From Wenjunlia vitaminophila DSM 41686 (lineage in GTDB: Bacteria > Actinomycetota > Actinomycetes > Streptomycetales > Streptomycetaceae), in NCBI RefSeq assembly GCF_000380165.1, contig NZ_KB904658.1, positions 1 to 64,000 of the forward strand: a DNA stretch of 64,000 nucleotides, in the 5' to 3' direction. Numbering within the stretch: position 1 is the stretch's first letter; each line of letters begins with the position of its first letter. A program made the position numbers and the translations under genes. A model generated the notes under the pieces. That model saw nothing but the letters and a program-made list of their open reading frames with translations. It was not told where the DNA came from and did not search any database. Shown in pieces: positions 1 through 64,000 of the stretch.

Positions 1-1331
1 AGCCGATTTACGAGTCGTTGCACGGGGCGAAGAAGGGGTTGAAGGATTTCATTGCCCCGCAGGGGATGTTCGAGGATTTGGGTTTGAAGTATGTGGGGCC
101 GATTGACGGGCATGATGTGGGTGCTTTGGAGTCGGCGTTGTTGCGGGCGAAGCGTTTTGGTGGGCCGGTGATCGTGCATTGTTTGACGGAGAAGGGTCGG
201 GGTTATGAGCCGGCGGAGCGGGATGAGGCGGATCGTTTTCATGCGGTGCCGTTGATTCATCCGGATTCGGGGTTGCCGGTGTCGCGGGGTGGGGTGGACT
301 GGACGTCGGTGTTCGGTGCGGAGATGGTGCGGTTGGGGCGTGAGCGTGATGATGTGGTGGCGGTGACGGCGGCGATGTTGCAGCCGGTGGGGTTGGGTCC
401 TTTCGCGAAGGAGTTCCCTGAGCGGGTGTTTGATGTGGGGATCGCGGAGCAGCATGCGGCGACGTCGGCGGCGGGGTTGGCGACGGGTGGGTTGCATCCG
501 GTGGTGGCGTTGTATTCGACGTTCTTGAATCGTGCGTTTGATCAGGTGTTGATGGATGTGGCGTTGCATGGGTGTGGGGTGACGTTCGTGTTGGATCGTG
601 CGGGTGTGACGGGTCCGGATGGGGCGTCGCACCATGGGATGTGGGATATGTCGGTGTTGCAGGTGGTGCCGGGGTTGCGGTTGGCGGCTCCTCGGGATGC
701 GGAGCAGTTGCGGTTGTTGTTGCGGGAGGCGGTGGGGGTGGCGGACGCGCCGACGGTGGTGCGGTTCGCCAAGGGTGCGGTGGGTGAGCCGGTGCCGGCG
801 GTGGGCCGGATCGGGGGGATGGACGTGCTGGCTGCCACGGGCACCGGCCCCGGGGACACCGTCTCTCACACCGCCACTGGTGTGGTTGATGGTGTGGTGG
901 ATGGTGTGGGTGTGCGGGCGGATGTGTTGGTGGTGGCGGTGGGTGTGATGGCGTCGGTGTGTGTGGAGGTGGCGGGGTTGTTGGGTGCGCAGGGGATCAC
1001 GGCGACGGTGGTGGATCCGCGGTGGGTCAAGCCGGTGGATGAGGTGTTGCCGGGGTTGGCGCGGGAGCATCGTGTGGTGGTGACGGTGGAGGACAATGTG
1101 CGTACTGGTGGTGTGGGTGCGGCGGTGGCGCAGGTGTTGCGGGACGCGGGGGTGGACGTGCCGGTGCGGGACTTCGGTCTGCCTGAGCGGTTCTTGGACC
1201 ATGGGTCACGCTCGGAGATCCTCGCCGAGGTCGGACTCACCGCCCCCGACATCGCCCGCCAGGTGACCGGCCTGGTGGCCAGGCTCGACGGCCGCCTGGA
1301 CGACGAGCCCGCCGAGGTCGTCGTCGAATAG
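1..1331 (+). CDS. dxs: 1-deoxy-D-xylulose-5-phosphate synthase, C-terminal part (5' end outside window)
   Basis: This is the C-terminal two thirds of DXS, the thiamine-diphosphate enzyme that condenses pyruvate with glyceraldehyde 3-phosphate at the start of the MEP isoprenoid pathway. The frame is open from base 3 to a TAG at 1329-1331, so the gene begins left of the window. Visible family landmarks are [10 protein letters not shown] at the edge, the pyrimidine-binding transketolase domain with GIAEQHAAT and [15 protein letters not shown], and the C-terminal transketolase domain with TVEDN and [11 protein letters not shown] Gly/Val/Asp-rich stretch of about 25 residues (about 840-920) appears to expand the linker between these two domains. 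Codon choice to about 1190 favours G- and T-ending codons (TTG Leu, CAT, TGT), unlike its C-ending neighbours. A strong hairpin follows the stop. Confidence 0.95.
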
Positions 1332-1339
1332 GGCGGGTT

Positions 1340-1369
1340 GCGGCACCGCGTCAAGGGGCGCGGTGCCGC
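1340..1369 (+). terminator. hairpin terminator after dxs
   Basis: An 11-bp perfect stem (arms 1340-1350 and 1359-1369, GCGGCACCGCG and its complement) with an 8-nt loop starts 9 bases after the dxs stop. There is no T-run, as is usual in high-GC actinobacteria. It lies inside the longest open frame of the next gene, which argues for a downstream start for that gene. Confidence 0.6.
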
Positions 1370-1469
1370 GACGTCCGCACCGGTGTCCCCTCCGGCGCGG
1401 AGCCACAGCGCGGGGCGCGCCGGCGGTGCGCCACGGGCGCCGGGTGCCACCGGTGGATACGGTGAGGGA

Positions 1470-2873
1470 GTGCCCGCCGTACCGCACTACTGGTCCAGGT
1501 TGCTGCCGGCACTGGCCGCGCTGGCCCTGGTCACCCGCGTGCCCTCGTTCCTTCGCCCGGTGTGGAACCCCGACGAGGGTTACCTCGCCACCCAGGCCCG
1601 GATGCTCGCCGACGGCGGAGCACTCTACGACACCGTGGTGGACCGCAAACCGCCGCTGTTGCCGTGGACCTACCAGGCCTGCTTCGCCCTGTTCGGTGAC
1701 GGTTCGCTCCAGCCGCTGCGGGTGCTCGCGGTAGGGGCGCACCTGATGACGGCGGTCGCCCTGGCGAGCACCGCCCGCCGGCGGTGGGGGGACCACGCCG
1801 GGGCAGCCGCCGGGGCGTTGTACCTGCTGATCTCGATCGGGCTCGCACCGGAGGACACCCAGACGGCCTCCTTCGAGGTGTTCATGCTCCCCGGCACCGC
1901 CTGGGCCTTCCGCTGTGCCGAACGCCGACAGTGGGCCTCGGCCGGGACCTGCGCGGCGCTGGCCGCGTTGACCAAGCAGACCGCGGGGGTGGTGCTGCTA
2001 CCGCTGGCCTGGATGCTCTGGCGCCGGCGTGACGTCCGCGGCACGCTCACCACCGCCCTCGGCTTCGCCCTTCCGGTGACCGCGGTGGCGCTGGCCACCG
2101 GCCCCGGCGGCTTCCTGTTCTGGACGGTCACCGGCAACGGCGACTACGCCGCGCTCGGCGACTCCTGGCGCACCGCGTTCGCCCGGGCAGCGGGGAACGC
2201 CGCCGTGCTGGCGGTCGCTGCCGCCGCCCCGCTCGCCGCGGTCATCCGGCTGCGGGTCGGCCACCGTGCCGTGGCCGACCCCGCCCTGTGGCTGTGGCTC
2301 GCCGGCAGCGGGCTGGCTGTGCTCGCCGGCCTGCGGTTCTTCGGCCACTACTACCTCCAGTTGGTGCCCCCGCTGACCCTCCTCGGGGTGGCCGCGCTGC
2401 GCCGCCTGCCCCACTGGTGGCGTCCCGTGCTGGCCTGCACCGCGCTGACCGCGGCCGGGTACTGGTCCTGGGGGGTGGTGCACCCCGCTGGGGAACTGGA
2501 CCACACCCGGGTGGTGGCCGCATCGGTCCGGGAGCACACCGCGCCCAAGGAGGAGGTGCTGATCTGGGGGATGCACCCGGAGGACTACTGGTTCGCGGAC
2601 CGGCGCCCCGCCTCCCGCTTCCTGACCGCGGGACTGCTGACCAACTTCGGCGGTGGACGCGGTGACGAGCGGGTGGGGGAGGAACACGGGGTGCCCGGGG
2701 CCTGGGTGACCTTCCGCGAGGAGCTGCGGACGCGTCCCCCGGCGCTGGTCGTGGACGACTCCCGAGGTGCCCCCTACCGCCCGGCTCAGATCCCCGAGCT
2801 GCGGCGCTTCCTCGACCGGCACTACCGGCGGCTGGACACCGCGGACGGCGCGGTGCTCTACACACGCCGGTGA
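1470..2873 (+). CDS. GT-C fold glycosyltransferase, family 39/ArnT-like membrane protein
   Basis: This is a predicted polytopic membrane glycosyltransferase of about 467 residues. After the first membrane segment it has the pattern WNPDEGYLATQARML, with the acidic pair typical of the first periplasmic loop in dolichol/polyprenyl-phosphate-sugar dependent GT-C enzymes of the PMT/ArnT group. About ten hydrophobic segments follow, ending in a soluble C-terminal part with a PEDYWFADRRPASRF segment. The GTG at 1470 is chosen because the in-frame TTG at 1338 would put the dxs terminator inside the gene and add 44 low-complexity residues. Acceptor and donor cannot be read from the sequence. Neighbouring dxs makes polyprenyl precursors, but co-transcription is unlikely across the hairpin. 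Confidence 0.75.
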   Translation: MPAVPHYWSRLLPALAALALVTRVPSFLRPVWNPDEGYLATQARMLADGGALYDTVVDRKPPLLPWTYQACFALFGDGSLQPLRVLAVGAHLMTAVALASTARRRWGDHAGAAAGALYLLISIGLAPEDTQTASFEVFMLPGTAWAFRCAERRQWASAGTCAALAALTKQTAGVVLLPLAWMLWRRRDVRGTLTTALGFALPVTAVALATGPGGFLFWTVTGNGDYAALGDSWRTAFARAAGNAAVLAVAAAAPLAAVIRLRVGHRAVADPALWLWLAGSGLAVLAGLRFFGHYYLQLVPPLTLLGVAALRRLPHWWRPVLACTALTAAGYWSWGVVHPAGELDHTRVVAASVREHTAPKEEVLIWGMHPEDYWFADRRPASRFLTAGLLTNFGGGRGDERVGEEHGVPGAWVTFREELRTRPPALVVDDSRGAPYRPAQIPELRRFLDRHYRRLDTADGAVLYTRR

Positions 2874-2945
2874 CGCCGTCCCGGGTGGCTCCGTCCCGGG
2901 TGACGGTGCGCGGACCGGGTCGGAGAGGCGCGGAGCGGCGTGTGG

Positions 2946-3845
2946 TCAGGCGGGGGGAGCTCCGAGCAGGCGCATCTCCTCGTCGGTGAGTCGGAGCGCG
3001 CCCGCCGCGACGTTGGCTTCCAGGTGGTCGGGGTTGCCGGTTCCCGGGATAGCCAGCACGTGCGGCCCGTGGTGCAGGGTCCACGCCAACCGGACCTGGG
3101 CCGGTGAGGCGCCGTGGGCCCTCGCGACGGCCAGCACCCGCTCGCTCCCGCCCGGACTCGCGGCGGCGCCCCTCTCGCGGCCCTGGCCGGCGATGGCGAA
3201 GTAGGGCACGAAGGCGATGCCCTGCTCGCCACAGCTCCGCAGCACCTCGTCCTGCGCCCGGACGTCGAGGCCGAACTGGTTCTGCACACACACCACCGGC
3301 GCGATGGCCTGGGCCTGGGCCAACTGGGCGGCTGAGACGTTGGAGACTCCCAGGTGCCGGACGAGGCCGGCATCGCGCAGCGTTGCCAGCGCGCCGAAGT
3401 GTTCGGCGATCGACGGCTGGGACATCCTGCGCAGGATCACCACGTCGAGGTGGTCCAGGCCGAGCTGGCGCAGGTTCTCCTCCACCTGGCCGCGGAGCTG
3501 CTCGGGCGTGGCCGAGTACCACTCACCCGACGGGTCCCTTCCGGGGCCGACCTTGGCCACGATGACCAGGTCCGCGGGGTACGGGGACAGCGCCGTGTTG
3601 ACCAGCTCGTTGGCCGAGCGCAGCCGGGAGAAGTAGAAGGACGCGGTGTCGATGTGGTTGACGCCCAGCTCGACCGCGCGGCGCAGCACCCGGATCGACA
3701 CCTGTCGGTCGCTGGGCGGGCCCTCCTCGAACGCGGCGCCGCCGGTGAGGCGCATCGCTCCCAGACCGATCCGGTTCACCCGCAGGTCGCCGAGGGTCCA
3801 GGTGCCGGCGGCCGACGCGTCGGGGGTCGTGGCGGGTTCGGTCAA
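2946..3845 (-). CDS. aldo/keto reductase family oxidoreductase
   Basis: This is an NADPH-dependent aldo/keto reductase-like TIM barrel of 299 residues. The family Asp and Tyr of the catalytic tetrad lie in DTASFY and the Lys in VIVAKVG. The strand that normally carries the catalytic His reads DVVILRRM, so Arg stands where His is expected. C-terminal cofactor-binding features include IPGTGNPDHLEANV. A TTG start at 3845 is preferred because GAGGAGG sits 8 bases upstream. A longer frame reaches 3959 and a GTG at 3866 is also possible. The gene converges with the glycosyltransferase gene. The substrate is unknown. Confidence 0.8.
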   Translation of the reverse strand: MTEPATTPDASAAGTWTLGDLRVNRIGLGAMRLTGGAAFEEGPPSDRQVSIRVLRRAVELGVNHIDTASFYFSRLRSANELVNTALSPYPADLVIVAKVGPGRDPSGEWYSATPEQLRGQVEENLRQLGLDHLDVVILRRMSQPSIAEHFGALATLRDAGLVRHLGVSNVSAAQLAQAQAIAPVVCVQNQFGLDVRAQDEVLRSCGEQGIAFVPYFAIAGQGRERGAAASPGGSERVLAVARAHGASPAQVRLAWTLHHGPHVLAIPGTGNPDHLEANVAAGALRLTDEEMRLLGAPPA

Positions 3846-4121
3846 GTCCGGGTCCTCCTCGGTCACCGTTCGCCCCGACCCCGTTGGCCGCGGACGCGGA
3901 CGAGGCGCCTGGGCGCGTCGCTGTGGCAGCGGCCGTTGCCCGGCGGTTCCCCGCGACAACGCATCATGGGTCAGGACCGCCGCGGTGAGAAGGAGTAGCC
4001 GGAGGGGGAAACCTCACACCGGCGGCGGGAACGTGACGGCGACACACGTCGTTCTAACTGGTGCGGGACGTCGGACGCGCCGTTGCGCCCCCGACGGTCC
4101 CGCGAGCCGGGCCCGGGGCGT

Positions 4122-4526
4122 TCAGGGACGGACCGTCAGTGGCCCGGCCACCTCGGCGCCGTGGGCGGCCACCCGTTCCCGCAGCGCCCGGTCCGCGGTC
4201 ACCACCAGCACGGGGCGTTCGGGGTCGGCGGCCCTGGCCTCCGCCACCACGGCCACGATGCGGTCGTCCCCACTGCCCGCGGTGCCCACGACCCGCACCC
4301 CGACGACCGAGGACACCCGTCGAGCCGCACCCTCCACCACGAGCAGCACCTCAAGCGGTCCCTGGCGGGCCCACCGCGGGACGTCGGACCGGTCCGGCAA
4401 CCCAGCGTGGCCGAGCGGGGCGAGGGCGTCCCGCAGTCGTTCGTTGGCCCCGTGGCGGTCCCGCCACCACCCGTCCGGAACCGAGCCCACCACGTTGGCG
4501 CCGTCCACGACGACGAGAGGAGTCAT
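4122..4526 (-). CDS. small NYN/PIN-like domain protein
   Basis: This 134-residue protein starts LVVVDGANVVGSVPDGWW, with an acidic residue after the first strand as in NYN/PIN-type nucleases. It has further conserved acidic positions in GSGDDRIV and VVTADRAL. Such proteins are often labelled NTP pyrophosphohydrolase in actinobacteria, but the motif order fits a PIN/NYN (YacP-like) fold better. Nuclease activity is inferred only. The ATG start at 4526 gives the conserved N-terminus directly. It follows the fadAB operon on the same strand but is separated from it by a strong hairpin, so it is probably a separate unit. Confidence 0.65.
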   Translation of the reverse strand: MTPLVVVDGANVVGSVPDGWWRDRHGANERLRDALAPLGHAGLPDRSDVPRWARQGPLEVLLVVEGAARRVSSVVGVRVVGTAGSGDDRIVAVVAEARAADPERPVLVVTADRALRERVAAHGAEVAGPLTVRP

Positions 4527-4568
4527 GCGACAAGCGTCGCACGGACCTCGACGCCCACCGTGCCCCCG

Positions 4569-4596
4569 GGAGGCGGCCCCGGTCGGGGCCGCCTCC
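4569..4596 (-). terminator. hairpin terminator after fadB
   Basis: A 12-bp perfect stem (4569-4580 with 4585-4596, GGAGGCGGCCCC and complement) and 4-nt loop lie 33 bases past the fadB stop on the minus strand. It separates the fad operon from the NYN-like gene. Confidence 0.6.
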
Positions 4597-4628
4597 GGTG
4601 GTGCCGTGTCGTCGCCGAACGCCCGGCG

Positions 4629-6749
4629 CTACGCGGGGACGCTGGCGACGCCCGCGGGGAGGAACGGCTTGCCGTTGACGCGTTCCGAGACGCCGGAGCG
4701 GTCCAGGTACGGGGTGATCCCGCCCAGGTGGAACGGCCAGCCGGCGCCGGTGATCAGGCACAGGTCGACGTCCTGGGCCTCCGCCACGACGCCCTCGTCC
4801 AGCATGAGCTGGATCTCCTGGGCGATGGCGTCGAGCGCCCGGTCACGCACCTGCTCCTCGGTCAGCACCCGGTCACCCGTCCGGAACAGCGCGGCCACCT
4901 CCGGGTCCACCTCGGGCTTGCCCGAGTCGTACCGGTACACGGCCCGTTTGCCGGCCTCCACGATGCGACCCAGGTTCTCCGAGACCGGGAACCGGTCGGG
5001 GAACGCCGAGTGCAGCGTTCCGGCCACGTGGTGGGCCACCGCGGGGCCGACCAGCTCCAGCAGCACGATCGGGGACATCGGCAGACCCAGCGGGGCCAGC
5101 GCGCGGTCAGCGACCTCCACCGGGGTGCCCTCGTCGATGGCGTGCAGCACCTCGCCGAGGAACCGGGTCAGCACCCTGTTGACCACGAACGCCGGCGCGT
5201 CCTTGACCAGCACGGCGGTCTTCCTGAGCTGCTTGGCCACGGCGAACGCGGTGGCCAGCGAGGCGTCGTCGGTCTGCTCACCGCGCACCACCTCCAGCAG
5301 GGGCAGCACCGCGACCGGGTTGAAGAAGTGGAAGCCCACCACCCGCTCCGGGTGCTTCAGCTTCGACGCCATCTGCGACACCGACAGCGAGGAGGTGTTG
5401 GTGGCCAGCACCGTGTCCGGCCGCACCACGGCCTCCACCTCGGCGAACACCTGCTGCTTGACGGCCATCTCCTCGAAGACCGCCTCGATGACGAAGTCGG
5501 CGTCGCCGAAGGCCTCCGCCTTGTCCAGGGACCCGGTGACCGACGCCCGCAGCCGGTTTGCCTTGTCCTGGTTGATCCTGCCCTTGGCCAGCAGCTTGTC
5601 CACCTCGTCGTGGACGTAGGCGACGCCCTTGGCCACCCGCTCGGCGTCGATGTCGGTGAGCACCACCGGGACCTCGAGGCGGCGGGCGAACAGCAGGGCG
5701 AGCTGGGAGGCCATCAGGCCGGCGCCGACGATGCCGACCTTGGTCACCGGGCGGGCCAGGGACCTCTCCGGAGCCCCCACCGGCCGCTTCCCGCGCTTCT
5801 GCACCAGGTTGAACGCGTACAGCCCGGCCCGCAGCTCACCGCCCATGACCAGGTCGGCCAGGGCCTCGTCCTCGGCCTGGAAGCCGGCACGCAGATCGCC
5901 GTTCTTCACCATGGAGATGATGTCCAGCGCGCGGTACGCGGCCGGTGCGGCCCCGTGCACCTTGGAGTCCGCCAGCGCCCTGCCACGCTCCACGGCGGCG
6001 TCCCACGCCTCGCCGCGGTCCACCTCGGGCCGCTGCACGTTGAGCTCGCCCTTGAGGACGGCCGAGGTCCAGCGCAGCGACTCCTCCAGGAAGTCCGCGG
6101 CCTCGAACATCGCGTCGGCGATGCCGAGCTCGAGCACCTGTACGCCCTTGAGCTGCCGGTTCTGGTTGAGGGCGTTCTCGATGATCACCTTGATCGCCTG
6201 GTCGGCGCCGATGAGGTTCGGCAGCAGGGTGCAACCGCCCCACCCGGGCACCAGGCCGAGGAACACCTCCGGCAGCGAGAACCCGGGCACCGCCGTCGAG
6301 ACCGTCCGGTACGAGCAGTGCAGGCCGATCTCCACGCCGCCACCCATGGCCGCGCCGTTGTAGTACGCGAACGTGGGCACCGCCAGCGACTGGAACCGCT
6401 TGAACACGTCGTGGCCGCCCCGGCCGATGGCCAACGCGTGGCCGCGCTCCCGGACCGCCTCGACGCCCTTCAGGTCGGCGCCGACCGCGAAGATGAACGG
6501 CTTGCCGGTCAGTCCGACGCCGACGATCTCTCCGGCGGCGGCCTCGGCCTCCACCTGGTCCAGCGCGTTGCTCAGGTTGACCAGGCCCTGCGGCCCGAAC
6601 GTCGTCGGCTTGGTGTGGTCATGGCCGTTGTCGAGCGTGATCAGCGCGAAGCGGCCGGCGTTCCGCGGGAGGTCCAGATGGCGGACGTGAGCCTGGGTGA
6701 CCACCTCGTCGGGGAAGAGTTCCTGCGCGAGCTGGGAAAGGTCGTTCAC
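4629..6749 (-). CDS. fadB: fatty-acid oxidation multifunctional protein (enoyl-CoA hydratase / 3-hydroxyacyl-CoA dehydrogenase)
   Basis: This 706-residue two-domain beta-oxidation enzyme hydrates 2-enoyl-CoA and then oxidises the 3-hydroxyacyl-CoA with NAD. The hydratase domain (about 1-200) shows both catalytic glutamates, in GGGVEIGL (E140) and SLPEVFLGLVPGWGG (E161). The dehydrogenase domain starts near residue 335 with a Rossmann motif IVGAGLMASQ and carries the catalytic His in GFHFFNP. A C-terminal 3HCDH domain follows (NRVLTRFL, GLPMSP). The GTG at 6749 lies one base past the fadA stop, so the two genes are translated as an operon. The length is normal for the actinobacterial FadB group. 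Confidence 0.93.
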   Translation of the reverse strand: MNDLSQLAQELFPDEVVTQAHVRHLDLPRNAGRFALITLDNGHDHTKPTTFGPQGLVNLSNALDQVEAEAAAGEIVGVGLTGKPFIFAVGADLKGVEAVRERGHALAIGRGGHDVFKRFQSLAVPTFAYYNGAAMGGGVEIGLHCSYRTVSTAVPGFSLPEVFLGLVPGWGGCTLLPNLIGADQAIKVIIENALNQNRQLKGVQVLELGIADAMFEAADFLEESLRWTSAVLKGELNVQRPEVDRGEAWDAAVERGRALADSKVHGAAPAAYRALDIISMVKNGDLRAGFQAEDEALADLVMGGELRAGLYAFNLVQKRGKRPVGAPERSLARPVTKVGIVGAGLMASQLALLFARRLEVPVVLTDIDAERVAKGVAYVHDEVDKLLAKGRINQDKANRLRASVTGSLDKAEAFGDADFVIEAVFEEMAVKQQVFAEVEAVVRPDTVLATNTSSLSVSQMASKLKHPERVVGFHFFNPVAVLPLLEVVRGEQTDDASLATAFAVAKQLRKTAVLVKDAPAFVVNRVLTRFLGEVLHAIDEGTPVEVADRALAPLGLPMSPIVLLELVGPAVAHHVAGTLHSAFPDRFPVSENLGRIVEAGKRAVYRYDSGKPEVDPEVAALFRTGDRVLTEEQVRDRALDAIAQEIQLMLDEGVVAEAQDVDLCLITGAGWPFHLGGITPYLDRSGVSERVNGKPFLPAGVASVPA

Positions 6750-6750
6750 G

Positions 6751-7965
6751 TCACTTGGCCCCTTCGTAGTGCGGGTTCTCCCAGATCACGGTGCCGCCCA
6801 TGCCCATGCCGATGCACATGGCGGTGATGCCGTAGCGGACCTCAGGGTGCTCCTCGAACTGGCGGGCCAACTGGATCATCAGCCGCACCCCGGAGGACGC
6901 CAGCGGGTGGCCGAAGGCGATGGCGCCACCCCAGGCGTTGACCCGCTCGTCGTCGTCGGGCAGCCCGAAGTGGTCCAGGAAGGACAGCACCTGGACCGCG
7001 AACGCCTCGTTGATCTCGAACAGGCCGATGTCGTCGATCGACAGGCCGGCCTTCGCCAGAGCCTTCTCGGTGGAGGGGATCGGTCCCAGCCCCATGACCT
7101 CCGGCTCCACCCCGCAGAACGCGAACGTCACCAGCCGCATCCGCACCGGGAGACCCAGCTCGTGCGCGGTCTCCTCCGCGGCCACCAGGCACGCCGTCGC
7201 ACCGTCGTTGAGACCCGCCGAGTTGCCCGCGGTGACCCGACCGTGCGGCCGGAACGGCGTCTTGAGGTTGGCGACGCCCTCCATCGTGGTGTTCGGGCGC
7301 ATCGGCTCGTCCGCTGTGGCCAGACCCCAGCCGAGCTCCCCGCCCTCGGGCGTGGTGCGCCGCACCGCCACCGGCACCAGGTCCTGCTGAATCCGCCCGT
7401 TGGCGTACGCCTTGGCGGCACGCTCCTGGCTGCGCACCCCGAACGCGTCAGACCGCTCCTTGGTCAACTGCGGGTAGCGGTCGTGGACGTTCTCCGCCGT
7501 CATCCCCATGACCAGGGCGGACGTGTCCACCAGCTTCTCGGAGAGGTAACGCGGATTGGGGTCGACGCCCTCGCCCATCGGGTGCCGGCCCATGTGCTCG
7601 ACCCCCCCGGCCAGCACCACGTCGTAGGCGCCGAGGGCGATGCCGCCCGCCGCCGTGGTGACGGCGGTCATCGCCCCGGCACACATCCGGTCGATGGCGT
7701 AGCCGGGCACCGACTTGGGCAGGCCCGCGAGCAGCGCAGCGGACCGGCCGATGGTCAGGCCCTGGTCACCGAGCTGCGTGGTGGCCGCCACGGCCACGTC
7801 GTCCACCCGCTCCGGGGGCAGGTCCGGGTTGCGCCGCAGCAACTCCCGGAGGCACTTGATCACCAGGTCGTCGGCGCGGGTCTCGTGGTACATGCCCTTC
7901 GGGCCCGCCTTGCCGAACGGGGTGCGGACGCCGTCTACGAAGACGACGTCCCTCGCGGTACGCAC
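6751..7965 (-). CDS. fadA: acetyl-CoA C-acyltransferase (3-ketoacyl-CoA thiolase)
   Basis: This 404-residue thiolase performs the last, thiolytic step of beta-oxidation, acting on the product of the adjacent FadB. The nucleophilic Cys lies in IDRMCAGAMTA, the catalytic His in GGAIAFGHPLASSG and the second Cys in ITAMCIGMGMGG. The GTG at 7965 is preceded by AAGGAG with a 5-base spacer and opens the canonical N-terminus (VRTARDVVFVDGVRTPFG). The frame stays open upstream to 8355 only because it crosses a repetitive intergenic tract. It is the first gene of a fadA-fadB operon with a 1-base gap. Confidence 0.95.
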   Translation of the reverse strand: MRTARDVVFVDGVRTPFGKAGPKGMYHETRADDLVIKCLRELLRRNPDLPPERVDDVAVAATTQLGDQGLTIGRSAALLAGLPKSVPGYAIDRMCAGAMTAVTTAAGGIALGAYDVVLAGGVEHMGRHPMGEGVDPNPRYLSEKLVDTSALVMGMTAENVHDRYPQLTKERSDAFGVRSQERAAKAYANGRIQQDLVPVAVRRTTPEGGELGWGLATADEPMRPNTTMEGVANLKTPFRPHGRVTAGNSAGLNDGATACLVAAEETAHELGLPVRMRLVTFAFCGVEPEVMGLGPIPSTEKALAKAGLSIDDIGLFEINEAFAVQVLSFLDHFGLPDDDERVNAWGGAIAFGHPLASSGVRLMIQLARQFEEHPEVRYGITAMCIGMGMGGTVIWENPHYEGAK

Positions 7966-7983
7966 ATTGGCTCCTTCTCTTGG

Positions 7984-8640
7984 TGTTCGCTCGCCGCCGG
8001 CCGCTTTGGGGTGCCCCTGCCGGCGTTCCTCAGCGCGCTCCCTCGTTCCTCGGTCGCGGGCTTCGTCTCTTCGGCCGGGGCAGCGGCCTTTGGCTCGCTC
8101 ACGTCTGCGCGTCGTCGGGGTGAAGGTGCACGACACTGCGGCCTTTGGTTGTGTTCGCTCGCCGCCGGCCGCTTTGGGGTGCCCCTGCCGGCGTTCCTCA
8201 GCCGGCTCCCCCCGCGCGGCGCCAGCCGCATGATGTGGGAGCCCTCGGTCGCGGGCTTCGTCTCTTCGGCAGGGGCGCGGCCCGCGGCGCCAGCCGCATG
8301 GTGTCGCTGCGGCTCGCTCACGTCTGCGCGTCGTCGGGGTTCGGGTGCACGACACTGCGGCCTCTTTTGGTGTTGCTCGCCGCCGGCCGCATGGTGTGGG
8401 AGCCCTCGGTCGCCGGCTTCGTCGCGTGTCGGGGCGTGGTGGGGGGTTCGCTCGCTGCTGGCCGGCGGGGGCCGCCGCTGACGGTCCTCGGCGCCGTGGT
8501 CCGCCACGCGGCGTCGGCCGCGTGGTGTCGGGGCCCTCGGGAGCCTGGTCTCGTCGCTCCCGACGTCGGGCGTGGCCCTGGGCTCGCTCACGTCTCCGTC
8601 ACGTCTCCGTGTCGCCGGGGATGGGACTGCATGACGACCC
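7984..8640. repeat. degenerate intergenic repeat array upstream of fadA
   Basis: A non-coding tract between fadA and rnd is built from imperfect direct repeats. A 51-bp block (7984-8034) recurs identically at 8152-8202, a period of 168 bp. Within the units, a 28-bp stretch (8048-8075) recurs at 8243-8270 and, shortened, at 8404-8423. A 30-bp stretch (8092-8121) recurs at 8311-8340 and partly at 8581-8620. GGTGCACGACACTGCGGCCT occurs near 8126 and 8344. Unit 2 is expanded by about 50 bp, and a third, partial unit begins near 8374. Open frames across the tract on both strands are compositional. No gene, TIR or transposase was recognised. Confidence 0.8.
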
Positions 8641-8643
8641 CCA

Positions 8644-8677
8644 CGGTGGCACGCCGGCAGGCGCGGGTGTGCCACCG
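8644..8677 (-). terminator. possible hairpin terminator after rnd
   Basis: The arms CGGTGGCAC and GTGCCACCG (8644-8652 and 8669-8677) form a perfect 9-bp stem with a 16-nt loop, 67 bases past the rnd stop on the minus strand. The long loop makes this only a moderate candidate. Confidence 0.35.
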
Positions 8678-8743
8678 GAGGCGTCGTCGGAAGCCTATGC
8701 TACTTGCGGGTAACTCGTGTGCCCAGTCCCTCCTGGTGTGACC

Positions 8744-9985
8744 TCACCCAGATGGCGAGACCAGGGCCGCCACCAGGACCGGGGTGACCAGTTCCACCTG
8801 CCAGGAACGGGCTCCGTGGGAGGACAGGACGGCGGAGATCTCCTCCGGGGTCGGCTCCTTCGGTGGTGACCAGCACAGGCGGCGCACCGTGTCCGGGGTG
8901 ATCAGGTTCTCCTGGGGCAGCCCGAGGGACTGGGCCAGGGCGGTCACCGCGGTTCGCGCGGCGGAGAGGCGGGCCGCGGCGGCCGGGTCCTTGTCGGCCC
9001 AGGCGCGGGGTGGGGGCGGGCCGGTCACCGGGGCCGAGGGTTGCGGCAACTCGTTCTCCGGCAGGGCGCGGGCCCGTTCCACCGCGGCCATCCACTGCTC
9101 GAGTTGGCGGCGGCCGGTGCGGTGGCCGAACCCGGGGAGCACGGCGAGGGCGTGGAGGTTCTGCGGGGTGGCCAGCGCGGCGGCGACGATGGCCGCGTCA
9201 GGCAGCACCCGGCCCGGTGAGACGTCCCGTTCCCGGGCGATCCGGTCCCGCGCCGTCCACAGTTCGCGCACCACGGCGAGCTGCCGGCGGCGGCGGATCT
9301 TGTGCATCCCCGAGGTGCGGCGCCACGGCTCGGCCCGTGGCTCCGGCGGTGGAGCCGCCGCGATGGCCGCGAACTCCTCCAACGCCCAGCCCAACTTGGC
9401 CTGCTGGGTCAGCTCCTCCTCCAGTGCGTCCCGGAGGTCCACCAGCAGCTCCACGTCGAGGGCGGCGTAGCGCAGCCAGGGCTCGGGCAGCGGGCGCGTG
9501 GACCAGTCCACGGCCGAGTGGCCCTTCTCCAGGGAGTAGCCCAGGACGTTCTCCACCATGGCGCCGAGACCGACCCGGGGGAACCCGGCCAGCCGCCCGG
9601 CCAGCTCGGTGTCGAAGAGGTGCTGGGGGCGCATCCCCACTTCCGCCAGGCAGGGGAGGTCCTGGCTGGCGGCGTGCAGCACCCACTCGGTGGTGGAGAG
9701 CGCGGTCCCGAGTGCGGTCAGATCCGGGCAGGCGATGGGGTCGATCAGCGCGGTCCCCGCTCCGGCGCGGCGCAACTGGACCAGGTAGGCCCGCTGTCCG
9801 TACCGGTAGCCGGAAGCGCGTTCGGCGTCGACAGCGACCGGACCGGTACCCGCCGAGAAGGCAGCGACCACCGAGGCCAGTGCCTCCGGGCTGGCGACGA
9901 CCGGCGGGATGCCCTCGCGCGGATCCAGCAGCGGGACCGGCGCCGGGGTCTGGTCGGTTACGGCGGCTTCAGGGGCGTCGGTCAC
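8744..9985 (-). CDS. rnd: ribonuclease D (HRDC domain-containing 3'-5' exoribonuclease)
   Basis: This 413-residue DEDD-type exoribonuclease is probably involved in tRNA/structured RNA 3' processing. The DEDDy residues are visible: DAE in VAVDAERASGYRYG, Asp in LHAASQDLPCL, and the Tyr/Asp pair in RYAALDVELL. An HRDC domain follows around residues 215-300 (RRQLAVVRELWTARDRIARE), then a C-terminal helical domain usual in actinobacterial members. The GTG at 9985 starts a low-complexity N-terminus before the exonuclease domain. It sits alone on the minus strand between the response-regulator terminator and the repeat array. Confidence 0.9.
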   Translation of the reverse strand: MTDAPEAAVTDQTPAPVPLLDPREGIPPVVASPEALASVVAAFSAGTGPVAVDAERASGYRYGQRAYLVQLRRAGAGTALIDPIACPDLTALGTALSTTEWVLHAASQDLPCLAEVGMRPQHLFDTELAGRLAGFPRVGLGAMVENVLGYSLEKGHSAVDWSTRPLPEPWLRYAALDVELLVDLRDALEEELTQQAKLGWALEEFAAIAAAPPPEPRAEPWRRTSGMHKIRRRRQLAVVRELWTARDRIARERDVSPGRVLPDAAIVAAALATPQNLHALAVLPGFGHRTGRRQLEQWMAAVERARALPENELPQPSAPVTGPPPPRAWADKDPAAAARLSAARTAVTALAQSLGLPQENLITPDTVRRLCWSPPKEPTPEEISAVLSSHGARSWQVELVTPVLVAALVSPSG

Positions 9986-10006
9986 CTACCCAGGGTAGCT
10001 GTCCAT

Positions 10007-10044
10007 ACAAAACGCCCGCCGGCGGAGCGCTCCGCCGACGGGCG
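10007..10044 (-). terminator. intrinsic terminator of the response-regulator gene
   Basis: A near-perfect 16-bp stem (10013-10028 with 10029-10044) centres on the palindrome CGGCGGAGCGCTCCGCCG. On the minus strand it is followed directly by TTTTG. It is one of the few hairpins here with a T-run, and it lies 60 bases past the stop of the LuxR-type regulator. Confidence 0.75.
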
Positions 10045-10103
10045 CGTGCCCTGGTCCGCCCCGGTGTGCTCCGGTGCGTCCGAAGGGTCGGGATGGGGTG
10101 GCT

Positions 10104-10757
10104 CTAGTGGATGATGCCGGTGCGCAGGGCCACCGCCACCATCCCGGCCCGGTCACCGGTGCCCAGCTTGCGGGCGATGCGGGCGAGGTGGCTCTTGACG
10201 GTCAGTGCCGAAAGGCCCATGGAGACGCCGATCGCCTTGTTGGACTGGCCCTCGGCGACCAGCCGCAGCACCTCCACCTCCCGGCCGGAGAGCTCGCGGT
10301 AGCCGTTGGCGGTGGCGCCCGGTGGACGGCGCAGCCGCGTCGCGCCGACGCCGATCGGGGCGGCGCCCGGCCGGTTGGCCAGGCCCACGCTGGTCCTGGT
10401 GCCGGTGACGACGTAACCCTTGACCCCGCCGGCCAGCGCGTTGCGAACCGCGCCGATGTCGTCGGCGGCGGAAAGGGCGAGACCGTTGGGCCAGCCCGCC
10501 GCCCTGGTCTCGGCGAGGAGGGTCAGCCCCGAGCCGTCGGGGAGGTGCACGTCGGCGACGCAGATGTCCCTGGGAGTGGCCACCCGGGGACGTGCCTCAG
10601 CGATGGAGGAGGCCTCGATGACGTCCCGGACTCCGAGCGCCCAGAGGTGCCGGGTGACGGTACTGCGGACACGCGGGTCGGCGACGACGACCATCGCTGT
10701 CGGCTTGTTCGGCCGATAGGCGACCAGGCTTGTGGGGTGCTCGAGAAGAACCGACAC
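10104..10757 (-). CDS. LuxR-family response regulator
   Basis: This 217-residue two-domain regulator has a receiver-like N-terminus (AMVVVADPRVRS, CVADVHLPDGSG with the likely phospho-acceptor Asp) and a C-terminal LuxR/NarL helix-turn-helix (LSGREVEVLRLVAEGQSNKAIG, VKSHLARIARKLGTGDR). The receiver is followed by an unusual Gly/Arg/Pro linker. The GTG at 10757 is chosen because AGGAGG lies 4 bases upstream; a longer frame reaches 10793. No histidine kinase is adjacent, so it may be an orphan regulator. It is conserved next to DUF3000/hemE in relatives (from memory). Its upstream region is unusually AT-rich and holds a nested palindrome. Confidence 0.85.
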   Translation of the reverse strand: MSVLLEHPTSLVAYRPNKPTAMVVVADPRVRSTVTRHLWALGVRDVIEASSIAEARPRVATPRDICVADVHLPDGSGLTLLAETRAAGWPNGLALSAADDIGAVRNALAGGVKGYVVTGTRTSVGLANRPGAAPIGVGATRLRRPPGATANGYRELSGREVEVLRLVAEGQSNKAIGVSMGLSALTVKSHLARIARKLGTGDRAGMVAVALRTGIIH

Positions 10758-11101
10758 CGGGCCTCCTGTGGGGTGGCAGGACGGGTCCGACATGGGGAAG
10801 TCGGGGGGATCCGCTGATGAAAAGGGTCACTGAGTGCTTCGGCACCATCCGTGCCCGGCTTTAGCGAAAGATCCCGATTTAGTTAGTAACAATTCGGGCA
10901 ATGCCGTCTGTTGAACGATCCCAGGGCGCCTGAAATGCCGACTTATCGGTCAGTGCCGGTCGTCGGACGAACGGGTCCACGCCGCGTCCGGTGACCGTGC
11001 GTCATCGGTTCCGGTGCCGGCGCCCCGCTTCCGACCAGCTCCTGGCACCCGGTGTCCCCGGGGCTGCGACCCGGTCGGTCCCGGGCGGGGGCCGGCGCCA
11101 C
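10758..11101. other. intergenic region upstream of the response regulator
   Basis: This 344-base tract has no supported gene. The section 10810-10960 is AT-rich for this genome and probably contains the regulator promoter on the minus strand. The rest, to the DUF3000 terminator, is featureless GC-rich sequence. Open frames through it on both strands lack start signals and homology I recognise. Confidence 0.5.
10873..10898. promoter_or_regulatory. nested inverted repeat in the response-regulator promoter region
   Basis: Outer arms CCCGA/TCGGG enclose an inner GTTA-G-TAAC palindrome within 26 bases of AT-rich DNA, about 116 bases upstream of the regulator start. The arrangement looks like an operator, but no regulator can be assigned. 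Confidence 0.3.
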
Positions 11102-11124
11102 GACCGGGGGCGGCGCCCCCGGTC
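11102..11124 (-). terminator. hairpin terminator after the DUF3000 gene
   Basis: A 10-bp perfect stem (GACCGGGGGC / GCCCCCGGTC, 11102-11111 with 11115-11124) and 3-nt loop lie 30 bases past the DUF3000 stop on the minus strand. Confidence 0.55.
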
Positions 11125-11154
11125 CGCGGGTCCGGGGGGCCTCAGCGCCCGGGC

Positions 11155-11814
11155 TCAGCGCCGAGGGCCACGGCGGGAGGGCATCGGCACCACGGGGCCC
11201 CCGCCGGGACCACCGGGCCCCTCCCCGCCCGTTCCGCCACCCCCACCGGGTGTGGCGGGAGGCAGCCCCGCGCTGGCGCACAGCAGGTCGCACCAGGCCG
11301 CCAGGTGTGGCAGCAGGTCAGGGCCCGCCTCGGGCTCACGGGGGGTCCACGAGGCGCGGATCTCCACCGTGGTGGAGACCGGGCGGGCACCCAACCCGCC
11401 GAAGTAGTGCGAGGAGCAGCGGGAGACCGTGCCGCTCGGGGCCTCGTACGCGGCGCCGTGGGCCTGGAGCGCACCGGTCAGCCAGGACCAGCCGACCTCG
11501 GCCAGCAGGGGGTCGGCCGCCATCTCGGGTTCGAGGTCCGCCCGCACCAGGGTGACGAGGCGGAAGGTCCCGTGCCACGCCCCCTGCCCGGCCGGCTCGT
11601 GCAGCAGCACCAGCCGGCCGTCGGCCAGTTCCGCTCCGTCCTGCTGCACCGTGCCGGTCACCGCGTACGCGTACGTCGCCAGCCGCGCCGGGGGGCGGGT
11701 GGGGGTGAGCTCGACCTCCGGGCGCACCGTCGCCGCGCGCAGGGCGTCCACCGCGCGCTGGAACCGGAGAGGAGGGTCATTCCCGTCCGGGAAGTGCCCG
11801 CTGACCGCTGCCAT
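11155..11814 (-). CDS. DUF3000 family protein
   Basis: This 219-residue protein of unknown function is of the actinobacteria-restricted DUF3000 family. The conserved core begins [20 protein letters not shown] and includes [21 protein letters not shown] and [11 protein letters not shown]. The C-terminal 35 residues are a Gly/Pro tail. The ATG at 11814 gives the expected N-terminus. The much longer open frame (to 13089) only mirrors hemE on the other strand. It is divergent from hemE with 90 bases between them, a conserved neighbourhood in relatives. A role linked to haem synthesis is guilt by association only. Confidence 0.85.
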
Positions 11815-11904
11815 GCCCGGAAGACTAGGCTGCTGGAGGCCGTCAGTGGTGCATGCCGCGTGCGTGGGCGGGTCGCCCGCTTGGAGCATGCGAGGATTCG
11901 GTGT

Positions 11905-13023
11905 GTGATTGCCAACGGACAGCCAGTGGACGACGGACAGCCGCAGGGCCGGCGACCCGCCGGGGGCGCCCCCGGCCCGGGGGTACGCAGGGGGCCCGCG
12001 TACGACTCCGCGTTTCTGCGCGCCTGCCGCCGCGAACCGGTCCCGCACACACCGGTGTGGTTCATGCGCCAGGCGGGCCGCTCCCTGCCGGAGTACCGCC
12101 AGGTGCGTGAGGGCATCGCCATGCTGGACTCCTGCATGCGCCCCGACCTGGTGACCGAGATCACCCTCCAGCCGGTGCGTCGGCACCGGGTGGACGCCGC
12201 GATCTTCTTCAGCGACATCGTGGTCCCGCTCAAGGCCATCGGGCTCGACCTGGACATCCGGCCCGGCGTCGGCCCGGTGGTGGCCGAGCCCATCCGCAGC
12301 CGCGCCGACCTGGAGCGGCTGAGGCCGCTGGAACCGGACGACGTGCACTACGTGACCGAGGCCGTGGGGCTGCTCACCGCGGAGCTCGGCACCACCCCGC
12401 TGATCGGTTTCGCGGGCGCGCCGTTCACCCTGGCGAGCTACCTGATCGAGGGTGGTCCCTCGCGGAACCACGAGCGCACCAAGGCGCTCATGTACGGGGA
12501 CCCCGACCTGTGGCGGGACCTGCTCGACCGGCTCGCCGGCATCACCGCGACGTTCCTGCGCGTGCAGATCGCCGCGGGCGCCTCCGCGGTGCAGCTCTTC
12601 GACTCCTGGGCCGGTGCGCTGGCCCCGCAGGACTACCGTCGCTCGGTCCTGCCGGCCAGCACCAAGGTCTTCGACGCGGTGGCGGGTCTCGGGGTGCCGA
12701 GGATCCACTTCGGGGTGGGCACCGGGGAACTGCTGCACCTGATGGGGCAGGCCGGGGCCGATGTGGTCGGGGTGGACTGGCGGGTGCCGCTGGACGAGGC
12801 GGCGCGGCGGATCGGTCCGGGCAGGGCCGTCCAGGGCAACCTGGACCCGGCGGTGCTGTTCGCCCCGCACCAGGTGGTCCAGGCGAAGGCGAGCGAGGTG
12901 CTGCTCGCCGCCAAGGCGACCGAGGGCCACGTGTTCAACCTGGGGCACGGGGTGCTGCCGACGACCGATCCCGACGCGCTGACCAGGCTGGTCGACTTCG
13001 TCCACACCACGTCCCAGGCGTGA
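11905..13023 (+). CDS. hemE: uroporphyrinogen decarboxylase
   Basis: This 372-residue enzyme decarboxylates the four acetate side chains of uroporphyrinogen III to give coproporphyrinogen III, the last step shared by bacterial haem routes. Signature 1 reads [16 protein letters not shown] and signature 2 [17 protein letters not shown]. The substrate-binding Asp lies in FFSDIV, and the C-terminus has the family pattern [10 protein letters not shown]. The GTG at 11905 (GAGG about 9 bases upstream) is used; about 30 non-conserved residues precede the domain. It begins the haem set completed by hemG and hemQ downstream, but the DUF4349 gene on the opposite strand separates them. Confidence 0.95.
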
Positions 13024-13046
13024 CGCTCGTGTCGGCGCGTCGCAGC

Positions 13047-13087
13047 GACGGCGGGGCGGGGCCCGGTGCGGACCCCGCCCCGCCGTC
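13047..13087. terminator. bidirectional terminator between hemE and the DUF4349 gene
   Basis: A 15-bp perfect stem (13047-13061 with 13073-13087) and 11-nt loop lie between the convergent stops of hemE and the DUF4349 gene. Confidence 0.7.
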
Positions 13088-13097
13088 ACCCGTCGGC

Positions 13098-14240
13098 TCA
13101 GGAACCCCGCGGGGCCTCGCCGTCGGCGGGGGGCTCGGCGGTCGGTGACGGGGGCGGCGCCTGGTGGGCCGGGGCCGGGGCCGGGCCCGTGACGCCGGGC
13201 GTGGGCGGCGGCAGCGGCCCGGGGACGGGCAGCGGCGTGGAGGCAGGCACGGGCACCGCCGCGGTCCGGGGACGCCGGATCACGCCCCGCCTGACCAGGA
13301 CCCGCAACAGCAGGTACACCAACAGAGCGAGCACCAGGAACGGCAGCGACGCCGCGAGCGCCACCAGCACCGCGCCGACCGCCACCACGAGGGCGTCCCA
13401 GCCCCCGCGCAGCGCGTCCCCGACGGACTCGCCGATCCCCTCGTCGTCGTCCTTCTTCTCCTCCTCCTTCGCCGGCTCGGTGAGCTCAACGGTGACGGTC
13501 GCCATCGACGTGCGGTCCCGGAGGGACTCCAACTGACGTTGGTAGGAGTCCAGGTCGGCCTGGCGGCTGGTCAGCTCGGCCTCGAGCGCCACCACGTCCG
13601 CGATGGTCCTGGCCTCCCCCATCAGCTCCCGGACCCGGTCCACGCTGGCCTTCTGGGCCTTCAGCCGGCTGTCGGTGTCCACCACCTGGTTGGTGACGTC
13701 CTTGGTGGACTCGGTGCGGCCGGTCAGCTCGTTGCCCTTGGCGCCCCCGAGCTCGGTGAGCTGCTCGAGGGTGTCGTCGTAGGTGTCGACCGGCACCCGC
13801 AGCACCAACCTGGAGTGCGCCTGCCCCAGGTCGTCGGTCTCGGTGCGTTCGTTGCCGACGTAACCGCCGGCCCCGTCGGCGAGCTGTCGCGCCCGGTCCA
13901 CCGCGTCGCTGAGGTCCCGGGTGCGGATCTCCAGGGTGGCGGTGCGGATGACGTGGGTCTTCGCGGCGACCGGCGTCTCCTTGCGCACCGTCGGGTCCTG
14001 GTCCGAGTCGGTGGTCCTGGCGGCCTGCGGTGCCGCCTTGTCGGCACTGGTGCCCTCGCCCGGCCCCCGCTCGCCGCGCTGGTCCGCGGGTGCGACCGCC
14101 GCCTGGTCCGCGGAGCCGTCCGAGCCGCCGCCGCTGGAGCCGCACCCGGTGACCGGCACCAGCAGGGCCAGCGGCAGGGCGAGCAGCGGCAGCCGTCGGA
14201 CCCGGCGGCGTCCCGGAGCGCCGGACGGTGGTGAGTGCAT
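13098..14240 (-). CDS. DUF4349 domain lipoprotein
   Basis: This 380-residue predicted lipoprotein is anchored at both ends. A signal peptide ends in a lipobox (VTGC, Cys33). A disordered Ser/Asp-rich segment follows, then the DUF4349 domain (about 90-260) with TATLEIRTRDLSDAVDRA and a long coiled-coil predicted around residues 170-245. A membrane segment lies near 285-310, followed by a Pro/Ala-rich cytoplasmic tail. The ATG at 14240 has AAGGGG 7-8 bases upstream. Function is unknown. It is the only gene that interrupts the hemE-hemG-hemQ set, and it diverges from hemG over a region with a perfect 7-3-7 palindrome. Confidence 0.85.
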   Translation of the reverse strand: MHSPPSGAPGRRRVRRLPLLALPLALLVPVTGCGSSGGGSDGSADQAAVAPADQRGERGPGEGTSADKAAPQAARTTDSDQDPTVRKETPVAAKTHVIRTATLEIRTRDLSDAVDRARQLADGAGGYVGNERTETDDLGQAHSRLVLRVPVDTYDDTLEQLTELGGAKGNELTGRTESTKDVTNQVVDTDSRLKAQKASVDRVRELMGEARTIADVVALEAELTSRQADLDSYQRQLESLRDRTSMATVTVELTEPAKEEEKKDDDEGIGESVGDALRGGWDALVVAVGAVLVALAASLPFLVLALLVYLLLRVLVRRGVIRRPRTAAVPVPASTPLPVPGPLPPPTPGVTGPAPAPAHQAPPPSPTAEPPADGEAPRGS

Positions 14241-14331
14241 CGTCGTTCCCCCCTTGGTGAGCGCGAACCGCCCGAGGCGGCGGCGCGTGGTGTGTCGCCG
14301 CTTCGACGGGGCCGACCGGGGGGAGGTTCCC

Positions 14332-14348
14332 GTTCGCGGATCGCGAAC
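14332..14348. promoter_or_regulatory. 7-3-7 inverted repeat between the DUF4349 gene and hemG
   Basis: A perfect inverted repeat GTTCGCG-GAT-CGCGAAC lies in the 181-base divergent spacer, about 75 bases upstream of the hemG start. The symmetry suggests a dimeric repressor site controlling either or both genes. No cognate regulator can be named. Confidence 0.4.
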
Positions 14349-14421
14349 AGATCACGATGGGGCCGCGGAACGGGACGACCGCGGCGCGTCGCGCGTCATC
14401 ACGGTCTGCGAGAGTGGGGAC

Positions 14422-15957
14422 ATGAACGCTTCGCCGGCCCAGCCTCGTTTCCGGTCCCGTCCCCGGGGCGCCGCCCCCGTACAGGTCGTCGTGGTCGGAG
14501 GAGGCATCTCCGGCCTGGCGGCGGCGTGGTTCCTGACCGGTGGTGCCGAGCGGGGGGAGACCGAGGAGGCGCGCGGGGGCACCGCGGGCGACCGCCCGCT
14601 GTCGGTCACCGTGCTGGAGGCCACGGCGCGGCTCGGCGGGAAGCTGTACGCGGACGAGATCGCCGGGGTTCCGGTCGATCTCGGTGCCGAGTCCATCCTG
14701 GCGACCCGCACCGAGGCGGTGGAGCTGGCCCGGGCGGTGGGCCTCGAGCCGGACCTCGAGCCGCCCGCCACCACCGAGGCGAAGGTGTGGACCCGCGACG
14801 CGCTGCGTCCCCTGCCGGGCGGCCAGGTCATGGGGGTCCCCGGCGACCTCGGTGCCCTGGTGTCCTCCGGGCTGCTCTCCCCGCGGGGCCTGGCCCGACT
14901 GTCGCTGGACCGGGCGCTGCCACCCACCCCGGTGCGGGAGGACGTGTCGGTCGGCGACTACGTCTCCGCACGGCTGGGCCGGGAGATCGTCGACCGGCTG
15001 GTGGACCCGCTGCTCGGCGGGGTGTACGCCGGCGACGCCTACCGGATCTCGCTGCGCGCCGCCATGCCCAAGCTCTACCAGGAGCTGCGGGCCCGCCGCT
15101 CGCTGACCGGGGCGGTGCGCCGACTGCGCAGGTCCGGGCCGCCGAGGACCGGTCCGGTCTTCACCGGTGTCCGCGGCGGGGTGGGGCGGCTGCCGCTCGC
15201 GGTCGCGGACGCCTGCCGCGGGGCCGGAGTGGAGATCCAGACCGAGACCCGGGTGAGCGACCTGCGGCGGTTGGGCTCCCGCTGGCAGTTGGTGGCGGAG
15301 GGACCCAAGGGACGGCAGGTGCGGGAGGTGGACGCGGTGGTGCTCGCGGTCCCGGCGCCGGCCGCGGCGGAACTGCTGCGGGTCGAGGCGCCCCAGGCGG
15401 CGGCCGAGCTGGCCGGCGTGGAGTACGCCAGCATGGCGTTGGTCACCATGGCGTTCCGCCGCAGGGACGTGGCCGGGCTCCCGGAGGGGAGCGGCTTCCT
15501 GGTGCCCGCCGTGGACGGCCGGGCCATCAAGGCGTCCACGTTCGCCAGCCGCAAGTGGGGCTGGATCTCCGACGCCGGCAAGGACACGTTCGTGCTGCGC
15601 ACGTCCGTGGGCCGGTACGGCGAGACCGCCCACCTGGACCGGGAGGACACCGACCTGGTCCGGCTGTCCCGGGCCGATCTGGCCGAGGCGGCGGGGCTCC
15701 GGGCGGCTCCGGTGGCCGCCCGGGTCACCCGCTGGAACGACGGGCTGCCGCAGTACGCGGTGGGCCACGTGGACCGGGTGGAGCGGGTGCAGGCCGAGGT
15801 CGCCAAGTTGCCCGGGCTCGGTGTGTGCGGGGCGGTGTACGACGGCGTCGGCATCCCGGCGTGCGTGGGCAGCGCCCGCAGGGCCGTGGACGGTCTGCTG
15901 GACGGGGTGAACCCCGCCCGCGCCGGGCTCGGCGGCGGAGAGACAATGAGGTCGTGA
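14422..15957 (+). CDS. hemG: protoporphyrinogen/coproporphyrinogen III oxidase (HemY/CgoX type)
   Basis: This 511-residue FAD-dependent oxidase has an N-terminal dinucleotide-binding motif VVVVGGGISGLAAAWFL and a second family signature ARLGGKLYADEIAGVPVDLGAE. The C-terminal FAD motif lies around GVCGAVYDGVGIPACVGSA. In Gram-positive bacteria this family oxidises coproporphyrinogen III to coproporphyrin III rather than acting on protoporphyrinogen. The hemQ gene downstream supports that route here. The ATG at 14422 opens a 20-residue lead before the Rossmann motif. The gene name follows the common annotation; hemY or cgoX would also be correct. Confidence 0.9.
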   Translation: MNASPAQPRFRSRPRGAAPVQVVVVGGGISGLAAAWFLTGGAERGETEEARGGTAGDRPLSVTVLEATARLGGKLYADEIAGVPVDLGAESILATRTEAVELARAVGLEPDLEPPATTEAKVWTRDALRPLPGGQVMGVPGDLGALVSSGLLSPRGLARLSLDRALPPTPVREDVSVGDYVSARLGREIVDRLVDPLLGGVYAGDAYRISLRAAMPKLYQELRARRSLTGAVRRLRRSGPPRTGPVFTGVRGGVGRLPLAVADACRGAGVEIQTETRVSDLRRLGSRWQLVAEGPKGRQVREVDAVVLAVPAPAAAELLRVEAPQAAAELAGVEYASMALVTMAFRRRDVAGLPEGSGFLVPAVDGRAIKASTFASRKWGWISDAGKDTFVLRTSVGRYGETAHLDREDTDLVRLSRADLAEAAGLRAAPVAARVTRWNDGLPQYAVGHVDRVERVQAEVAKLPGLGVCGAVYDGVGIPACVGSARRAVDGLLDGVNPARAGLGGGETMRS

Positions 15958-16359
15958 CCCTCTCCCCGTCCGAGGGCGGGGGGCCAGTGGTCACTCGCTG
16001 GGTTTGTTCCGTCGACGACTGCCCTGTTCGGGAGGACTTCCGTTGAGGTCTCGCACCGCTTCCGCAGGCGGTCACCGCTGGCCCGGCGGTCCGGGTGCGG
16101 TGTGCCGGGTCGGTGTCGCGGTGGTGAGTGGTGTCGCGGTCGCACGTCCGCACGGTGGTGCGCCGCTCGCCGGCCGGGTGGAGGCAGGGGCGACACGCGC
16201 GCTGGACCTGCCGCGCCACGCCTCACACCCTCCCAGTTCCGTTGGGAGCGGCGCCCGTTGGCCAGGTGGCCCAGCGGACCCCACCGCTGCGCGGCTCTGC
16301 TCCGAGGACGTGTTCCCTCCCCGCCCCGAAGGGCGGGACACCCACGCAAGGAGAATCCG
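15958..16359. other. hemG-hemQ intergenic region
   Basis: There are 402 bases without a convincing gene between two genes of one pathway. A 30-codon open frame starts at a GTG overlapping the hemG stop (15954-16046, with Cys-x6-Cys near its end) but has no independent support. A tetraloop hairpin (7-bp stem CCCGCCC/GGGCGGG, loop CGAA, 16320-16337) lies just before the hemQ ribosome-binding site. I saw no riboswitch consensus. Confidence 0.5.
16320..16337 (+). promoter_or_regulatory. leader hairpin before the hemQ ribosome-binding site
   Basis: A perfect 7-bp stem closed by a CGAA tetraloop ends 10 bases before the AAGGAG that serves hemQ. It could be a terminator of a hemG transcript or a structured 5' leader. 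Confidence 0.4.
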
Positions 16360-17118
16360 ATGACCTCCACCCCCGCCGAGAACCAGGTGCCGTCCGACCA
16401 GGCCACCCCGTCCGAACCGGAGGAGCGGACCGGGAAGAGGAAGGCCCGCGACCTGAACCAGGTCATCAGGTACACCCTGTGGTCGGTCTTCCGGCTGCGT
16501 GAGGTGCTGCCCGAGGACCGGGAGGGCTACGCGGCCGAGGTCGAGGACCTCTTCCAGAAGCTGGCCACCAGGGACGTCACGGTGCGCGGCACCTATGACG
16601 TGTCGGGGCTGCGCGCCGACGCCGACCTGATGATCTGGTGGCACGCGGAGACCGCGGACGCCCTCCAGCTCGCCTACAACGAGTTCCGGCGCACCCGTCT
16701 CGGCCGGGCCATGGAACCGGTGTGGTCCAACATGGCGCTGCACCGCCCGGCCGAGTTCAACAAGAGCCACATCCCGGCGTTCCTCGCCGAGGAACAGCCG
16801 CGCGACTACGTCAGCGTGTACCCCTTCGTCCGTTCCTACGACTGGTACCTGCTGCCCGACGAGGACCGCCGCCGGATGCTCGCCGACCACGGCCGGATGG
16901 CCCGCGGTTACCCGGACGTCCGGGCGAACACCGTGGCTTCCTTCTCCCTCGGCGACTACGAGTGGCTGCTCGCCTTCGAGGCGGACGAACTGCACCGGAT
17001 CGTGGACCTGATGCGGCACCTGCGCGGCTCCGAGGCCCGGATGCACGTCCGCGAGGAGGTGCCGTTCTACACCGGGCGCCGCAAGTCCGTCGCCGAACTC
17101 GTCGCCGACCTGGCCTGA
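16360..17118 (+). CDS. hemQ: coproheme decarboxylase (HemQ/ChdC)
   Basis: This 252-residue haem enzyme of the chlorite-dismutase fold oxidatively decarboxylates coproheme to haem b, the last step of the coproporphyrin-dependent pathway. Conserved positions match the actinobacterial ChdC pattern with a constant offset: distal His137 in NKSHIPAF, catalytic Tyr154 in [14 protein letters not shown] and proximal His177 in [19 protein letters not shown]. The first 28 residues are a disordered Pro/Glu-rich lead. The ATG at 16360 has AAGGAG 6 bases upstream. It follows hemG on the same strand. The ferrochelatase that links the two steps is not in the window. Confidence 0.95.
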
Positions 17119-17148
17119 CGCCGCCGCCCCGGCAGAGGGGGACGGCGC

Positions 17149-17179
17149 CGCGCCGGGGCTCGTCCTGAGCCCCGGCGCG
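17149..17179. terminator. bidirectional terminator between hemQ and the subtilase gene
   Basis: A perfect 12-bp stem (CGCGCCGGGGCT and complement, 17149-17160 with 17168-17179) and 7-nt loop lie between the convergent genes. Confidence 0.7.
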
Positions 17180-17215
17180 GGTGCCCGTCGCTGCCGGGTG
17201 GCCGGCGGGACGGTG

Positions 17216-20200
17216 TCAGCCGATCCTCAGCCGGTGCGCACCCCCGTCCTCAGTGCCCGCGTACAGCCACCGGCCGTCCGGGCTGGTGGCCAACGAGACC
17301 ACGGACAGGTTCTGCAGGCCACCGGAGACGTTGACCCAGGTGCGCCCCCCGTCGGTGCTGCGCAGCACCCCGCGCCCGCCCTTGAGCAGGCCGTTGGCCG
17401 TGAACGACCTGGTGGCCGCGTAGAGCGTGCCGGGGTTCGTGGGGGAGGACACGACCTCGGAAACCCAGGTCGGCGCCTCGGAGGCCTCGGCGACCCGGAA
17501 GGTGCGCCCGGAGTCCTCACTCACCCTGATGTCGGGGCCGCCGGCCACCACCCGCTGGCCGTCGGACGAGATCCACAGCGAGCGGACGGCGCCGTCCGCC
17601 ACCTTGGTGACCGTGGTGCCGAAGTCGTCCGACCGGTACAGGCCACGGCTGCTGCCCAGCCACAGGCGGTCGGGGTCGCTCGGGTCGGCGGCGATCGTGG
17701 TGAAGATCTCGTCGTGGAACAGCTTCTTCCACGTCGTCCCGCCGTTCCTGGTCACGTAGAGCCCGGAGCCGCGAAGGCTCCAGAACGGCACCGCCACCCG
17801 CTCGTCGTCCCCGGAACCCAGGGCCAGACCGAACGGGGTCTCCCCGGTGGTGCCGCGGCGCTCCCAGGTCTCGCCCCCGTCCGTGCTGCGGTAGACGTGG
17901 AACCGCGAGACGGCGTCCTTGCGGATCTTCCAGACCGTCCCGGGGTCGTCGGGGTCGACCGCGAGCTGGCCGACCTTGACGCCGAAGTACGCCTCCTTGC
18001 CGGTCAGACCCCACTCACGGGTCTGCGGCGTGACCTCGCCCGTGGGCAGCGGGGTGCGGTAGACGTCGGAGTCGGTGCCCGCGAGGAGGCGTTGGACCCC
18101 GTCCTGACCGGTGGTGACGGCGAGGTCGTAGACGGTCTTGCCCTGGACGCCGATGCGTTGCGGATCGGTGCCGTCGAGCCGGGTGCGGAACATGCCGGCG
18201 CCCGGCGAGGTCCACAGCAGGCCGTCGGGACCCCAGTGGGCGATGTCGGTCTCCACCGCGCCGCGCACCGGCTGCTCCACGGCCTCCCAGGTCGTGCCGT
18301 GGTCGCGGCCCAGGTGGTGCGTGTTGCGGTAGGTGAACACCGCGAGGGTCCCGTTGTCCATGACCATGGACAACGCCGACCGGTCGGCGACCTGGTACAG
18401 CTCCTGCCAGGTGCGCCCGGAGTCCCGCGACCCGATCACCCGGTCCTCGTCGTCGAGCACCGCGACCAGGTCCCCGTCGGCGACCAGGTCGCCCAGCGGC
18501 TGGTGCTCCGCGGTGTGGACCTGCTCGACCTGCGGTGTCCCCGGCGCTGGACCGGCGATGTCCCGCACGGCCCAGACCGTGGTGCTGTCGGCCAGGTACA
18601 GGTCGTCCCCGCCGACCGCGGCCCCCTGGAGGTCGCCGGAGACCGGGCTGGGCTGGGAGGTCCAGTGGTCGCCGTCGTCCCGGCTGACCAGCAGGCCGTC
18701 TGCGGTGACCGCGATCAGCACCCGCGTGTTCTGGTCGCTCACCAGCGCGCGGATGCGAACGTCGGGGACGTCGAGGACCTGCCAGGTGCGTCCACCGTCC
18801 CGGGTCCGCAGCAGTCGGCCCTGGTAGGTGGGGTCGAGGGTCACGCCGATCACGCCGTCGGTTCCGCTGTTGACGGCGTACCACATGGTCTCGGCGTCGG
18901 TGGAGTCGATGACGATCTGGCCCGTGCCCGCCGCCACCGGGAGCCGGCTGCGCTGGGTCCAGGTGCGCCCGGAGTCGTCGGTCGTCCACGGGGCGAGGGT
19001 CTGGTACCGGGCCAGCGCGGCCACGGAGGGGTCGGCGGGGGTGGTGGAGATGTCGCCGGCCTCGCTGTTGGGGCCGATCGGCTCCCAACGGTCCCCTCCC
19101 GGGCGGTTGTCCTGCGGCAGCACCTCGAGGTACGAGCCGCCGACCAGCCGGGTCCCGCCCGTGGTGTCGGCGCTGGCGGCCACGGCGTAGGTGCCCGGCA
19201 CGGTGCCGTTCAGCGCGGCGCGGTACCAGGTGCCGTGGTCGTGGGTCATCCGCACCGTCGTCGGCCGGCCCCGGGGCGGGGTGACGGTCAGCGTCGGCGG
19301 TGAGGCCAGCTCGGTCGGGCTGTAGACGAACGCGGAGGAGCGCCCGTCGCTGGGGTCCGGCGAGGCCTGCACCAGCAGGGGACGGGCGGCCAGCAGGTAG
19401 GGCACCCGCAGCGTCGGGGAACCGTCCTGCCGCGGGTCGGCGATCAGCCACCCGGACAGGTCCTGGTCACGGTCGGGCCGGTCGCCGGAGACGGCGACGG
19501 TCACCGTGGCGGAGCCGCCGGCCGGGATGTGGACCCGGGGCGGGGAGACCGACGCCTTGCCCGCGTCCCCCGCCGAGGGGCGGGCGCGCAGGTCCACGGT
19601 TACCGGCCGGTCCTCCGTGTTGTGCAGGGTGACCTCGCCCCGGTCGCTGATCCTGGAGTGGGTCAGGTCGGCGAGCCCGAGGGAGAGCGAGGTGGGTGAC
19701 GCGGTGAGGCTGGCGTCGGCCGCCGCCGCCACGTCCAGGCGGCCCGCTCCCTGGCCGGTGGGGGCGGCGTCGCCCTTGGCCGGGGCCGCGGAGCCGATCA
19801 GCCGCCCACCGATCCGCTCCACGCTCTCGTCCGGACGGAGCTGGCGCAGCAGGGCGGCGGCGCCGGCGACGTGCGGGGCGGCCATGGAGGTTCCGGACAC
19901 CCGGTACTTCCCCGGTGCCCACTGGTCGGTCGGCCAGGTGGAACTGATCTCCACACCCGGGGCGACCAGGTCGGGTTCCAGGTGGAAGTCCGCGGCCGGG
20001 CCCCGGGAGCTGAACGCGGCGATCTCGTCGGTGACGTCCCTGCCGCCCACCGACACCCGCACCGGACCCTTCTCGAGGTCCGCCGCCAGTTCCGGCCACT
20101 GCAGCTCGGAGACGCCCAACACGACGATCTTGTCCATCCGGAAGCTGTCCCCGGACTCCTGCGTCCCCGGCACCACCGGCACACCCTGGCCCGTGGGCGG

Positions 20201-21577
20201 GGCCGGGGGTTCCCCGACGGGTTCCCCGGCGGCGAGCACGGGACCGCCGCCGGACTCCTCGTAGGCGAGCAGGGCCACCGCCCCGCGGTCCTCGGCGAGC
20301 CGGGCCTGGTCCAGCATCTCCGGGCTCACGTAGCGCATGTCCTCGGGGATGCTGGCGCGGTAGGCGACGACCTTGCCGCGGACGTCGCCCACCCGGTCGT
20401 AGTCGGCGGCCGTGCCCTCGCCGACGTCCACCAGTTCGCCCGTGACCGGCTCGCTCGGCGCGGACGCCGAGTAGGGGGCCCGGAACGTCTGGAGCAGGTC
20501 CTCCCGGGGGGAGACGACGCGTGCGGTGGGCAGGGCGACGCCGCTGGCCGAGGCGCCGACCGAGATCACGCCACGGGCGGACGCCGGGGTGCCCACGGTC
20601 TGCGCTCCGGGACCGGAGTTCCCGGCGGAGGCGACCACCACCACGCCCAGGTCCACCGCGGCGCTGGCGGCCAGGCCCAGGGGGTCGGTGCCGTCACCGG
20701 GACCGCCGAGGCTCATGTTGACCACGTCGGCGCGGTGCGGGTTGGCGGGGTCCACCGCGGCGTCGAGCCCGGCGATGATGTCCGAGACGTAACCGAGGCC
20801 CCGGTCGTCCATCACCTTGTACGCCGTCAGCTCGGCGTGCGGGGCCACACCGGTGATCCGGTCGGGGTCGCCCTCGCCGTCCGCGGCGATGATCCCGGCG
20901 ACGTGGGTGCCGTGGCCGTTGTCGTCCGCGGGGTCGGCGTCGTTGTTGACGAAGTCGTGGCCGGCGACGACCTTGTGGCCGGGGCCGAAGCCCGCACCGA
21001 GGTCGCGGTGGGTGTAGTCCACGCCGGAGTCGATCACGGCGACCGTCATCCCGTCGCCCCGCGCCCCGGTTCCCCCGCCGGCCCTGCCGTTCCACACCTC
21101 GCGGGCACCGACCAGGTTGACGCTGGTGTCGGTGTTGACCTTCATCAGGGTGTCCGGCACCACGGCGGCGACCCCGGGCAGCCCGGCCAGCCGGTCGGTG
21201 TCCGCGGCGGGCACGGTGACAGCGACGCCGTTGATCAGGCCGGTGACGTGGCGCCGGGCCCTGGCGTCGATCCCCGCGTCGTTGGCGGCCTCGACGAACC
21301 GCCGTTGCTGGGCCCTGAGGGCGTCCCGGCGCTTGTCGAGCTGGTCCTTCGCCGCGCGGCTCACCGGGCCCCGCGTGTCGATGTCCTGACGTTCGATCAC
21401 CGCGAGCGCGGGGTCGGCGTCGAACTGGACGAACACCCTGGCCGTCCCTGAGGCGGGCGCCGCTTCGGCGCTCGTCGGTGCGCCACCGGCGGCGATCGCG
21501 GTCACGGCCAGGAGGAACGCCGCTGAGGCCGGGAGGAGGGATCTTCGTACGGGGGGTGATGAGGATATGGAGCGCAT
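17216..21577 (-). CDS. secreted S8 subtilase with PA insert and C-terminal Asp-box (BNR/VPS10-like) propeller
   Basis: This 1453-residue exported protease begins with a signal peptide of about 40 residues (AEAA then PASG), followed by an inhibitor I9-like propeptide. The subtilase domain carries Asp183 (AVIDSGVDYTH), His222 (NGHGTHVAG), oxyanion Asn320 (SAGNSG) and Ser564 (SGTSMAAPHVAG). A PA-like insert lies between about 370 and 510. Residues 625-820 look like beta-sandwich domains. Residues 850-1453 hold ten Asp-box motifs (pattern S/T-x-D-x-G-x-T/x-W) near 865, 925, 965, 1050, 1090, 1231, 1276, 1316, 1353 and 1407, typical of sialidase or sortilin-type propellers. An HTH regulator is divergent, 90 bases away. 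The substrate is unknown. Confidence 0.9.
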   Translation of the reverse strand: MRSISSSPPVRRSLLPASAAFLLAVTAIAAGGAPTSAEAAPASGTARVFVQFDADPALAVIERQDIDTRGPVSRAAKDQLDKRRDALRAQQRRFVEAANDAGIDARARRHVTGLINGVAVTVPAADTDRLAGLPGVAAVVPDTLMKVNTDTSVNLVGAREVWNGRAGGGTGARGDGMTVAVIDSGVDYTHRDLGAGFGPGHKVVAGHDFVNNDADPADDNGHGTHVAGIIAADGEGDPDRITGVAPHAELTAYKVMDDRGLGYVSDIIAGLDAAVDPANPHRADVVNMSLGGPGDGTDPLGLAASAAVDLGVVVVASAGNSGPGAQTVGTPASARGVISVGASASGVALPTARVVSPREDLLQTFRAPYSASAPSEPVTGELVDVGEGTAADYDRVGDVRGKVVAYRASIPEDMRYVSPEMLDQARLAEDRGAVALLAYEESGGGPVLAAGEPVGEPPAPPTGQGVPVVPGTQESGDSFRMDKIVVLGVSELQWPELAADLEKGPVRVSVGGRDVTDEIAAFSSRGPAADFHLEPDLVAPGVEISSTWPTDQWAPGKYRVSGTSMAAPHVAGAAALLRQLRPDESVERIGGRLIGSAAPAKGDAAPTGQGAGRLDVAAAADASLTASPTSLSLGLADLTHSRISDRGEVTLHNTEDRPVTVDLRARPSAGDAGKASVSPPRVHIPAGGSATVTVAVSGDRPDRDQDLSGWLIADPRQDGSPTLRVPYLLAARPLLVQASPDPSDGRSSAFVYSPTELASPPTLTVTPPRGRPTTVRMTHDHGTWYRAALNGTVPGTYAVAASADTTGGTRLVGGSYLEVLPQDNRPGGDRWEPIGPNSEAGDISTTPADPSVAALARYQTLAPWTTDDSGRTWTQRSRLPVAAGTGQIVIDSTDAETMWYAVNSGTDGVIGVTLDPTYQGRLLRTRDGGRTWQVLDVPDVRIRALVSDQNTRVLIAVTADGLLVSRDDGDHWTSQPSPVSGDLQGAAVGGDDLYLADSTTVWAVRDIAGPAPGTPQVEQVHTAEHQPLGDLVADGDLVAVLDDEDRVIGSRDSGRTWQELYQVADRSALSMVMDNGTLAVFTYRNTHHLGRDHGTTWEAVEQPVRGAVETDIAHWGPDGLLWTSPGAGMFRTRLDGTDPQRIGVQGKTVYDLAVTTGQDGVQRLLAGTDSDVYRTPLPTGEVTPQTREWGLTGKEAYFGVKVGQLAVDPDDPGTVWKIRKDAVSRFHVYRSTDGGETWERRGTTGETPFGLALGSGDDERVAVPFWSLRGSGLYVTRNGGTTWKKLFHDEIFTTIAADPSDPDRLWLGSSRGLYRSDDFGTTVTKVADGAVRSLWISSDGQRVVAGGPDIRVSEDSGRTFRVAEASEAPTWVSEVVSSPTNPGTLYAATRSFTANGLLKGGRGVLRSTDGGRTWVNVSGGLQNLSVVSLATSPDGRWLYAGTEDGGAHRLRIG

Positions 21578-21667
21578 CGTTCAGTGGTAGCGACCCGGCC
21601 CTTTGCCGAGCAATCGTTTCTGCGGCCCCTTGCGGCCACTGGCACTCTTGGGCCACGATTCACGGCC

Positions 21668-22645
21668 ATGGGAGACGAGGGGACCACGGGGGAGGGCGGG
21701 CTGAGCTCGGTCGGCGTCTCGGCCTTCGACGAACGGGTCTACCGAGCGCTGGTCGGTGGTCGTTCCGCGACCCCCGCCGAGCTCGGCGCCCAACTCGACG
21801 TCTCACCCGACCGGGTGGACCGTGCGCTGGCCAGGCTCCGTGCCCAGGGGCTCGCCAGCCGCCTCGCCGGTCGGCTGCGCCGGTACACCGCGGTGGAGCC
21901 GGAGGCCGCCATCGAGACGCTGGTGCGGCAGCGCACCGCGCAGCTCGAGGCGGTGCGCGGCACGGCCGCCGAGCTGGCCGCGGCGTTCCACGCGATGCGG
22001 CACCGCAACGGCGCCGGGGGAGCGGTGGAGGTGCTGGTAGGACCGCAGTCCCTGGGCCGCTGGTTCGTCCGCCTCCAGCACCAGGCGCGCGAGGAGATGC
22101 TGGTCCTCGACCGCCCCCCGTACGCCCTGGCGCCCGACAACCCGGTGGAACCCGTCAGTCTGGCCCAGGGGGTGCACTGGCGGGGCGTCTACTCACCCGA
22201 GGCCCTCCAGATGCCCGGCAGCCTGGAGGAGATCGAAAGGCTGGCCACCTGCGGCGAGGAGGCCCGGGTGCTGCCCGGTCTGTCGATGAAGATGGCGATC
22301 GCCGACCGGAAGGTGGCGCTGCTGCCGCTCAGCCTGGACCTGGAGACGGCGCACTGCGCACTGGTGCGGGAGTCCACCCTCCTGGACGGCCTCGTTGACC
22401 TCTTCGAGGCGTACTGGGCGCGGGCCGTGCCGATCGGCAACCAGTCGCCGGCGCCCGAACTCGCCGAGGAGGACCGGACGCTGGTGACCCTCCTGGCCAG
22501 CGGGCTCACCGACGCGGCCATCGCCCGCCGCCTGGGGGTGTCGCTGCGCACCATGCGCCGGCGCACCCGGCGGATCTTCGACGAGCTGTCGGCGACCAAC
22601 CGGTTCCAGGCCGGGCTCCAGGCCGCGCGCCGCGGCTGGCTGTGA
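21668..22645 (+). CDS. HTH transcriptional regulator (TrmB-like N-terminus, LuxR-type C-terminus)
   Basis: This 325-residue regulator has an N-terminal winged-helix resembling TrmB (SAFDERVYRALVGGRSATPAELGAQL) and a middle PLD-like sensor region. The C-terminal LuxR-like HTH reads DRTLVTLLASGLTDAAIARRLGVSLRTMRRRTRRIFDEL (residues about 275-313). The ATG at 21668 is used; an in-frame start at 21584 would overlap the promoter space of the divergent protease gene. This regulator class is commonly found beside S8 peptidases in actinobacteria (from memory). Control of the peptidase gene is therefore a reasonable but untested inference. Confidence 0.8.
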   Translation: MGDEGTTGEGGLSSVGVSAFDERVYRALVGGRSATPAELGAQLDVSPDRVDRALARLRAQGLASRLAGRLRRYTAVEPEAAIETLVRQRTAQLEAVRGTAAELAAAFHAMRHRNGAGGAVEVLVGPQSLGRWFVRLQHQAREEMLVLDRPPYALAPDNPVEPVSLAQGVHWRGVYSPEALQMPGSLEEIERLATCGEEARVLPGLSMKMAIADRKVALLPLSLDLETAHCALVRESTLLDGLVDLFEAYWARAVPIGNQSPAPELAEEDRTLVTLLASGLTDAAIARRLGVSLRTMRRRTRRIFDELSATNRFQAGLQAARRGWL

Positions 22646-22712
22646 CCCGGGGCGGCGCGGCGGGCCCCGGACCGCGCTCCGCCGCGCCGGGCACCGGCCC
22701 CCGGCCCGCGCC

Positions 22713-22740
22713 GAGCCCGGAACCGCGGCGTTCCGGGCTC
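22713..22740. terminator. bidirectional terminator between the regulator gene and msrB
   Basis: An 11-bp perfect stem (GAGCCCGGAAC and complement, 22713-22723 with 22730-22740) and 6-nt loop lie between the convergent stops. Confidence 0.65.
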
Positions 22741-22753
22741 ACCCGTCGGCGGG

Positions 22754-23161
22754 TCAGTCCTCGCGGGGAACGAGCCGCAGGGAGACGGAGTTGATGCAGT
22801 ACCGCTGGTCCGTGGGGGTCGGGTAGCCCTCACCCTGGAAGACGTGCCCCAGGTGGGAACCGCACCGGGCGCAGCGCACCTCCGTGCGGACCATGCCGTG
22901 GGAGCGGTCGGGGAGCAGTTCGACGGCGGCGCTGTCGGCCGGGTCGTAGAACGAGGGCCAGCCGCAGTGGCTCTCGAACTTGGTGTCCGACCGGAACAGC
23001 TCGGCGCCGCACGCCCGGCACTCGTAGACGCCGGTGGTCTTGGTGTCCGTGTACTCGCCGGTGAACGCGCGCTCGGTGCCTGCCTCGCGCAACACGTGGT
23101 ACTCGTCGGGAGTGAGCTGTTTGCGCCACTCCTCCTCGGTCTTCTCCACTTCGTACGTCAT
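22754..23161 (-). CDS. msrB: peptide-methionine (R)-S-oxide reductase
   Basis: This 135-residue repair enzyme reduces methionine-R-sulfoxide in proteins. Two CxxC pairs (ECRACG, RCARCG) form the structural zinc site, HCGWPSF is the family core, and the catalytic Cys lies in [11 protein letters not shown]. The ATG at 23161 starts 9 bases after the murC stop, so it is most likely the second gene of a murC-msrB operon. The full length and all active-site residues are present. Confidence 0.95.
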
Positions 23162-23170
23162 GGGTGAAGG

Positions 23171-24565
23171 TTATGTCCGGATCCTGGAGAGAATCTCGGG
23201 CCCGAGGAACGTTACGTCGCCCGCGCCCATGGTGAGCACCAGGTCACCGGGGCGCACCAGTCCGGCGACGACGTCGGGGACGGCCGCCATGGAGTGCACC
23301 GGGTGCACCTCGGCGCCCCCCGCGGCGGCGGCCCTGACCACGATGTCGCTGGTCACCCCGGGCACCGGGTCCTCCCGGGCGGGGTAGATGTCCATCACCA
23401 CCGCGGCGTCGGCCAGGGCCAGCGCCTGGCCCATCTCCACGCCGAGCTCCTGGGTCCTGCTGAACAGGTGGGGCTGGAAGACCACCAGGACCCGGCCCGC
23501 GCCGGCGTGTCCCCGCACGGCCTCCAGGTCGGCGATGATCTCGGTGGGGTGGTGGGCGTAGGAGTCGATCAGCGAGACCCCACCCGCCTCGCCCTTGAGC
23601 TGGAGCCGGCGGCGGACCCCGGTGTACTGGGCCAGGGCCGGGCCGAAGTCGGACGCCGGCACACCGATCGAGGCGGCGGCGGCCAGGGCGGCCACCGCGT
23701 TGAACGCGTAGTGCCGTCCCGGCACGGACACCGTGACGGTCAGCTCGCCGCCGCCGAAGGCCTCCGGCAGCGCCACCGTGACCCGCCCGGTCAGCCCCCT
23801 CGGGGAGAACTCCAGCACCCGCACGTCCGCGTCGCCGGATTCGCCCACCTGGATGATGCGCAGGTCCTTACGGGTGATCCGGGAGGTCAGCTCGCGGGCG
23901 CCGGGGTTGTCCGAGGAGATCACCAGGGTGCCGTCGGGGGTGATCCGGTCGACGAAGGTCAGGAAGGAGTCGTACACCTCCTCCAGGGAGGCGTAGTTGG
24001 CGTGGTGGTCGAGCTCCACGTTGAGGATCACCGCCACCTCGGGGCTGTAGCGGTGGAAGCTGCGGTCGCTCTCGTCGGCCTCGGCGACGAAGATCTCGCT
24101 GGTGCCGTGGTGGGCGTTGGAACCCGGCTCGTTCAGGTCCCCACCGATGGCGAACGACGGGTCGAGCCCCAGGCTGGCCAGGCTCACCGCGAGCATGCTC
24201 GTGGTGGTGGTCTTGCCGTGGGTGCCGGCCACGGCGATGGCCCGGCGGCCCTGCATCAGGCTGGCGAGCGCGTCGGCCCGGTGGATGATCGGAACCCCTC
24301 GGGCGACCGCGGCCGTGGTCTCCGGGTTGTCGTCGCGGATGGCGCTGGAGACCACCACACAGCTCGCGTCGTCGGCGAGGTTCTCCGCGGCGTGGCCCAC
24401 GTGCACCCGGGCGCCGAGCTGTCGCAGCGCCAGCACGGTGGCCGACTCCCTGGCGTCGCTGCCGGCCACCTCCGCCCCGCGCATGGCGAGGATCTTCGCC
24501 AGGCCCGACATGCCCGCCCCGCCGATGCCGACGAAGTGGGGGCGGTCCATGGAGGCCGGTGCCAT
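23171..24565 (-). CDS. murC: UDP-N-acetylmuramate--L-alanine ligase
   Basis: This 464-residue Mur ligase adds the first amino acid of the peptidoglycan stem peptide in the cytoplasm. The N-terminal UDP-binding motif is VGIGGAGMSGLAKIL, the ATP-binding loop is AGTHGKTTTTSML, and EADESDRSF and ILNVELDHHANY are typical Mur ligase metal/nucleotide-binding segments. The ATG at 24565 is preferred over 24550 because GGGGAGA lies upstream of it. The gene sits away from any division cluster, paired with msrB, as in Streptomyces relatives. The frame upstream to 24727 is not coding. Confidence 0.95.
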   Translation of the reverse strand: MAPASMDRPHFVGIGGAGMSGLAKILAMRGAEVAGSDARESATVLALRQLGARVHVGHAAENLADDASCVVVSSAIRDDNPETTAAVARGVPIIHRADALASLMQGRRAIAVAGTHGKTTTTSMLAVSLASLGLDPSFAIGGDLNEPGSNAHHGTSEIFVAEADESDRSFHRYSPEVAVILNVELDHHANYASLEEVYDSFLTFVDRITPDGTLVISSDNPGARELTSRITRKDLRIIQVGESGDADVRVLEFSPRGLTGRVTVALPEAFGGGELTVTVSVPGRHYAFNAVAALAAAASIGVPASDFGPALAQYTGVRRRLQLKGEAGGVSLIDSYAHHPTEIIADLEAVRGHAGAGRVLVVFQPHLFSRTQELGVEMGQALALADAAVVMDIYPAREDPVPGVTSDIVVRAAAAGGAEVHPVHSMAAVPDVVAGLVRPGDLVLTMGAGDVTFLGPEILSRIRT

Positions 24566-24737
24566 CTGTGTCTCTCCCCGGGTGCGACGCGCGTTCTGCG
24601 GCCCAGCGAGCACACCGCCGCTCCGGTGGAGCGGTTCGGCAGCGCTGGGCGATGCCTTTAGATTCTGCACCACAACGGGGGAACGGCGGTGCCGGGGATG
24701 CCGGGCGCCGGCCAGGTGGTGGTGCACCGTTGGTGCC

Positions 24738-25205
24738 TCACTCGTTGTGAGCGAAGAGCTTCAGGACGGGCACGCCCACCTGGTGCCGTGCCCGGGAGGC
24801 CCAGTCACGGTGGAAGAACTCCTCCACCAGGTGCGGTGCGGTGAGTACCACCACCTCGTCGGCGTCGGTCTCCTCGACCACCGAGCGCAACAGGTCCAGC
24901 GGGTCCCCCTCCACGACCTGGCCCACCGCGTCGCTCCCGGCGTCGCGCAGCGCCCGGACGCTGTGCTCGAGGGCCCGGTGGGCCAGTGGTGCCGATGCTT
25001 CCTCCTCTTCCTCGCCCGCCTCGCGGGGCACGTCGCCCAGTCGCCCGAGTGCCACGTCGTCCAGGGCCCGCAGTAGCCGGTCCTGGTCGCCACGCGGCTG
25101 CATCAGCAGCACGAAGGAGACCGGCTCCTGGTCGTGCAGCGTGGTGATGAGGTCGACATCGGCGGGGACGAGTGGCTTCTCGATCATCAGCACCGTCGTG
25201 AACAC
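24738..25205 (-). CDS. conserved actinobacterial protein, possibly universal-stress-like
   Basis: This 155-residue protein has an alternating strand/helix pattern (VLMIEKPLV, SFVLLMQPRG, ADEVVVLTAPHLVEEFFHRDW, VGVPVLKLFAHNE) with an acidic loop near residue 85. The fold pattern resembles a Usp/Rossmann-like domain, but no nucleotide-binding glycine loop can be seen. Close relatives have been labelled indole-3-glycerol phosphate synthase, which the sequence does not support. The GTG at 25205 has AAGGA 5 bases upstream. It lies upstream of murC on the same strand with a 172-base gap. Function is unknown. Confidence 0.7.
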   Translation of the reverse strand: MFTTVLMIEKPLVPADVDLITTLHDQEPVSFVLLMQPRGDQDRLLRALDDVALGRLGDVPREAGEEEEEASAPLAHRALEHSVRALRDAGSDAVGQVVEGDPLDLLRSVVEETDADEVVVLTAPHLVEEFFHRDWASRARHQVGVPVLKLFAHNE

Positions 25206-25335
25206 GTACGTCCTTCTCTCTCCCAGGACCCACACCCCCCAGGGAACATCCTGGCGCGTGCCGCTCGACTCCGGGGCGACGACGCAAGCATCGAGTAGGT
25301 CCGGTACCCGCGGCGGCTGTCCGGAAACGGATGGC

Positions 25336-26157
25336 TTAGCGGCGTCCGGCGCGGACGTAGCGGGTGAACAGGTAACCATCGTCCTCCAGGAGGCCGGACA
25401 GGGTGAACCGGTGCGGCTCGGCGATGTCGGGACCGTTCGTGATCCGCGCGGAGTCGCCCGACGCGATCAGCGGTGACACGCTGAGGCAGAGCTCGTCCAG
25501 CACGTCGGCGGAGGCGAACTGGGCGAGCAGCCGGGGGCCGCCCTCGGTGAGCAGCCGGGTGTGGCCGCGGTCGACCAGGGCCCGCACCACCTGCGCCGCG
25601 TCCGCCGTGGTTCCCTCGCCGGCCAGCACCACCTCGGCGTGCTGCCGGGCGGCCAGCAGGCGGTCGGCGGGGGCCCGGGCGCCGGTGAGCAGGATGGTGG
25701 GCACCACGGGCCGGGTGAACAGCGGGCCGGTGAAGTCCAGGTCCAGGCTGGCACTGACCACGGCCATCACCGGCGCGGGTGACTGTCCGAGCGCGGCACG
25801 GCGGGCCGCGAACGCCTTCCGGGCCCTGGCCGGCCCGTACCCCTCTCGCCGGACCGTCTCGGCGCCGACGATGATCACGTCCGCCAGGGCCCGCAGCACC
25901 CCGAAGAGGCGCATGTCCGCGGCGCAGGACAGGGGCTCGGAACGCCCCTGGTGGTGGGCGGCTCCGTCCAGGCTCGCGACCATGTTCGCCCGGAGCCACG
26001 GGCGGCCGGCCCCGGTGGTGGCGGGGTAGGCGTACGCGTCGGCCAGGTCGTCGAGGGAGTCCGGGCCGTCGGGCGGGCGGGGCGACTCGCCCGGGGGAGG
26101 GGCCGTGGCGGCCGGCGGGGAGGACGGGCCGGTGGGGGTGGGGAACAGGCGGCGCAT
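25336..26157 (-). CDS. pyrimidine reductase family protein (RibD C-terminal / DHFR-like fold)
   Basis: This 273-residue protein has the RibD_C/dihydrofolate-reductase-like fold. Landmarks are WLRANMVASLDGAAHHQGRS, the NADPH-binding segment ADVIIVGAETVRREGYGPAR and TRLLTEGGPRLLAQF with the family EGG motif. The C-terminus is typical (DELCLSVSPLI, HRFTLSGLLEDDGYLFTRY). It lacks the RibD deaminase domain, so riboflavin synthesis is only one possibility; another reductase substrate is as likely. The ATG at 26157 follows the shortest sensible start and leaves 37 bases to divergent zapE. Confidence 0.8.
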   Translation of the reverse strand: MRRLFPTPTGPSSPPAATAPPPGESPRPPDGPDSLDDLADAYAYPATTGAGRPWLRANMVASLDGAAHHQGRSEPLSCAADMRLFGVLRALADVIIVGAETVRREGYGPARARKAFAARRAALGQSPAPVMAVVSASLDLDFTGPLFTRPVVPTILLTGARAPADRLLAARQHAEVVLAGEGTTADAAQVVRALVDRGHTRLLTEGGPRLLAQFASADVLDELCLSVSPLIASGDSARITNGPDIAEPHRFTLSGLLEDDGYLFTRYVRAGRR

Positions 26158-26194
26158 ATCCGGCAGTCTGTCACGCGACGTAAGGTTGAGGGCT

Positions 26195-27319
26195 GTGTCC
26201 TCACGAGCCCACCCCTCCGAGCGAGGCCCCGCCGAACCGATAACCGGACAACCTGCGGAACGGCCGGCTGGAGCACCGGCAGGCCCGGTGCGCCTCAGCG
26301 ACCGCGCCCCCCGCGTTCCGGCGGACCGGCTGGTCGCCGACATGGTGCCGCCGCCCCGGTTCGACGGCGTCAGGTTCGCCACCTACCACCCCGACCCGGC
26401 ACAGCCCAGCCAGGCCGCCGCGGTGACCGCGCTGGAGTCGTTCGCGAGCACCTTGGGCGGCCGGCCCCCGGGTGGCGGGACCCCGGGTGGTGGCGGCCGG
26501 CGGCGCTGGTTCCGGCGGGCGGCCCCGGGCTCCGGCCCGGCCGGCGTCTACCTCGACGGCGGCTACGGCGTCGGCAAGACGCACCTGCTGGCCTCACTGT
26601 GGCACGCCGCCCCGGCGCCCAAGGCGTTCGGCACCTTCGTGGAGCTCACCAACCTGGTCGGTGCCCTGGGGTTCCAACCCGCGGTGGCCGCGCTGTCCGG
26701 TCACCGGCTGCTGTGCATCGACGAGTTCGAGCTCGACGATCCCGGGGACACGGTCCTGGTCTCCACCCTCCTCGGGAAACTGGCGACGGCGGGGGTGCGG
26801 CTCGCCGCCACCTCCAACACCCTTCCCGACCGGCTGGGTGAGGGCAGGTTCGCGGCGGCCGACTTCATGCGGGAGATACAGGGCCTGTCCGCGCACTTCT
26901 CCACCGTCCGGATCGACGGTGAGGACTACCGGCACCGCGGTCTCCCGCGGGCCCCGAGCCCACGCACGGACGCCGAGGTCACCGCGGCGGCCGAGCGCAC
27001 CCCGGGGGCCAGTCTGGATGACTTCCCCGACCTGCTCGCCCACCTGGCCACGGTCCACCCCAGCCGCTACGGCGCCCTCACCGACGGCGTCCGCGCGGTC
27101 TTCCTGCGCGGCGTCCGGCCCGTCCCCGACCAGGCCACGGCCCTGCGGCTCGTGGTGCTCGCCGACCGGCTCTACGACCGCGAGCTGCCGGTCCTGTCCT
27201 CCGGGGTCCCGTTCGACGGTGTGTTCGACCAGGAGATGCTGGCCGGGGGGTACCGCAAGAAGTACCTCCGGGCGATCTCCCGTCTGAGTGCCCTCGCCCG
27301 GGAGGGAGAGGGCCTGTAG
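26195..27319 (+). CDS. zapE: cell division protein ZapE (AFG1-like ATPase)
   Basis: This 374-residue P-loop ATPase of the AFG1/ZapE family has Walker A GGYGVGKTHLL and Walker B LLCIDEFELDD. The sensor segment is AATSNTLPDRLGEGRF and the family C-terminus AISRLSALA. In E. coli ZapE binds FtsZ; the actinobacterial role is not established. The GTG at 26195 has GAGGG shortly upstream; a longer frame starts in the divergent gene. It shares a 37-base divergent promoter space with the reductase gene. Confidence 0.88.
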   Translation: MSSRAHPSERGPAEPITGQPAERPAGAPAGPVRLSDRAPRVPADRLVADMVPPPRFDGVRFATYHPDPAQPSQAAAVTALESFASTLGGRPPGGGTPGGGGRRRWFRRAAPGSGPAGVYLDGGYGVGKTHLLASLWHAAPAPKAFGTFVELTNLVGALGFQPAVAALSGHRLLCIDEFELDDPGDTVLVSTLLGKLATAGVRLAATSNTLPDRLGEGRFAAADFMREIQGLSAHFSTVRIDGEDYRHRGLPRAPSPRTDAEVTAAAERTPGASLDDFPDLLAHLATVHPSRYGALTDGVRAVFLRGVRPVPDQATALRLVVLADRLYDRELPVLSSGVPFDGVFDQEMLAGGYRKKYLRAISRLSALAREGEGL

Positions 27320-27385
27320 CGGTCGCCGCAAGGTGTTACCCCGGTGTTTCTTGCTCGATTTCTCCTGGACAGCGGCGGACAGCCA

Positions 27386-27425
27386 GAACGAAGCGTTCCC
27401 TGCGCCATGGACAGCGTGCTATACC
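27386..27425 (+). promoter_or_regulatory. candidate promoter with inverted repeat upstream of the first PhoX-like gene
   Basis: A TATACC -10-like hexamer (27420-27425) lies 43 bases before the start codon. An inverted repeat GAACG-AAG-CGTTC (27386-27398) covers the expected -35 area. Only weak GTT-spaced similarity to a PHO box is present (27334-27355), so phosphate control is not claimed. Confidence 0.3.
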
Positions 27426-27467
27426 CAAGCGTTCATTCAAGCCTGTCCGCCAGCAGGAAGGTTGAGC

Positions 27468-28838
27468 ATGTCCGTCTCTCGTCGTCATCTCCTCGCCGGG
27501 GCCGGTGCCCTCGGCGCAGGCATCACTTTCACCGGGGCACTCGACCAACTGTTCGTCGGCCACGCCGCCGCAGCCGAGGTCGGCGGGCACAGCGGCTACG
27601 GCCCGTTGGTGCCGGACCCCGCCGGGCTCCTGGACCTGCCCCGCGGCTTCAGCTACCAGGTGCTGTCGAGGGAGGGCGAGCCCCTGCTCTCCGGCGAGGG
27701 TCCCGTGCCCAGCAACCACGACGGCATGGCGGCGTTCCTCGGTCGCGCCGGCCACACGTACCTGGTCCGCAACCACGAGAACCGGCCAAGATCACGGGTG
27801 CGGGTCCCGGCCATCGAGGGGCTCACCTACGACCCCGCCGCAGAGGGCGGCTGCACCGTGCTGGAGCTCGACCACACCGGCAGGCCGGTTGACGAGCGGG
27901 TGGGCATCGCCGGCACCGGAGTCAACTGCTCAGGTGGCCCGACCCCCTGGAACACCTGGCTGACTTGCGAGGAAACCGAGGACAAGGCAGGCGTCAACGG
28001 CTACACCAAGGACCACGGCTTCATCTTCGAGGTCGACCCCCGGGACCCCCACAGGTCCGGGGCGCACCCGCTGACCGCGATGGGCCGCTTCCAGCACGAG
28101 GCCGTGGCCGTGGACCCCACGACCGGGGTGGTCTACGAGACAGAGGACGCCTTCGCCAAGCCCTTCGGCCTCTACTACCGGTTCCTGCCGAACAAGCCCC
28201 GCGGGGGCCCCGGCAGCCTGCGCGCCGGGGGTGAGCTCCAGGCGATGCGGGTGCCGGGCGTTCCGGACCTGTCCGTGGTGCAGGAGGCCGGGACCAGCTT
28301 CGACGACGTGGAGTGGGTGCCGGTGCCGGACCCGCTGGCCGCCCAGACACCGATCCGGCTCCAGGACTTCGGCCCCGGCGGCATCACCCACGCCCAGAAG
28401 CTGGAGGGCGCCTACTGGGGCAACGGGCGGTCGTACTTCGTGTCCAGCTTCGCCCGGACCAAGGACGGCTCCCGCGCCACCCACTTCGGGCAGGTCTGGT
28501 CGTACAACCCCAGGTCCAACCGGCTCACCCTGGAGGTCGTCTTCGGGCCCGACACCGACACGCAGATGCCCGGGGAGTCCCCGGACAACATCGCGCTGTC
28601 CCCGAACGGCGGCCTGATGGTCTGCGAGGACGGCGGCGGTGACCAGTACGTGTACGGCGTGAGCCGGACCGGGATGGTCTACCCGATGGCCCGCGGCCGG
28701 CAGAACCTCGGCACCCCCGAGAGCCCGGACTACGGTGAGTTCGCAGGTGTCGCCTTCTCGCCGGACGGACGGACCATGTATGTCAACTGCTATACCCCAG
28801 GGACCACCTTCGCGGTGACCGGCCCCTGGCGCGGCTGA
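27468..28838 (+). CDS. PhoX-like (DUF839) Tat-exported phosphatase
   Basis: This 456-residue secreted protein opens with a twin-arginine signal (SRRHLLAGAGALGAG, residues 4-18). It carries the PhoX/DUF839 core: NHDGMAAF and RNHEN, the NCSGGPTPWNTWLTCEE motif with the iron-binding Cys expected of PhoX, HEAVAVDPTTGVVYETED, and PDNIALSPNGGLMVCED. Family members are Ca/Fe-dependent phosphomonoesterases of the six-bladed propeller type. The ATG at 27468 gives an ideal Tat N-region. It is smaller than the second PhoX in this window (689 residues) and belongs to a different subgroup. Phosphatase activity is inferred from the family. Confidence 0.8.
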   Translation: MSVSRRHLLAGAGALGAGITFTGALDQLFVGHAAAAEVGGHSGYGPLVPDPAGLLDLPRGFSYQVLSREGEPLLSGEGPVPSNHDGMAAFLGRAGHTYLVRNHENRPRSRVRVPAIEGLTYDPAAEGGCTVLELDHTGRPVDERVGIAGTGVNCSGGPTPWNTWLTCEETEDKAGVNGYTKDHGFIFEVDPRDPHRSGAHPLTAMGRFQHEAVAVDPTTGVVYETEDAFAKPFGLYYRFLPNKPRGGPGSLRAGGELQAMRVPGVPDLSVVQEAGTSFDDVEWVPVPDPLAAQTPIRLQDFGPGGITHAQKLEGAYWGNGRSYFVSSFARTKDGSRATHFGQVWSYNPRSNRLTLEVVFGPDTDTQMPGESPDNIALSPNGGLMVCEDGGGDQYVYGVSRTGMVYPMARGRQNLGTPESPDYGEFAGVAFSPDGRTMYVNCYTPGTTFAVTGPWRG

Positions 28839-28849
28839 CCCGGCCCCGC

Positions 28850-28877
28850 GCCGGCCGGACCACGGCGTCCGGCCGGC
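28850..28877. terminator. bidirectional terminator between the PhoX-like gene and treY
   Basis: An 11-bp perfect stem (GCCGGCCGGAC and complement, 28850-28860 with 28867-28877) and 6-nt loop lie between convergent stops. Confidence 0.65.
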
Positions 28878-28965
28878 CGCGGGCTGGTCGGCGGGCCACG
28901 GCCGCCGACTCCGCACACCCCGGGGTGCTCCCCCCATCGTGTCCGCGGGGGCGCGACCCAGCCGG

Positions 28966-31488
28966 TCAGGTGCGGGCCAGCAGGGCCACCGGATGCCGGT
29001 CGAGCAGCTCGGTGAGCGGGGCCCGGCCGGTGACCGGGCGATCGGTCAGCAGGTCGGTCCAGTTGCCGTCGGGGAGCGGCAGCACGGTGTTGCGCCAGCC
29101 GCCGTTCCTGGCCAGGCGGTGCGCCAACCGGGTGACGACGGTGAGGACCGAGCCCGCCCGGAGGAACGCGACCGCGTGCACCGCGGCCGGCCCGTGGGCG
29201 TACACCGGCGTGTACCCGGCGTCCGCACCGAACCACTCCGGGCGGGCGCGGCGCAGCCGCAGGGCGGTGGCGGTGACCAGGAGCTTCTCCTCGCCGAGAC
29301 CGTGCGGAACGGCCCCCGGCCCCCCGTCGTCGAGGCGCCGCAGCGCCCGGGCGAGCTCGTCGAACCGCGCCGGCCGGAGGCCGTCAGGCTCGGCGAGGCA
29401 GTGCCACAGCGTCTCGGTGCCCTGGTACACGTCGGGCACCCCGGGCATGGTCAGGTGCACCAGGGCCGCGCCGAGCACGTTGGCCCGCTCGGGCTCGGCG
29501 CACCAGCGCGCGAAGTCGGCGGCGACGCCGCGGGCGCGGGTCGCCACGGTCATTGCGAAGTCCAGCACGGCGGTCTCGTAGGTGCGGTCCTGGCTGGTCC
29601 GACCGGTGTGCACCCCCGCCTCGCGGAGCGACCCGCGCACCGCGTCCACCAGCCGGTCCGGGGGTTCCAGGTCCCAGGCCGTCAACAGGGTCTGCCAGAT
29701 CAGGTACTCGGCGGCGCGGTCCGGGACCCCGCCGCGGCGCAGGTGCGCGTGGCTGGCGGAGGCGAGCTCCAGCCAGCTCCGCCACGCCCGGGGCACCTCG
29801 GAGAGCACCGCCGCCCTGGCCCGCACGTCGGCGCTGCGCCGGGTGTCGTGGCCGGACAGCACGGTGCCGGTGCCCGGCCAGTCCCGTTGCAGGTGGGAGC
29901 AGAACGCGTGGAACTCCTGCGGGTCGGTGCCCGGCCCCGCGGGATCACCGCCGGCCTCGCCCCTGGACAGCAGCGGGAACCAACGGTGGTGGGCGACGCC
30001 CTCCACCGCCGTGGCCCGTACCGCCGCGCACACCTGGGCGAACCGGCCGACGAACTCGTCCTTGGCCGGGCTGCGCCCCAGCGAGCCCAGCGCCAGTCCG
30101 CGTACCACGTCCACCGCCGCGGCCTCCTCGGCCACCACGAACGCGTAGCCGGCGTTCTCGCTCGCCCGGTCCAGGGCCCGCACCGCTCCTGGCGGGGCGG
30201 GTTCGCCGGGCACCACGTAGGGCCGGTGGGTGGGGAACGAGGCGAGCAGCTCGGTGACCGCGGTGTGAAGGGAGCCGGCGCCGTGGTCGCGCAGCGCCAG
30301 GTCCTGCGCGCAGATCCGGTACGCGAGCCGGGTGAGCCGGTCCACCTCCGCGGCCAGCTCGGAGGCGAGGACCTCGCGGGTGGCGCGCCGGGCGGTGCTG
30401 GTCCAGCTCGTGTGCGGCTCGCCGGGGTCCGTCGCGGTGAACTCCCGGTAGACGGTGGTGAGCTCGGCGAGGCCCACCGGGCAGAGGAACAGCCCATCCA
30501 CCCGGTGCAGCGCCTCACGGCCGGTGGTTCCGGCGCAGCACCAGTCGGCGGGCAGCCGTTCGGTGCCGGTGAGCACCTTCTCCACCACCGTCCACACCGG
30601 GTGGGGCGCCGTGGGTCCCCTGCCTGCGGGTTCCCCGGCGCCGACCGGACTGCCCGTCCCGGTGGTCGTGGTCGCCCGCTGCCGGTGTCGGGCGGTGGCC
30701 TCGGTGAGCCGGCGCAGGTAGCCCCGGGGGTCGGCGAGGCCGTCCGCGTGGGTGACGTGGAGACCGCTGATCACCCCCTCGCGCACCAGCCCCAGCAGGA
30801 GGCCGTGGGTGGCCCGGAACACCTCGGGGTCCTCCGTGCGCAGGCCGATCGTTCCGCTGCTGGTGAGGAACCGGCGGTAGTTGAGCTCGGTGCGGCCGAC
30901 CCGCCACCAGGCGAGCCGGTACCACTGCTGCTCCACCAGGGCGGGCAGGGGCAGTTCCTCGGTGCCGGCACGGAGGGGGAAGGCGTGGTCGTGATAGCGC
31001 AGGATCGTTTCCCCATCCCAGGTGGCCCGTTCGATGCGGTCCACCTCCGCGCCGAGCCGGTCCCGGAGGAACGGCAGCAGGACGCGGTTCCGCTGCGCCG
31101 CCCAGTCGATGTCGAACCAGTGGGCGTAGGGGGAGGACGGGCCCTCGCGCAGCACCGACCACAGGGGCCGGTTGAGGTGTTCGGGCGCCGGAACCGCCAT
31201 GTGGTGGGGGACCACCTCGACGACCAGGCCCATGCCGTGGGCGGCGGCGGTCCCGGCCAACGACCGTAAGCCCCGCTCACCGCCGAGCTCGACACTGATC
31301 CTGGTGTGGTCCACCACGTCGCGGCCGTGGGGGGAGCCGGGAGCTGCCTGCAGGACGGGCGGCAGGTGCAGGTGGGAGATGCCGAGCGAGGCCAGGTGGG
31401 GGACGGCGGCCTCGGCCGCGGCGAACGGGAAGTCCGGCTGCAACGGGAGACGATAGGTCGAGCCGGGCAGGGGCGGCTGAGTCGTCAT
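28966..31488 (-). CDS. treY: malto-oligosyltrehalose synthase homologue with altered GH13 active site
   Basis: This 840-residue protein is collinear with TreY, the GH13 enzyme that isomerises the reducing end of maltodextrin to trehalose. The N-terminus (STYRLPLQPDFPF), YAHWFDIDW, NYRRF, region III VVEKVLTG (E303) and region IV SGHDTRRSADVRAR are recognisable. Region I reads EVVPHHMA instead of D-x-VPNH. Region II reads GLHVTHADGLADP, with His244 and Thr246 where TreY has Arg and the nucleophile Asp. Transglycosylation by the usual mechanism is therefore doubtful. The ATG at 31488 gives the conserved start. It follows glgX on the same strand after 86 bases, and no treZ is present. Confidence 0.85.
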   Translation of the reverse strand: MTTQPPLPGSTYRLPLQPDFPFAAAEAAVPHLASLGISHLHLPPVLQAAPGSPHGRDVVDHTRISVELGGERGLRSLAGTAAAHGMGLVVEVVPHHMAVPAPEHLNRPLWSVLREGPSSPYAHWFDIDWAAQRNRVLLPFLRDRLGAEVDRIERATWDGETILRYHDHAFPLRAGTEELPLPALVEQQWYRLAWWRVGRTELNYRRFLTSSGTIGLRTEDPEVFRATHGLLLGLVREGVISGLHVTHADGLADPRGYLRRLTEATARHRQRATTTTGTGSPVGAGEPAGRGPTAPHPVWTVVEKVLTGTERLPADWCCAGTTGREALHRVDGLFLCPVGLAELTTVYREFTATDPGEPHTSWTSTARRATREVLASELAAEVDRLTRLAYRICAQDLALRDHGAGSLHTAVTELLASFPTHRPYVVPGEPAPPGAVRALDRASENAGYAFVVAEEAAAVDVVRGLALGSLGRSPAKDEFVGRFAQVCAAVRATAVEGVAHHRWFPLLSRGEAGGDPAGPGTDPQEFHAFCSHLQRDWPGTGTVLSGHDTRRSADVRARAAVLSEVPRAWRSWLELASASHAHLRRGGVPDRAAEYLIWQTLLTAWDLEPPDRLVDAVRGSLREAGVHTGRTSQDRTYETAVLDFAMTVATRARGVAADFARWCAEPERANVLGAALVHLTMPGVPDVYQGTETLWHCLAEPDGLRPARFDELARALRRLDDGGPGAVPHGLGEEKLLVTATALRLRRARPEWFGADAGYTPVYAHGPAAVHAVAFLRAGSVLTVVTRLAHRLARNGGWRNTVLPLPDGNWTDLLTDRPVTGRAPLTELLDRHPVALLART

Positions 31489-31574
31489 GCCGGCATACCT
31501 ACCCGGTTGGTGGCGCTCCGTCACGTCACTCGTGCACTCTGTGACCGTTCGCGGCCCTTCCGGTGGTCCCGGGC

Positions 31575-33698
31575 TCACTGGGGGCGTTGCAGCACCACGA
31601 GGGACCGGCCGGTCACCGTCAGCCGTTCGCCCGCGCGCACCTCGCGCCCCGGCCCCACCGACGGGCCGTCCTCCAGGGCGGTGTCCACCACCACCTGCCA
31701 CCGGCGGCCGTGGTCGTCGGGCACCAGGAAGTCCAACGGCTCACCGCCGGCGTTGAACATCAGCAGGAACGAGTCGTCGGTGACCCGTTGTCCCCGGGCG
31801 TCGGGCTCCGAGATCGCGTTCCCGTTCAGGAACACGGTCAGGGACCTGGCCTGAGCCGCCTGCCAGTCCTGCCGGGTCATCTCCACCCCGTCCGGGGTGA
31901 ACCATGCGATGTCCGACAGTTCGTCGTGGGCGCCGGTGGCGGGCCGGCCGTCGAAGAAGCGGCGTCGGCGCAGCACCGGGTGCTCCCGCCGCAGCCGCAC
32001 CATGGCGCGGGTGAACGCGTGGGTCCGCGTGGCCAGCGAGGACTCGCCCGGGTCCGGCCAGTGCACCCAGGACAGCGGGTTGTCCTGGCAGTAGGCGTTG
32101 TTGTTGCCCCGTTGGGTGCGGGCGAACTCGTCGCCGTGGGACAGCATGGGCACCCCCTGGGAGAGCATCAGGGTGGCCAGGAGGTTGCGGATCTGGCGGG
32201 CGCGCAGCGCCAACACGCCCGCGTCGTCGGTGGGCCCCTCCGCCCCGCAGTTCCACGAGCGGTTGTGGTTCTCCCCGTCCCGGTTGTCCTCGCCGTTGTC
32301 CTCGTTGTGCTTGTGGTCGTAGGACACCAGGTCGTGCAGGGTGAAGCCGTCATGGCAGGTGACGAAGTTGATCGAGGCGAGGGGGCGGCGGCCGTCGCTC
32401 TGGTAGAGGTCGGACGAGCCGGTCAGCCGCGAGCCGAACTCGGCCAGCTTGGCCGGCTCGCCGCGCCACAGGTCACGCACGGTGTCCCGGTACTTGCCGT
32501 TCCACTCCGTCCACAGCGGCGGGAAGTTGCCGACCTGGTAGCCGCCCTCGCCGACGTCCCACGGTTCGGCGATCAGCTTGACCTGGCTCACCACCGGGTC
32601 CTGTTGCACGAGGTCGAAGAACGAGGACAGCCGGTCCACCTCGTGGAACTGCCGGGCCAGGGTCGCCGCCAGGTCGAACCGGAAGCCGTCCACGTGCATC
32701 TCGGTGACCCAGTAGCGCAGCGAGTCCATGATCAGTTGCAGCACGTGCGGGCTGCGCATCAGCAGGGAGTTCCCGGTGCCGGTGGTGTCCTCGTAGTACC
32801 GGCGGTCGGCGGCGAGCCGGTAGTACGACGCGTTGTCCAGGCCGCGGAACGACAGGGTGGGACCCAGGTGGTTCCCCTCCGCGGTGTGGTTGTAGACGAC
32901 GTCCAGCAACACCTCCATCCCCGCCTCGTGCAGTGCCCGCACCGCCGCCTTGAACTCCTGCACCTGCTGGCCCCGGTCACCGAGCGAGGCGTAGGCCCCG
33001 TGGGGGGCGAAGTAGCCGATCGTGTTGTAGCCCCAGTAGTTGGCGAGCCCGGCGTCCGCCAGGCGGTGGTCGTGGACGAACTGGTGCACGGGCATGAGTT
33101 CCAGCGTGGTCACGCCGAGGCCGGTCAGGTGGTCGATCACCGCGGGGTGGGCCAGGGCCGCGTAGGTGCCCCTGATCTCCTCGGGCAGCCCGGGATGGAG
33201 CATGGTGAGGCCCCTGACGTGCGCCTCGTAGATCACGGTGTCGTGGTAACCGTGCTGCGGCGGCCGGTCGTTGCCCCAGTCGAAGTAGGGGTTCACCACC
33301 ACCGAGGACATGGTGTGCGGCGCCGAGTCGAGGTTGTTCCGCGAGTCCGGGTGGCCGAAGTGGTAGCCGTACACCGCCTCGTTCCAGTCGATGGTGCCGC
33401 TCATCGCCTTGGCGTAGGGATCGAGGAGCAGCTTGGCCGAGTTGCAGCGGTGCCCGGCACGGGGCTCGTAGGGGCCGTGCACCCGGAAGCCGTACCGCTG
33501 TCCCGGCATCACCCCGGGCAGGTAGGCGTGTCGGACGAAGGCGTCGGTCTCCCGCAGCTCCACCGCGGTCTCCGACCCGTCCTCGTGGAGCAGGCACAGC
33601 TCGATCCGCTCGGCCACCTCTGAGAAGACCGCGAAGTTGGTGCCCGCGCCGTCGTAGGTGGCGCCGAGCGGATACGCGCGTCCCGGCCAGACCTGCAT
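31575..33698 (-). CDS. glgX: glycogen debranching enzyme GlgX/TreX
   Basis: This 707-residue isoamylase-type GH13 protein hydrolyses alpha-1,6 branches of limit dextrins. The CBM48 domain is N-terminal (YPLGATYDGAGTNFAVFSE). The GH13 regions are intact: DVVYNH, GFRFDLA with the nucleophile Asp, LIAEPWD with the acid/base Glu, and FVTCHDGFTLHDL. The ATG at 33698 opens at MQVWPG, the usual actinobacterial N-terminus; the open frame continues upstream to 34172 without support. It is first in a glgX-treY unit, which would normally feed trehalose synthesis from glycogen. Confidence 0.95.
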   Translation of the reverse strand: MQVWPGRAYPLGATYDGAGTNFAVFSEVAERIELCLLHEDGSETAVELRETDAFVRHAYLPGVMPGQRYGFRVHGPYEPRAGHRCNSAKLLLDPYAKAMSGTIDWNEAVYGYHFGHPDSRNNLDSAPHTMSSVVVNPYFDWGNDRPPQHGYHDTVIYEAHVRGLTMLHPGLPEEIRGTYAALAHPAVIDHLTGLGVTTLELMPVHQFVHDHRLADAGLANYWGYNTIGYFAPHGAYASLGDRGQQVQEFKAAVRALHEAGMEVLLDVVYNHTAEGNHLGPTLSFRGLDNASYYRLAADRRYYEDTTGTGNSLLMRSPHVLQLIMDSLRYWVTEMHVDGFRFDLAATLARQFHEVDRLSSFFDLVQQDPVVSQVKLIAEPWDVGEGGYQVGNFPPLWTEWNGKYRDTVRDLWRGEPAKLAEFGSRLTGSSDLYQSDGRRPLASINFVTCHDGFTLHDLVSYDHKHNEDNGEDNRDGENHNRSWNCGAEGPTDDAGVLALRARQIRNLLATLMLSQGVPMLSHGDEFARTQRGNNNAYCQDNPLSWVHWPDPGESSLATRTHAFTRAMVRLRREHPVLRRRRFFDGRPATGAHDELSDIAWFTPDGVEMTRQDWQAAQARSLTVFLNGNAISEPDARGQRVTDDSFLLMFNAGGEPLDFLVPDDHGRRWQVVVDTALEDGPSVGPGREVRAGERLTVTGRSLVVLQRPQ

Positions 33699-34056
33699 GG
33701 CGGCGGCCCACCTCCCTGTGTCGATGCCCGAGTGCCCGGTCCTGGCGGCGGGTGGGGCCCGCCCCGCGCGCCACCAGGGGGGCGGCTCCCGTGTGCCGTT
33801 CCCGACGGGGAGTCGGTCCCCGACGGACGTCCAGGCGCATCCTCGCCCAGAACGGGCGGCCCTGGTCGGTTTTCGGAAGATCTTCGCCCGTTTGCACACC
33901 TGCGGGACGCCTCGCCCGACACCGGCGCGCCATCCGCAGAGTCCACCCCGACATCGGGCTGCGCACGCCCCCCCGGGGGCAGTACCCTTGATCGCTGCCG
34001 GACGGCAGACGGTCGCGACGGCCTTGGACTGAGGCCGTGGGAAGGCGGTGCCGGTA
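33699..34056. other. divergent spacer between glgX and the HEPN gene
   Basis: There are 358 bases without a supported gene. It contains a 10-bp palindrome GAAGATCTTC (33877-33886) in its most AT-rich part and must hold two divergent promoters. I could not define -10/-35 elements with confidence. Confidence 0.4.
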
Positions 34057-35295
34057 GTGACCTCCTCGGGACTGGTCCTCCCCTCCTCCGACGGCGGCCA
34101 CCAGGGAAACCAGGGTCGTGATGAGGGAGTGCTCAGCACCGTGTCAGCTCCCCGTCCCTCGGAGATAGGCACCGAACTGGACTGGGCAGCCGCGGACTGG
34201 GAGGAGGTGCGCCGCCGTGCCCGCCGTGCGGGTCGCGCCTACGTGTGGCTCAACCTCGTCGAGCAACGGCTCCGGGCCGTGGTCGACGCGGTGCTGCGAC
34301 CGGTGTACGAGCCGGTGCACGGCGAGGAGTGGGTGGTCGCCGCTGCCGGTCCCGCGGGCCACGAGTGGGTGCAGCGCGCCGCCGCCGTACGCGAGGTCAG
34401 TCGGCGCAAGGGGTACCTCCTCGATCCCGCGGACGACGACCTGCTCATATTCCTGACACTGCCCCAGTTGCGCGAGCTCGTGGTCCAGCACTGGCCGTGC
34501 TTCGACCCGTTCCTCGCCGACCGCCGCGACCTCGAACTCGCCCTGGACGAGCTCGAGGTGGCCCGCCACGTGGTCTCCCGCAACCGGGCGCTGTCGGAGA
34601 CCGTGCTGGCCCAGGCGGAACGGGCCGCCCGGCGACTGCTCGACCTGCTCGGCGCCAACGCCCACGGGGCCGTGGACACCCGGCTGCCGGTGGACGTGGT
34701 GGAGGAGCTGGTCGGCGACCGCTACGCCGACGTCGTCGGGGTCCACCCGGACCGGGTCCGGTTGCAGCGCCAGGTCCCCGTGGAGGACCTGTTCCGCGGT
34801 GCGCACCGGCTGGACGCGATCGGGATCGGCCTCAACCTGCTCACCCAGAACTACTCCGGCCGCCGCTTGGTCCGCCTCGCCGAGTCGGGCTGTCGGGTGC
34901 GGCTCCTCTTCCTCAACCCGGCGAGCAGCGCGGTGCGTCGCAGGGAGCGGGAACTGGGCCTGGGCCGGGGCGAGCTGAGCCGCTCGGTGGAGATGAACAT
35001 CATGCACATGCGCCGGGTCAGGTCCCGGCTGCGGGACACCGCCGGCTTCGAGATCCGGGTCTTCGACGAGACCCCCCGGTTCACCGCCTACCTGGTGGAC
35101 GGCGACAGCCCGGAAGGCCTGGCCATCGTCCAGTCCTACCTGCGCAGGAGCCGTGGCATGGAGTCCCCGGTGCTGGTGCTCCGCAACGGCGGCCGTGAGT
35201 TGGCGCACGGCGAGTTGGCCGGGGAGCACGGCCTCTTCGAGATCTACCGCGAGGAGTTCGAGGGGGTCTGGGCCGACTCCCGGGCAGTGTCCTGA
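34057..35295 (+). CDS. SAV2148-type HEPN domain protein
   Basis: This 412-residue actinobacterial protein of unknown function is labelled HEPN-domain containing in relatives. It opens SSGLVLPSSDGGH and has strongly conserved segments RAYVWLNLVEQRLRAVVDAV, VQRAAAVREVSRRKGYLLDP and FTAYLVDGD, with a PLD/HKD-like tail that includes SYLRRSRGMESPVLVLRN. No clear HEPN ribonuclease Rx4-6H motif can be seen. The GTG at 34057 is preferred to 34048 because GGGAAGG is only 2 bases from the latter. It is divergent from glgX and upstream of the exonuclease gene. Confidence 0.75.
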   Translation: MTSSGLVLPSSDGGHQGNQGRDEGVLSTVSAPRPSEIGTELDWAAADWEEVRRRARRAGRAYVWLNLVEQRLRAVVDAVLRPVYEPVHGEEWVVAAAGPAGHEWVQRAAAVREVSRRKGYLLDPADDDLLIFLTLPQLRELVVQHWPCFDPFLADRRDLELALDELEVARHVVSRNRALSETVLAQAERAARRLLDLLGANAHGAVDTRLPVDVVEELVGDRYADVVGVHPDRVRLQRQVPVEDLFRGAHRLDAIGIGLNLLTQNYSGRRLVRLAESGCRVRLLFLNPASSAVRRRERELGLGRGELSRSVEMNIMHMRRVRSRLRDTAGFEIRVFDETPRFTAYLVDGDSPEGLAIVQSYLRRSRGMESPVLVLRNGGRELAHGELAGEHGLFEIYREEFEGVWADSRAVS

Positions 35296-35325
35296 CGTAG
35301 CGTCATCGTTTGCGGGGACCGCCGC

Positions 35326-35361
35326 GGACGGTTGGGACGGTTCGGACGGTGCGGACGGTGC
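35326..35361. repeat. four tandem 9-bp repeats
   Basis: Four consecutive 9-mers of the form GGACGGTNN occupy 35326-35361 between the HEPN gene stop and the exonuclease gene, with a degenerate fifth after them. It is a short simple repeat and may vary between strains. Confidence 0.7.
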
Positions 35362-35447
35362 GCGGGACGGCCGTCACCACGCCCGGGGTGTCAGTGGCGC
35401 CTGGGACGATGAGGTCCAACGGGGAGGCAGAGGGGAAGGGACCAACC

Positions 35448-36173
35448 ATGGGGTGGCACGAGGAGCTGCTGATCGGGTTCGACCTGGAGACCACGGGGAC
35501 GGACCCGGAGTCCGCCCGGATCGTCACCGCGGCGCTGACCGAGGTGCGGGGCGGTGAGCTGGCCGGGGCGCAGCACTGGCTGATCGACCCGGGGGTTCCG
35601 ATCCCCGCGGAGACCACCACCATCCACGGCATCACCACCGAGTGGGCCAGGGCCAAGGGGCAGCCGGCCGCGGTGGCCGTGGAGGAGATCGCCGCCGCGC
35701 TCGCGGGACACTGGGCGGCGGGCACGCCGGTGGTGGCGTTCAACGCGGTGTTCGACCTGAGCCTGCTCGCCGCTGAGCTGCGCCGACACGGCCTGCCGTC
35801 GCTGGGCGAGCGCGTCGGTGGCGAGGTGGGCCCGGTGGTGGACCCGCTGACGGTGGACCGGGCGGTGGACCGCTACCGCAAGGGCAAGCGCACCCTGGAG
35901 GCCGCCTGCGCGTTCTACGGCGTCGAGCTGGACGGCGCCCACGAGGCGAGCGCTGACGCGTTGGCGGCCGTCCGGGTGGCCGTGGCGATAGCCACCCGGC
36001 ATCCCGAGGTCGCCGCCCAACAGCCGTGGGCGCTGCACCGCACCCAGATCGGCTGGCACGCGGACTGGGCCGCGGACTTCCAGCGCTGGCTGCGGCGGGG
36101 CCGCGACCCGCTGGCGGTGGTGGACGGGCGGTGGCCGCTGCGCGAGCCGCAGCCCATGGCCGACTCGGCCTGA
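35448..36173 (+). CDS. 3'-5' exonuclease, DnaQ/DEDDh family
   Basis: This 241-residue DEDDh exonuclease-like protein has motif I FDLETTGTDP, motif II FNAVFDLS and motif III HEASADALA with the catalytic His/Asp. It resembles the stand-alone DnaQ-like nucleases of actinobacteria, with a C-terminal tail containing QIGWHADWAADFQRWLRR. The ATG at 35448 is used, with GGAAGGG about 8 bases upstream. A proofreading subunit role is possible, but the protein may equally act in DNA repair or RNA turnover. Confidence 0.85.
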   Translation: MGWHEELLIGFDLETTGTDPESARIVTAALTEVRGGELAGAQHWLIDPGVPIPAETTTIHGITTEWARAKGQPAAVAVEEIAAALAGHWAAGTPVVAFNAVFDLSLLAAELRRHGLPSLGERVGGEVGPVVDPLTVDRAVDRYRKGKRTLEAACAFYGVELDGAHEASADALAAVRVAVAIATRHPEVAAQQPWALHRTQIGWHADWAADFQRWLRRGRDPLAVVDGRWPLREPQPMADSA

Positions 36174-36198
36174 GCGGGGGCGTCGGCGGCCCGGTCGT

Positions 36199-37071
36199 TC
36201 AGAAGGGGCGCCAGCGGACGGTGTGGTCGCCCTCGCGCAGGGAGGCCACCCGGCGTCGGAACTCCGCGAGGGCGCGGGGGTTGCCAGGCACGTGCTGGGC
36301 GACCCAGGCCGCGGCGGCCGTCTCCCGGGCGCCGCGCAGCACCAGTGCGCCGTCCCACTCGGTCACGTCCCAGCCGTAGGCCAGGGCGAAGGAGCGGTAC
36401 TCCTCCTCCGGCAGCCCGTAGCGGTCCCGGGCCAGCGCCATCACCACCAGGTCGTGTTCCCTGAGGTCGTGGGAGAACGTCTCCAGATCGACGAGCACCG
36501 GCCCGTCCGGGCCCACCAGTGCGTTGCGGGGCAGGGCGTCGCCGTGGATCGGTCCCGTGGCCAGCACCGGCTTGACCTCGAGGGCCGCCAGCGCGTATTC
36601 GTCCCGGCGCATCCGCAGGAACGCCGCGTCCGCCGGGTCGATGTGCTCCCCGGCCCGGCCCAGCCAGCGCTCGACCCCGCCGAGCAGGTCCCGGCCCGGC
36701 AGCGGGAACGGTGCCTCGGGCAGTGCGTGCACCCGGCGCAGCAGCAGGGCGAGGTCGGCGGGCTCGGTGGGGCGCTGGGGTGGGGGGAGGGGTTCCCACA
36801 CCGTCACCGGGTGGCCGAGGACCAGTGACGGCTGGTCCCTGACCGGCCGCACCGCGGGCACCTGCTGTTCGGCGAGCCAGCGTGCCACCCGCAGCTCGTG
36901 CTCGGCGCGGGCGAACAGCTCCTGGCCGCGACCCACCTTGACCACCGGGCCCTCGCGGAGCGCGAACACCGCGTTCTCGCCCAGCGCCAGCAGACGGGCC
37001 CGGGCGCCGTCGAACCCGGCGGCGCCGAGCACCTCGCGGGCCGTCCCCTCGGTCAAGGACAGGTCGTTCAT
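36199..37071 (-). CDS. aminoglycoside phosphotransferase-family kinase
   Basis: This 290-residue protein has the APH/choline-kinase-like fold. The catalytic loop is GPIHGDALPRNALV (HGDxxxxN) and the metal-binding segment VLVDLETFSHDLREHDL. An N-terminal nucleotide-binding lobe reads ENAVFALREGPVVKVGR with the expected Lys. Small-molecule phosphorylation is likely, but the substrate is unknown and nothing shows antibiotic resistance. The ATG at 37071 is used. It converges with the exonuclease gene after 25 bases. Confidence 0.8.
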   Translation of the reverse strand: MNDLSLTEGTAREVLGAAGFDGARARLLALGENAVFALREGPVVKVGRGQELFARAEHELRVARWLAEQQVPAVRPVRDQPSLVLGHPVTVWEPLPPPQRPTEPADLALLLRRVHALPEAPFPLPGRDLLGGVERWLGRAGEHIDPADAAFLRMRRDEYALAALEVKPVLATGPIHGDALPRNALVGPDGPVLVDLETFSHDLREHDLVVMALARDRYGLPEEEYRSFALAYGWDVTEWDGALVLRGARETAAAAWVAQHVPGNPRALAEFRRRVASLREGDHTVRWRPF

Positions 37072-37151
37072 GAGGGCAGACTAACTTGACATGGCCAGAT
37101 CCGCTCAGCGGCGTCTCCCGGGGCGCCCGCCACCGCGTGGACGTCACTCTT

Positions 37152-37181
37152 TTGACTCAGAACCCCGACTGAAGGTTGTAT
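37152..37181 (+). promoter_or_regulatory. sigma-70-like promoter of the CDP-alcohol phosphatidyltransferase gene
   Basis: TTGACT (37152-37157) and TTGTAT (37176-37181) are spaced 18 bases apart in a locally AT-rich stretch. The predicted leader contains a 7-bp hairpin with a TTTC loop (37209-37226). This is the clearest housekeeping-type promoter in the window by eye. Confidence 0.5.
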
Positions 37182-37266
37182 AGCGAGGTTCTTGTTTTCT
37201 GATGAACGCCGCTCCTTTCGGAGCGGGGGTCATCGCCGCTCTTGCGCTGATTGTCGATCCTGGAAG

Positions 37267-38355
37267 TTGGCTGACCTCTTGGATATACCACCCCTAGCGG
37301 AAGTGCGCAGGCGCACCGAGAAGCATCGCGACGCCTGGTGGACCGTACTGCTGGTGGACCCCGTCGCCACGCCACTGGTGCGGTGGACGGCGATGTGGAC
37401 CCGGATCTCCCCGAACCAGATCACCTGGGCCGCGCTGTTCGTGGGGGGCGGCGCCGCGGCCTGCTTCGCCCAGGGCGACTGGATCTGGCTGCTGGCCGGA
37501 GCAGTGCTGTTCCACATCAGCTTCACCCTCGACTGCATGGACGGGAAGCTGGCCCGGCTCACCGGCCGGGGCTCCATCTTCGGCTCCTGGCTGGACTACG
37601 TCTTCGACCGGATACGCGTGCTGACCTGCGCCATCGCCCTGATGGGCGGGCAGTACGAGCGGACCGGCGAGGTGTACTACATCTGGCTGGCCCTGGTCGT
37701 GGTCTTCCTCGACATGCTGCGCTACGTGGACGCGTTGCAGACCTTCAAGGTCCGGCAGTCCATGCGCGAGGAGATCAAGGCGCGGGCCGAGGCCAGCGGG
37801 GGGCGGGCCACCCAGCACACCGGGCGGCAGCTCGCCTTCATGGAGGACCTGCTCCGGGAGAACCCCGACGCGGACCGGGAGACCACCGGCGAGGCCGCCG
37901 ACGCCCTGCGGCGGTCGTCCCCCGCGGCGCCCGCCGGCGGCACGCCGGCCGCCCCGGCCGAGGGCGGGCAGGGCACCGCCGGCATCCCGGGGCAGCGGAC
38001 GGACAGCCCGCAGGTGGTGGACCTCAGCCAGGGCTTCAAGAGCCGCTTCCCCTGGTACGTGCGGTTCCGGAACGCGCTGGTGCGCCGGCGGATCAGGACC
38101 CACCTGGTGAGCGGCATCGAGTTCCAGATGGCCGTGTTCATCATCGGTCCCGCGGTGAACGCGATCGCTCCGGTCACCATCACCGCGGCGGCCCTGCTCT
38201 TCCTCTTCGAGCTGATGATCATCTACAAGCTGTTGCTCTCCACCCGGGACTTCACCCGGACCATGGCCGCCTTCGGGCCGGTGGACGAGGCACCCGCCCC
38301 GACGGAGCCGTCGTCCTCCGCCGTGGCCGGACCCTCGGGCCGGACCGCCGGCTGA
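37267..38355 (+). CDS. CDP-alcohol phosphatidyltransferase family membrane protein
   Basis: This membrane enzyme of about 362 residues has the full CDP-AP motif DG(x)2AR(x)8G(x)3D(x)3D, read as DGKLAR...FGSWLDYVFD around residue 100. About six membrane segments flank it. A central hydrophilic Ala/Pro-rich loop interrupts the sequence, and the C-terminus is disordered. Such enzymes transfer a phosphoalcohol from CDP-diacylglycerol or a CDP-alcohol to an acceptor; the acceptor here is unknown. The start is uncertain: TTG 37267 is proposed, TTG 37279 and GTG 37303 are alternatives, and none has a clear Shine-Dalgarno. A promoter lies about 85 bases upstream. Confidence 0.8.
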   Translation: MADLLDIPPLAEVRRRTEKHRDAWWTVLLVDPVATPLVRWTAMWTRISPNQITWAALFVGGGAAACFAQGDWIWLLAGAVLFHISFTLDCMDGKLARLTGRGSIFGSWLDYVFDRIRVLTCAIALMGGQYERTGEVYYIWLALVVVFLDMLRYVDALQTFKVRQSMREEIKARAEASGGRATQHTGRQLAFMEDLLRENPDADRETTGEAADALRRSSPAAPAGGTPAAPAEGGQGTAGIPGQRTDSPQVVDLSQGFKSRFPWYVRFRNALVRRRIRTHLVSGIEFQMAVFIIGPAVNAIAPVTITAAALLFLFELMIIYKLLLSTRDFTRTMAAFGPVDEAPAPTEPSSSAVAGPSGRTAG

Positions 38356-38375
38356 CCGCCGACGTGCACACGTGG

Positions 38376-38406
38376 TCCGGCCCGGGGCGGCTCGCCCCGG
38401 GCCGGA
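38376..38406. terminator. bidirectional terminator between the phosphatidyltransferase and trypsin genes
   Basis: A perfect 14-bp stem (38376-38389 with 38393-38406) and 3-nt loop, among the strongest hairpins in the window, lie between convergent stops. Confidence 0.75.
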
Positions 38407-38442
38407 CTGCGTGGTGGTGCCGCAACGGGCCGGACCCGTGGG

Positions 38443-39741
<1,299 letters not shown>

Positions 39742-40165
39742 TCAACCGCTGCCGGGTGTCGGCGGTCGCCGGGTGGGGGTTCGCCGCGCTCGGGATGCGA
39801 AGGCCATCGCGTGTGCTCCCTCGGGTTGGAGAGACCTGGCGCGGCGACACCACGGATCGCGCGTTGCCGCAGGCGGGCACCGCCGGTTGGGCGGTCCGAC
39901 GCTGAGGGAAGTATCAGAAGACCGCGGCGCGCTGACAAGGGCGTCCGCCGGCCAACTGGCGCCCCCGCGGAGCGCCCACCGCCCCGTGGGCCCACTCGGA
40001 CGCCTGTCGTTTTCTGGTCGATCGGTGGACCGGCTGCGACGTTCGCGTGCACGCGGTGCGACAGTTGTGACACGGTAAGCACCTGAGCGCGCCGGAAGTC
40101 GTCACGGTTGTCCCGGCGGGTGCCGTATGTCGTCCCACGCAGTGGATCACCAAGAGGAACGCACC

Positions 40166-40714
40166 GTGCCCGACCTCAACCCCACGGCGGCATCGCTGTT
40201 GGGCCTCCTGCACGCGGGAGAGGCCAGCGGATACGAACTCACCGAGACGGCCCGCCGGGTCTTCGGAGGCTTCTGGAGCCTGACCCGGAGCCAGGTCTAC
40301 CGGGAACTCGGCTCGCTCGCCGAGCAGGGCCTGGTGGTGGTCGGCCCCACCGGAGCCCGTTCCCGGCGGCCCTACCGCCTGACCGGGGCCGGCCGGTCGG
40401 CCTTCGTGGAGTGGGTGGCCCAGCCGCCCGGGGTGGAGCAGATGCGCTACCCGCTGCTACTCACCCTCTCCTTCGGCCGGTTCCTGGAGCGGGAGACCCT
40501 GCTGGACCACCTCGCCGCCCACCGGGTGCACCACGAACGGAGACTGGCGGAGCACCAGTACCAGGATTCGGTGCGCGGCGCCGAGCTCGACCCCTATCAG
40601 CGGGCGACCCTGGCCTTCGGCATCCGCTACGAACAGGCCGTGCTGGCCTGGTTCGACGAACTGCCCGCGATCCTCGGGACGGCCGACCAGCCGGGGCTGC
40701 CCGACGTCGGCTGA
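40166..40714 (+). CDS. PadR-family transcriptional regulator
   Basis: This 182-residue regulator has an N-terminal PadR winged helix (AASLLGLLHAGEASGYELTETARRVFGGFWSLTRSQVYRELGSL, with the wing SRRPYRLTGAGR) and a C-terminal helical dimerisation domain. The GTG at 40166 is preferred because AGAGGA lies 7 bases upstream; an ATG at 40127 adds 13 residues with a weaker site. It precedes the PhoX gene on the same strand by 214 bases, but that gene has its own PHO-like box. Target and ligand are unknown. Confidence 0.88.
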   Translation: MPDLNPTAASLLGLLHAGEASGYELTETARRVFGGFWSLTRSQVYRELGSLAEQGLVVVGPTGARSRRPYRLTGAGRSAFVEWVAQPPGVEQMRYPLLLTLSFGRFLERETLLDHLAAHRVHHERRLAEHQYQDSVRGAELDPYQRATLAFGIRYEQAVLAWFDELPAILGTADQPGLPDVG

Positions 40715-40814
40715 CCGGTCCGCCCCGCCGTTCGCCCCCTCCGCTCGTCACCGTCCCGGCGCCGAAGGCAGCCCCCGCGCTGCGGGACACCACCACCCTC
40801 GAGGGCTGCCCGGG

Positions 40815-40869
40815 TTTCACTCGGCGTTCACTCGCAGGTCGCCGGGGCGCTGGTGGACCGACCTAGTGT
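40815..40869 (+). promoter_or_regulatory. PHO-box-like array and -10 element of the phoX promoter
   Basis: Three consecutive 11-base units begin TTTCACT (40815), GTTCACT (40826) and GGTCGCC (40837). They resemble the PhoP direct-repeat units (consensus GTTCACC) of Streptomyces PHO boxes. A TAGTGT -10-like hexamer (40864-40869) follows 16 bases after the array, so the array occupies the -35 zone as in PhoP-activated promoters. The downstream gene encodes PhoX. Confidence 0.6.
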
Positions 40870-40928
40870 CCGGGCGTGGACCACCCCGACCGCGCCGCAA
40901 CGCCGGCGCGCCGCACCCTGGAGGACCG

Positions 40929-42998
40929 TTGCGCAAGCCGCTCCCGCTGTTGAGCTCCCACCCTGGCGGGCGCTCCGCGCTGACCTGCCGCTACCGCTGT
41001 GGTGACGCCTGTTTCCACGACGTTCCCAACCCCACGGACAACCCCGAGCTCGGCGCCGTCATCGCCTCCGCGCTCTCCCGGCGCACCGTGCTGCGCGCCG
41101 GTGCGGTGGTCGGTGCGGTCGGGGCCACGGGGGCGTTCGGCGTCTCCTCCGCCGCGGCGGGGCCCGGTGGGTCCGACGTTCCGGGCGGTGCCCCGGGGCT
41201 CGACGGGCGCCCCGCGCGCGGCCTGCGCTTCACCCCGGTCGCCCCGAACACGGCGGACCGGGTGACGGTGCCCCAGGGGTACGACCAGAACGTCGTCATC
41301 CGCTGGGGTGAACCGATCCTGCGGGGAGCTCCGGAGTTCGACCAGAACCGGCAGACCGCCCGGGCCCAGGCCATGCAGTTCGGTTACAACAACGACTTCC
41401 TGGCCCTTCTCGACCTGCCCGGTGAGCCGCACCGCCAGGTGCTGGTGGCCAACCACGAGTACACCGACGAGAACCTGATGTTCGCCGGGTACGACCCGGC
41501 ACGGCCGACCCGGGAACAGGTGGAGATCGCCTGGGCCGCGCACGGCCTGAGCGTGGTCGTCGTGGACGAGGACCGCCGGGTCGGCCGCCTGACCCCGGTG
41601 CGCCGCCACCCGTTGAACCGGCGGATCACCGCCACCACCCCGTTCGAGGTCACCGGCCCGGCGGCGGGCAGCCCGCTGCTCCGCACGTCGGCCGACCCCA
41701 CCGGCACCCGGGTGCTCGGGACCCTCAACAACTGCGCCGGCGGCACGACTCCGTGGGGCACGGTGCTGTCCGCGGAGGAGAACTTCAACCAGTACTTCGC
41801 CAACGCCGGCGCGGTCACCGACCCGCAGGCCAAGGCCAGGCTCGCCCGCTACGGCATGTCCGGCGCCGCGAGCACCCGCAAGTGGGAGCAGTTCGACCAG
41901 CGCTTCGACGTCACCAGGGAGCCGAACGAGTCGCACCGCTTCGGCTACATCGTCGAACTCGACCCCTACGACCCGGAGTCCACCCCGCGCAAGCGCACCG
42001 CCCTGGGGCGCTTCAAGCACGAGGCGGCGCAGCCCCGGCTCACCGCCGACGGCCGTCCCGTGATCTACATGGGGGACGACGAACGCTTCGACTACCTGTA
42101 CAAGTTCGTCTCCGACCGGCGGGTCAGGCGCGGTGACAGCCGGGCCGCCCGCGAGCACAACATGACCCTGCTCGACCACGGCACCCTGTACGTCGCCCGG
42201 TTCACCGGGGACAGCCCCGCCGCCGAGATCGACGGCACGGGAACGCTGCCGGACGACGGCGAGTTCGACGGCTGGGGCGAGTGGATTCCGCTGGCCAGCG
42301 GTGACCGCTCACTGGTGCCGGGGATGACCGCCGACGAGGTCTACGTGTTCACCCGACTGGCCGCGGACAGGGTCGGCGCCACCAAGATGGACCGCCCCGA
42401 GGACGTGGAGCCCAGCCCGCGCACCGGCCGGGTCTACGTGGCGCTCACCAACAACACCGACCGCGGCAAGGCCGGCAAGGCCGGCGCGGACGAGGCCAAC
42501 CCGCGCAACGCCAACAAGCACGGTCACGTCCTGGAACTGACCGAGCGGGGCGACGACCCGGCCGCCACCCGGTTCACCTGGACGCTGCTGCTGGTCTGCG
42601 GTGACCCGGAGGACCCCGCGACCTACTTCGCCGGCTTCCCCAAGGACCAGGTCAGCCCGATCTCCTGCCCGGACAACGTCACCTTCGACCCGCACGGGAA
42701 CCTGTGGATCTCCACCGACGGCAACGCCCTCGGGAGCCACGACGGCCTGTTCGGCGTGGCCGTCCAGGGACGGGAGCGGGGTCGGGTCCGGCAGTTCCTC
42801 ACCGTTCCGGTGGGCGCGGAGACCTGCGGCCCGGTGGTGCAGGACCGGCGGGTGCTGGTCGCGGTCCAGCACCCGGGCGAGGTGGACGGGGCCAGTGTGG
42901 AGAACCCCGCGTCGGCCTGGCCTGACGGGCCCGGCGGGCTGGTCCGCCCCGCGGTGGTCGCGGTGTGGCGCCGGGACGGTCGGGACATCGGCGTCTGA
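40929..42998 (+). CDS. phoX: PhoX-family alkaline phosphatase (Tat-exported)
   Basis: This 689-residue secreted phosphatase is of the large actinobacterial PhoX type. The twin-arginine motif SRRTVLRAGA starts at residue 50, preceded by an unusual cysteine-rich leader with CX3CX3C (Cys20, 24, 28). The catalytic core shows NNCAGGTTPWGTVLSAEENF with the iron-ligand Cys, GRFKHEAAQP and SCPDNVTFDPHGNLWISTDG. PhoX enzymes use Fe and Ca to hydrolyse phosphomonoesters outside the cell under phosphate limitation. The TTG at 40929 has GGAGG upstream. The PHO-box-like promoter array directly upstream supports PhoP control. Confidence 0.9.
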   Translation: MRKPLPLLSSHPGGRSALTCRYRCGDACFHDVPNPTDNPELGAVIASALSRRTVLRAGAVVGAVGATGAFGVSSAAAGPGGSDVPGGAPGLDGRPARGLRFTPVAPNTADRVTVPQGYDQNVVIRWGEPILRGAPEFDQNRQTARAQAMQFGYNNDFLALLDLPGEPHRQVLVANHEYTDENLMFAGYDPARPTREQVEIAWAAHGLSVVVVDEDRRVGRLTPVRRHPLNRRITATTPFEVTGPAAGSPLLRTSADPTGTRVLGTLNNCAGGTTPWGTVLSAEENFNQYFANAGAVTDPQAKARLARYGMSGAASTRKWEQFDQRFDVTREPNESHRFGYIVELDPYDPESTPRKRTALGRFKHEAAQPRLTADGRPVIYMGDDERFDYLYKFVSDRRVRRGDSRAAREHNMTLLDHGTLYVARFTGDSPAAEIDGTGTLPDDGEFDGWGEWIPLASGDRSLVPGMTADEVYVFTRLAADRVGATKMDRPEDVEPSPRTGRVYVALTNNTDRGKAGKAGADEANPRNANKHGHVLELTERGDDPAATRFTWTLLLVCGDPEDPATYFAGFPKDQVSPISCPDNVTFDPHGNLWISTDGNALGSHDGLFGVAVQGRERGRVRQFLTVPVGAETCGPVVQDRRVLVAVQHPGEVDGASVENPASAWPDGPGGLVRPAVVAVWRRDGRDIGV

Positions 42999-43026
42999 CG
43001 GTCCGGTCGCCACCGGGGGGCCGGGA

Positions 43027-43845
43027 TCAGGCGGTCAGCGGCGGGTGGGCGGTGCCGGGGGAGCCGGCGGCCTGGTCGTAGCGGTGCAGCAGGAGGCGGG
43101 CCACCTCGGGCGCGTCGCCGAGGACGTCGGCGACCGCGTCCGCACCCGCCTCCCGCGCTCCCCGACGGATGCGGTCGGGGAGCAACCCGGGCGCCAGCAC
43201 GTAGGGGGCGACGGCCACCCGCCGCACCCCGTCCGCGCGCAGCCGCCGCACCGCCTCGGCGGTGGTGGGGCCGGGGGCGGAGGCGAACGCGGTGACCACG
43301 GCGCACCAACCCGTGCGCCGCCACTCCCGCGCGACCTTGGCGGTCACCGCGTTCGCCTCCGGGTCCGTTGAGCCCACCGAGGCCAGCACCACCCCGGTGT
43401 GCGGGTCCCCGACGTCCACCCCCGCCTGCCCGAGGCGGCGTTCCAACGCCGCGACGAGCAGCGGTGAGGGGCCGAGCACCGGCCCCTGCACGATCGTCAG
43501 CCCGGGGTGGTGGGCGGTGGCCTCGGCGAGCACCGCGGGGATGTCGGAACTGGCGTGGAAGGCGCGGTTCAGCAGCAACGGCACGACCACCACCGTGTGG
43601 TGTCCCCGCACCGCGAGCCGCTCCACCATCTGTGCCACCGGCGGCCCGGACCAGGGGGTCGCCTGCCCCCCGGGCCGGTCCAGGAAGCTGGTCTCCACCC
43701 GCAGCCCCGGCCGGAGCGCGGCGGCCCGCGCCACCAGGGCCCGCACCGTGGCGCCGTGCCGGGCGTCACGGCTGCCGTGCGCGACGGCCAGGAGCGGCGG
43801 TGGGGCCGCCCCCGGGGGCGGACCCGGTGCAGTGACCAGGTTCAT
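43027..43845 (-). CDS. sirohydrochlorin chelatase (CbiX-like)
   Basis: This 272-residue two-lobe protein is of the CbiX/SirB class-II chelatase family. The first lobe has LAVAHGSRDARHG with the metal-binding His and the second NRAFHASSDIP. The second-half counterpart of HGSxD is VGSTDPEAN, a common loss. The ATG at 43845 lies 9 bases past the permease stop, so this is the last gene of the sulfur operon. Iron insertion into sirohydrochlorin to make sirohaem for the sulfite reductase of the same region is the likely role. Cobalt insertion for B12 is an alternative that the context does not favour. Confidence 0.85.
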   Translation of the reverse strand: MNLVTAPGPPPGAAPPPLLAVAHGSRDARHGATVRALVARAAALRPGLRVETSFLDRPGGQATPWSGPPVAQMVERLAVRGHHTVVVVPLLLNRAFHASSDIPAVLAEATAHHPGLTIVQGPVLGPSPLLVAALERRLGQAGVDVGDPHTGVVLASVGSTDPEANAVTAKVAREWRRTGWCAVVTAFASAPGPTTAEAVRRLRADGVRRVAVAPYVLAPGLLPDRIRRGAREAGADAVADVLGDAPEVARLLLHRYDQAAGSPGTAHPPLTA

Positions 43846-43854
43846 GACCAAAAC

Positions 43855-44814
43855 CTAACTCGTTCCGGCGAGGAGTCCACGGCTGCGCAGCACCCGGCGT
43901 TCCAGCGGGGCGAAGACCAGCAACTCGATGCCGATGCCCACGATCAGGATGAGCCAGATCGCGGCGAGCACCCCGGACATGTCGGAGTTGGTGCGCGCGT
44001 TCTCCAGCAACTGGCCGAGCCCGATGCCCAGGTCGGGGGAGCTGGCGATCAACTCCGCCGCCATCAGCGACCGCCAGGAGAACGCCCAGCCCTGTTTGAG
44101 CCCGGCGAGGTAGCCGGGGAGCGCCGCGGGCAGCAGGACGTACCTGATCCCGCGCAGCCCGGTGGCCCCCAGGGTTCGACCTGCCCGCAGGAACAGCGGC
44201 GGCACCTGGTCCACCCCGGCGATCAGCCCGTTGGCGATCGACGGAACCGCGCCGAGCAGCACCACCGCGTAGATGGTGGAGTCGTTGAGCCCGAACCAGA
44301 TGATCGCGGCCGGCACCCAGGCCACCGAGGGCAGTGACTGGAGCCCCGACAGCACCGGGCCGATCGCTGCCCGCACCGCCCTGACCCGGGCGACCAACAG
44401 TCCCAGCGGAGTCCCGATCGCCAGGGAGGCGGCGAAGCCCAGGGCCCCTCGGCTGACGCTGTGCCAGATCACCTCGAACAGGGTGCCCTCGTACCACAGG
44501 TCCGCCAGGGAGTCCCAGACGTCCAGTGGTCCGGGCAGCATGTAGTCCGGCTTGACGTCGGCGGCGGCGGCGATCTGCCAGGCGCCGACCACCAGCACCA
44601 CCGCGACCACCGGCGGCAGCACCTTGTTCAGCAGGACGCCACCGAGCGACGCCCGCACCGGCGCGCGGGTCTCCAACGCGTCGAGCCCCGCCTCGAGCCC
44701 GGCCAGGTCGGGGTGCTCGGAGCGGTCCTGGCCGCCGCGCGGACGGGCGGACCCGGCGTCGGGACCGCCCCCGGGGGGCCCGGCGGTCCCGGCGTCGGCC
44801 TCAGTTCTGGCCAT
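43855..44814 (-). CDS. ABC transporter permease, SsuC/NrtB type
   Basis: This 319-residue permease has an N-terminal hydrophilic extension of about 65 residues and then about six membrane segments. The BPD_transp_1 EAA-like loop is visible at RAGRTLGATGLRGIRYVLLPAALPGYLAGLKQGWAFSW. It belongs to the nitrate/sulfonate/taurine/bicarbonate importer class. The ATG at 44814 overlaps the ATPase stop by 14 bases, showing tight coupling. The sulfur-assimilation context suggests import of sulfonates or another sulfur source. The substrate cannot be fixed from sequence. Confidence 0.88.
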   Translation of the reverse strand: MARTEADAGTAGPPGGGPDAGSARPRGGQDRSEHPDLAGLEAGLDALETRAPVRASLGGVLLNKVLPPVVAVVLVVGAWQIAAAADVKPDYMLPGPLDVWDSLADLWYEGTLFEVIWHSVSRGALGFAASLAIGTPLGLLVARVRAVRAAIGPVLSGLQSLPSVAWVPAAIIWFGLNDSTIYAVVLLGAVPSIANGLIAGVDQVPPLFLRAGRTLGATGLRGIRYVLLPAALPGYLAGLKQGWAFSWRSLMAAELIASSPDLGIGLGQLLENARTNSDMSGVLAAIWLILIVGIGIELLVFAPLERRVLRSRGLLAGTS

Positions 44815-45604
44815 GTCGGCGGATCTCCTCCCGCAGGTGTTCGGTGATCTCGACGGACAGGTCGGACACGCCGGGGTCCTCGATCCGCCGCGGCTGCGGC
44901 AGGTCGATGGTCCACTCACGCGCGATCCGGCCGGGCCTGGAGGAGAGCAGCACCACCCGCTGGGCGAGCCGCACCGCCTCCCGCACGTTGTGCGTCACGA
45001 ACAGCACGCTGAGCCGGGTCTCGGACCACAGGTGGGTCAGCTCCTCGTGCAGCACGTCCCGGGTGATCGCGTCCAACGCGGCGAACGGCTCGTCCATCAG
45101 CAGCACCGGGCTGGCCTGGGCCAGCGCCCGGGCCAGTGCCACCCGCTGCCGCATCCCCCCGGACAGCTCATGCACCCGCTTGCCGTGGGCGCCGCGGAGC
45201 CGGACCAGGTCCAGCAGGCGTTCGGCCCGCTCCCGGCGCTCGGCCCGCGGCACCCCGCGCAGCCGCAGCGCCAACTCCACGTTCCGGCCCGCCGTCAGCC
45301 ACGGGAACAGCGCGTGCTCCTGGAACATCAGGGCGGGGCGCCCGCCCGGCACCTCGATGGTCCCCGACGACGGCCGGTCCAGGCCGGCCACCAGGTTCAG
45401 CAGGGTGGACTTGCCGCACCCGGACGCGCCCAGCAGGCAGACGAACTCCCCGGGGGCCACGTCGAGGCTGATGCCGTCCAACACCGTCTGTGCCGCGCCC
45501 GGGCGGCCGAAGCTCTTGGACACCTGGCCGAGGCGGACGGCCGGGGCTCCGACGGCCTCGGTCACCGCACCCGGACCGACCTCGGTGAGCGTGGATGCCG
45601 CCAT
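44801..45604 (-). CDS. ABC transporter ATP-binding protein, SsuB type
   Basis: This 267-residue ATPase has Walker A GASGCGKST, a Q-loop in LMFQEHALFPW, the ABC signature LSGGMRQR, Walker B VLLMDEPFAALD and the switch His in FVTHN. It closely follows the SsuB/TauB pattern. The ATG at 45604 has the strong site AAGGAGGTGA 3 bases upstream. It is the middle gene of a solute-binding protein, ATPase, permease set. Confidence 0.92.
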   Translation of the reverse strand: MAASTLTEVGPGAVTEAVGAPAVRLGQVSKSFGRPGAAQTVLDGISLDVAPGEFVCLLGASGCGKSTLLNLVAGLDRPSSGTIEVPGGRPALMFQEHALFPWLTAGRNVELALRLRGVPRAERRERAERLLDLVRLRGAHGKRVHELSGGMRQRVALARALAQASPVLLMDEPFAALDAITRDVLHEELTHLWSETRLSVLFVTHNVREAVRLAQRVVLLSSRPGRIAREWTIDLPQPRRIEDPGVSDLSVEITEHLREEIRRHGQN

Positions 45605-45668
45605 GGGTCACCTCCTTGTTCTGGGACGGCGGGACCGCCCCGGGTGGAGCGGTCCCGCCAACGCTTCG

Positions 45669-46799
45669 TCAGCCGACGCCGAGACCGGCGTCGTCCACCG
45701 TGGCGCGGCCCTCTTCGCGCAGGACCGTGTTGAGCAGGGTGAGGTCATAGATCCCGGACAGGTCGGCCTCGTCCAACAGGCCCGCTTCGACGGCGTGTTC
45801 CGCCTGGTCGCGCAGGGTGCCGGCGAGCGGGTCGTCCAGGATCTCCACCTGTGCGAAGGCCTGGTCGAGCACCTCGTCGGGCAGGGGCTTGCCGGTCTGC
45901 TCGCCCAGCGCGGAGTTGAGGGTCGCCTTGGCCTGGTCGGGGTGCTGGTTGATCCAGGCGTTGGTGCGCACCGAGCCGCGCAGCACGGCCTCCACCACGT
46001 CCGGGTGTTCCTCCAGGAAGGACTGGGAGACGATGAGGTTGGTCGTGACGAACCTGCCGCCCGGCCACAGCTCCCGCTCGTCCAGGAGCACCTTCCCCCC
46101 GGACGAGACGAGCTTGGCGGCGGTCGGTTCGGGTACCCAGGCCCCGTCCAGGTCGCCGCGCCGGAAGGAGTTGGGGATCTCCTTGTTGTCCTGACGGATG
46201 ACCTTGACGTCGCCGGCCCCGGTCTGGGCGTCCACCCGGTACCCGTGCCCGGACAGGTAGTTCAGCAGCGCCACGTCCTGGGTGTTGCCGAGCTGCGGGG
46301 TGGCGATCCGCTTGCCCTCCAGGTCGTTGCGGTCCCTGACCCGGTCGGGGTTGACCACCAGGGAGGCGCCTCCCGAGGTGGCCCCGGCGACGATCCGCAG
46401 GTTCTCGCCGTGGGAACGGACATAGCCGTTGATCGACGGCGAGGGACCGATCCAGCTCATGTCGATCGACCCGGCGTTGAGCGCCTCGATCGCGGCGGGC
46501 CCCGCGTTGAACACCTGCCGTTTGATCCTCGTGCCGCCCAGTTCCTTGGCGATCAGGCCCTTCTCCAGGCCCACCAGGGGGGTGGCGTGGGTGACGTTGG
46601 CGAAGTACCCCAGGCGCACCTGGTCCGTGCTGAGCGGCTCGGCGCCGGCCGCCACGGGCGCCGGCTCCCCGTCCCCGTCGTCGGCTCGGGAACCGTAGCC
46701 GCAGGCCCCGAGGGCGGCGACCAGCGGGAGGAACAGGACGAGGGCCAGCGCACGGCGCGGGCGGGTGGTTCTGGAACGGGTGGGACGGACGGGGGCCAC
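45669..46799 (-). CDS. ABC transporter substrate-binding lipoprotein, SsuA/NMT1 type
   Basis: This 376-residue lipoprotein has a lipobox at LGAC (Cys33) and a periplasmic-binding-protein type II fold. Conserved SsuA-like segments are VRLGYFANVTHATPLVGLEKG, NAGSIDMSWIGPSPSINGYV, GKRIATPQLGNTQDVAL and FRRGDLDGAWVPEPTAAKL. The GTG at 46799 has AGAGGA 7 bases upstream. It stands 211 bases downstream of cysN on the same strand, so it may have its own promoter. Aliphatic sulfonate or a related anion is the likely ligand. Confidence 0.88.
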   Translation of the reverse strand: MAPVRPTRSRTTRPRRALALVLFLPLVAALGACGYGSRADDGDGEPAPVAAGAEPLSTDQVRLGYFANVTHATPLVGLEKGLIAKELGGTRIKRQVFNAGPAAIEALNAGSIDMSWIGPSPSINGYVRSHGENLRIVAGATSGGASLVVNPDRVRDRNDLEGKRIATPQLGNTQDVALLNYLSGHGYRVDAQTGAGDVKVIRQDNKEIPNSFRRGDLDGAWVPEPTAAKLVSSGGKVLLDERELWPGGRFVTTNLIVSQSFLEEHPDVVEAVLRGSVRTNAWINQHPDQAKATLNSALGEQTGKPLPDEVLDQAFAQVEILDDPLAGTLRDQAEHAVEAGLLDEADLSGIYDLTLLNTVLREEGRATVDDAGLGVG

Positions 46800-47010
46800 G
46801 GGTTTTCCTCTCGGTGGGGCACGCGCCGTTCAGGGCGCGCAGGGCAGGACGGGGGAGCGGCGGAACCGGGCCGTGGGGCCCTGGAACGGAGTCAGCGCGC
46901 ACATCGCGCCACCCCGCCCTGTCCGCTGACCAACCGTCCGCTGCTGACCCAGCCGCCCTGCCGGTCGAACGTGTCGAAGGCACCGGTCACCGTGGTGCCC
47001 GCCCCAGTTG

Positions 47011-48315
47011 TCACCGCGGGTTCCCCCCGGCGAACGCCTCCCCGGCGAGCCCCGCGGTCAGCGTGGTGCCGTCGGCCGGATCGACCAGCAGGAAGGAGCC
47101 GGTGCGCCGGGACTCCGCGTAGGCGTCCAGGGCCAGCGGCTCCGCGGTGCGCAGCACCACCCGGCCGATGTCGTTGACCCGCAGCGCCCCCGGCAGTTCC
47201 TGGCGGGTCAGGGTGTCCACGTCGAGCCGGTACGGGATGTCCTTGACCACGGCCCGCACCGTCCGGGTGGTGTGCTTGACCAGCACCCGGTCACCGGTCC
47301 GCAGTTCCCGCTCGTTCAGGTGGCAGACCATGCCCTCGACGTCCCGGACGGCCCTCGGGGCCGACCCGCTCGGGGCGATGGTGTCCCCACGGGCGACGTC
47401 GAGGTCGTCCGCGAGCCGGACGGTCACCGACTGCGGCGCCCAGGCGACGTCCACCGGCCGGCCCAGCAGGTCGATCCCGGCGATGGTCGAGGTGAGCCCG
47501 GACGGCAGCACGGTGACCGGCTCGCCGACCCGCAGCACGCCCGCGGCGATCTGACCGGCGTAGCCGCGGTAGTCGGGGTGCTCCGCGCTGCGCGGACGGA
47601 TCACGTACTGCACCGGGAAGCGGGCGGCCTCGGCCCCGGGGTCGGACCCCACCGGCACGGTCTCCAGGTGCTCGAGCAGCGTGGGGCCGCCGTACCAGTC
47701 CATCCGCGCCGAGGGAGCCACCACGTTGTCCCCGGCCAGCGCGGAGATCGGCACCGCGGTGACCTCGGGGACGCCGAGCGACGCCGCGTAACGGGTGAAC
47801 TCCTCGGCGATGGCCGCGAAGACCGGCTCCGCGTGGTCCACCAGGTCCATCTTGTTCACCGCGAGCACCAGGTGGGGGACCCGCAGCAGGGCGGCGACCG
47901 CGGCGTGGCGACGGGTCTGCTCCACCACCCCGTTGCGGGCGTCCACCAGGACCACGGCCAGCTCCGCGGTGGACGCCCCGGTGACCATGTTCCGGGTGTA
48001 CTGCACGTGCCCGGGGGTGTCGGCCAGGATGAACCGGCGGCGGGGGGTGGCGAAGTACCGGTACGCCACGTCGATGGTGATGCCCTGTTCGCGTTCCGCC
48101 CGCAGCCCGTCGGTGAGCAGCGCGAGGTCGGGCGCCGTCGCACCGCGGCTGCGCGAGGCGTGTTCCACCGCCTCCAACTGGTCGGCCAGGATCGACTTGG
48201 AGTCGTGCAGCAGCCGGCCCACCAGGGTGGACTTGCCGTCGTCCACGGAACCGGCGGTGGCGAGGCGCAGCAGCGGGGCGTTGGCCACCCGGGTCTCCTC
48301 GGTGATCGTGCTCAT
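47011..48315 (-). CDS. cysN: sulfate adenylyltransferase subunit 1 (GTPase)
   Basis: This 434-residue translational-GTPase-like subunit of ATP sulfurylase couples GTP hydrolysis to APS formation by CysD. G1 is GSVDDGKSTL, G3 DTPGH and G4 NKMD, and the EF-Tu-like domain 2/3 follows (TGDRVLVKHTTRTV). It lacks a C-terminal CysC domain; a separate cysC is upstream. The ATG at 48315 follows the cysD stop after a single base. Confidence 0.95.
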   Translation of the reverse strand: MSTITEETRVANAPLLRLATAGSVDDGKSTLVGRLLHDSKSILADQLEAVEHASRSRGATAPDLALLTDGLRAEREQGITIDVAYRYFATPRRRFILADTPGHVQYTRNMVTGASTAELAVVLVDARNGVVEQTRRHAAVAALLRVPHLVLAVNKMDLVDHAEPVFAAIAEEFTRYAASLGVPEVTAVPISALAGDNVVAPSARMDWYGGPTLLEHLETVPVGSDPGAEAARFPVQYVIRPRSAEHPDYRGYAGQIAAGVLRVGEPVTVLPSGLTSTIAGIDLLGRPVDVAWAPQSVTVRLADDLDVARGDTIAPSGSAPRAVRDVEGMVCHLNERELRTGDRVLVKHTTRTVRAVVKDIPYRLDVDTLTRQELPGALRVNDIGRVVLRTAEPLALDAYAESRRTGSFLLVDPADGTTLTAGLAGEAFAGGNPR

Positions 48316-48316
48316 G

Positions 48317-49255
48317 CTAGAAGTACCCCTCGCGCTTGCGGTCCTCCATGGCGGCCTCGGACAGCCGGTCGTCGGCCCTGGTCGCGCCGCGCTCGGTGAG
48401 CCGGCTCGCCGTGATCTCGCTGATCACCTGCTCGACGGTGGTGGCGTCGGACTCCACCGCGCCGGTGCAGGACATGTCACCGACGGTGCGGTAGCGCACC
48501 GTGCGCGGTTCCACCGCCTCGCCGTCCCCCGGGCCGCCCCAGTCGCCGGGCGCCAACCACATCCCGGCGCGCCGGAACACCTCCCGCCGGTGCGCGAAGT
48601 AGATCTCCGGAAGCGCGATCCGCTCCCGCAGCACGTACTGCCACACGTCCAGCTCGGTCCAGTTCGACAGCGGGAACACCCGCACGTGCTCCCCGGGCGC
48701 GTACCTGCCGTTGTAGAGCTGCCACAGCTCGGGACGCTGCCGGCGGGGGTCCCAGGCCCCGAACTCGTCCCGCAGCGAGAACACCCGCTCCTTGGCGCGC
48801 GCCTTCTCCTCGTCCCGGCGGCCACCGCCGAACACCGCGTCGAAGCCGCCCCGCTCGATGGCGTCGAGCAGCGGGACGGTCTGCAACGGGTTGCGGGTGC
48901 CGTCCGGGCGCTCCCGCAACCTGCCCTCGTCGATGTACCGCTGGACGCTGGCCACCACCAGACGCAGCCCGTGTTCCGCGACCACCCGGTCCCGGTAGGC
49001 GATGACCTCGGGGAAGTTGTGCCCGGTGTCCACGTGCAGCAGGGCGAACGGGACCGGGGCCGGCCAGAACGCCTTCAGCGCCAGGTGCAGCATGGTGATC
49101 GAGTCCTTGCCACCGGAGAACAGCAGCACCGGGCGCTCGAACTCGCCGGCCACCTCGCGGAAGATGTGCACCGCTTCGGACTCCAGGGTGTCCAGGTGGC
49201 TGAGGGTGTGCGGTTCCTGCTGTCCGCGCGTGGTCGCGGTCGCGGCGGTCGTCAT
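48317..49255 (-). CDS. cysD: sulfate adenylyltransferase subunit 2
   Basis: This 312-residue PP-loop enzyme forms adenosine 5'-phosphosulfate from ATP and sulfate together with CysN. The PP-loop is LLFSGGKDSITML; HVDTGHNFPEVI, FGGGRRDEEKARAKER and the C-terminal RKREGYF are family hallmarks. The ATG at 49255 has GGAGGG 6 bases upstream and overlaps the stop of a 28-codon frame as ATGA. Confidence 0.96.
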   Translation of the reverse strand: MTTAATATTRGQQEPHTLSHLDTLESEAVHIFREVAGEFERPVLLFSGGKDSITMLHLALKAFWPAPVPFALLHVDTGHNFPEVIAYRDRVVAEHGLRLVVASVQRYIDEGRLRERPDGTRNPLQTVPLLDAIERGGFDAVFGGGRRDEEKARAKERVFSLRDEFGAWDPRRQRPELWQLYNGRYAPGEHVRVFPLSNWTELDVWQYVLRERIALPEIYFAHRREVFRRAGMWLAPGDWGGPGDGEAVEPRTVRYRTVGDMSCTGAVESDATTVEQVISEITASRLTERGATRADDRLSEAAMEDRKREGYF

Positions 49256-49338
49256 GCTGCGCCCTCCGGTTTCCGGTGCGAAGTGCCGTTCGTCTGTCCT
49301 CCGCCGCGCCGGGGGCGCCGCGGCCGGGCGCCGTTCAT
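49252..49338 (-). CDS. 28-residue micro-ORF bridging cysC and cysD
   Basis: An ATG (49338) overlaps the cysC stop as ATGA, and the frame ends in a TGA that overlaps the cysD ATG, also as ATGA. The peptide is short, Arg/Gly-rich and of no known family (ends RKPEGAA). Exact four-base overlaps on both sides fit a coupling ORF that carries ribosomes across the otherwise untranslated 79-base gap. It could also be chance in GC-rich DNA. The GGAGGG that serves cysD lies within its last codons. Confidence 0.4.
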   Translation of the reverse strand: MNGARPRRPRRGGGQTNGTSHRKPEGAA

Positions 49339-49922
49339 GCCAGCCCCCGTTGGTCGAGCAGCTCCCGCAGCGCGGCCACCGACTCCTGGACCGTCTGCCG
49401 GTGCGCCTCGACCCGCAGGTCCGGGTCGGCCGGGACCTCGTACGGGTCGTCCACCCCGGTGAGCCCGGAGAGCTGGCCGGCCCGCTGCCTGGCGTACAGG
49501 CCCTTGACGTCCCGGTCCGCGCAGACGTCCACCGGCGTGGCCACGTGCACCTCGAGGAACGGGGTGCCGGTGCCCCGGTGGTGCTCGCGCACCGACCGCC
49601 GGCTGTCCGCGTACGGGGCGATCACCGGGGCGAGCACCTTCACCCCGTGTGAGGCCAGCAGTTCGGCGACGAAGCCGATCCGCCGCACGTTGAGGTGCCG
49701 GTCCTCGCGGGAGAAGCCGAGCCCGGCGGAGAGGAAGGCGCGCACCTCGTCCCCGTCGAGCACCTCCACCCGGTGGCCGTCCGCCCGCAGTTGGGACGCC
49801 AGCGCCTCGGCGATGGTGGTCTTGCCCGCGCTCGGCAGGCCGGTGAGCCACACCGTGGCGCCCCGCTGCCGCACGTCCGCCGGGTGCGCTGCCCGCTCCC
49901 CGGTCCGCTGTTCGCTCGTCAT
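49335..49922 (-). CDS. cysC: adenylyl-sulfate kinase
   Basis: This 195-residue APS kinase makes PAPS. The P-loop is TGLPSAGKTT; LDGDEVRAFLS, GFSREDRHLNVRRIGFVA and DVKGLYARQRAG are conserved family segments. The ATG at 49922 overlaps the cysH stop as ATGA. It sits in an operon with an APS-type reductase, so PAPS may serve sulfotransferases or other uses rather than assimilation. Confidence 0.95.
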   Translation of the reverse strand: MTSEQRTGERAAHPADVRQRGATVWLTGLPSAGKTTIAEALASQLRADGHRVEVLDGDEVRAFLSAGLGFSREDRHLNVRRIGFVAELLASHGVKVLAPVIAPYADSRRSVREHHRGTGTPFLEVHVATPVDVCADRDVKGLYARQRAGQLSGLTGVDDPYEVPADPDLRVEAHRQTVQESVAALRELLDQRGLA

Positions 49923-50623
49923 GTGTGCAGTCCGCATTCGGTCTTGGCCAGGCCGGCCCAACGACCGGCCCGGGCGTCCTCCCCGTCCACCACCCGACGG
50001 GTGCACGGCGCGCAGCCCACCGAGCGGTAGCCGTCGGTCAGCAGCGGGTTGGTGAGCACCGCGTGCTCGGCGACGTAGGCGTCCACGTCGTCCTGGGTCC
50101 ACCGGGCGATCGGGGAGACCTTCACCTTGCCCCGGCGGGCGTCCCAGCCCACGACGGGGGTGTTCGCCCGGGTCGGCGCCTCGTCCCGGCGCAGCCCGGT
50201 CGCCCAGGCGTGGTAGCCGGCGAGGCCCTCGCGCAGCGGCTCCACCTTGCGCAGGGCGCAGCACCGTTCCGGGTCGCGGTCGTGCAGCCGGGGGCCGTAC
50301 TCGGCGTCCTGCTCGGCGACGGTGAGCCGCGGGGTCAGGGTGATCACGTTGACGTCGTGGACCGCGGCCACCGCGTCCCGGGTGCCGATGGTCTCCGGGA
50401 AGTGGTAGCCGGTGTCCAGGAACACCACGTCCACGCCGGGCAGGACCCGGGACGCGAGGTGGGTCACCACCGCGTCCTCCATCGAGGACGTCACGCAGAA
50501 CCGGCTGCCGAACTCCTCGGCCGCCCAGCGCAGGACCTCGAGCGCGGGCGCCTCCTCCAGCTCACGGCCGGCCCGCAGCGCCAGCTCCCTGAGCTCCTCC
50601 GGGGTGCGCTCAGCGGTGCTCAC
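49919..50623 (-). CDS. cysH: adenylyl-sulfate (APS) reductase, assimilatory, [4Fe-4S]
   Basis: This 234-residue reductase converts APS to sulfite. The iron-sulfur cysteines of APS-type enzymes are present as Cys121/122 (ERCCALRKVEPL) and Cys204/207 (GCAPCTRRV). The redox-active Cys230 lies in the C-terminal ECGLHT. This pattern distinguishes it from PAPS reductases, which lack the cluster. The GTG at 50623 overlaps the zinc-ribbon gene by 14 bases; the stop overlaps cysC. Confidence 0.94.
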   Translation of the reverse strand: MSTAERTPEELRELALRAGRELEEAPALEVLRWAAEEFGSRFCVTSSMEDAVVTHLASRVLPGVDVVFLDTGYHFPETIGTRDAVAAVHDVNVITLTPRLTVAEQDAEYGPRLHDRDPERCCALRKVEPLREGLAGYHAWATGLRRDEAPTRANTPVVGWDARRGKVKVSPIARWTQDDVDAYVAEHAVLTNPLLTDGYRSVGCAPCTRRVVDGEDARAGRWAGLAKTECGLHT

Positions 50624-50855
50624 CGGGGTCCCCCTCTCCGATCGGTCGGTGGTCCGCGCCGGTGGACGTCCGGTGGGCGGTGGTCCTGACGTCGGGCCCG
50701 CCCGGGCGACCCGGGGCGAGGAGGCCGAGGAACGACAGTCGGAACGCGCGGGCGCAGGACGCGCAGTCCCAGGTGCCGGGGCCGCTCCCGGACGGGCGCA
50801 GGTCCTCCTCGCCGCAGTAGGGGCAGTGGAACGGCGTCATCCGCTGGTCGGTCAC
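50610..50855 (-). CDS. small zinc-ribbon protein of the sulfur operon
   Basis: This 81-residue protein has a compact CPYC...CASC ribbon (Cys11/14 and 31/34) followed by RAFRLSFLGL and a disordered tail. Zinc or an Fe-S centre could be bound. The GTG at 50855 overlaps the sulfite reductase stop as GTGA and has AGGAGG 7 bases upstream. The position between sulfite reductase and cysH recurs in actinobacteria as far as I recall, which suggests an accessory or maturation role in sulfite reduction. No function is established to my knowledge. Confidence 0.75.
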   Translation of the reverse strand: MTDQRMTPFHCPYCGEEDLRPSGSGPGTWDCASCARAFRLSFLGLLAPGRPGGPDVRTTAHRTSTGADHRPIGEGDPGEHR

Positions 50856-52642
50856 CGCAGGGCCTCCTGGTCGGCGCGGGCCGCCCACTGGGCGAACCGC
50901 TCGTCCCCCTGGCGCTCGGCCCGGTAGCGCAGGAGCAACCTCTCGACGTAGTCGGGGAGTTCGTCGGCGGTGACCTTCAGGCCGCGCACCTTGCGGCCGA
51001 GGCCCGGCTCCAGTCCCAGGGCCCCGCCGAGGTGGACCTGGTAACCCTCCACCTGGCGTCCCTGGTCGTCGGTGACCAACTGTCCCTTGAGGCCGATGTC
51101 CGCGACCTGGATGCGGGCGCAGGCGTTCGGGCAGCCGTTGATGTTGACGCTGATCGGCTGGTCGTAGTCGGGCAGCCGACGCTCCAGCTCCTCGATGAGC
51201 AGTTCACCGCGGGCCTTGGTCTCCACGATGGCGAGCTTGCAGAACTCGATCCCGGTGCAGGCCATGGTCCCCCGCCTGAACGGCGACGGGTTGACCCGAA
51301 GACCCAGCGCCTCCAGTCCGTTGACCAGGGACGCCACCCGGTCGCCCGCGACGTCCAACACGATCATCTTCTGTTCGACGGTGGTCCGCAGCCGCCCCGA
51401 GCCGTGACCGGCGGCCAGCTCCGCCACCTTGGTGAGGGTGGCCCCGTCCATCCGGCCGACCCGGGGGGCGAAGCCGACGTAGTAGCGCCCGTCCCGCTGC
51501 CGGTGGACCCCGACGTGGTCCCGCCACTGCCCGGCGGGCTGCTCGGGGGCGGGGCCGTCGGCCAACCGCCGTCCCAGGTACTCGTCCTGGAGGACCTGGC
51601 GGAAGCGTTCCGGGCCCCAGTCGGCGACCAGGAACTTCAGCCGGGCCCTGTTCCGCAGCCGGCGGTAGCCGTAGTCGCGGAAGATGCCGACCACCCCGGC
51701 CCACACCTCGGGCACCTCGGCGAGCGGAACCCAGGCGCCCAGTCGGACACCGAGCCTGGGGTTGGTGGACAGGCCGCCGCCGACCCACAGGTCGAACCCG
51801 GGGCCGAGTTCGGGGTGGCGCACCCCCACGAACGCGACGTCGTTGATCTCGTGCACCACGTCGAGCTGCGGGGAGCCGGAGATCGCGGTCTTGAACTTGC
51901 GCGGCAGGTTGGAGAACTCCCTGCTGCCGATGTACCGGTCGTGGATCTCCTCGATGGCCGGGGTCCCGTCGATGATCTCGTCCTCGGCGATGCCGGCCAC
52001 GGGGGAGCCGACGATGACCCTCGGGGTGTCCCCGCACGCCTCCGTGGTGGACAGACCCACCCCTTCGAGACGGCGCCAGATCTCCGGCACGTCCTCGATC
52101 CGTATCCAGTGGAGCTGGATGTTCTGGCGGTCGGTGATGTCCGCGGTGCCCCGGGCGAACTCCTCCGAGACCTCACCGATGGTGCGCAACTGGGACACCG
52201 TCAGCCGTCCGCCGTCGATCCGGACGCGGAGCATGAAGTACTCGTCGTCGAGTTCGTGCGGTTCCAGGACGGCAGTCCTGCCGCCGTCGATGCCGGGCCG
52301 TCGCTGGGTGTACAGCCCCCACCAGCGCATGCGCCCGCGCAGGTCGGCCGGGTCGATGGAGTCGAAGCCCCGCTGCGCGTACACCGTCTCAATGCGTGTC
52401 CGCACGTTGAGACCGTCGTCGTCCTTCTTGGTCTGCTCGTTGGCGTTCAGCGGGGTGAAGTGGCCCATCGCCCACTGGCCCTCGCCGCGGTGCCGCCCCG
52501 TCCTGCCGCCCGCGACCGCGGTGCCCTCCGGGGCGCCGCCGGCACGCCGCGCCGCCGGTGCCGTCGCCGGGACGGCCGCACGGCGCGCCGTGGCCGGCTC
52601 GGGTGAGGTGGCGTCACTAGGGGGTTGCGTGCTGGCGGCCAT
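50852..52642 (-). CDS. sir: ferredoxin-dependent sulfite reductase (sirohaem, [4Fe-4S])
   Basis: This 596-residue nitrite/sulfite reductase reduces sulfite to sulfide. Cluster and sirohaem ligands are Cys462, Cys468 (ACTGIEFCK), Cys504 and Cys508 (NGCPNACAR). Tyr111 (WWGLYTQR) and Cys203 (TEACGDTPR) have the same 92-residue separation as the covalent Tyr-Cys pair of M. tuberculosis SirA, which argues for sulfite rather than nitrite as substrate. A 55-residue disordered lead precedes the domain. The ATG at 52642 has AAGGA 5 bases upstream. It is the first large gene of the cys operon, behind a leader peptide and two hairpins. Confidence 0.93.
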   Translation of the reverse strand: MAASTQPPSDATSPEPATARRAAVPATAPAARRAGGAPEGTAVAGGRTGRHRGEGQWAMGHFTPLNANEQTKKDDDGLNVRTRIETVYAQRGFDSIDPADLRGRMRWWGLYTQRRPGIDGGRTAVLEPHELDDEYFMLRVRIDGGRLTVSQLRTIGEVSEEFARGTADITDRQNIQLHWIRIEDVPEIWRRLEGVGLSTTEACGDTPRVIVGSPVAGIAEDEIIDGTPAIEEIHDRYIGSREFSNLPRKFKTAISGSPQLDVVHEINDVAFVGVRHPELGPGFDLWVGGGLSTNPRLGVRLGAWVPLAEVPEVWAGVVGIFRDYGYRRLRNRARLKFLVADWGPERFRQVLQDEYLGRRLADGPAPEQPAGQWRDHVGVHRQRDGRYYVGFAPRVGRMDGATLTKVAELAAGHGSGRLRTTVEQKMIVLDVAGDRVASLVNGLEALGLRVNPSPFRRGTMACTGIEFCKLAIVETKARGELLIEELERRLPDYDQPISVNINGCPNACARIQVADIGLKGQLVTDDQGRQVEGYQVHLGGALGLEPGLGRKVRGLKVTADELPDYVERLLLRYRAERQGDERFAQWAARADQEALR

Positions 52643-52685
52643 GGTGATCCTTGTCAGCGAACAGGCAGGTAGGCAGGGGTGTACG

Positions 52686-52728
52686 GTGCCCGCGGAAGGG
52701 CACGGCCAGGGAGACCGCACGGGCGGTC
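52686..52728 (-). promoter_or_regulatory. two hairpins in the sulfite reductase mRNA leader
   Basis: Stems GTGCCC/GGGCAC (52686-52691 with 52698-52703) and GACCGC/GCGGTC (52713-52718 with 52723-52728) lie between the leader peptide stop and the reductase start. The layout of short peptide, hairpins and structural gene resembles an attenuator. Confidence 0.4.
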
Positions 52729-52813
52729 GGAGTGAGGGGAACGCGGTGGCCCGACGGGGCGTCCGCCCGTCCGCGGCGCTGCGGAGGGCGAGGGACGGTG
52801 CCGTGGGAAGGGC

Positions 52814-52897
52814 TCAGTTCACCGGACAGATGGCGCTGGACATGCGGCCGAGGTCGACGTGGAGTCGACCAACCAGGTCAGTACCGGCGCTGGGCAT
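52814..52897 (-). CDS. putative leader peptide upstream of the cys operon
   Basis: This 27-residue frame starts at ATG 52897 (or 44 residues from ATG 52948). Its C-terminal half LVGRLHVDLGRMSSAICPVN matches the actinobacterial putative leader peptide pattern (RLHVDL...SSAIC) that I recall upstream of sulfur-metabolism genes in Streptomyces. It has a single Cys codon four residues from the end. Cysteine-responsive attenuation by such peptides is known for mycobacterial poly-Cys leaders; here it is an inference. No strong ribosome-binding site is visible. Confidence 0.65.
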   Translation of the reverse strand: MPSAGTDLVGRLHVDLGRMSSAICPVN

Positions 52898-53033
52898 GTC
52901 GGAAAGAGTCGCACGCCGATCTCCGGGCAGTCCACTGGTATCCGTCATGTGGACGATTAGTGCTCGTATGTTGAGACCTGTACGGGGGAGGGTGACCGGC
53001 TGCGCGCCCCGCCACCGGACGGCAGTGCCGGGG

Positions 53034-53393
53034 TCAGTCGTGCGCGGGCCTGTGGGTGAGGTGATGGTCGGCCAGGCTGAGGGCCTCGTCCACGACGCGG
53101 CGGAGGTGCCCGTCGGACAGGGTGTAGATGACGCGGCGTCCTTCCTTGCGGGTGTGGACCAGGCCACTCAGGCGCAGCCGTGCCAGATGCTGGCTGACGG
53201 CGGGCCGCTGGGCGCCACACGCCTCGGTCAGGGTGGTCACGTCGGCCTCCTGCTGCGCGAGGGCGTGCAACAGGGTGAGGCGGGTGCGGTCGCCGAGGAG
53301 GGCGAGGATCTCCGCGGCGAGGGAGAACTGTTCCTCGCCCGGGTTGCGCGGGTGCGCATCGTGTGCAGTTGATAGGTGCATGCGTGCATCCAT
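53034..53393 (-). CDS. ArsR/SmtB-family metal-responsive repressor
   Basis: This 119-residue winged-helix repressor has a recognition region with ALLGDRTRLTLLHALAQQEADVTTLTEACGAQRPAVSQHLARL and a beta-wing KEGRRVIYTL. A His-rich C-terminus (DHHLTHRPAHD) could form the metal site of SmtB-type alpha5 sensors, with Asp and His pairs at typical spacing. The ATG at 53393 is used; ATG 53381 is equally possible. It is divergent from a CDF metal exporter, so zinc- or cobalt-relieved repression of that gene is likely. Confidence 0.85.
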   Translation of the reverse strand: MDARMHLSTAHDAHPRNPGEEQFSLAAEILALLGDRTRLTLLHALAQQEADVTTLTEACGAQRPAVSQHLARLRLSGLVHTRKEGRRVIYTLSDGHLRRVVDEALSLADHHLTHRPAHD

Positions 53394-53398
53394 ACGCA
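53381..53398. promoter_or_regulatory. possible ArsR operator
   Basis: An inverted repeat TGCGT-N8-ACGCA covers the arsR start codon in the divergent arsR/CDF region, next to a CATTAT -10-like element for arsR. The imperfect symmetry makes this a weak call. Confidence 0.3.
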
Positions 53399-53476
53399 CA
53401 TAATGAGGGCGTGCCGCTCCGATGTCCACCGCGGGGCGGCTTCGCCCTGCCCTCGCATGCGCACGAGGAGGAACAC

Positions 53477-54556
53477 GTGAGCCACGACCACGGCCACCAC
53501 ACCCATCCCCGCCCCCAGGACGGGAACCACCCGCACGGCCACCCGCACGGGCACAGCGGCGGGCGGCTGGCCCGGCTGCGGCACCGGGTCCGGCACCTGC
53601 TGGTGCCGCACTCCCACGCGTCGGCCGACAAGCTGGACGCGGCGCTGGAGTCCTCGGCGCGGGGCATGCGTGCGCTGTGGGTCTCCCTGGCCGTCCTCGG
53701 CTTCACCGCCATCGCGCAGGCGGTGATCGTTGTGTTCTCCGGTTCGGTCGCGCTGCTGGGCGACACGGTGCACAACGCCTCCGACGCGCTGACCGCCGTG
53801 CCGCTGGGCATCGCCTTCGTGCTGGGCCGCCGTGCCGCGACCCGCCGCTTCACCTACGGATACGGCCGCGCCGAGGACCTGGCGGGCATCGTCATCGTGG
53901 CGACCATCGCCGCCTCCGCCGTCTTCTCGGCCTGGATCGCGATCGACCGGCTGGTCGACCCCCGCGAGATGCGGCACCTGTGGGTGGTGGCGGCCGCGGC
54001 CGTGGTCGGGTTCGTCGGGAACGAGTGGGTGGCCCGCTACCGCATCCGCATCGGCCGCCAGATCGGGTCGGCCGCGCTGGTCGCCGACGGCCTGCACGCC
54101 CGCACCGACGGGTACACCTCGCTGGCCGTCCTCCTCAGCGCCGGCGGCGCCGCACTGGGCTGGCAGCTCGCCGACCCCGTCGTCGGGCTGCTGATCACCG
54201 CGGCGATCCTGCTGGTCCTGCGTGACGCGGCCCGGGAGGTCTTCCGCCGTGTGATGGACGCCGTCGATCCCGCCCTCGTTGACACGGCCGAGACCGCGCT
54301 GCGCCAGGTGCCCGGCGTCCGGGAGATCGGCGGGCTGCGGCTGCGCTGGATCGGCCACCGCCTGCGCGCCGAGGCGGACATAGTCGTCGACGGCCATCTC
54401 AACGTCCGGGCCGGACACCGCATCGCGGTCGAGGCCGAGCACGCGCTCCTGCATGCCATCCCCAAGCTGTCCGCCGCCGTCATCCACACCGACGTGGAGC
54501 CCGACGATGTCGAGCGTGACCCGCACCACCTGCTGGCCCACCACACCGCCGCCTGA
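53477..54556 (+). CDS. cation diffusion facilitator (Zn/Co/Cd exporter)
   Basis: This 359-residue CDF antiporter exports divalent metal in exchange for protons. The N-terminus is a His-rich metal-collecting tail (11 His in the first 31 residues). Six membrane segments follow, with metal-site motifs GDTVHNASDAL in TM2 and ADGLHARTDG in TM5. The C-terminal ferredoxin-like domain has REIGGLRLRWIGHRL. The GTG at 53477 has GAGGAGG 5 bases upstream. It is divergent from the ArsR repressor. Confidence 0.92.
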   Translation: MSHDHGHHTHPRPQDGNHPHGHPHGHSGGRLARLRHRVRHLLVPHSHASADKLDAALESSARGMRALWVSLAVLGFTAIAQAVIVVFSGSVALLGDTVHNASDALTAVPLGIAFVLGRRAATRRFTYGYGRAEDLAGIVIVATIAASAVFSAWIAIDRLVDPREMRHLWVVAAAAVVGFVGNEWVARYRIRIGRQIGSAALVADGLHARTDGYTSLAVLLSAGGAALGWQLADPVVGLLITAAILLVLRDAAREVFRRVMDAVDPALVDTAETALRQVPGVREIGGLRLRWIGHRLRAEADIVVDGHLNVRAGHRIAVEAEHALLHAIPKLSAAVIHTDVEPDDVERDPHHLLAHHTAA

Positions 54557-54747
54557 CCCCGGCGGCCAACGCGTCCCCTCGAGCCGCAGGCAGAGCACGT
54601 GACCAACCCCCGCCCCCCGTGGCCGCGAGCAGACTCCCGGGACGGCTCACCGGGTCGCGCACGAACGACCCTCTGCCCCCTGGACGGCGACGTGGCCGAC
54701 GTCGAACGCCACCCCGCCCGCGCCGCGGCCGTCCCGGTCGGATGGTG

Positions 54748-54777
54748 CGACGGGCGCCCGGCACCGGGCGCCCGTCG
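54748..54777. terminator. bidirectional terminator between the CDF and acyl-CoA dehydrogenase genes
   Basis: A perfect 14-bp stem (54748-54761 with 54764-54777) and 2-nt loop, effectively a long palindrome, lie between convergent genes. Confidence 0.7.
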
Positions 54778-54797
54778 GGGCGAGCCGTACCGGGTCG

Positions 54798-56453
54798 CTA
54801 GGCCACCGGCCGGGCCCGGTCCACGATGGACCGGGTGTCCAGGCCCGGGGGCAGGGTGCCGAAGGTCGCCCCCCAGTCACCGCCGAGTCGGGAGGCGCAG
54901 AACGCGTCGGCCACCGCGGGCGGGGCGAAGCGCACCAGCAACGACCCCTGGAGCACCAGCGCCATCCGCTCCACCAGTCGCCGGGCGCGGCCCTCGACGC
55001 CGTCGAGGTCGGCCAGCTCGCCCAACAGCCCCTTCAGCGCGGCGTCAAGACGGTGGTCGGCGCCCTGGGCGGTGCCGACCTCGGTGAGGAACGCGTCGAG
55101 CGATTCGGGTTCCCGCCGGATCGCCCGGAGCACGTCGAGGGCGTTGACGTTGCCCGAGCCCTCCCAGATGGAGTTGACCGGCGCCTCGCGGAACAGCCGC
55201 GGAAGCCCCGACTCCTCGACGTAGCCGTTCCCGCCGAGGCACTCCAACGCCTCGGCGACCAGCGTCGCGCACCGCTTGGTCACGTAGTACTTGCTCACCG
55301 CGACCCCGAGGCGCAGGAAGTGCCGCTCCTGCTCGCCGGTCGCGTCGAACGCCGCCGCCAGCCGCAGCGCCACGGTGGTCGCCGCCTCCGACTCCACCGC
55401 GAGGTCGGCCAGGACGTTGCGCATCAGCGGCTTGTCCACGAGCAGCCCGCCGAAGGCGCTGCGGTGCGCCGCGTGGTGGACCGCCTCCACGACCGCGGCC
55501 CGCATGCCCGCGGCCGACCCGGTGACGCAGTCCAGGCGGGTCGCCGTGACCATTTCGATGATCGTCGCCACGCCGCGGCCCTCCGGGCCGACCCGCCGCG
55601 CCCAGGTGCCGTCGAACTCGACCTCGGCCGAGGCGTTGGAGCGGTTGCCCAGCTTGTCCTTGAGCCGCTGGAGCCGGAACACGTTCCGGGTGCCGTCCGG
55701 CAGTACCCGGGGCACCAGGAAGCAGGTCGGACCGGGCCTGTCGGCGTCCCGCCCGGGGGCCTGGGCCAGCACCAGGAACACGTCGGACATCGGGGCCGAG
55801 CAGAACCACTTGTGCCCGGTCAGCAGGTACTCGCCCGGCGCGGCCAGCGGCTCGGCCCGGGTGGTGTTGGCCCGCACGTCCGAGCCGCCCTGCTTCTCGG
55901 TCATCCCCATCCCGGCCAGGCAGCCCGCCTTGTCCGCGGGGGCCCGCAGCTCCGGGTCGTACGCCCGCGCCGTCAGTCGGGGTTCCCACTCGGCGGCCAC
56001 CTCGGGCTCCGCGCGTAGAGCGGGCACGGCGGAGTGCGTCATCGACACCGGACAGCCGTGCCCGGCCTCCGCCTGCGTCCACACGTGGAAGGCGGCCGCA
56101 CGCCACAGGTGGCCGTCCGGTCGACTCCAGGCGTCCCCGGTCAGACCCCGGGTCTTGGCGTGACCGAGCAGGTGGTGCCAGGCGGGGTGGAACTCCACCT
56201 CGTCTATCCGGTTGCCGTAGCGGTCATGGGTGCGCAGCACCGGCTCGTGGCGGTTGGCCTGGTCCGCCCATTCCCGGACCCGGGCGGAGCCGGCTGCCCG
56301 GCCCAGCTCGCCGAGTTCGCGTTGCATCTCCTGGTGGCGCTCCGCGGCGGCGTGCCGCAGCACGCCCTCGGCCAGCGCCCGGTCGCTGGCGAAGACGTCA
56401 TAGCCGACCAGCGGTGGGACCTGGTTGGTCACGGTGTGAGTGGAGTGCGTCAT
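54798..56453 (-). CDS. acyl-CoA dehydrogenase, AidB-like
   Basis: This 551-residue flavoprotein of the acyl-CoA dehydrogenase superfamily is close to AidB. The FAD/substrate region GMGMTEKQGGSDVRANTT, LTGHKWFCSAPMSD and the C-terminal AIRREPESL and WEGSGNVNALDVL are typical. The Glu of IWEGSGN is retained, so dehydrogenase activity is possible. AidB itself has been linked to alkylation response and binds DNA. The ATG at 56453 is used. It diverges from the YihY gene over a perfect palindrome. Confidence 0.88.
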   Translation of the reverse strand: MTHSTHTVTNQVPPLVGYDVFASDRALAEGVLRHAAAERHQEMQRELGELGRAAGSARVREWADQANRHEPVLRTHDRYGNRIDEVEFHPAWHHLLGHAKTRGLTGDAWSRPDGHLWRAAAFHVWTQAEAGHGCPVSMTHSAVPALRAEPEVAAEWEPRLTARAYDPELRAPADKAGCLAGMGMTEKQGGSDVRANTTRAEPLAAPGEYLLTGHKWFCSAPMSDVFLVLAQAPGRDADRPGPTCFLVPRVLPDGTRNVFRLQRLKDKLGNRSNASAEVEFDGTWARRVGPEGRGVATIIEMVTATRLDCVTGSAAGMRAAVVEAVHHAAHRSAFGGLLVDKPLMRNVLADLAVESEAATTVALRLAAAFDATGEQERHFLRLGVAVSKYYVTKRCATLVAEALECLGGNGYVEESGLPRLFREAPVNSIWEGSGNVNALDVLRAIRREPESLDAFLTEVGTAQGADHRLDAALKGLLGELADLDGVEGRARRLVERMALVLQGSLLVRFAPPAVADAFCASRLGGDWGATFGTLPPGLDTRSIVDRARPVA

Positions 56454-56526
56454 GCCAGATACGGTAAAGAGGTGCAAGCCGCAGGTGAAACACCCAGGAC
56501 TCGGTCGCCGAAGCACCGAGCCCGGA

Positions 56527-56550
56527 GAAATCGGCCACCTGGCCGATTTC
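56527..56550. promoter_or_regulatory. perfect 11-2-11 palindrome in a divergent promoter
   Basis: The arms GAAATCGGCCA and TGGCCGATTTC are exact complements separated by CC. The site lies 74 bases upstream of the AidB-like start and 33 bases upstream of the YihY start. Length, perfection and position are those of a strong operator for a dimeric regulator. Confidence 0.6.
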
Positions 56551-56582
56551 GACGGGTGAGGATTGCGTCACGCGAACTGCCG

Positions 56583-57653
56583 ATGCGTCTTATTCTGTGG
56601 TTGTTGCTCAAGGACACCGTTCGCGCCTGTATGGAGTACCGGGTCACCGGCCTCGCCGCGGAAGCGGCGTTCTTCACCCTGCTGTCCCTGCCGCCGCTGC
56701 TGCTCAGCCTGGTCGGGGCGCTCGGCTACCTGGACACTCTGATCGGTATCGACACCATTGACAACATCCGTCGCAACATTCTTGACGCGTCGGCCCGGGT
56801 GCTTTCCCAGCAGGGGGTCAACGAGCTGGTGCGACCACTGCTCAAAAGCGCGTTTGGTGGAGGACGGCCCGATCTGATCTCCCTCGGGTTCGTCATTGCT
56901 CTGTGGTCGGGCTCACGGGCGCTGAATGTGTTCGTGGACACCATCACCATCATGTACGGGCTCGAAGGGCGCCGGGGAATCGTCCGGACCAGGTTGCTGT
57001 CATTCGGCCTCTACGTGGTGGCCCTGGTGGTCGGTGCGGTGGTGATGCCGCTGATGGTGGTGGGGCCGGACGCTGTCGCCAAGGTGCTGCCGTTCGGCGC
57101 GGGAGCGGTCACCCTGCTCTACTGGCCGATCGCCCTGGTGCTCTCGGTGGTCTTCCTGACGACGCTCTACCACGTCTCGGTCCCGGTGCGAACGCCGTGG
57201 AAGGAGGACATCCCCGGAGCCCTGGTGGCGTTGCTGACCTGGGTGCTGGTGAGTTTCCTGCTCCGCGTCTACCTCACCCACACCGTGGACGGCCCCTCGT
57301 TGTACGGCTCTCTGGCGGCGCCGGTGGCCGTGCTGCTGTGGATCGGCGTCTCCGCGTTCGCCATCCTGGTGGGCGCGGCGGTCAACGCCTCCGTGGACCG
57401 CGTCTGGCCGTCGCTGGCGACCGCTGCGGCGCGTGAGGAGAACGCCCGGGCCGCCGAGCGGGCCGCTGCCGAGATGGTGGCCCGCGCCGCGGCCCGCCGC
57501 GCCGCTGCGGAGGCGGGCGAGGAGCTGGAGTTCGACTCGGACGAGATACCGGGGGAGTACCCGGAGCGCTGGGCGGCCTTCCTGCCCCCGGACGACCTGA
57601 GGGCGCACCTGCGCGGCAAGGGCGGTCGGAAGAACGAGGGAAACGATTCCTGA
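56583..57653 (+). CDS. YihY/virulence factor BrkB family membrane protein
   Basis: This 356-residue inner-membrane protein has about six membrane segments and the family patterns GLAAEAAFFTLLSLPPLLLS and LPFGAGAVTLLYWPIALVLSVVFL, and APVAVLLWIGVSAFAILVGAAVNA. A charged C-terminal tail with an Ala/Arg/Glu-rich helix follows. Function is unknown; family members were once misannotated as ribonuclease BN. The ATG at 56583 is proposed; a GTG at 56556 is in frame but would start closer to the palindromic operator. Confidence 0.88.
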   Translation: MRLILWLLLKDTVRACMEYRVTGLAAEAAFFTLLSLPPLLLSLVGALGYLDTLIGIDTIDNIRRNILDASARVLSQQGVNELVRPLLKSAFGGGRPDLISLGFVIALWSGSRALNVFVDTITIMYGLEGRRGIVRTRLLSFGLYVVALVVGAVVMPLMVVGPDAVAKVLPFGAGAVTLLYWPIALVLSVVFLTTLYHVSVPVRTPWKEDIPGALVALLTWVLVSFLLRVYLTHTVDGPSLYGSLAAPVAVLLWIGVSAFAILVGAAVNASVDRVWPSLATAAAREENARAAERAAAEMVARAAARRAAAEAGEELEFDSDEIPGEYPERWAAFLPPDDLRAHLRGKGGRKNEGNDS

Positions 57654-57708
57654 ACCGCTGGCCGGAGCGGGACACCGCGACCGGCGCCCGCCGGCGGGGC
57701 ACGCCGGC

Positions 57709-59286
57709 TCACCGGCGCGGGTGACGCCGTGTTCGTCGGCCGCGGCGCCCTCCCGGCCCCGCCGTCTCCGGGACGCGGGTCTCCTCCATGCGCACCGCCA
57801 CGAGGACGCCGGCCGCCGCGGTCAGCGCGGCGACGGCCCAGATCGCCGTCGTGAGCCCCCACGCGTCGGCCAGGGCCCCGGCGGCCAGGGCACCGACGGC
57901 GAAGCCGCCGTCGCGCCAGAGCCGGTAGACCCCCACGGCGCGGGCGCGCCAGGCGGGGTGGGCGACGTCGCCGATCGCCGCGATGAGGGTGGGGTAGACC
58001 AGGGCGGTGCCGAGCCCGAGGAGGACCTGTGCGAGGGCCCAGGCGGGGAAGGCGGTCGTGGCGGCGACGAGGGCGATGGCCGCGGCCTGGACGAACATGC
58101 CCGCGGTGATCAGGTGTTTGCGGCCCACGTGGTCGGACCACCAGCCGGTGAGCATCTGGCCGGCGCCCCAGACGGCCGGGTAGAGCGCGGCCAGGCCGCT
58201 GATCTCCGCGACGCCCAGTCCGTGGGCGGCGAACAGGAGGGGGAAGACCCCCCAGGCCAGGGCGTCGTTGAGGTTGTTCACCAGGCCCGCCCAGCTCGCC
58301 GCCGACAGCGTGGGGTCACCGAGGCTGACCCGGTGGACGACCTGTCGGGTGCTCAGCGCACCGGCGCTAGGGGCTGTCTGATAAGTAGCGCCGTCCGCCC
58401 GGAGGGCGGGGGTCGCGGCGTCTGGTGCGTGCGATCGCAAGGCGGAGGGTCGTCCTCGTACTGGGCGTACGTGGACGATCCCGACAACGCAGCGAGCGTG
58501 CGTGCCAGGCGTCACGAACCAGGCGGGATTTATCAGACAGGCCCTCGGGCCGGTGCCGGCGGGTGCCGGGTGGCGGGCGGCCTCGGCCCTGGCGTGGCCG
58601 TGGGTCTCGCGGACCGCGACGGTGGACAGGCCCAGCGCCAGCGCCGTGTAGGCGGCGCCGAGCAGGAAGGGCGCGGGCCGCAGTCCGTAGGCGTCGGCGA
58701 GGGCGCCCGTCGCCATGGCGCTGACGGCCACGGCGAGGTAGCCGGCGGCCTCGTTCAGTCCCATCGCCAGGCCCCGGCGAGCGGGCCCGGCGAGGTCGAT
58801 CTTCATGATCACGGTGGTGGACCAGGCCAGGCCCTGGTTGACGCCGAGCAGGACGTTGGCGGCGACGATCCAGCCCCAGGACGGCCCCCAGGCGAGCATC
58901 GCGGGCACCGGCAGCGCGACCAGCCACCCCGCGATCAGCACGGGTCTGCGTCCGAACCGGTCCGCCCAGGCGCCGGCGAACACGTTGGTGACGGCTTTCG
59001 CGGCGCCGAACGCCACGATGAACGTCAGCGCCGCGGTGTGGGCGGAAAGCCCGAACACCTCGCCCGCCAGCAGCGGGAGCACGGTGCGCTCCTGGCCGAG
59101 CAGGCCGCCGACCAGGGCGTTGACCGCGACCAGCAGCGTGAACTGCGCCAGGTTGGCCCGCAACCCCAGCCGCACCCCGGCGCCGGCCCCTGATCCGGAG
59201 CCGCTGGGCCGCTGCCCGTCCGCCCCGGGTCCCACGGTGGGGCGTGGGTGGGGGCGGGTCCCGCCGGCCGACTGCTCGCGGCTCAT
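57709..59286 (-). CDS. MFS transporter interrupted in frame by a MITE-like insertion
   Basis: This 525-residue major facilitator protein has twelve membrane segments in two halves: MFS motif A-like DRFGRRPVLIAGW in the first half and SDHVGRKHLITAG in the second. Residues of about 248-306, in the central cytoplasmic loop, are encoded by a 175-bp MITE-like element and do not look like transporter sequence (e.g. CLINPAWFVTPGTHARC). The frame is kept, so the product may still fold. The ATG at 59286 overlaps the stop of a 60-codon frame as ATGA. A CsoR/CstR-like operator precedes that frame, suggesting co-regulation with the persulfide operon. The substrate is unknown. Confidence 0.85.
   Translation of the reverse strand: MSREQSAGGTRPHPRPTVGPGADGQRPSGSGSGAGAGVRLGLRANLAQFTLLVAVNALVGGLLGQERTVLPLLAGEVFGLSAHTAALTFIVAFGAAKAVTNVFAGAWADRFGRRPVLIAGWLVALPVPAMLAWGPSWGWIVAANVLLGVNQGLAWSTTVIMKIDLAGPARRGLAMGLNEAAGYLAVAVSAMATGALADAYGLRPAPFLLGAAYTALALGLSTVAVRETHGHARAEAARHPAPAGTGPRACLINPAWFVTPGTHARCVVGIVHVRPVRGRPSALRSHAPDAATPALRADGATYQTAPSAGALSTRQVVHRVSLGDPTLSAASWAGLVNNLNDALAWGVFPLLFAAHGLGVAEISGLAALYPAVWGAGQMLTGWWSDHVGRKHLITAGMFVQAAAIALVAATTAFPAWALAQVLLGLGTALVYPTLIAAIGDVAHPAWRARAVGVYRLWRDGGFAVGALAAGALADAWGLTTAIWAVAALTAAAGVLVAVRMEETRVPETAGPGGRRGRRTRRHPRR
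58370..58544. mobile_element. MITE-like element inside the MFS gene
   Basis: A 175-bp segment is bounded by inverted repeats GGGGCTGTCTGATAA (58370-58384) and TTATCAGACAGGCCC (58530-58544), matching at 14 of 15 positions. Nested inverted repeats inside (around a GTAC-TGGGC-GTAC core near 58465) give it a foldback structure. It has no coding capacity for a transposase. Flanks TA and TC could be a decayed 2-bp duplication; 175 plus 2 bases keeps the host frame. Confidence 0.75.
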
Positions 59287-59465
59287 GCCGTGCGCCCGTC
59301 CAGCTCACGGCGGACCTCGTCCATCTCCACCCCGCGGACCCCGACGCCCGGCTCCCGCGGGGTGGCGTCCGGCGAGGCGCCCGCCCGCGGCAGGGTGCCC
59401 TCGCCCCCGACCCCCACTGTCCCAGCGCGAGCGCCACGCGCCACCGCCACCGCCCCCGAGGCCAT
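59283..59465 (-). CDS. small 60-residue ORF coupled to the MFS gene
   Basis: An ATG at 59465 has GGAGGTG about 6 bases upstream, and the stop overlaps the MFS start codon as ATGA, so translation is probably coupled. The peptide is Gly/Ala/Arg-rich with an amphipathic end EMDEVRRELDGRTA. That end resembles the first helix of many rhodanese domains, so a truncated rhodanese is conceivable. No other family was recognised. It is preceded by a CstR-like palindrome 28 bases upstream. Confidence 0.5.
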   Translation of the reverse strand: MASGAVAVARGARAGTVGVGGEGTLPRAGASPDATPREPGVGVRGVEMDEVRRELDGRTA

Positions 59466-59493
59466 CGTCACCACCTCCACGAGAAGTTCGCTA

Positions 59494-59509
59494 ATACCCC
59501 CGTGGGTAT
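59494..59509. promoter_or_regulatory. CsoR/CstR-like operator 1
   Basis: ATACCC-CCGT-GGGTAT, a perfect 6-4-6 inverted repeat, lies 28 bases upstream of the small ORF/MFS unit on the minus strand. It matches the ATACC...GGTAT type of operator bound by persulfide-sensing CstR and related CsoR-family repressors. Confidence 0.6.
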
Positions 59510-59696
59510 ATGAGCGCGGGGGCGGGTGCCGTTGTTCCCTCCCGGACGTCCGGAACGGTGCGGTCACTCCGGGGGTTCCCGGGGCCCACGCCGTGGTCCC
59601 CGCGCGGTGGCCTCACCGCCGTGATGCCGTCCGGCCCGCACCCTGGCTCCGTCCGCTGACCAGCGGGTTTCCATCTCCCGGCACCGGATCTCGGGG

Positions 59697-59712
59697 ATAC
59701 CCAGTGGGGTAT
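59697..59712. promoter_or_regulatory. CsoR/CstR-like operator 2
   Basis: ATACCC-AGTG-GGGTAT is a perfect 6-4-6 inverted repeat whose right end abuts the TTGACA -35 hexamer of the rhodanese operon. Confidence 0.65.
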
Positions 59713-59742
59713 TTGACACGGGCGACACCTCCGCCCTACCGT
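59713..59742 (+). promoter_or_regulatory. promoter of the persulfide-detoxification operon
   Basis: A consensus TTGACA (59713-59718) is followed after 18 bases by TACCGT (59737-59742). CstR-like palindromes lie immediately upstream and about 10 bases downstream, an arrangement suited to repression. Confidence 0.6.
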
Positions 59743-59752
59743 CGATCGTGTA

Positions 59753-59768
59753 ATACCTAGGGGGGTAT
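59753..59768. promoter_or_regulatory. CsoR/CstR-like operator 3
   Basis: ATACCT-AGGG-GGGTAT is a 6-4-6 repeat with one mismatch, placed between the predicted transcription start and the GGAGGTG ribosome-binding site of the first rhodanese gene. Confidence 0.6.
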
Positions 59769-59783
59769 CTGGAGGTGAATGGC

Positions 59784-60110
59784 ATGACCCTCGAAGTGGA
59801 CCTGGAGTCCTTCGCCGCGGCCTGGGCCGACGGGGCCTACGTCCTGGACGTGCGGGAGCCGGACGAGTACCGGGCGGGGCACGTGCCCGGCGCGCTCCTC
59901 GCCCCGCTGTCCGGGCTGGCCACCGCCGCGCCCGCCCTGCCCGAGGGGCGCCCGGTGTACGTGATCTGCGCGAGCGGCAACCGCAGCCGACGGGCCGCCG
60001 ACCAGCTCGCCGCCATCGGGGCGCGGGCGTACTCCGTCGCCGGAGGCACCCGGGGCTGGGCCCGCACGGGCCGTCCCCTCGCTGCGGGAGCCGCGCCCGG
60101 ACCCGCCTGA
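59784..60110 (+). CDS. single-domain rhodanese
   Basis: This 108-residue sulfurtransferase has the rhodanese fold with active Cys62 in VICASGNRSRR, plus VLDVREPDEYRAGHVPGA. It would move persulfide sulfur between thiols, sulfite and protein acceptors. The ATG at 59784 has GGAGGTG 6 bases upstream; a GTG at 59775 lies inside that site and is rejected. It is the first gene of the persulfide operon, directly behind operators 2 and 3. Confidence 0.92.
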   Translation: MTLEVDLESFAAAWADGAYVLDVREPDEYRAGHVPGALLAPLSGLATAAPALPEGRPVYVICASGNRSRRAADQLAAIGARAYSVAGGTRGWARTGRPLAAGAAPGPA

Positions 60111-60135
60111 CCCCCGCACCCGGACCCCCGCGCCT

Positions 60136-60163
60136 GGACGCCCGTGTCCGGACGCCCGTGTCC
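60136..60163. repeat. 14-bp tandem duplication in the rhodanese-dioxygenase spacer
   Basis: GGACGCCCGTGTCC occurs twice head to tail (60136-60149, 60150-60163) in the 134-base spacer between the two genes. No function is apparent. Confidence 0.6.
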
Positions 60164-60244
60164 TGGGCCGGGCCCCCGCGACCTTCCCGAACACCCCCGG
60201 AGTACGTCCCTCCGAGGTGTCCCCCATCCGCTACGGAGGTTTCC

Positions 60245-61633
60245 GTGTTCTTCGCCCAGTACTACCTCGACTGCCTCTCCCAGGCGTCGTACATGATCGC
60301 CGACGAGACCACAGGCCGGGCTGTGGTCGTCGATCCCCGCCGGGACGTGTCCGAGTACCTGGCCGACGCCGAATCGCGCGGCCTCACCGTCGTCGGGGTC
60401 ATCAACACCCACTTCCACGCCGACTTCGTCGCCGGACACCTGGAGATGGCGGCCCGCACCGGCGCCTGGATCGGCTACGGCCGGCGCGCCGAGACCGAGT
60501 ACCCCATCCGCAAGCTCAGCGACGGCGAGCGCATCGCTCTCGGGGACGTCACGCTCCAGATCATGGAGACCCCCGGCCACACCCCGGAGTCGATCAGCGT
60601 GCTGGTCCACGAGCACGCCGACGACACCGTCCCGTACGGGGTCCTGACCGGCGACGCCCTCTTCATCGGGGACGTCGGCCGCCCCGACCTGCTGGCCTCG
60701 GTCGGCGTGACCGCCGAGGAACTCGGCGCCATGCTCCACGACAGCGTCCAGAACAAACTGATGGCGCTCCCCGACGAGGTGCGGGTCTTCCCGGCCCACG
60801 GCGCCGGCTCCGCCTGCGGAAAGAACCTCTCCACCGAGAAGCAGTCCACCATCGGCGAACAGCGCGCCACCAACTACGCCTGCGCGCCCATGAGCGAGGA
60901 CCAGTTCGTCGCCATCGTCACCGCGGGCCAGTCCGCGGCGCCCGGCTACTTCTCCTACGACGCCGACCTCAACCGCCGGCAGCGGGAGCTCTACGACCCG
61001 GCCGCGGCGCCCCGGCCGCTCACCGCGGAGGAGTTCACCGCCCGCCGCGCAGCCGGTGCGGTGGTGCTCGATGCCCGCAGCCCCCAGGAGTTCGGCACCG
61101 GTCACCTGCGCGGGTCCATCAACGTGCCCGCCGACGGCCGGTTCGCGGAACAGGCCGGCACGGTCCTCGCCCCCGGCACGGAGCTGCTGGTCGTCGCGCC
61201 GCAGAACCGCGAGGAGGAGATCGTCACCCGACTGGCCCGCATCGGCTTCGACCAGGTGGCCGGCTACCTGCGCGGCCCCGAGGACGCCCTGGCGGCCATG
61301 GGGGACGGGGTCACCCCCGCCAGCCGCCTGACCGCGGCCCAGCTACGCGCCGCGCTGGACAGCGAGCGGCCCCCGGTCGTCATCGACGTGCGCAACTGCG
61401 GCGAGCGCGCCGCCAACGGCTCCATCGAGGGAGCCCTGCACCTCGCGCTCGGCGAACTGCCCCGCCGCCTCGACGAGATTCCCGTGGACCGGCCGCTGGT
61501 CCTGCACTGCGCGGGCGGCCACCGCTCCTCGATCGCCGCGAGCCTGCTGCGCCACCACGGCTTCAGTGACGTCTCCGACGTCCTGGGCGGATACGCCGCC
61601 TGGGCGCTGCACAACGCCCCGGCCAACGCCTGA
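60245..61633 (+). CDS. persulfide dioxygenase fused to two rhodanese domains (CstB-like)
   Basis: This 462-residue fusion has a metallo-beta-lactamase fold dioxygenase (1-250) followed by two rhodanese domains. Mononuclear iron ligands expected for ETHE1/PDO are His56 in THFHADFVAGH, His112 and Asp137; His185 lies in PAHGAGSACG. Rhodanese 1 (about 258-350) lacks the active Cys (loop VVAPQNREEE) and is probably structural. Rhodanese 2 (about 360-460) has Cys422 in LHCAGGHRS. Together they would oxidise low-molecular-weight persulfide to sulfite and transfer sulfur to thiosulfate, as in S. aureus CstB. The GTG at 60245 has GGAGGT 4 bases upstream. Confidence 0.92.
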   Translation: MFFAQYYLDCLSQASYMIADETTGRAVVVDPRRDVSEYLADAESRGLTVVGVINTHFHADFVAGHLEMAARTGAWIGYGRRAETEYPIRKLSDGERIALGDVTLQIMETPGHTPESISVLVHEHADDTVPYGVLTGDALFIGDVGRPDLLASVGVTAEELGAMLHDSVQNKLMALPDEVRVFPAHGAGSACGKNLSTEKQSTIGEQRATNYACAPMSEDQFVAIVTAGQSAAPGYFSYDADLNRRQRELYDPAAAPRPLTAEEFTARRAAGAVVLDARSPQEFGTGHLRGSINVPADGRFAEQAGTVLAPGTELLVVAPQNREEEIVTRLARIGFDQVAGYLRGPEDALAAMGDGVTPASRLTAAQLRAALDSERPPVVIDVRNCGERAANGSIEGALHLALGELPRRLDEIPVDRPLVLHCAGGHRSSIAASLLRHHGFSDVSDVLGGYAAWALHNAPANA

Positions 61634-61755
61634 CCACCCGCCGCGCCCCGGACCGGCGGCCCGCGCCCGAGCCGGCGTGGCCGCCGGGAGGCCGGCCCGT
61701 CCCCGCACCCCCCGCCCGCACCTCCGCGGCACCACACGAACCCCAAGGAGTTCCC

Positions 61756-62340
61756 ATGACCACCGACGCCTCCCGCGCCGCCGCCCTCACCCCCGCCGCC
61801 CTGCGGGAGCTGATCGAGCACGGGCGCGGACCCCGCCTGCTGGACGTGCGCACCCCCGCCGAGTTCCGCACCGTCCACATCCCCGGCGCCTACAACGTTC
61901 CGCTGGCCACCCTGCGGGAGCACCGCGCCGAGCTGCTGAACCACCTCGACGAGGAGGTCGTCCTGGTGTGTCGCTCCGGCGCCCGCGCCGCCCAGGCCGA
62001 GCAGGCACTCGCCGAGGCGGGCCTGCCCAACCTGCGGGTCCTGGACGGCGGGATGACGGCCTGGGAGTCGGCCGGTGCCCCCGTCAACCGGGGCGTGGCC
62101 CGCTGGGACATGGAACGCCAGGTCCGCCTGGTGGCCGGTTCCATCGTGCTCACCACGGGACTCGCCGGACTGTTCGTCCCCGGCCTCCACCTGGTCGGGA
62201 CCGCGATCGGCGCGGGCCTGACGTACGCGGCCGTGAAGAACACCTGCACCATGGGCGTCCTGCTGTCGAAGCTGCCCTACAACCGCGGCCCGCGCACCGA
62301 CATCCGCGCCGTCGTCGCCTCCCTGCGGGACCGGTCGTGA
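61756..62340 (+). CDS. rhodanese with C-terminal DUF2892 membrane domain
   Basis: This 194-residue protein joins a rhodanese domain (active Cys72 in LVCRSGARAAQ; LLDVRTPAEFRTVHIPGA) to a YgaP-like DUF2892 region with two membrane segments (about 124-168) and a short cytoplasmic tail. It would hold a sulfurtransferase at the membrane next to the exporter made by the following gene. The ATG at 61756 has AAGGAG 5 bases upstream. The stop overlaps the exporter start as GTGA. Confidence 0.9.
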   Translation: MTTDASRAAALTPAALRELIEHGRGPRLLDVRTPAEFRTVHIPGAYNVPLATLREHRAELLNHLDEEVVLVCRSGARAAQAEQALAEAGLPNLRVLDGGMTAWESAGAPVNRGVARWDMERQVRLVAGSIVLTTGLAGLFVPGLHLVGTAIGAGLTYAAVKNTCTMGVLLSKLPYNRGPRTDIRAVVASLRDRS

Positions 62341-63281
62341 TCACGCTCGTCCTCGCGGCGTCCCTGCTCATCGGCGTCAGCCTGGGCATCCTCGGTGGCG
62401 GTGGCTCCATCCTGACCGTGCCGATCCTCGTCTACCTCGCGGGGCAGGACACCAAGGAGGCCATCGCCACCTCCCTGTTCGTCGTCGGCGTCACCAGCGC
62501 CGTCGGCCTCCTCCCGCACGCCCGCGCGGGACGGGTGCGCTGGCGCACCGGCCTGCTGTTCGGCGCCGTCAGCATGGTCGGTGCCTACGGCGGCGGACGG
62601 CTGGCCGAGTACCTGCCCGGCACCGTGCTGCTCGTCGCGTTCGCGCTGATGATGCTCGCCACCGCGGCGGCCATGCTCCGCGGGCCCCGCAGGACCGAGA
62701 CCGCCGTGGACACGCACCGCGAGCTGCCCGCCAAGCACATCGTGGTCGAGGGTCTGGCCGTCGGCGCGGTCACCGGTCTGGTCGGCTCCGGCGGAGGGTT
62801 CCTCGTCGTCCCCGCGCTCGCCCTGCTCGGCGGGCTGCCCATGAGCGTCGCCGTCGGCACCTCGCTCCTGGTCATCGCCATGAAGTCGTTCTCCGGGCTC
62901 GCCGGCCACCTCGCCGGGGTCCAGATCGACTGGAACCTCGCGCTGGCCGTCACCGCGGTGGCCGTCGTCGGCAGCCTCGTCGGCAGCCGCTTCGCCGGGC
63001 GCATCCCCCAGGACGCACTCCGCAAGGCGTTCGGCTGGTTCGTCGTGGTCATGGGCGTCTTCGTCCTGGGACAACAGCTCGGCACCGGGGTCTGGACCAG
63101 CCCCCTGACCTGGATCGCGCTCGGCCTCACGGCCGTGGCCCTGACGTGGCGCGCCCGGCGGGCACGCCACCGCGGAACCACGACCGGACCACCGTCCGTG
63201 CCCTCACCCGAGCCCCCGGCCCCGTCGCCGGCGGAACCCGCCGGTGCCCCACCGCGGGCGAGCGGGGCACTGCCCCGGTGA
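62337..63281 (+). CDS. TauE/SafE-family sulfite/sulfur-anion exporter
   Basis: This 314-residue membrane protein has two repeats of about four membrane segments each, carrying the family Gly-rich motifs GILGGGGSILTVPILVYL and TGLVGSGGGFLVVPALALLGG. A Pro-rich tail follows. TauE/SafE proteins export sulfite or related anions. Here the exporter would remove sulfite or thiosulfate made by the dioxygenase and rhodaneses of the same operon. The GTG at 62337 overlaps the previous stop as GTGA, and the long open frame upstream is a shadow. Confidence 0.9.
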   Translation: MITLVLAASLLIGVSLGILGGGGSILTVPILVYLAGQDTKEAIATSLFVVGVTSAVGLLPHARAGRVRWRTGLLFGAVSMVGAYGGGRLAEYLPGTVLLVAFALMMLATAAAMLRGPRRTETAVDTHRELPAKHIVVEGLAVGAVTGLVGSGGGFLVVPALALLGGLPMSVAVGTSLLVIAMKSFSGLAGHLAGVQIDWNLALAVTAVAVVGSLVGSRFAGRIPQDALRKAFGWFVVVMGVFVLGQQLGTGVWTSPLTWIALGLTAVALTWRARRARHRGTTTGPPSVPSPEPPAPSPAEPAGAPPRASGALPR

Positions 63282-63339
63282 GCGGGCCGCACCGGCGCCC
63301 GCCCCGCGCCGAGTGCGGAAAAAACAGTGGCACGCCGGT

Positions 63340-63363
63340 CGGGCTCCCCGTAGGGTGAGCCCG
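63340..63363 (+). terminator. hairpin terminator after the exporter gene
   Basis: CGGGCTC/GAGCCCG (63340-63346 with 63357-63363) form a 7-bp stem with a 10-nt loop, 58 bases past the exporter stop. The remaining 270-base spacer up to rsgA shows no other supported feature. Confidence 0.45.
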
Positions 63364-63552
63364 CCACGGCGGTTCGCCATGGCGGCCTTCGGGCACAGGA
63401 CCGGGAGCACCAGGGGGTGAAGAGACGATGGCTGTCCCTGCGCTGTGCGCTGCCCGCACACCTCGACCCGTTCTCGTTCACCTCACGGCCGTCGGCTGAG
63501 CACCGCCCCTCTCGGCGGACCCGGCGGCTGTTCCCGAAGGGTTCTCACTGTC

Positions 63553-64000
63553 TTGTCTGGTTTTTCTGCCTCGGAACTCCCCGCAGCCGGTTCCCCCGTG
63601 TCACCACCCGCGCCGGGGGTCTGGTCAGACCCGCTGTCCGGCTACGGATGGGACGACGTCTGGGCGGCGGACTTCGCCCCGCACGCCGACGCCGGGCTGG
63701 TGCCCGCACGGATCGTCCGGGTGGACCGCGGGCGCTGCGACGTGGTGACCACCTCGTCGGACGGCCGCGTCGTCCCGTCGCACGCCGACATCTCCCGGGT
63801 GCGGGTGTCCGACCCCATGGAGTGGGCGTGCACCGGGGACTGGGTGGCGCTCGACCCGGACGCGCTCGCCGTGACCGCGGTGCTGCCCCGGCGGACCGCC
63901 ATGGTCCGGTCCACGTCGTCCAAGCGGTCCGAGGGGCAGGTGCTCGCCGCCAACGTCGACCACGTGGTGGTCGCCGTCTCGCTCGCCGTCGACCTGGACC
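63553..64000 (+). CDS. rsgA: ribosome small subunit-dependent GTPase A, N-terminal part (cut by window edge)
   Basis: These are the first 149 codons of RsgA, the circularly permuted GTPase that assists 30S subunit maturation. The OB-fold region is present (PARIVRVDRGRCDVVT, TGDWVALD), followed by RRTAMVRSTSSKRSEGQVLAANVDHVVVAVSL, which leads into the GTPase domain lost at the right edge. TTG 63553 is the proposed start, with GAAGGG about 12 bases upstream; GTG 63598 is an alternative. It is separated from the persulfide operon by a hairpin and appears unrelated to it. Confidence 0.9.
   Translation, partial: MSGFSASELPAAGSPVSPPAPGVWSDPLSGYGWDDVWAADFAPHADAGLVPARIVRVDRGRCDVVTTSSDGRVVPSHADISRVRVSDPMEWACTGDWVALDPDALAVTAVLPRRTAMVRSTSSKRSEGQVLAANVDHVVVAVSLAVDLD

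Follow-up and report, generated by a model that had tools for sequence, protein, structure and literature searches.

A TreY homologue without its catalytic nucleophile, probably a pseudoenzyme, kept after loss of treZ in a Wenjunlia lineage

Pseudoenzymes of the GH13 family are known from eukaryotes. In plants, ISA2 (GH13_11) is a non-catalytic isoamylase that binds ISA1 and varies at the nucleophile and at further catalytic positions (PMC12510319). It is a paralogue beside the active ISA1 and is conserved across the green lineage, and the complex of both has been shown. In streptomycetes, TreY together with TreZ reconverts stored glucan to trehalose when sporulation begins, and de novo synthesis runs through OtsA (PMC5247666). 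Structures of TreY (TIGR02401) were solved from Arthrobacter ramosus (6LCV/6LCU) and Sulfolobus (1IV8). Among the papers searched, neither a TreY pseudoenzyme nor a trehalose-related pseudoenzyme in Streptomyces was found.

The stretch of 64,000 nucleotides analysed here (the window) carries a treY gene that resembles both systems in part. With canonical TreY it shares full-length homology, the predicted fold, the glgX-treY order and the orthologous position, but nucleophile and region II Arg are missing, 26 invariant columns are broken, an insertion lies between strands 4 and 5 and no TreZ partner exists. Similar to ISA2, it is a GH13 alpha-glucan protein located beside an active debranching enzyme and probably retained by selection, with nucleophile and catalytic residues lost in an intact (predicted) GH13 fold. 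In contrast to ISA2, which belongs to another GH13 subfamily, the dead copy is the sole TreY and occurs in one species, with GlgX as a candidate partner. We consider a lineage-specific pseudoenzyme, which lost catalysis together with its pathway and kept its fold, the most probable explanation, at a probability of roughly 55%.

The sister species W. tyrosinilytica (genome G001, L041) served for the syntenic comparison. The gene and its neighbours in the window are:

26105..27319, plus strand: AFG1-like ATPase gene (zapE; PF03969; 76% identity to the sister's), left edge of the treZ-bearing interval of the sister
27468..28838, plus strand: PhoX-type (alkaline) phosphatase gene (PF05787, 330 bits), by synteny at the site of treZ and two further genes in the sister
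28966..31488, minus strand: degenerate treY, putative TreY pseudoenzyme of 840 amino acids plus stop (TIGR02401, 700 bits; single copy; AlphaFold2 model)
31575..33698, minus strand: intact glgX, upstream of and co-directional with treY at a gap of 86 bp (TIGR02100, 985 bits at a cut-off of 641; 85% identity to the sister's)

Reading of the open frame from 31488 to 28966 gave an ATG start and 840 uninterrupted codons plus stop, in agreement with the full-length protein described in the initial annotation. Neither stop codons nor frameshifts interrupt the gene, its GC3 of 0.944 is normal, and all length differences to the W. tyrosinilytica orthologue are in frame, with zero frame-breaking indels. 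The TreY protein is changing faster than its neighbour, with 63.6% identity to the sister compared to 85.3% for GlgX. A search against the NCBIfam profile TIGR02401 places it in TreY with 700.1 bits at an equivalog cut-off of 498.65. The acid/base Glu, the HD of region IV and the predicted fold are likewise those of a TreY, whereas the nucleophile and Arg, the family motifs and the partner TreZ are not. Annotation based on TIGR02401, which is exceeded by far, would call the protein trehalose-forming and assign the species a TreYZ route in error.

The partner gene is missing throughout the genome. In W. tyrosinilytica a canonical TreY (RIDHPDGL) occurs with treZ about 4 kb away, in the order zapE, an 8.8 kb interval with treZ, a lipoprotein-like gene and a LuxR-type regulator, then treY and glgX. 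In the window the order is zapE, PhoX, treY and glgX, and treZ is gone from the syntenic site. In the sister's contig, the PhoX gene had no match across the first 50 kb. The absence of an adjacent treZ had been noted before; the genome-wide profile search extends it, as no TreZ exceeded the cut-off of 538.8 bits in this 99% complete genome and the best match, a GlgB, reached 158 bits. A second canonical TreY, and with it the second treYZ pair that had been proposed as a check, was not found by genome-wide search either, and the glgX described as intact is so by its profile score. In comparison, of the 249 Streptomycetaceae genomes sampled, 237 have a TreZ and 241 a TreY. GlgE, TreS, the maltokinase Mak, GlgB, OtsA and two GlgX are kept; with TreZ lost and these retained, only the recycling branch is lost.

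Conservation was assessed with 76 aligned Streptomycetaceae TreYs, in which 189 columns are at least 98% conserved and are called invariant here. The segments of the active site and family motifs, all on the minus strand, read as follows:

31201..31218: region I (residues 91-96), EVVPHH for DxVPNH; D91 and N95 invariant in the 76 relatives
Residues 203-208: NYRRFL for NYRRFF; F208 invariant in the 76 relatives
30739..30765: region II (residues 242-250), GLHVTHADG, from the alignment to the relatives and 6LCV
30580..30582: acid/base Glu303 (region III, VVEK), kept and invariant in the relatives
29986..30012: TreY motif K-x-VEDT-x-FY (residues 493-501), broken by K493T, D497G and Y501H in the alignment
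29836..29850: region IV (residues 547-551), HD kept, K550R and preceding T546G in the alignment, with pLDDT below 50 at 547-549
29377..29394: VDPDNRR motif (residues 699-704), broken by V699A, D700E, N703G and R704L in the alignment

Region II reads GLHVTHADGL, compared to R-x-D-H-P-D-G-L in every aligned relative. The invariant Arg, nucleophile Asp and Pro are replaced by His244, Thr246 and Ala248, and in the alignment with the solved TreY 6LCV, ungapped across region II, the Arg and Asp of the enzyme pair with His244 and Thr246. D91, N95, F208, R244 and D246 are present in 76/76 relatives and all five are replaced, whereas E303, H547 and D548, equally present in all 76, are retained. This substantiates the replacements that the initial annotation had named in regions I and II and in the NYRRFF segment, as well as the retention of Glu303 and the region IV HD, and its proposed alignment to a characterised TreY leaves the loss of the nucleophile standing. 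The alternative it had offered, Asp249 as nucleophile, fails: D249 pairs with the second Asp of RxDHPDGL, which is shared by all relatives, and therefore cannot be a displaced nucleophile.

The damage to the active site is far wider than previously listed. K493, D497, Y501, N703 and R704, also invariant in the 76 relatives, are all replaced, the GTTGYD motif is broken by Y324R and D325E, and overall 26 of 189 invariant columns (14%) are affected. In a larger set of 108 relatives, 25 of 178 such columns are broken, compared to one in the median relative; more than seven breaks were seen only in two incomplete copies, of which L018 lies at a contig end and L004 is cut by the fetched stretch. The losses are uneven by residue type and hit mostly residues of a functional kind: 5 of 11 invariant Asp, 3 of 4 Lys, 4 of 10 Tyr and 2 of 3 Asn are gone, and none of the 17 Gly, 11 Ala, 9 His and 9 Glu. 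Several replacements are multi-step and gain His or Arg (Y56R, Y324R, W630R, N95H, R244H, Y421H, Y501H). Judged by GH13 chemistry, any maltooligosyltrehalose synthase activity of the protein is expected to be negligible.

Additionally, the alignment revealed an insertion that is missing in the W. tyrosinilytica TreY and in the TreY consensus:

30601..30693, minus strand: in-frame low-complexity insertion of about 30 amino acids (residues ~266-296) between beta strands 4 and 5

The AlphaFold2 model of the protein reached a mean pLDDT of 87.7 and a pTM of 0.90, with pLDDT below 50 at residues 277-295 within the insertion. In a Foldseek search against the PDB the top five matches were all TreY structures, with a TM score of 0.95 to 6LCV by target length. 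The TreY fold is thus predicted to be kept; as the model draws on relatives, it supports a stable fold without proving it and is no test of stability. Low confidence (pLDDT below 50) also coincides precisely with the retained His-Asp-Thr of region IV (residues 547-549, 29842-29850), beside T546G and K550R.

The dN/dS check suggested earlier detected constraint. In a codon model with ten taxa, omega on the treY branch of the window is 0.12-0.17 compared to 0.07 elsewhere; for the estimate of about 0.12, the lnL drop gives an interval of roughly 0.07-0.21. These values are rough as synonymous sites are near saturation. An omega of 1 on this branch is 15.7 lnL units worse and is rejected. For glgX, omega on the same branch is 0.04 compared to 0.05 elsewhere. 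At the most conserved columns, 30 of 199 are changed in this TreY and 9 in the sister; at columns of 90-98% conservation the numbers are 37 and 34 of 161, so that the excess is nearly absent, and for glgX no such excess is seen. The 90-98% class lies below the neutral expectation of a matching simulation (P 0.003-0.008); the lower classes summed do not (P 0.08-0.16).

A brief neutral decay of the whole gene, conditioned on an open frame, was simulated for comparison. Among the 26 lost sites, 7 two-step replacements were observed compared to about 0.8 simulated, a count that none of the 1500 simulations run per setting attained. The polar bias of the losses (P 0.003-0.011) and the zero losses of Gly, Ala, His and Glu (P about 0.003 or less) also depart from neutrality. 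Taken by itself, the open frame was rejected as proof of constraint, since after enough neutral change 2-34% of the simulations, depending on the mutation model, remain without stops, and 26-34% if mutation is GC-rich. A pseudogene under free neutral decay was rejected as well, given the result for omega = 1, the lack of stops and frameshifts and the uneven losses. The gene is not a simple recent pseudogene, and short neutrality of the whole gene is rejected. Purifying selection on the rest of TreY is supported, and the data fit a prolonged relaxation at the active site while the other parts of the protein continued to be constrained.

In the favoured reading, the TreY-TreZ route from glycogen-like alpha-glucan to trehalose was abandoned in this Wenjunlia lineage, with treZ missing beside glgX-treY. 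TreY has lost the nucleophile and the Arg next to it, along with many further conserved polar positions, and the remaining protein probably stayed under purifying selection with the predicted TreY fold. By analogy, its present role would most likely be non-catalytic and within glucan metabolism, for example holding alpha-glucan chains or binding the operon neighbour GlgX. Of the three readings the initial annotation had left side by side, the pseudoenzyme is supported along with the loss of the nucleophile, the glucan-binding regulator appears plausible, and nothing specific speaks in favour of a new chemistry, as the losses extend to many conserved polar residues beyond the catalytic ones. 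A stronger form of the regulator reading, in which TreY was remodelled after loss of its partner into a non-catalytic alpha-glucan-binding subunit or GlgX regulator, as a bacterial counterpart of the plant ISA2, and the active site was reshaped by selection and not by mere decay, seems rather unlikely to us.

The retention in one species after loss of treZ also looks like a slowly eroding gene. Such a functionless relic, under weak or fading constraint and heading to a pseudogene with its frame open by chance and high GC, is a serious contender that we nevertheless judge somewhat improbable. A missing partner gene, a pathway made redundant by the retained OtsA, TreS and GlgE, 14% broken invariant columns, the faster evolution compared to glgX (63.6% against 85.3% sister identity) and a low-complexity insertion in a core loop all agree with it, and if neutral mutation is GC-rich, a frame free of stops has a fair chance (26-34%). 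It has to be reconciled, however, with the rejection of omega = 1 over the branch, the lack of frame-breaking indels and the rejection of brief whole-gene neutrality by 7 two-step changes against 0.8, the polar bias and the nil losses of Gly, Ala, His and Glu (P about 0.003 or less). The retained Glu303 and His547-Asp548 could in turn point towards a reshaped pocket that, with its new His and Arg, catalyses another glucan reaction without a covalent nucleophile, and the several multi-step losses gaining His or Arg might be an outcome of positive selection. We regard this as very improbable: many conserved polar residues are lost besides the nucleophile, the kept Glu, His and Asp match a general retention, neither a substrate nor a partner gene suggests itself and the changes are unique to one species. 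An artefact, be it a wrong frame, an assembly error or D249 acting as nucleophile, found no support and is hardly credible in view of the clean frame of 840 codons, losses that are substitutions spread along the gene, and the invariance of the DGL Asp in all relatives.

To place the pseudoenzyme among other genomes, 395 genomes of Streptomycetaceae and 395 actinobacterial genomes from across the class (overlapping sets, about 750 in total) were scanned by DNA motif for a TreY region II whose nucleophile codon is replaced. Within this scope no second replaced-nucleophile TreY was found; the motif excluded codons with G in first position (Ala, Gly, Val, Glu), so that such replacements are missed. 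Hits in G133, G679 and G441 were chance matches in unrelated or antisense frames. Accordingly, one genome only carries the dead TreY, and the sister species is canonical. With its canonical sister, the visible loss of the partner and a clean syntenic comparison, the locus offers a testable example of an enzyme outliving its pathway and a clean natural experiment, though in a single lineage.

One further Streptomycetaceae genome, G239, contains a TreY (C3:91297-93858; L128, L133, L136) with TreZ undetected genome-wide. Similar to the window, TreY was kept; unlike there, its active site is intact, with 1 of 189 invariant columns broken, and it was rejected as an intermediate. Since this TreY is intact without TreZ, loss of treZ need not bring immediate decay.

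Two minor observations concern the glgX genes and their surroundings. The second GlgX of the genome is likewise intact (G000:C26:14672-16981, L139; TIGR02100, 951 bits) and lies about 10 kb from glgB. Divergent from the glgX of the window, a SAV2148-like HEPN + DUF5919 protein is encoded at 34048-35295 on the plus strand; it is strongly conserved, with about 90% identity in the sister.
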